Assembly: GCA_020348925.1 (NCBI GenBank)
Contig: CP070758.1
Location: forward strand, 2,971,415 to 2,990,451
Source of the DNA: Gemmatimonadota bacterium
Lineage (GTDB): Bacteria; JBHIER01; G020348925
Length of the DNA: 19,037 nucleotides
Direction of reading: 5' to 3'
Shown here in pieces: positions 1 through 19,037 of this stretch (position 1 is the stretch's first letter; each line of letters opens with the position of its first letter). The notes below the pieces were generated by a model. It was not told the DNA's origin. It saw only the letters and a program-made list of their open reading frames with translations, and searched no databases. The position numbers and the translations under genes were made by a program.

Positions 1-360
1 TCCGAAAGGGCACCCCTTTCATCACCCAGACAGTGCACATCATTTCAATCCATAGAGGCACATCTCCCTTAATGCATTGAAATACAGAGAATTCAGTTAT
101 TCCTGTTAAATATTGTCCTTTTGAAAAATGAACTGGCACGGGGTTTGCAATTTATTTGGAAAAAATGGACAATGTTTGCTGAAGAAAGGAGATGGACCAT
201 GAAAGGAGAGGAGAGAGTTCAGATGTGGATGTCATCGATATGTCGTTGGTTTACAGGTGGTTTTGTAGTATCGGATGACACGATGAAAGAGGGGGATCAA
301 TCGTCCGCAGCAGCTATAATACGATGGCGGACATTACGGTACGTGAGGAGGGTATTCGGA
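1..360. other. Non-coding region upstream of the first gene
   Basis: No convincing gene ends or begins before 361. The stretch holds a short hairpin at 3-19 (GAAAGGG, CAC loop, CCCTTTC) without a T-tract, so it is not a clear terminator. It also holds the sigma-54 promoter at 134-149 and a second ribosome-binding-site-like AAAGGAG upstream of an in-frame ATG at 199. A TATAAT at 315-320 has no recognisable -35 box. Confidence 0.6.
134..149 (+). promoter_or_regulatory. Sigma-54 (RpoN) promoter, -24/-12 type
   Basis: The sequence TGGCACGGGGTTTGCA matches the RpoN consensus TGGCACG-N4-TTGCA at every fixed position, and the GG (135-136) and GC (147-148) are separated by exactly 10 bases. The transcript would start near 160, roughly 200 bases before the preferred start of the FecR-like gene at 361. 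Sigma-54 promoters need an activator ATPase; I did not identify an enhancer site upstream, where only 133 bases are visible. Confidence 0.75.
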
Positions 361-852
361 ATGAAAAGAGCAATAGCAGTGTTGATTTCTTTTACAGTGC
401 TCTGGTGTGTGCCCATGAATTCGAGTCATGCGGAGGATGAGGGCCAAGCCGGGGCTTTCACCGTTGAGGAGGTGGAAGGGAGCGCTCTCCAAAAAAAGAG
501 CGAGAAGGACACCCTCATCCAGGTCAGCGTCGGTGAGGAAATTAGTCAGGATGCGGTCCTTCGTATTGCAAAGGACGCCTCCCTGAAGCTGAAAAAGGCG
601 TCCGGGGAGATTGTGGTCCTGGGTGGACCCTCTCAAGGGGAACTCCAGGATCTTCTGAAGGCGAAAACGTCACCTTCCGAGGATTTCATCAAAAAGACAC
701 TCTCAAAAATTCCGGCAGTCGAGGGTGATGAGAAGAAGGTGGATATATCCACCCAGTCCACCGGTCTGACCCGAGGCGCACACAGCCCCCGGAAATCGAT
801 GCCGTATATATGGAAGGTGAAAAAGAACGCGGCGGCATCGGAAAAGAAATAG
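361..852 (+). CDS. Small secreted FecR-like protein
   Basis: A 163-residue protein with a signal peptide (residues 1-23, hydrophobic core AIAVLISFTVLWCV, probable cleavage after SSHA). Residues 32-90 (FTVEEVEGSALQK ... VSVGEEISQDAVLRIAKDASLKLKKASGEIVVL) look like the FecR-type beta-rich periplasmic domain: a 'V-x-G' start, a 'G-x-x-I' turn and a final 'SGEIVVL' strand. The rest is Lys/Ser-rich and ends PYIWKVKKN. FecR domains usually act in periplasmic sensing or as structural modules; there is no anti-sigma N-terminus here, so no FecI/FecR pair is implied. The start at 361 was chosen for its ribosome binding site (GTGAGGAGGG at 343-352) and because it opens directly on the signal peptide. 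The frame stays open upstream to 121, and an ATG at 199 has its own binding site. It probably depends on the sigma-54 promoter at 134. Confidence 0.7.
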   Translation: MKRAIAVLISFTVLWCVPMNSSHAEDEGQAGAFTVEEVEGSALQKKSEKDTLIQVSVGEEISQDAVLRIAKDASLKLKKASGEIVVLGGPSQGELQDLLKAKTSPSEDFIKKTLSKIPAVEGDEKKVDISTQSTGLTRGAHSPRKSMPYIWKVKKNAAASEKK

Positions 853-1079
853 ATGTTCGAAGGAAGCGAGCGTATGCTGATCCAGACATATATAAAAAGG
901 AAAGCCGAGCCGATGGATAGGCCCCGATCACCTGATGAGACGTTGATCGGATATCGGTCCTCTCCAGTATCGGGTTTCTGTTCCTCCCGGCTTTTCACGA
1001 ACAATTCGGCCGCGGCGGCAAGCATTGTGCACTCGGGAGCCTGTTGAGCAGCGAAAATTACGGGGAGGTGAGTCATCCT
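853..1079. other. Intergenic spacer with hairpins
   Basis: No supported gene; a 64-codon frame beginning directly at 853 has no ribosome binding site and resembles nothing. Two inverted repeats are visible: CCGATCA/TGATCGG (924-930 and 944-950), and a nested structure with outer arms CTCCCG/CGGGAG (984-989 and 1034-1039) enclosing ACAAT/ATTGT. Neither is followed by a T-tract, so they are not simple intrinsic terminators. The second lies about 40 bases before the next start codon. Confidence 0.4.
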
Positions 1080-1991
1080 ATGCTGAAAAGAAGTTGTGAC
1101 GTGAAGGTCAAAAATCTATTTACGAAAGAGCTCTTTTTCATCCTGACACTCATCCTTTTTCTTCTTACCCAATTCAACGGGTGTTCTCAAGAGGACAATG
1201 CATCCGTCAGCCCCCTGTACCAGGCCCGGGAGAATGGGTCCTATGCGCAGGATTCAATTCTCTGTTCCCTGCGCGGTGAGACGCTCTTCGTGACGCACCA
1301 GGATGCCTATTATCAGTGCTGCCTCGAATCGAAAATAGTGGTGCACAAGACGGGGTTTTCCATCGACCTAATCGAATATGATGTGGGACATCCCTGTGAC
1401 TGTATGTGTCCCTTCGATCTGACCACCGCCATTACGGGTTTATCCTCCGGCACGTATACGATAAAAGTGTGGAATGAGTACGGCGGGCTGTACGGGGAAT
1501 GTGAGGCCACCATCCTGAAGAATCCCCGTCTGGCAGGATTGTCCCAGAGCGAATGTCTCTCATATCCCAAGGTCATCACCACCGCATCGAAGGATGATTC
1601 GATTGTCGCGGTCTATGAGAACGATACGCTCTCTGTGTTCCACTTCGACGCGTTCTACAATTGTTGTTTTCACATTGATGTGGCCTTTGAGCACAACGGG
1701 CCCATACTCAATTTCATCGAACACCCCAGCGGTGAGCCGTGCCGCTGCATGTGTTACTTCAATATCGCCTCAACCGTAGTCGGATTGGCGCCGGGGGCCT
1801 ACACAGTGAGAGTCTGGAATGAAGACCTTTCGACTCTTTTCGGCGAAGTGGACATTACGATTCAGCCCGAATTGGCAGCCAAAACAATATTGGAGAACGA
1901 TGATCCTTCGCCTTCCGGACCGCGCTGGCGGTATGTTTCCGGTCAGATCGGCTGTAAAGAATATCCGAAAAAAAAGGTTCAACAAAAATGA
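1080..1991 (+). CDS. Cys-rich candidate lipoprotein with duplicated CC/CxCxC domain
   Basis: A 303-residue protein. The N-terminus has a basic segment, a hydrophobic core (residues 18-31) and Cys35 in FNGC, a slightly non-standard lipobox, so lipidation is likely but not certain. Two copies of one domain follow: residues 58-145 and 173-262. Each has an adjacent Cys pair (80/81 and 195/196), then a Cys triplet CDCMC / CRCMC (106/108/110 and 221/223/225), then a 'GLxxGxYTxxVWNE' beta-strand ending. Each copy is followed by a short Cys-x-x-Tyr-Pro-Lys stretch (Cys159 and near the C-terminus), as if a third unit were cut off. I recognise the NCC ... CxCxC ... LxPGxYxIxV pattern from uncharacterised secreted proteins of Bacteroidota-like bacteria; function unknown, disulphide stabilisation or metal binding possible. 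The start at 1080 was preferred over 1044 because GGGGAGGTG (1062-1070) precedes it and it opens on the signal sequence. Confidence 0.75.
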   Translation: MLKRSCDVKVKNLFTKELFFILTLILFLLTQFNGCSQEDNASVSPLYQARENGSYAQDSILCSLRGETLFVTHQDAYYQCCLESKIVVHKTGFSIDLIEYDVGHPCDCMCPFDLTTAITGLSSGTYTIKVWNEYGGLYGECEATILKNPRLAGLSQSECLSYPKVITTASKDDSIVAVYENDTLSVFHFDAFYNCCFHIDVAFEHNGPILNFIEHPSGEPCRCMCYFNIASTVVGLAPGAYTVRVWNEDLSTLFGEVDITIQPELAAKTILENDDPSPSGPRWRYVSGQIGCKEYPKKKVQQK

Positions 1992-2405
1992 ACTCCTATC
2001 GAATGTACCTGAATGTGCATGGATGTGCAAAACAGAAAGGAGGGATGGGTACGATAACGGTCCTATGCATGGAAATCATGTGTAGAGTAGGGATGATCTC
2101 TTTCGGACGTTCCTCGAATTTCCGAAAGGGAGAGAGATGTTTGAGGTTCCGAAGGAATTCGGGGCTTCATATGGTAACGGCGAAGCGATCCGGTCGAGTG
2201 GAGGATCGCCAAGCGCCGGAGAATCGGTTTTCAGAGAGAACGGTTGAAAAATGGACTGAAAAACACCCGCAGGCGAGTAGCCGGGTTATGACAAAACGAT
2301 ATGCTAACCTACCTACTTGTCCTACCAAATGTTCCGCATTTTCCGCTATTGTTCCCTCTTTGGCGAAAGCCTGCGGTGTTTTTCAAACCTGAGGAGGTAA
2401 ACGGC
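1992..2405. other. Structured leader of the repeat-protein gene, possibly with a hidden ORF
   Basis: These 414 bases hold no recognisable gene. They contain strong potential RNA structure: a hairpin at 2096-2138 (TTTCGG with CCGAAA, flanked by ATCT/AGAT), a two-part hairpin at 2178-2218, and a weaker one around 2267-2292 (ACCC/GGGT with GGC/GCC inside). I compared it by eye with common riboswitch signatures (c-di-GMP, cobalamin, TPP, SAM, glycine) and did not find their conserved cores. A 134-codon + strand frame (1988-2392) overlaps the previous stop as ATGA and ends 13 bases before the next start codon, but has no good ribosome binding site and no recognisable domain. Confidence 0.45.
2178..2218 (+). 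promoter_or_regulatory. Strong hairpin in the 5' leader
   Basis: CGGCG (2178-2182) pairs with CGCCG (2214-2218), and GCGATCC (2185-2191) pairs with GGATCGC (2203-2209). This gives 12 perfect base pairs around a small internal loop (AA against CAAG) with an 11-base apical loop. It has no T-tract, so it is a leader structure rather than a terminator. Role unknown. Confidence 0.45.
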
Positions 2406-5400
2406 ATGAAGGCTCGATTGATTTTGAACATTCTTATTTTACTCGTCGTGACGGTTCCCCTTGTCTCGGTTCCGTGCTATCCCCACGAGGGGAACACCTT
2501 TGCCACGAAAATATCCAAGGTGAAATGGATGATGATCTCCCAGAGCAGAGAGAATTTGTTTGGGACGACAGAGGGTGGAGCCATCACGGGAAAAGTATAC
2601 GCAGACAATTCCGACGATGAGGGGGAGCCGATTCGGGAGGCCTGGGTTGTGGCCACGCTGTCACCGGACGGTGAACCGGTGGGCTGGGCGCTCTCAGGTT
2701 GGAACGGGACATACCTCATCGCCGGACTGCCGTCTGGAGAGTACTTTCTCCAGGCTTCGTCTCCGGGATTCATTCCGGAGTTTTTCGACGACGCCATAGA
2801 GCCACGCGAGGCGACCCCGGTGGAGGTGTCGGATGAGGGCACTGTGGATGATATCGATTTTCATTTGGCCCATCACGGCCAGCATCACGGGGAGGGATCC
2901 ATTTCGGGTTTTGTCATCGATGATGATTCCGGAGATGCCATCGAAGGAGCCCATGTTTTGGCCGTAACCCTCACCACCGATGATCCGGACTCATTGTTCT
3001 GGATGGGTGAGGCTATTACCGGATCCGGAGGAACTTATAAAATCGATGGTCTCATAAGCGGTGATTACATTGTCTCCGTATCCGCCTACCAATACCTGCC
3101 CGAGTATTACGATGATGTCTATACCTTTGAGGAGGCTACGCCCGTCCGCGTGGATGAGCCAAGGAATACGTCGCGCATTGATTTCGGGTTGTCGCAGATC
3201 GAGTCCGGGCGAGGTTCGATCTCGGGCGTGGTACTTGCCGAAACCGACAGCACCATTATCGAGGACGCCTATGTCTCGGCCTATTCACCTGTCTACTCAT
3301 TTCTTCCGGACGTCGTCAGGGTCAAGTCGGACGGGACGTATCGGATCGAGGGATTGATGTCAGGTGACTACTTCGTCGTAGCCCGGGCCCCGAACTACCA
3401 TGCCGAATGGTACGACAATGTCAAGACGGAGGATGAGGCCACCTTCGTACCTGTGACCTCTCCTGATGAGACGCCCGGTATCGATTTTTATCTGGGCCAT
3501 CTGGGCTCAATCTCAGGTCTCGTCACCTCAGAGGCCGATGGGACGCCCATCGCCGAGGCCCTTGTGTGCGCTGTCCCTGTTGGAGATACGGTCTACATCG
3601 ATCCTGATGTGACGAATCCCAATTTCATAGAACCCGGCTTCGCTCCGACGGTTTGGTTTCGATGCGCAGTCACTGACTCGAACGGGGCGTTCGAGTTGAA
3701 GGGTTTGGCTGCCGGCGAGTATTTCGTCGGTGTCTGGGCCCTGGGATTTTTGAACGAGTGGTACGATAATATCAGGAATTTTGAAGAGGCGCATGCTGTG
3801 ACGGTGCTCGAATCCCAGACGACGCCGGACATTGACTTTGCCTTGAGCACAGGTGGATCGATCTCCGGGCGTGTGGTGGTGGCATCCGATGGTCATCCTA
3901 TTTCGAATGGACATGTCTGTGCCATCCCGCTGGCCGATTCGACGTGGATTCCGGGAGGCCCGATCGGGCCGGACGAAACCTTCTGGCCGGATCGGTGGGC
4001 ATGTGGCACAACGGACGATGAGGGGTACTATACGGTGACCGGTCTTGTGACCGGTGAATATTACGTTCACGTCTGGGCGGAGGGGTTCCTGCCCGAGTGG
4101 TACGACGGCGTTCACTTCAGGCAGGATGCCACCCCTGTCGCGGTTACCGAACCGGAGGAGACGTCGGGTATCAATTTTGCCCTGGGCACCGGGGGTTCGA
4201 TCTCCGGCCAGGTGAGATCCGAGGTCGATGATCGACCGATTCCCGACGTGACCGTATGCGTCTTCTCTGTCAGAGACAGTCTGTGGTTTCAGGAGGGGAA
4301 CATATGGCCCGGTTATGATGAGCTTCTTGGTCCCGACATATTTCACTGCGTCAGAACCGACGGGGAGGGACGGTACGAGATCGGCAGGCTCCCCACCGGA
4401 GAGTACTATGTCGTTGCGTGGATGGAGGATTTTCTGCCTGAATGGTTCGACGACGCTCCCGGTTGGAAGGAGGCCACGCCGGTCGCAGTGGTCGATCCTG
4501 AGCAGACGCCTGACATCGATTTTCGGCTGAGCACGGGTGGATCGATCTCCGGTCATGTATTGTCGGGTTCTCAAGGGAGTCCGGTATTCGCCACGGTGTG
4601 CGCCTTTCAGATGAATGGGACTCCCTCCGGCGAGATCGGTTCCTTCGGGACGACCCATTGTACCGAGACGGACGAGCACGGCAGGTACGTGCTCACCGGA
4701 TTGAAATCCGGCACGTATCACGTCGTGGCCCACGCTCGGGGTTATGAGGAGCAGTGGTACGATCATGCGGACACTCAGATAGATGCCACGCCTGTGGAGG
4801 TCGTTGTGCCGGAGGAGACGGCGGGGATCAATTTCACATTGAAAGCGTGGGGTGGTGAGGGCGCAATCAGCGGGCGGGTCGTTGATGAGGGTGATGGTCA
4901 TCCGATTGCCAGGGCTTTGGTTGAAGCCCGCCGGGGCGATGGGTGGTGGACCGGCATCGCGTTGACGCAGGATGACGGTACGTACGTGATTCCGAATCTT
5001 CCTTCCGGCAATTACTTCGTCTCGGTGAGGGCGGAGGGCTATTTTCATGAGTTCTACGACAACGTCCGCAATGCCAAAGACGCCACCTATGTCGAGGTCG
5101 CGGGACCCGGCAGCACGCCGGATATCAATTTCGAATTGACCAAACACCGGCAACAGGGATCCGAAGGCGGTATCGCGGGCTATGTGACTGCTGTGAGTCC
5201 GGAATCCGATACCCTGACCGTTGCGGAAGCCTTCGTCTTCGCGTTTTCCGTGCAACAGAACAGCATCTCCGATCGGAATGACGCTGCCGGGATGGCGGTC
5301 GCAGACGAACGAGGCTATTACGTCATCGAGAATCTGCCTCAAGGTCAGTACGTCGTCATGTGTTTTGCCTCGGGTTTTATCGGTGAGCTGTACGACGATG

Positions 5401-6140
5401 TTCTCAACCCCAAAGACGCCACACTCGTCAGAGTTCTTCCGCCGGATGTCACCCCGGGCATCGACTTCGAATTGTCGGCTGTTGCATGGGAGGGCGGCGG
5501 ATCGATTTCCGGAACCATCTATGAGGCGGACGGCGCGACCCCTGTCTCGAATGTGTGGGTCTATGCCCTCGATAGAAACTCTCGCCCGGTCGCTTGGGAT
5601 CAGACCGGTCCGAACGGGACCTATGTTCTGAGCGGCCTGGCCCCTGGCCAATACACCGTGCAGGCGTCGGAGGTCGCCAACGGTGTGGCCAGATCAACCT
5701 ACTGGGCAGGCTCGGACTCCGACGGCGTGGATACCTTTGAGGAATCGGAACCTGTTGATGTGGGACCGACGGTTTTTTCAGGTGTGGACCTGGTTATGAG
5801 AGAATCCACCTTGACGGGCGTCGATGATGATACCGCGCCGGATGTGATCCCTGAGGGTTTCGCCCTGGAGCAAAACCGTCCCAATCCCTTCAATCCGACG
5901 ACTGATATCCGGTATGCCGTGGTCAGTCAGCAATCCCAGGGACATGTCAGCCTTAAGGTCTATAACCTTTTAGGGCAGGAGGTGCGGACGCTGGTGGATG
6001 AGCTCCAGGAATCCGGGCACTATACCGTCACCTGGGATGGTCGGGATAACACCGGGGGACGTGTGGCCAGCGGGTATTACTTCTGTCGGCTTCAGGCAGG
6101 AACGTATGCTGCGACCATTAAAATGATTCTTATGAAGTAG
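2406..6140 (+). CDS. Large surface protein: ten carboxypeptidase-regulatory-like repeats plus T9SS-type C-terminal domain
   Basis: A 1244-residue protein. The signal peptide covers about residues 1-24. Ten beta-sandwich repeats (CarboxypepD_reg/Cna-B type) begin near residues 58, 165, 271, 368, 485, 598, 713, 820, 922 and 1033. Each runs 'GSISGxV ... PIxxAxVxA ... GxYxIxGLxSGxYxVxxxAxGYxxEWYD ... ATPVxV ... TxxIDFxL' and leads straight into the next. Residues 1152-1244 are a FlgD-Ig-like/T9SS-type CTD (LEQNRPNPFNPTT ... GQEVRTLVDE ... TWDGRD ... ASGYYFCRL). No catalytic residues are evident; such rods usually serve adhesion or display, and this role is inferred. Repeats 4-7 alone carry a conserved Cys pair. 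The start at 2406 follows GAGGAGGT (2391-2398) and opens on the signal peptide; the frame extends upstream to 2301 without a binding site. Confidence 0.9.
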   Translation: MKARLILNILILLVVTVPLVSVPCYPHEGNTFATKISKVKWMMISQSRENLFGTTEGGAITGKVYADNSDDEGEPIREAWVVATLSPDGEPVGWALSGWNGTYLIAGLPSGEYFLQASSPGFIPEFFDDAIEPREATPVEVSDEGTVDDIDFHLAHHGQHHGEGSISGFVIDDDSGDAIEGAHVLAVTLTTDDPDSLFWMGEAITGSGGTYKIDGLISGDYIVSVSAYQYLPEYYDDVYTFEEATPVRVDEPRNTSRIDFGLSQIESGRGSISGVVLAETDSTIIEDAYVSAYSPVYSFLPDVVRVKSDGTYRIEGLMSGDYFVVARAPNYHAEWYDNVKTEDEATFVPVTSPDETPGIDFYLGHLGSISGLVTSEADGTPIAEALVCAVPVGDTVYIDPDVTNPNFIEPGFAPTVWFRCAVTDSNGAFELKGLAAGEYFVGVWALGFLNEWYDNIRNFEEAHAVTVLESQTTPDIDFALSTGGSISGRVVVASDGHPISNGHVCAIPLADSTWIPGGPIGPDETFWPDRWACGTTDDEGYYTVTGLVTGEYYVHVWAEGFLPEWYDGVHFRQDATPVAVTEPEETSGINFALGTGGSISGQVRSEVDDRPIPDVTVCVFSVRDSLWFQEGNIWPGYDELLGPDIFHCVRTDGEGRYEIGRLPTGEYYVVAWMEDFLPEWFDDAPGWKEATPVAVVDPEQTPDIDFRLSTGGSISGHVLSGSQGSPVFATVCAFQMNGTPSGEIGSFGTTHCTETDEHGRYVLTGLKSGTYHVVAHARGYEEQWYDHADTQIDATPVEVVVPEETAGINFTLKAWGGEGAISGRVVDEGDGHPIARALVEARRGDGWWTGIALTQDDGTYVIPNLPSGNYFVSVRAEGYFHEFYDNVRNAKDATYVEVAGPGSTPDINFELTKHRQQGSEGGIAGYVTAVSPESDTLTVAEAFVFAFSVQQNSISDRNDAAGMAVADERGYYVIENLPQGQYVVMCFASGFIGELYDDVLNPKDATLVRVLPPDVTPGIDFELSAVAWEGGGSISGTIYEADGATPVSNVWVYALDRNSRPVAWDQTGPNGTYVLSGLAPGQYTVQASEVANGVARSTYWAGSDSDGVDTFEESEPVDVGPTVFSGVDLVMRESTLTGVDDDTAPDVIPEGFALEQNRPNPFNPTTDIRYAVVSQQSQGHVSLKVYNLLGQEVRTLVDELQESGHYTVTWDGRDNTGGRVASGYYFCRLQAGTYAATIKMILMK

Positions 6141-6252
6141 GACTCCTTGTCAGAAAGGCGGTCTGAAATGATGAAGGAGGAGAGGAACGGAATATGCATG
6201 GATGGTGCATCTTCGAAGGAGTCCCACAAAAATAAATCTCTCCTCCTTCATC
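6141..6252 (+). repeat. Structured intergenic element, copy 1
   Basis: This lies directly after a CTD gene. GATGAAGGAGGAGAG (6170-6184) and CTCTCCTCCTTCATC (6238-6252) form a perfect 15-bp inverted repeat around 53 bases. A second pairing, GACTCCTT (6141-6148) with AAGGAGTC (6216-6223), interleaves with it, so the two stems together would form a pseudoknot. The loop also holds ATGCA/TGCAT. The block GGTGCATCTTCGAAGGAGT is nearly repeated in copy 2. There is no T-tract after the 3' arm. Confidence 0.6.
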
Positions 6253-6348
6253 TGCCACAAGAGCAGGACGGGTGCAATCTGTGCGGCACCGTGTCTGGAT
6301 TTCTTCTCGGACGGAAAGGTTTTTAACGGAGGAAAGGAGGTGTGAGTT

Positions 6349-7158
6349 ATGTTTCAGAAGTTTCCTCCCTTCGATGTGATGAACAGAGTTTTCGTTGTTG
6401 CCGTTGGTCTGCTGTTGACCTTCCCAGTCCTTCTGGGCGCAGTCGGATCCGGAGACAGGGCGGTCGTGGAGCTTTCTTCGAGCGAGGTACGAACCGATCT
6501 GTCCGTGAGGACAGTTCAGGTTCCGGTGGCTGTCTCGAACACGAAGGTTATGGCGGGCGTCCAGCTCTCTGTGAAGTTCGATACCGAAGGCATGGTTCCC
6601 GGGGAACCGGAGTTGACGGCTCGCAGTGCAAGCATGTCGATCGCCTCCAATTCGAAAGACGGCGAGATGGTTGTTCTGCTGTACAGCACCGATGGAAAAG
6701 GTATTTCCCCCGGTGACGGACCGATCGTGTCGCTCTCTTTCGCCATCATGGATGGGATGGATGCAACAGGCGCGATCCGATTGGAGAAGGTCATCTTGGC
6801 CAGCCCGGAGGCCACAGCTCTTCCTGCTGTCGTCAGGCCAACGACGATATCCGTTGGGTCGCGGACGCCCACCCGTTATGACTTGACCCAGAACTATCCC
6901 AATCCCTTCAATCCGACAACCAGTATTCGGTATGCGGTGGTCGGTGATCAGTCCCCCCCGCACGTTACCCTGAAGATCTATACCGTGCTCGGGCAGGAGG
7001 TGCAGACGCTGGTGGATGAGCCGCAGAAATCGGGGTACTACACGATCGATTGGGATGGGCGAGACCAATACGGCGCACAGGTAGCGAGCGGTATCTACTT
7101 CTGCCGGCTCCGGGCCGGAGACTATGCGGCCACCATCAGGATGGTCCTGATGAAATAA
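6349..7158 (+). CDS. Cohesin-like domain protein with T9SS-type C-terminal domain
   Basis: A 269-residue protein. The signal peptide covers about residues 1-33. Residues 37-165 resemble a cohesin domain: 'VRTVQVPVAVSNTKVMAG' then 'VQLSVKFDTEGMVPGEPE', later 'GEMVVLLYSTDGKGISPG' and 'GPIVSLSFAI', which is the usual order of strands in cohesins (extracellular dockerin-binding beta-sandwiches). Residues 177-269 are a CTD (DLTQNYPNPFNPTTSIRY ... GQEVQTLVDE ... DWDGRD ... ASGIYFCRLRAGDYA), the same length as that of the upstream repeat protein and very similar to it. The start has an ideal ribosome binding site (AAAGGAGGTG at 6333-6342). Four dockerin proteins are encoded just downstream, making this a natural scaffold candidate. 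The cohesin call rests on pattern only; a related carbohydrate-binding beta-sandwich is the main alternative. Confidence 0.75.
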   Translation: MFQKFPPFDVMNRVFVVAVGLLLTFPVLLGAVGSGDRAVVELSSSEVRTDLSVRTVQVPVAVSNTKVMAGVQLSVKFDTEGMVPGEPELTARSASMSIASNSKDGEMVVLLYSTDGKGISPGDGPIVSLSFAIMDGMDATGAIRLEKVILASPEATALPAVVRPTTISVGSRTPTRYDLTQNYPNPFNPTTSIRYAVVGDQSPPHVTLKIYTVLGQEVQTLVDEPQKSGYYTIDWDGRDQYGAQVASGIYFCRLRAGDYAATIRMVLMK

Positions 7159-7650
7159 GGATCGCTGCTCGGACTTGTTGAAACTGCGGGTGAAGGGGGA
7201 GAGACATGGGATGGGGATCGAAGGTGCGTCTTCAAAGGAGTTTCATGAAGACGATCTCCTCCTTCATCCACTCCTGGGGCTCGAGGGTGGAAGCGGCTTT
7301 GAATGATTGAGAGGCATCTTGGAAAAGTTCCTGCGGGTTCCGAACCAGCATGTTTTGAGTCTGACTGCCAATGCGGCAACAGGTTTCACGATGAGAAGGG
7401 TTCCTTTATCGTCAAGTATCTGACACATATTCGGGTGAAATCCATGATACATCACTGTGCAGTTTGAAAGGAGCTCGATAATTGACCATCCATCCAGCCA
7501 GCGCGTTGGAACGAAAAACAGAGGAGGTACGATTCCCAAACGATAATTGGCCAAAATTCGAACGGCAGAGACCATAATCAACATGAAGCATAAAAATCAG
7601 AGGGTGTTTCTTTGAGACCTTTTGAATACTGAAGCGGGGAGGTGCGCACC
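7159..7650. other. Intergenic region upstream of the DUF3160/dockerin cluster
   Basis: These 492 bases begin with the second copy of the structured element (7179-7269). Beyond 7270 I see no gene, no transposon end and no clear promoter: a TTGACC around 7482 has no matching -10 box. A 106-codon antisense frame (7264-7584) has no recognisable features. Given the long gap, the promoter of the downstream cluster is probably here. Confidence 0.5.
7179..7269 (+). repeat. Structured intergenic element, copy 2
   Basis: GGGTGAAGGGGGAGA (7188-7202) pairs over all 15 positions with TCTCCTCCTTCATCC (7255-7269), using 13 Watson-Crick and two G-U pairs; the two differences from the copy 1 arm therefore keep an RNA stem. 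TGAAACT (7179-7185) can pair with AGTTTCA (7239-7245), giving the same interleaved order of arms as in copy 1 with unrelated sequence. GGTGCGTCTTCAAAGGAGT corresponds to the central block of copy 1 with two changes in 19 bases. It follows the second CTD gene, at a similar position to copy 1. Confidence 0.6.
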
Positions 7651-10644
7651 ATGACGAGACCGAGTTGGTTTTTTGCAGGGCTTCTCATTGTGATTCTCGG
7701 CCTGTTCTGTGTGAACAGGATACCGGCCCAGGACATGATTGCCGATATTACCGAAGATGTGGAGACCGAGTTCGGGACATATCATCCATTTCTTGTGGAG
7801 ATCGAGCCCGCCGCTGAGCCGTATACGGTCGAGCCCGATTTCAGCAATGTGGTCAATTTCTCGGACTTCGGCTTCACTGCTGTCGAAGAGAGTCTTCTGT
7901 CGGCCCACTATTTTGTCGTCTCGCCGACTCGGCATGACGGGGGGTCTGGCTACAAGGAGATATACGATATCTATAATGAATGCAGGGAGCAGGACGTGCC
8001 CATATTTGTCACCACGGACGCCATGCTCCATACCTTTCATCTGCTCTTCGACAGGATCCTCAAGACCATTGAAACGAAGCGCCTGTTCGTTGATCTCCAG
8101 GGGCTCCTCGGGGCGCTCTTCTTTGAGACGTTGAACCAGTACGGGGCTGCCCAGGATGCCTCCGTTCGAGCCGCCCTTGAACGGAACATCGATTATCTCA
8201 TCGTCGCCGCCTCGCTGCTTGATTCGACATACGATGCGGGGAGCTACGGGATCGTGTATCAGGATGAACTCGACCTTATCGCCCAGCATGCAGGTTTTGA
8301 AACTTCGCCCATTTTCATGTACGATGAGGATTACAGTCAGTATATCCCGCGGGGTCATTATACCGACAGCGATTCGCTCCGGCACTATTTCCTGTCCATG
8401 ATGTGGCTCGGGCGCATGACCTTTGATGCCGAGGCGCCGGAACCGACGCGCAGCGCCGTTCTCCTGGTCCAGGCTCTGGACAAGGCGGCCGCGAATATTA
8501 TTCCGGCGTTGGCGCTCTGGGAGCGCATCTACCTGCCCACGGTCTTCTTCGTGGGCAAATCCGACGATATCAATTTTTATCAGTACAAAGAGTTGGCCGT
8601 GCAGGTCTATGGTTCGGATTTTGCCAACCTGGTGCCGGACGATTTTGCGGATGAGGCCAAGCTCGAAGCGTTTCTCGAACTCGCCGAGGATCTCCCCGAG
8701 CCCGGCATTACGTACCCCGGTCAGCCCAGCAAGGGTTACCGTCTCATGGGCCAGCGCTTCATTCCGGACTCCTACGTTTTGGATCACATGGTCATGCCCT
8801 ACACCGGACGAATGATGCCCAAAGGTCTCGATGTCATGTCGGTCTTAGGATCGGCCCGGGCCTGGCAGATTCTGGACGAGGTCTACCACGATCTTGCTGC
8901 GGATCAGTTGATGAATTTGAAAGCCGAGTTCGAGGCCTATCCGGATTCGGTCTGGGCTCAGAACGTCTACTGGAACTGGCTCTACTCATTGATGCCGCTC
9001 CTGTTTGAGAAAGGGCAGGGTTTTCCGCCGTTTATGCAGAACCAGGCCTGGACGGACAAGGAGTTAAACGACGCGCTCGGTTCGTGGGCCGAGCTGCGGC
9101 ACGATACGATTTTATATGCCAAGCAAGGCGGCTGGGAGAGCGTTCCCCCATACTCCGGTTTGGTGCAGGGCTATGTGGAACCCAATCCGTACTTTTACGC
9201 CCGCTTGGCCTCCCTCGACGATCTCATGATCACCGGCCTGGAGGATCAGGGGCTGCTTTTTCCACGTTTTGAACCGAGTCTCACCTCGCTCAAGGAGTTG
9301 TTGCTGACACTGAAGACCATCTCTGAAAAGGAGCTGACCAATCAGTCTCTGACGTTTGACGAGTACGAAGTCATCTGCAATATCGGCGAGACCATTGAGA
9401 CAATTGTTGAATTCGAGACGTGGACGGAAGGCCCCGGCCCGAACAACGAGGAGATGCCGGTCATCGCCGACGTCCATACGGATCCTCTGAGTGGCACCTG
9501 TCTGGAGGAGGGTGTTGGCTATCCGATGAATATCTACGTCATCTGCGATGTCGAGGGGGAGCTGCGGCTGACGCGAGGCGCGGTGTTTTCGTACTACGAG
9601 TTCGAGTGGCCGCTCAACGATCGTCTCACGGACGAGAAGTGGATTGAACTGCTTCAAGGCGAAGATCCCCCTGCACCGCCCATCTGGACCGCCAGTTTTC
9701 TGGACTATTCGACGAACTGGGGCAACCCAGATCCTCGTTTCTATTACTGGCAAAAGCAGGGATTGGTCGGCGTTGTGGCGACGGTTGAAGGCGAGGAATT
9801 TACCGTCGGTGATATGGTGAGTATCCGAATTCGCTCCTCAAGTCCCTTCGCTGAGAGCCCGGCGGTTGCAATTTTCCCGAGTACGGGGGATCCCTTCAGC
9901 CTGACGGATATTCAATCGGAGGGTGACGATTTTCTTGCGTATCTCAATACGTCCGGGATGAGTCCCGGCGAAGTCGGAGTTTATGTGACAGCGGAGGTGG
10001 GGCAATACGAAACGACGACAATCTCCTATCGAACGAAGTTTTTGCTTCATCCGGGGGTAGACATCAAGGGTGATGTGAGTGGTGACGGGCAGATCGATAT
10101 TCAGGACGTCGTATTGACGGTCAACATCGTCCTCAATACACTGGAGCCCACTCCGGAGCAATTCTGGGCGGCCGATTGGAACGATGACGAGGGGATCGAT
10201 ATCTTGGACGTGGTCGGTTTGATACGATTCATTCTCGGTATTGGGGACAGGACCTTTGTGGATTTTGAAGATGTCGAAGACTACGGGAACTTTTGTGTTA
10301 TCCCAAAGGGAACTGCCGTAATAACCTCGGATTCGGAGTGGACGAACCTGTGGGAGCTCTACTGGAACGTAACCGACGGCTATGGGAACAAGACACCGCC
10401 CGCGGAAATCGATTTTGATGAGGCGATGGTCATCGGGGTGTTCTGGGGTGGCGGATGCATCTATTCCGGCTGCACAAATCGGAGCCCGTCAATCGGGTCG
10501 GTCTGGATTGCGAGCGATACCCTGCGGGTCAGCGTGGGCGAGATGGAGGATCTCGGGCCGTGTGACGCGTGCGTCTGTCCGCTGCATTTAATAAAAACTC
10601 AGAAATTGAATCTGCCGATACAATTCACGGGAGAAGTGCCATGA
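7651..10644 (+). CDS. DUF3160 protein with dockerin and C-terminal PrcB-like domain
   Basis: A 997-residue protein. Signal peptide 1-26 (IPA|QDM). Residues 27-685 form a DUF3160 core with its hallmark blocks: TTDAMLHTFH (121-130), YSQYIPRGHYTDSDSLRHYF, MGQRFIPDSY, KGLDVMSVLGS, YWNWLYSLMPLL, WAELRHDTILYAKQ (from 479), VEPNPYFYARL, ADVHTD (His609), EEGVGYP and FSYYEF. The biochemical role of DUF3160 is unknown to me. An Ig-like segment (about 700-800) precedes a type I dockerin at 807-863 with two intact calcium loops (DVSGDGQIDIQD, DWNDDEGIDILD). Residues 868-997 resemble the PrcB C-terminal domain (SDSEWTNLWELY, IDFDEAMVIGVFWGG, final hydrophobic strand), but carry added cysteines (GGCIYSGC, CDACVC). 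The dockerin is therefore internal, which is unusual. The start at 7651 follows GGGGAGGTG (7635-7643); a GTG at 7642 lies within that site. It is the first gene of a probable five-gene operon. Confidence 0.88.
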   Translation: MTRPSWFFAGLLIVILGLFCVNRIPAQDMIADITEDVETEFGTYHPFLVEIEPAAEPYTVEPDFSNVVNFSDFGFTAVEESLLSAHYFVVSPTRHDGGSGYKEIYDIYNECREQDVPIFVTTDAMLHTFHLLFDRILKTIETKRLFVDLQGLLGALFFETLNQYGAAQDASVRAALERNIDYLIVAASLLDSTYDAGSYGIVYQDELDLIAQHAGFETSPIFMYDEDYSQYIPRGHYTDSDSLRHYFLSMMWLGRMTFDAEAPEPTRSAVLLVQALDKAAANIIPALALWERIYLPTVFFVGKSDDINFYQYKELAVQVYGSDFANLVPDDFADEAKLEAFLELAEDLPEPGITYPGQPSKGYRLMGQRFIPDSYVLDHMVMPYTGRMMPKGLDVMSVLGSARAWQILDEVYHDLAADQLMNLKAEFEAYPDSVWAQNVYWNWLYSLMPLLFEKGQGFPPFMQNQAWTDKELNDALGSWAELRHDTILYAKQGGWESVPPYSGLVQGYVEPNPYFYARLASLDDLMITGLEDQGLLFPRFEPSLTSLKELLLTLKTISEKELTNQSLTFDEYEVICNIGETIETIVEFETWTEGPGPNNEEMPVIADVHTDPLSGTCLEEGVGYPMNIYVICDVEGELRLTRGAVFSYYEFEWPLNDRLTDEKWIELLQGEDPPAPPIWTASFLDYSTNWGNPDPRFYYWQKQGLVGVVATVEGEEFTVGDMVSIRIRSSSPFAESPAVAIFPSTGDPFSLTDIQSEGDDFLAYLNTSGMSPGEVGVYVTAEVGQYETTTISYRTKFLLHPGVDIKGDVSGDGQIDIQDVVLTVNIVLNTLEPTPEQFWAADWNDDEGIDILDVVGLIRFILGIGDRTFVDFEDVEDYGNFCVIPKGTAVITSDSEWTNLWELYWNVTDGYGNKTPPAEIDFDEAMVIGVFWGGGCIYSGCTNRSPSIGSVWIASDTLRVSVGEMEDLGPCDACVCPLHLIKTQKLNLPIQFTGEVP

Positions 10645-10778
10645 AAAAAATTTCCCTGTATCCCTCCTTCGACAAGCTCAGGGCAGGCTCTTTGAAAAAG
10701 GGGGATGCTATGAGTCCCCTCCTTTTACAAAGGAGGGCCAGGCAGGATTGTTTCTTTTCTAAAGGAGGAGACAGATGA
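10641..10778 (+). CDS. Doubtful 45-codon ORF made largely of dispersed-repeat sequence
   Basis: The frame starts ATGAAAAAAATTTCC, overlapping the stop of the DUF3160 gene as ATGA, and ends in a TGA that overlaps the ATG of the next gene, again as ATGA. The translation (MKKISLYPSFDKLRAGS ... FSKGGDR) contains the 'SFDKLRAGS' and 'FSKGGDR' strings that typically arise when common intergenic repeats are translated, so it is probably not a functional protein. It may act as a coupling leader or be the remnant of a small gene overwritten by repeats. No own ribosome binding site is visible. Confidence 0.2.
   Translation: MKKISLYPSFDKLRAGSLKKGDAMSPLLLQRRARQDCFFSKGGDR
10662..10750 (+). repeat. Composite of two dispersed intergenic repeats with a GGAGG-sequestering hairpin
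   Basis: Unit 1 (10662-10690) contains CCTTCGACAAGCTCAGGGCA, a motif I recognise as a widespread dispersed intergenic repeat in bacterial genomes. Unit 2 (10716-10750) is centred on a perfect 9-bp hairpin, CCCTCCTTT (10717-10725), TAC loop, AAAGGAGGG (10729-10737), followed by CCAGGCAGGATTG. The 5' arm is also complementary to the real ribosome binding site of the next gene, AAAGGAGG at 10761-10768. AGGGG (10699-10703) can pair with CCCCT (10716-10720) as an alternative fold. Confidence 0.6.
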
Positions 10779-11596
10779 ATCGACACAGTTCAGCAAAGTT
10801 CTTCGCTGTGGTCACACTCTTAGTGACGAATATGGTTTTGATCGTCACCCCAATGAGCATATGGGCTCTTGAAAAGAGAGCCGCTCATAATGAATCCCCG
10901 GCTTCCTACTATCCGCTTCAAGTGGGCAACAGCTGGACCTTCTCTGATGTCGAGGATTTTACGGAGACGATCGTTGATACGCAACGCATCAGTCAAGAAT
11001 TGTACTTCGAATTTGATCAGGCGAGACATTTTCCGGGGGTTCTTTTCCGGATGTCGGAGGACAGGAAACTCATGATGCTCACGGGTGGCGCGGAGCAGGT
11101 CTGGCTCGATTTTTCGGCTGAGGTGGGCGATACGTGGAATGTCGCAATCCCTGGTGGCGAGCGGTGGCTTGTTCATCTTGAGAGCACCGAGGATACTGTT
11201 TCGGTTCCCGCCGGGACTTTTACGAAGTGCCATTGCTTCTGGTTCGAATTTGAAGGTGCAGACAATGACTGGGTGGAATGGTATGCCCCCGGTGTAGGAC
11301 CTGTGAAACGAACCTTACTTGGTTTTGGAGTTATTGAGTATCCGTTACAACGTGCAATCATCGACGGCGTTGCGATACCGGGATTGAAGGGCGATGTGGA
11401 CGGTAACGGCGTTCTGGATGTGAGCGATGTCATGCTTGTCGTGAACATCATCCTCGGTCTGTTGGAGCCTAAGTCCGATCGATTCTGGGTTGCCGACTTG
11501 AATGAGAATGGTGTCATAGACATACTTGATGTCGTGGATCTTGTGAGATACATTTTGGGGGAAGAACCTAAGATGTCAAGGAGAATGCTGAAGTGA
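10775..11596 (+). CDS. Secreted dockerin protein with 'YYPLxVGNxW' N-terminal domain
   Basis: A 273-residue protein. The signal peptide covers about 1-31 (IWA|LEK). Residues 43-190 form a beta-rich domain with the pattern YYPLQVGNSWTF ... VSVPAGTFTKCHCFWFEF ... EWYAPGVGPVKR, which I know as a recurring secreted domain of uncultivated bacteria without an assigned function. A type I dockerin occupies 206-262, with loops DVDGNGVLDVSD and DLNENGVIDILD; Asn replaces Asp at position 5 of each loop, which is compatible with calcium binding. A short basic tail (MSRRMLK) follows. The ribosome binding site is AAAGGAGGAG (10761-10770). It sits 130 bases after the first DUF3160 gene and 42 bases before the second, so it is probably co-transcribed. 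Confidence 0.85.
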   Translation: MNRHSSAKFFAVVTLLVTNMVLIVTPMSIWALEKRAAHNESPASYYPLQVGNSWTFSDVEDFTETIVDTQRISQELYFEFDQARHFPGVLFRMSEDRKLMMLTGGAEQVWLDFSAEVGDTWNVAIPGGERWLVHLESTEDTVSVPAGTFTKCHCFWFEFEGADNDWVEWYAPGVGPVKRTLLGFGVIEYPLQRAIIDGVAIPGLKGDVDGNGVLDVSDVMLVVNIILGLLEPKSDRFWVADLNENGVIDILDVVDLVRYILGEEPKMSRRMLK

Positions 11597-11638
11597 GATG
11601 ACCCGCCATTCAAAGAATTCAAAAGGAGGTCTATCATA

Positions 11639-14122
11639 ATGGTTCTCTTGAGAAGGATTCATCATAATGCGACGTGCGTTGTCGTAATCGGCTTCGTCTT
11701 TTGCTCGACTGTTCTGGGCCAAGGGATGATTGCCGACATTACCCTGGATGTGGCGACCGAATTCGGCACGTATCGTCCTTACCTCGCTGATTTCTCGCCC
11801 AATGCACCTGAATACACCGTTGAGCCGGATTTGAGCAACGTCGTGAACTACTCAGATGTGGCGTGGAGGCTGGGTGCGGCTGATTCGATATTTCTCCTGC
11901 AAAACCACTTCACGGTGAAAAAGAGCCAGTACAAACAACTGTACGACATATATAATGAATCCACCTGGAATGCTACGCCTATCTTTGTAACGACTGATGC
12001 CGTTCTTCATATCTATCATGTTCTTTACGACGGTCTCCTGTCCAAGATCGAAGTTCAGAAGTTTGTCGAGACGCTGGCCCTTTTAACCGAAACTCTTATC
12101 GATTCTACTGCTTCCCTGCACAGTCAATCGAAAAAACCTGAAACCCGGGAGGCACTGCTTCATAATCTGGCATTCCTGAGCGTGGGTAAAAAACTTTTGA
12201 AAGGGGCTGATGCGTCCGTTCCGGAGATCGTGTCGGCCTTCGTGGATTCCGAACTTGTTCTCATCTCCGACCATGACGGCTTCCATTGCTCACCCGTTCT
12301 GGGTCCTTTCTCGGAGTTGGATTACAGTCAGTTTCAACCGAGGGGACACTACACAAGGAACGATACGCTCGAAGCCTATTTTCAGACGATGATGTGGTAC
12401 GGCTGGACGATCTTTACCATGGAGCCCGAACTGTTCGGAGAATTGGCATCACGCCATACATTACAGGCGCTGCTTCTGGTTCAGATGCTTTATGCGCTTG
12501 AATCGAATGGTTCGACTCAGGTGGAATTGTGGGGGAGCATCTACGAATCCACCGTCTTTTTTGTGGGCAAGACCGACGATCCGAATGTCCGGGATTACAG
12601 GAATATTGCTGACATGATTTATGGGTCTGACTTTCTCAGCCTCCCTCCGGACAGTCTGGCCGATGCCTCCCTTCTGGAATCCTTCATGACCGAGGCCCAA
12701 AAGCTGCCGGAACCGGCCATCCCAAACTGGATCTACGGGACGTTTCTTACGTATAAGGGTTTTCGTTTCATGGGACAGCGGTTTATCCCCGACTCCTATA
12801 TGTTCGCCCGTCTTGTGCTGCCTGAGGTCGAAGGCCGTCTTTTCCCAAAGGGGTTGGACGTTATGGCCATTTTGGGGTCGGAGAGAGCTTACACGCTCCT
12901 GGATTCTTTATACGAAGAGACATCCTATCCCAATTATTCCCCAAGAATGACTGAGTTCAAAACTGAGTTTTCGAACAAACCGCCTGAGGAATGGGCTCAG
13001 AATCTGTATTGGAACTGGCTCTACTGTCTTATGCCGCTGCTTTACACAAAGGGAGCGGGCTATCCTTTCTTTATGCGGACCCTGGCATGGGCGGACAAAG
13101 AGCTCTTGACCGCCTTGGCCTCCTGGGCCGAGCTACGACACGATACGATTCTCTATGCCAAGCAGAGTATGAGCCCGTGCGGTATTCCCCCGGGACCTCC
13201 GAAAAGTTATGTGGAACCAAACCCCCATCTGTACGCTCGGTTGGCCAGCCTTGTCCGGTACACTCGCGAGGGCCTTCATTCCAGAGATTTGCTTTTGGAA
13301 GAATTTCGTGAGAAGCTCGAGCTGTTTGAAACACTGCTCCTCTTCTTGAGGGATATTTCCATCAAAGAGCTGGAAAATATTCCTCTCTCCGCAACTGAGT
13401 ATGAAAACATCTTTTGTTTTGGCCGGCTTCTGGAGTTTCTCGTCTCCGATAGTCAGGATCCGCAACACCTCTGGGACGCAAATACGGAGGATATGGCTGT
13501 CGTTGCCGATGTCCACACGGATTCCAACACGGATCAATGTCTGGAGGAGGGGGTTGGTTATCCGCTCGAGATTTTTGTCATTGTTCATGAGGGCGGGATA
13601 ACCCGAATCACTCAGGGTGCTATCTTTTCCTACTACGAATTTCCCCAACCCATCGCCGAGCGATTGACCGACGAAACCTGGCGGGAGATGCTGACCGGAG
13701 ATGCCCCGCCCCCAATGCCAGAATGGGTTTCCAGTTTTATGGACGTGGAGGCGTCTCAGCCGGCTTTTGCTCAGCAGTCCCCGGACAATCTTTATCATCA
13801 CGAATTCACCTCCGTGGGAACAGACGAAATCCATGCGATTCCAGGAGAGATCCGGCTCGTGCAAAATTACCCGAACCCGTTCAATTCAGAGACGATGATT
13901 CGCTTTGACCTCGTCGGTGATTCCCATGTCAAGCTCGTCATTTACAATATCCTTGGTCAAAAAATACGAGTGCTTTGGAATGAGCAATGTATTTCTGGGA
14001 CTCATACCGTCAGATGGGACGGTAGAGACTCTTCGGGTCAGACCCTGCCCAGTGGAGTGTACTTGGTCAGAGTAGAGGCGGAAGCATACGTCCAAACGAA
14101 CAGGATGGTGCTTCTGAAATAG
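11639..14122 (+). CDS. DUF3160 protein with T9SS-type C-terminal domain
   Basis: An 827-residue protein. The signal peptide covers about 1-27 (VLG|QGM); the mature start QGMIADIT is nearly the same as in the other two DUF3160 proteins here. The DUF3160 core spans about 28-703 with all family blocks: TTDAVLHIYH, YSQFQPRGHYTRNDTLEAYF, MGQRFIPDSY, KGLDVMAILGS, YWNWLYCLMPLL, WAELRHDTILYAKQ, VEPNPHLYARL, VADVHTD and FSYYEF. A linker leads to a CTD at 738-827 (RLVQNYPNPFNSETMIRF ... YNILGQKIRVLW ... VRWDGRDSSG ... SGVYLVRV). It has no dockerin and no Ig-like segment, unlike its neighbours, and its core is the most divergent of the three. It is presumably exported and surface-attached or released through the CTD. 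The start at 11639 follows AAAAGGAGGT (11621-11630) with an eight-base spacer. Confidence 0.9.
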   Translation: MVLLRRIHHNATCVVVIGFVFCSTVLGQGMIADITLDVATEFGTYRPYLADFSPNAPEYTVEPDLSNVVNYSDVAWRLGAADSIFLLQNHFTVKKSQYKQLYDIYNESTWNATPIFVTTDAVLHIYHVLYDGLLSKIEVQKFVETLALLTETLIDSTASLHSQSKKPETREALLHNLAFLSVGKKLLKGADASVPEIVSAFVDSELVLISDHDGFHCSPVLGPFSELDYSQFQPRGHYTRNDTLEAYFQTMMWYGWTIFTMEPELFGELASRHTLQALLLVQMLYALESNGSTQVELWGSIYESTVFFVGKTDDPNVRDYRNIADMIYGSDFLSLPPDSLADASLLESFMTEAQKLPEPAIPNWIYGTFLTYKGFRFMGQRFIPDSYMFARLVLPEVEGRLFPKGLDVMAILGSERAYTLLDSLYEETSYPNYSPRMTEFKTEFSNKPPEEWAQNLYWNWLYCLMPLLYTKGAGYPFFMRTLAWADKELLTALASWAELRHDTILYAKQSMSPCGIPPGPPKSYVEPNPHLYARLASLVRYTREGLHSRDLLLEEFREKLELFETLLLFLRDISIKELENIPLSATEYENIFCFGRLLEFLVSDSQDPQHLWDANTEDMAVVADVHTDSNTDQCLEEGVGYPLEIFVIVHEGGITRITQGAIFSYYEFPQPIAERLTDETWREMLTGDAPPPMPEWVSSFMDVEASQPAFAQQSPDNLYHHEFTSVGTDEIHAIPGEIRLVQNYPNPFNSETMIRFDLVGDSHVKLVIYNILGQKIRVLWNEQCISGTHTVRWDGRDSSGQTLPSGVYLVRVEAEAYVQTNRMVLLK

Positions 14123-14176
14123 TATATAACATAAGTATCAATGAAAAACTGTTCCTGAAAACGAGGAGTTGTTACG

Positions 14177-16786
14177 ATGAGAGTGAAATTGATGTGTGTT
14201 CTATTCTTCGCTATCCTCTGCCTGTTTGTCAGTGTAGGGTTAACACAGATGATTGCCGATATTACCGAAGATGTGGAGACCGAATTCGGGACGTATCATC
14301 CCTATTTGGTTGAAATTGTTCCGGACGCTGCGCAGTATACGGTCGAACCGGACTTCAGCAACGTCGTCAATTTTTCTGATTTCGGGTTCACCGAGGCGGA
14401 AGAGAGCCTTCTGGCATCACACTATTTCGTCGTGTCACCGGTGAGAGATATAGGCGGTACGGGTTACAAGGAGATATATGATATCTACAATGAATGTCGG
14501 GAGTTTGGGATTCCTATTTTCGTGACCACGGACGCCGTGCTCCACACCTATCATCTCTGCTTCGATAAGATCCTCAAGACAATCGAGCAACAGAAACTCT
14601 TCGGCGACCTGCACGACATGCTGTTGTCTCTTTTCGATGAGACGGTTGCTCAATACGAGGCCGCCCAGGACAGCAGCGTTCGGGACGCTTTAACACGAAA
14701 TCTCAATTACCTCGTCGTGGCCGCGACCCTTCTGGACAGCACCTTCGATTCGGGGATCAACGGCGGTCCGTTCCTGGCAGAGCTCACGCTCATTCAGGAA
14801 CACACGGGCTTTGAAATATCGCCCATTTTCGATTATGCTGAAGATTACAGTCAATATATACCACGTGGGCATTACACCGACTCCGATTCGCTCAGGCATT
14901 ACTTTTTGTCCATGATGTGGCTGGGGCGAATGACCTTCGCCGCGGACCCGATGGAGCCTGAAAGAAGCCGGGAGGCGACCCTCAGCGCGATCCTCCTCCT
15001 CCAGGCCTTCGACCGGACCGATGTTCTTCAGGTATGGGAAAATATTTACCTGCCGACGGTCTTTTTTGTGGGGAAATCGGACGACATCGATTCCTATCAG
15101 TACCTGGACATCGCAGAACACGTTTATGGTGAAGGCTTTTCGGAATTTTCACCGGACAGTTTTTCGGAGCGCTCGTCCTTTGACGAGTTCCTGGATCTGG
15201 CCATGAACCTGCCCGGTCCGAAGATCTCCTATCCGGGACAACCGAAGGGTTTTCGACTCATGGGGCAGCGATTCATTCCGGATTCGTACATTCTCGATCA
15301 ATTGGTTATGCTCTTCACGTCTCGTCTCCTGCCAAAAGGTCTGGATGTCATGTCGGTCCTGGGATCGGACCGGGCGTACGAGATCCTGGATGAGGTCTAC
15401 GGCGAGATGCGCGATCCGGCCTACGTTCAGCAGATGGCCAAGCTGAAAGCAGAATTCGAGGCATACCCTGATAGCATATGGGCCCAGAATGTCTACTGGA
15501 ACTGGCTCTACTCGTTGATGCCGCTCCTGTTTGAGAAGGGTGAGGGCTATCCGCCCTTTATGCAGAACCAGGCCTGGACGGACAAGGATCTCAATGCGGC
15601 CCTGGGATCTTGGACCGAGCTGCGGCATGACACCATCCTCTATGCCAAACAGAGCGGCACCGAGACGAGCATACCGCCGGCGTCGTACCTCGAACAGGGC
15701 TATGTCGAACCCAATCCGTTTCTCTATGCGCGGCTGGCCGCCCTTGACCAGTTGATGATCACCGGATTGGATGATCAAGGGCTCCTCTTTCCCTCCTTCG
15801 GCCAATCTCTGGAGACGCTGCGGGATCTCCTCTTGTCTTTCAAGACGATTTCGGAGAAGGAGCTGACAAACCAGCCGCTGACCGGCGAGGAATATGACGT
15901 CATCTGTAACGTCGGCCTGACCATTGAGGCCATCGTCGAGTTTCAGCCGCCTGAATGGATCGCAGGGCCGATGCCCGATTCGGAGGACGAGATGCCGGTG
16001 GTGGCCGATGTGCACACCGATGCCAATTCCGGACAGGTCCTGGAGGAGGGCGTCGGGTATCCCTTCAGTATATTTGTGATCTGCAATGTCGAAGGTCAGT
16101 TGAAAGTGACGCGGGGAGCGGTCTTCTCCTATTACGAATTTCCCTGGCCGATGAGCGATCGTCTGACCGACGAGGCCTGGATCGGTATGCTCCGGAGTGA
16201 GGAGCCGCCGCAGCTCCCCGTGTGGACCGGCAGCTTTCTCGATCAGAACCACCCGCTGCTGAATGACGATCCCTGGCCCTATATGTGGGGGAAACAGGGG
16301 TACATCAGTGCTGCCGTTACGCTTGATGAGGATCGTTACACCATAGGCGACACGGTGACGGTTCATGTCAGTTCCTATGCCACCATGTCCGCCGAACCGA
16401 CGATTCGGGTCATCGCCCCGGATGGTTCGTCTTTTATGGTGACGGCCCTGTGGGAGGAAGGTGATGGCTACGCCGGGAGGTTCACCACCCAGGGTTTGAT
16501 GACAGGGACCGTGCACCTTGAGAGCGAGATATGTTTTGCCTGGGAACCTCCTGACTGTATCACCTATCGAACCGGGTTCCCCCTCGATCCCGTCGAAGCG
16601 TTGAAAGGGGACATCACGGGTGACGGTGTCGTTGATATTTCGGATGTGATGTTCGCCGTCAATATCATTCTCAATCTTTTCGATCCCGCACCCCTTCAGT
16701 TCTGGGCGGCGGATATGAATGGAGATAGCACGGTGGATGTTTTGGATATTGTCATGATGGTCAATCAGATTCTGGAGGGATTATGA
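14177..16786 (+). CDS. DUF3160 protein with C-terminal dockerin
   Basis: An 869-residue protein. The signal peptide covers about 1-23 (GLT|QMIADIT). The DUF3160 core spans 24-690 and is clearly closest to that of the 7651 gene: the block YSQYIPRGHYTDSDSLRHYF is identical, and a 35-base stretch at the start of the mature region (14249-14283 against 7735-7769) is identical in DNA. About residues 700-805 form an Ig-like segment. A type I dockerin closes the protein at 811-867 (DITGDGVVDISD and DMNGDSTVDVLD). Unlike the 7651 protein, nothing follows the dockerin. The binding site is CGAGGAG (14162-14168). The stop codon overlaps the next start as ATGA, implying translational coupling. Cargo for the cohesin-like protein at 6349 is the natural inference. 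Confidence 0.9.
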   Translation: MRVKLMCVLFFAILCLFVSVGLTQMIADITEDVETEFGTYHPYLVEIVPDAAQYTVEPDFSNVVNFSDFGFTEAEESLLASHYFVVSPVRDIGGTGYKEIYDIYNECREFGIPIFVTTDAVLHTYHLCFDKILKTIEQQKLFGDLHDMLLSLFDETVAQYEAAQDSSVRDALTRNLNYLVVAATLLDSTFDSGINGGPFLAELTLIQEHTGFEISPIFDYAEDYSQYIPRGHYTDSDSLRHYFLSMMWLGRMTFAADPMEPERSREATLSAILLLQAFDRTDVLQVWENIYLPTVFFVGKSDDIDSYQYLDIAEHVYGEGFSEFSPDSFSERSSFDEFLDLAMNLPGPKISYPGQPKGFRLMGQRFIPDSYILDQLVMLFTSRLLPKGLDVMSVLGSDRAYEILDEVYGEMRDPAYVQQMAKLKAEFEAYPDSIWAQNVYWNWLYSLMPLLFEKGEGYPPFMQNQAWTDKDLNAALGSWTELRHDTILYAKQSGTETSIPPASYLEQGYVEPNPFLYARLAALDQLMITGLDDQGLLFPSFGQSLETLRDLLLSFKTISEKELTNQPLTGEEYDVICNVGLTIEAIVEFQPPEWIAGPMPDSEDEMPVVADVHTDANSGQVLEEGVGYPFSIFVICNVEGQLKVTRGAVFSYYEFPWPMSDRLTDEAWIGMLRSEEPPQLPVWTGSFLDQNHPLLNDDPWPYMWGKQGYISAAVTLDEDRYTIGDTVTVHVSSYATMSAEPTIRVIAPDGSSFMVTALWEEGDGYAGRFTTQGLMTGTVHLESEICFAWEPPDCITYRTGFPLDPVEALKGDITGDGVVDISDVMFAVNIILNLFDPAPLQFWAADMNGDSTVDVLDIVMMVNQILEGL

Positions 16787-17415
16787 GAGAGAAGATAATG
16801 CTGCTTGCTGTTATTCTTATTTCCGTTGCCTTTCCCGTTCGTTTTGCCCACAGTCAACTTTCGGGTAATATTGAAACTGGGTTTACCTATTTCAAGGTCG
16901 GAATTCACGAGCAGCCGTCCGTACCCGTATATGAATATACCGTAGCGACCAATGACAGCGAGGTGATAGCCCAGTGTCTGGAGCAATTGTCGTTGCCCGA
17001 GGATCTGCGCGATCTCCATATCAACGGTGCTATCGACTGGGGTGACGGAGGCTTCAATACATCCTGGAGCTGGCATATTGTTCCTGACGACTGGCATCTG
17101 GCCGGAATGTCGGCTGAGGTGTGTGACGGCTCTCCGCAATTTGTCGAGGAAAATCTTGAGTACTGGATCAACGCGGTTGGTCGTTATTGTTGCTATGACA
17201 GTTACATCAAAGGCCAAGTGAAGATTGGTGATGTCAATGGGGACGGTGCCATAGATATCCTGGACGTGATGTTTGTGGTGAACATCATCCTCGAACTGAC
17301 ACAGCCCACACCCGACCAGATCTGGGCGGCGGATTCCAACAATGACGGCGTCGTCGACATTTTCGATATTTTTGGGATAGTTGAAATAATCTTGGGCAAT
17401 GATGGGTTGCAATGA
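16783..17415 (+). CDS. BP74-like domain protein with dockerin
   Basis: A 210-residue protein. Signal peptide 1-24 (AHS|Q). Residues 35-148 match the pattern I know from the BP74 N-terminal domain (named after the Dictyostelium calcium-regulated actin-bundling protein, and present in many bacterial proteins): an early strand VYEYTVATNDSEVIAQCLEQ, then 'HINGAIDWGDGGFNTSWSWH', then 'AGMSAEVCDGSPQFVEENLE' and a Cys-containing end (RYCCYDSYIKGQV). The role of the bacterial versions is not established. A type I dockerin covers 149-205 (DVNGDGAIDILD and DSNNDGVVDIFD), the most canonical of the four here. The start overlaps the previous stop as ATGA, with GGAGG at 16774-16778, so translation is probably coupled to the DUF3160-dockerin protein. 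The BP74 assignment is by eye. Confidence 0.75.
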   Translation: MREKIMLLAVILISVAFPVRFAHSQLSGNIETGFTYFKVGIHEQPSVPVYEYTVATNDSEVIAQCLEQLSLPEDLRDLHINGAIDWGDGGFNTSWSWHIVPDDWHLAGMSAEVCDGSPQFVEENLEYWINAVGRYCCYDSYIKGQVKIGDVNGDGAIDILDVMFVVNIILELTQPTPDQIWAADSNNDGVVDIFDIFGIVEIILGNDGLQ

Positions 17416-17679
17416 AAACCGGACCCGTCCCAAAAAATCTGCATAGAAAAGAGATGTATTGCTCAGTGCATGAATAGAGTCCGGGCTTCTCTCAGCACGT
17501 GGGATGAACCGTGCGTTTCATCGCAGTTTGTGGTACATCCGGTATGCCTGAAGCAATGCAAGGCAGACAGGTGAATGCTCTTCTGTCCAGCCTGCCTTTT
17601 TTCGGCTGAAGTGACGGACAGCGCTCACATTGTCTCAATGATTTTGGTGGCGTGGACGCGCTTCAACAAAGGGGGAAGC
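17416..17679. other. Intergenic region after the dockerin cluster
   Basis: No gene is supported in these 264 bases. They hold the terminator at 17560-17602 and minor inverted repeats (GATGAA/TTCATC around 17502-17522). The promoter of the downstream hydrolase gene should lie between 17603 and 17670, but I see no convincing box; a loose GG-N10-GC match near 17646 departs too far from the sigma-54 consensus. Confidence 0.4.
17560..17602 (+). terminator. Probable rho-independent terminator of the dockerin cluster
   Basis: AGGCAG (17561-17566) pairs with CTGCCT (17592-17597), and ACAG (17567-17570) pairs with CTGT (17583-17586), with a five-base bulge on the 3' side. The stem runs directly into a T-tract (17597-17602). 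It lies 145 bases after the BP74-like dockerin gene and before the hydrolase-like gene, so it is well placed to end the operon. Confidence 0.6.
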
Positions 17680-19037
17680 ATGCATGTCCTGATCTCAGCG
17701 CGGAGGATTGCTGGATGTCCCTTCAGATTCATATTCTTGATGCTTATCGTTCAGATGCTCTGTGGTGAAGCGGTTCGTGCACAACCGGGATATATGACTG
17801 AAGTCATCGAGGGATACCTGGTCACAGCTCCCAATGGAAACGCGTTGTGGGTCAATATCATTCAACCCCGGGCAGATCTGTACCCGGGCCAGTCCTTTCC
17901 GGCCATCGTGGATGTGGGTGGTGGACTGGGATTCGGTGAGAACAGCAGCCTCCACCTGGCCGGGGACGGCTTCGTCGAATTTCACTTCAATCCTGAAGGT
18001 CGCGGTCGCGATCATATCAGTGAAGGCGAGGAGGACTACAACGGCTTCGTCCACCAGGACGATCTGAAGGCCGTCATCGAGTACGCCTATTCCCGGCCGA
18101 ATGTAATTCAAGACAACATCGGTGTCATGACGCACAGCTACGGCATCACTCTGGGAGCCGGGTGCCTGGGGCGTTACCCTGAGCTGCCGGTGAAATATCT
18201 TATCGATGTCGAAGGCCCGTCTGAGAGTTTCGTGACGTGTCACGAGCCCTGGTCATTGGATGACGATCCGTCCAATGACAAGATCGAGATCGCCTTCAAC
18301 AACTTCGGACATTACAGTATTTACCGCAATACCTCGCAGGCCAATCGCACCTTCTGGGAGCAGCGGGAAGCGACGCGCTCCATCGGGCATATCCGCTGCC
18401 GGTACCTGCGCCTTCAGGCCGAGTGGGACCACGCCCAGCCGCCCAGCGCCCAGTACCCTGAGTTCGATTACCCACCCTTATGGTACCAGTGCAAACATGG
18501 TATCGACCTGGTGAATCTGGCGACCCAGGGTTCGGCACCTTGGACCCGGATGAATGTCTCGTCCCTGGGGAATCCCATCAACACTCTCTACAGCCGTGAA
18601 GATCCCCCGCTTTACTATCAGGGCTATCTCAGGGACAATGATGATGCCCAACAATTGGCGGTGAAGGAGATGGCCGGGATGCCGCCCCTGAATGATCCCT
18701 CCGGCGGGACGGAGGACTCACCCTTCGGTTTTCATCCGGCAAAGGTTGCGAGACCGGGTTATCCGGATAACGGGTATATCGATGCAACCAATATCGGGAT
18801 CGGCTGGACCCGGGAAGGCTTGTACGCTTTCTGGTTTCTCGTGCAACCGGACCTTGAGCAGCCGGTCTATGATTTCACCGTGTATGACGAGCAATGGAGC
18901 GCTGTTCCTGCTGAGATGAGAATTCTGGGAAATATCGCTCCTCAGGGTCCCAGGGATGAGGGGCGGTGCCTGCCCGGTTCCTGGCTGCCCGTTGATGAAG
19001 TTCAGTATGTGGATTTTGTGAAAGCAACGGTAGAGCG
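17680..19037 (+). CDS. Secreted alpha/beta-hydrolase-like protein (3' end cut by window)
   Basis: The frame is open from 17680 to the window end, 452 codons without a stop. The N-terminus is a long signal peptide, about 1-34 (VRA|QPGYM). After a beta-rich start, PAIVDVGGGLGFGEN resembles the oxyanion-loop region of alpha/beta hydrolases, and FHFNPEGRGRD matches the typical following strand ('G-x-G-R' turn). The nucleophile elbow is probably VMTHSYGITLG with Ser153; Thr stands where the first Gly of G-x-S-x-G is usual. YLIDVEGPSES follows. The nearest functional idea is a secreted esterase or peptidase-like hydrolase; I cannot fix the acid and His of the triad. The binding site AAAGGGGGA (17668-17676) is fair. 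It lies beyond the terminator, so it is probably a separate transcript. A dockerin or CTD may lie beyond the window edge. Confidence 0.7.
   Translation, partial: MHVLISARRIAGCPFRFIFLMLIVQMLCGEAVRAQPGYMTEVIEGYLVTAPNGNALWVNIIQPRADLYPGQSFPAIVDVGGGLGFGENSSLHLAGDGFVEFHFNPEGRGRDHISEGEEDYNGFVHQDDLKAVIEYAYSRPNVIQDNIGVMTHSYGITLGAGCLGRYPELPVKYLIDVEGPSESFVTCHEPWSLDDDPSNDKIEIAFNNFGHYSIYRNTSQANRTFWEQREATRSIGHIRCRYLRLQAEWDHAQPPSAQYPEFDYPPLWYQCKHGIDLVNLATQGSAPWTRMNVSSLGNPINTLYSREDPPLYYQGYLRDNDDAQQLAVKEMAGMPPLNDPSGGTEDSPFGFHPAKVARPGYPDNGYIDATNIGIGWTREGLYAFWFLVQPDLEQPVYDFTVYDEQWSAVPAEMRILGNIAPQGPRDEGRCLPGSWLPVDEVQYVDFVKATVE

Follow-up and report, generated by a model that had tools for sequence, protein, structure and literature searches.

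A single-cohesin protein with a T9SS sorting domain and four neighbouring dockerin proteins in a bacterial genome with cohesin and dockerin counts of cellulosome scale

The window analysed in the present study was a 19,037-nucleotide stretch of a Gemmatimonadota bacterium genome (contig CP070758.1, positions 2,971,415 to 2,990,451), and the genes described below from 2301 to 17415 of the window lie on the + strand. The 6349 protein (6349..7158, 269 aa) is a secreted protein with one cohesin domain (approximately residues 37–165, 6457..6843) and a T9SS type A C-terminal sorting domain (CTD; residues 183–266, 6895..7146). Based on Pfam, NCBIfam and clade membership, it is a candidate surface anchor. 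Before it lies the 2301 protein (2301..6140, with a start more likely near 2406), in which Pfam and NCBIfam found ten CarboxypepD_reg repeats and a T9SS CTD. The 7642 protein (7642..10644) follows, with a DUF3160 domain, an Ig-like linker, a dockerin (10066..10236) and a 135-aa tail. The 10775 protein (10775..11596) consists of a YYPLxVGN domain and a C-terminal dockerin (11387..11557), and the 11639 protein (11639..14122) is a DUF3160 paralogue with a T9SS CTD (13868..14110, NCBIfam) where the dockerin would be. The 14177 protein (14177..16786) has the order DUF3160, Ig-like linker and C-terminal dockerin (16604..16774), while the 16783 protein (16783..17415) combines a BP74_N domain with a C-terminal dockerin (17227..17370). 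The protein domains were assigned by Pfam, and the dockerins by Pfam and loop alignment. From 10775 to 17415, the genes are separated by gaps of 43 and 55 bases, followed by a 4-base overlap between the start of 16783 and the stop of 14177; given these short gaps, genes 10775, 11639, 14177 and 16783 probably form one transcript. We also observed, at 17575–19140 and running beyond the window end, a secreted alpha/beta-hydrolase-like protein with a weak Peptidase_S9 match and neither dockerin nor CTD.

The original prediction had assigned the 6349 domain to the cohesins from its pattern and had described a T9SS-type CTD behind it. Pfam matched residues 55–141 to Cohesin PF00963 with 25.2 bits against a cut-off of 24.1, and the same domain scored 26.7 bits when the whole genome was searched. 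The window sequence alone gave no match to PDB chains with phmmer. A profile built from 44 cohesins of this genome, with the window cohesin as its first member, found solved cohesins as its best PDB matches (6kgc, 1e-9). The window domain shares a T-x-R-x-x-x-M motif and two glycines with the genome's strongest cohesins. The single-sequence model was all-beta and of low confidence (pLDDT 49.8), and a Foldseek search with it returned cohesins as the six best matches, with E values of 0.02 or worse. The Pfam and profile results confirmed that the domain is a cohesin. The C-terminal region matched TIGR04183 with 33.6 bits against a cut-off of 23 (NCBIfam), Pfam placed a FlgD_ig match at residues 194–251, and a signal peptide was recognised by eye. 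The genome encodes T9SS components over curated cut-offs, including SprA (153 bits), PorU (738 bits) and the PorV family. With a CTD over the cut-off and the machinery in the genome, the 6349 protein is T9SS type A cargo, as predicted. Frames of the PorV family exceeded the cut-off at 14 places, which is many for one genome. A cellulosome scaffoldin has several cohesins and a CBM; according to Pfam, the 6349 protein contains one cohesin and no CBM.

The four dockerins all exceeded the curated cut-off of Dockerin_1 PF00404 (22.9 bits). They scored 29.0 bits in the 7642 protein (residues 809–865), 33.6 bits in the 10775 protein (residues 205–261), 35.5 bits in the 14177 protein (residues 810–866) and 42.9 bits in the 16783 protein (residues 149–196). 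All eight of their calcium loops kept D1, D/N/S/T3, D/N5 and D12, with S or T at position 3 in two of them. These results bore out the earlier description of four proteins with one well-preserved type I dockerin each. The 7642 dockerin is not C-terminal, as 135 residues follow it; this domain (10237–10641) contains several Cys and had no Pfam match. We further compared the window dockerins with a sample of 106 dockerins (L097–L203). Most sampled dockerins had Cys after the second 'AD' and in a C-terminal GxC; both Cys were present in 68, neither in 22 and one in 16 (Fisher p 5e-10). The sequence pattern suggests that this pair is likely a disulfide clasp. All four window dockerins lack both Cys and thus belong to the Cys-less minority (22/106). 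The loop-1 recognition residues were I-Q in 7642, V-S in 10775, I-S in 14177 and I-L in 16783. Position 11 of loop 1 was S or Q in three window dockerins and in none of the other 102, and L in 72 of the 106. In a clade test, the four window dockerins did not group as a clade of their own. A private specificity read from the S/Q residues was dropped, because the four are not a clade and drift is possible. A division into two dockerin types by 'VNH..RAD' versus 'VNI..WAAD' was also dropped, because there were too many intermediates.

DUF3160 matched with E values of about 1e-183 in the 7642 protein and 1e-192 in the 14177 protein (Pfam), the three DUF3160 domains of the window occupy 7885–9690, 11891–13729 and 14393–16228, and BP74_N scored 87 bits in the 16783 protein. 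Two of the three DUF3160 paralogues carry a dockerin, and the third (11639) carries a T9SS CTD and no dockerin. The structural model of DUF3160 was mainly helical with a C-terminal sheet (pLDDT 90.9), and searches for a solved relative gave none that was convincing (best Foldseek E 0.1, best VIA-align 2 Z 5.3). The domain has invariant Asp, Glu, His and Arg residues, which suggest that DUF3160 may be an enzyme.

To place these proteins, we fetched DUF3160 relatives from 67 loci and scanned them with dockerin and cohesin HMMs made from this genome; neither module was found in any of the 67 loci. The relatives from KSB1, Neomarinimicrobiota, Calditrichia, Latescibacterota, WOR-3, Poribacteria and Ignavibacteria mostly had a T9SS CTD at the end, and those of Firmicutes and archaea mostly stopped with the domain. 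The CTD-bearing proteins of KSB1, Neomarinimicrobiota, Calditrichia and others (L030–L057) have the same domain at 44–59% identity, and their linker and neighbours are partly common to the window. The Ig-like linker that joins DUF3160 to the C-terminal module also occurs in the CTD-bearing forms from KSB1 and Caldithrix. Two Neomarinimicrobiota loci (L050 and L045) have a YYPLxVGN protein after DUF3160, there with no dockerin, and in L035 a CarboxypepD_reg-CTD protein resembling the 2301 protein comes after DUF3160. Because the linker and the neighbours occur without dockerins in other phyla, the operon appears older than its dockerins. In KSB1, we also observed three tandem DUF3160 genes, all with a CTD (L031, 9538–18977), like the three paralogues of the window. 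The L030–L057 proteins end in a T9SS CTD, whereas two of the three paralogues here carry a dockerin module, suggesting that in this lineage the dockerin replaced the CTD on two paralogues. Such a swap is the best indirect pointer to a role of the dockerin in surface retention.

The original prediction had called the system minimal and had proposed a count over the whole genome. The genome is a single contig of 5.04 Mb, and the counts came from searches together with fetched stretches of about 1.8 Mb. At least 73 cohesin matches over the Pfam cut-off were found in the genome, with at least 150 dockerin matches among those listed; together with the fetched stretches, the number of dockerins rose to at least 202. 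A sample of 1.14 Mb that had not been picked for cohesins contained 56 dockerins, giving a genome estimate of 248 (95% 183–313). With 73 cohesins and at least 202 dockerins, the system is not one of few modules, and the term minimal was abandoned. Among the matches listed, there were 116 first-look cohesin candidates here against at most 26 in any of 385 other genomes, and a comparison with 40 other genomes gave 72 cohesin matches here against 0–11. The collection searched (386 genomes from across the domain, including this one) contained no relative nearer than the same domain; the DUF3160 relatives and the T9SS suggest a place in the FCB group. The module counts here match the scale of the largest cellulosome described, in which there are 78 cohesins and over 200 dockerin ORFs (PMC5590126).

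These counts would suit an ordinary cellulosome of a cellulolytic bacterium, viewed through an atypical operon, but the sampled cargo makes that explanation very improbable. For 62 dockerin proteins sampled from the genome, the families listed by Pfam included M14, S8, M28, S41, M20 and M23 peptidases, as well as beta-lactamase-like and esterase domains, metallophosphatases and a peptidyl-arginine deiminase (PAD). FG-GAP propellers, thrombospondin repeats and two heparinase-like C-terminal domains were also present. No glycoside hydrolase was found in the window or among the families listed for these 62 proteins. The non-cellulolytic character noted earlier for the window thus holds for the whole sample.

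We next considered whether the 6349 cohesin might form a private local module that specifically receives the four neighbouring dockerins. The genes share one strand and a span of 10 kb, the cohesin gene is flanked by members of a neighbourhood that is conserved elsewhere (CarboxypepD_reg beside DUF3160 in L035), and the lack of Cys and the S or Q at loop-1 position 11 described above would also fit such a module. However, the genome offers about 73 cohesins, and the window dockerins form no clade. Over the whole genome, 19 of 148 dockerins lay 1.5–12 kb from a cohesin, against 23.8 expected from circular shifts (p 0.84), and 77 dockerins had another dockerin within 5 kb, against 37.5 expected. 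Dockerin genes are thus no closer to cohesin genes than chance, and nearness provides no evidence for private pairing; the window looks like an ordinary dockerin cluster that happens to stand beside a cohesin. In addition, the 6349 cohesin belongs, as an ordinary member, to a clade of about 20 cohesins. Taken together, these results made a private module unlikely.

That clade came from a tree of 110 cohesin domains, in which the window cohesin fell into a group of 20–21 with a support of 0.90–0.98. Nearly all members stand directly before a T9SS CTD, and cohesins directly before a dockerin fall outside the group, indicating a class of anchoring cohesins in this genome. Other small single-cohesin members of this class were found at contig positions 2295601, 2626809 and 4503705. 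The order cohesin-dockerin-cohesin-CTD recurs in many larger proteins (contig positions 1135612–1139034, 2082705–2086070, 541266–543134, 3284895–3286634 and others), in which the cohesins preceding the dockerin and those preceding the CTD fall into clades specific to their position; such proteins could serve as connectors between units. A CTD was present on 55 of the 70 ORFs with a cohesin in the fetched stretches and absent from 44 of the 56 dockerin ORFs in the unbiased sample. CTD proteins with tandem cohesins were present elsewhere in the genome. Four consecutive cohesin-CTD genes with 1, 2, 4 and 1 cohesins were observed at contig 2626809–2635763, a candidate for the main scaffoldin locus.

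The fixed position of the pre-CTD cohesins would also fit a structural stalk, and this counts against a docking function. If cohesins and dockerins did not pair at all, the former would be stalks, and the latter would serve as C-terminal tags, stabilised by calcium, for a different route of export or retention. Most dockerin-only proteins stop about 8 residues past the dockerin, and cohesin and dockerin genes do not co-localise, both of which are compatible with such a use. On the other hand, both families are very numerous in one genome, and the cohesin count is far above that of the other genomes searched, among the matches listed. The calcium loops are conserved, and the tandem-cohesin CTD proteins are what would be expected of scaffoldins. 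We therefore regard the absence of pairing as quite unlikely.

The explanation that we favour, and consider probable, is that an old secreted operon was re-tagged with dockerins for a genome-wide, T9SS-anchored and largely non-cellulolytic display network. It builds on the established domain identities, genome counts, T9SS genes, CTD-to-dockerin difference and anchoring-cohesin clade; from these we infer the binding of cohesin to dockerin, the surface location, the direction of the CTD-to-dockerin exchange and which cohesin serves which dockerin. The signal peptide would direct the 6349 protein to the periplasm, and the T9SS would then move it over the outer membrane by way of its CTD, so that the cohesin would stay on the cell surface. 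The four dockerin proteins would belong to a larger set of secreted proteins with dockerin tags, more than 200 in number, which may dock, in calcium, onto the 6349 cohesin and further cohesins of this genome. The operon that encodes the cargo (DUF3160, YYPLxVGN and CarboxypepD_reg) would predate this arrangement; in other phyla of the FCB group, its DUF3160 proteins would reach the surface by their own CTD. Counted against the display network are the margin of the window cohesin, just 1.1 bits over the cut-off, and the low confidence of its model. Also counted against it is that it provides no route over the outer membrane for the dockerin proteins that lack a CTD (44/56 ORFs in the unbiased sample). 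A more far-reaching version, rather unlikely in its entirety, would be a phylum-level lineage whose secreted proteome is built on a T9SS-anchored cohesin-dockerin network of largest-cellulosome size with no cellulolytic cargo. In that version, dockerins would have replaced the CTD on ancestral cargo, CTD-less cargo would perhaps be exported in complex with cohesin-CTD carriers, and cohesin-dockerin-cohesin-CTD proteins would cross-link the layer.

The system was compared with three known ones. A CTD-anchored scaffoldin with dockerin-bearing peptidases has been proposed for Ca. Stygibacter of the Cloacimonadota (PMC8542988). That complex resembles the system studied here in that its anchor is a cohesin protein with a CTD of T9SS type, that peptidases are among the cargo and that proteins with signal peptides carry C-terminal dockerins. 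However, Ca. Stygibacter has a single large scaffoldin that combines tandem cohesins with CBMs, as well as GH18/GH57 enzymes, whereas at least 73 cohesins are spread here over dozens of proteins, with single-cohesin anchors and more than 200 dockerins. Its tandem cohesins and CBM2/CBM3 are absent from the 6349 protein, and the cargo here comprises DUF3160, YYPLxVGN and BP74 proteins, with no GH family among the sampled families listed. The planctosome of Nemodlikiaceae (Planctomycetes, PMC6461901) is likewise a non-cellulolytic cohesin-dockerin complex with peptidase cargo and an adaptor bearing both cohesin and dockerin, but it uses a lamin-tail-domain anchor and few modules, in contrast to the T9SS CTD and hundreds of modules here. 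The cellulosome of Pseudobacteroides cellulosolvens (PMC5590126) is comparable in size and in its separate cohesin classes for anchoring and integrating. It is clostridial and cellulolytic with CAZyme cargo, whereas here anchoring would be by T9SS and cellulolytic cargo was not seen in the sample.

The kind of system is thus known, since CTD-anchored cohesins and peptidase cargo have already been proposed for Ca. Stygibacter and the planctosome. What is new is the size in a non-cellulolytic genome, in a lineage whose relatives in the collection searched are no nearer than domain level, together with the single-cohesin anchors, the proteins of the order cohesin-dockerin-cohesin-CTD and the CTD-to-dockerin exchange. 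Cohesin-dockerin assembly is known chiefly from cellulose degraders. If the display network is real, a non-cellulolytic genome with a cellulosome-scale, T9SS-anchored assembly would widen the uses of the cohesin-dockerin pair. The DUF3160 paralogues of the window, of which two carry a dockerin and the third a CTD, would offer a natural comparison for asking if a dockerin can substitute for the sorting domain of the T9SS.
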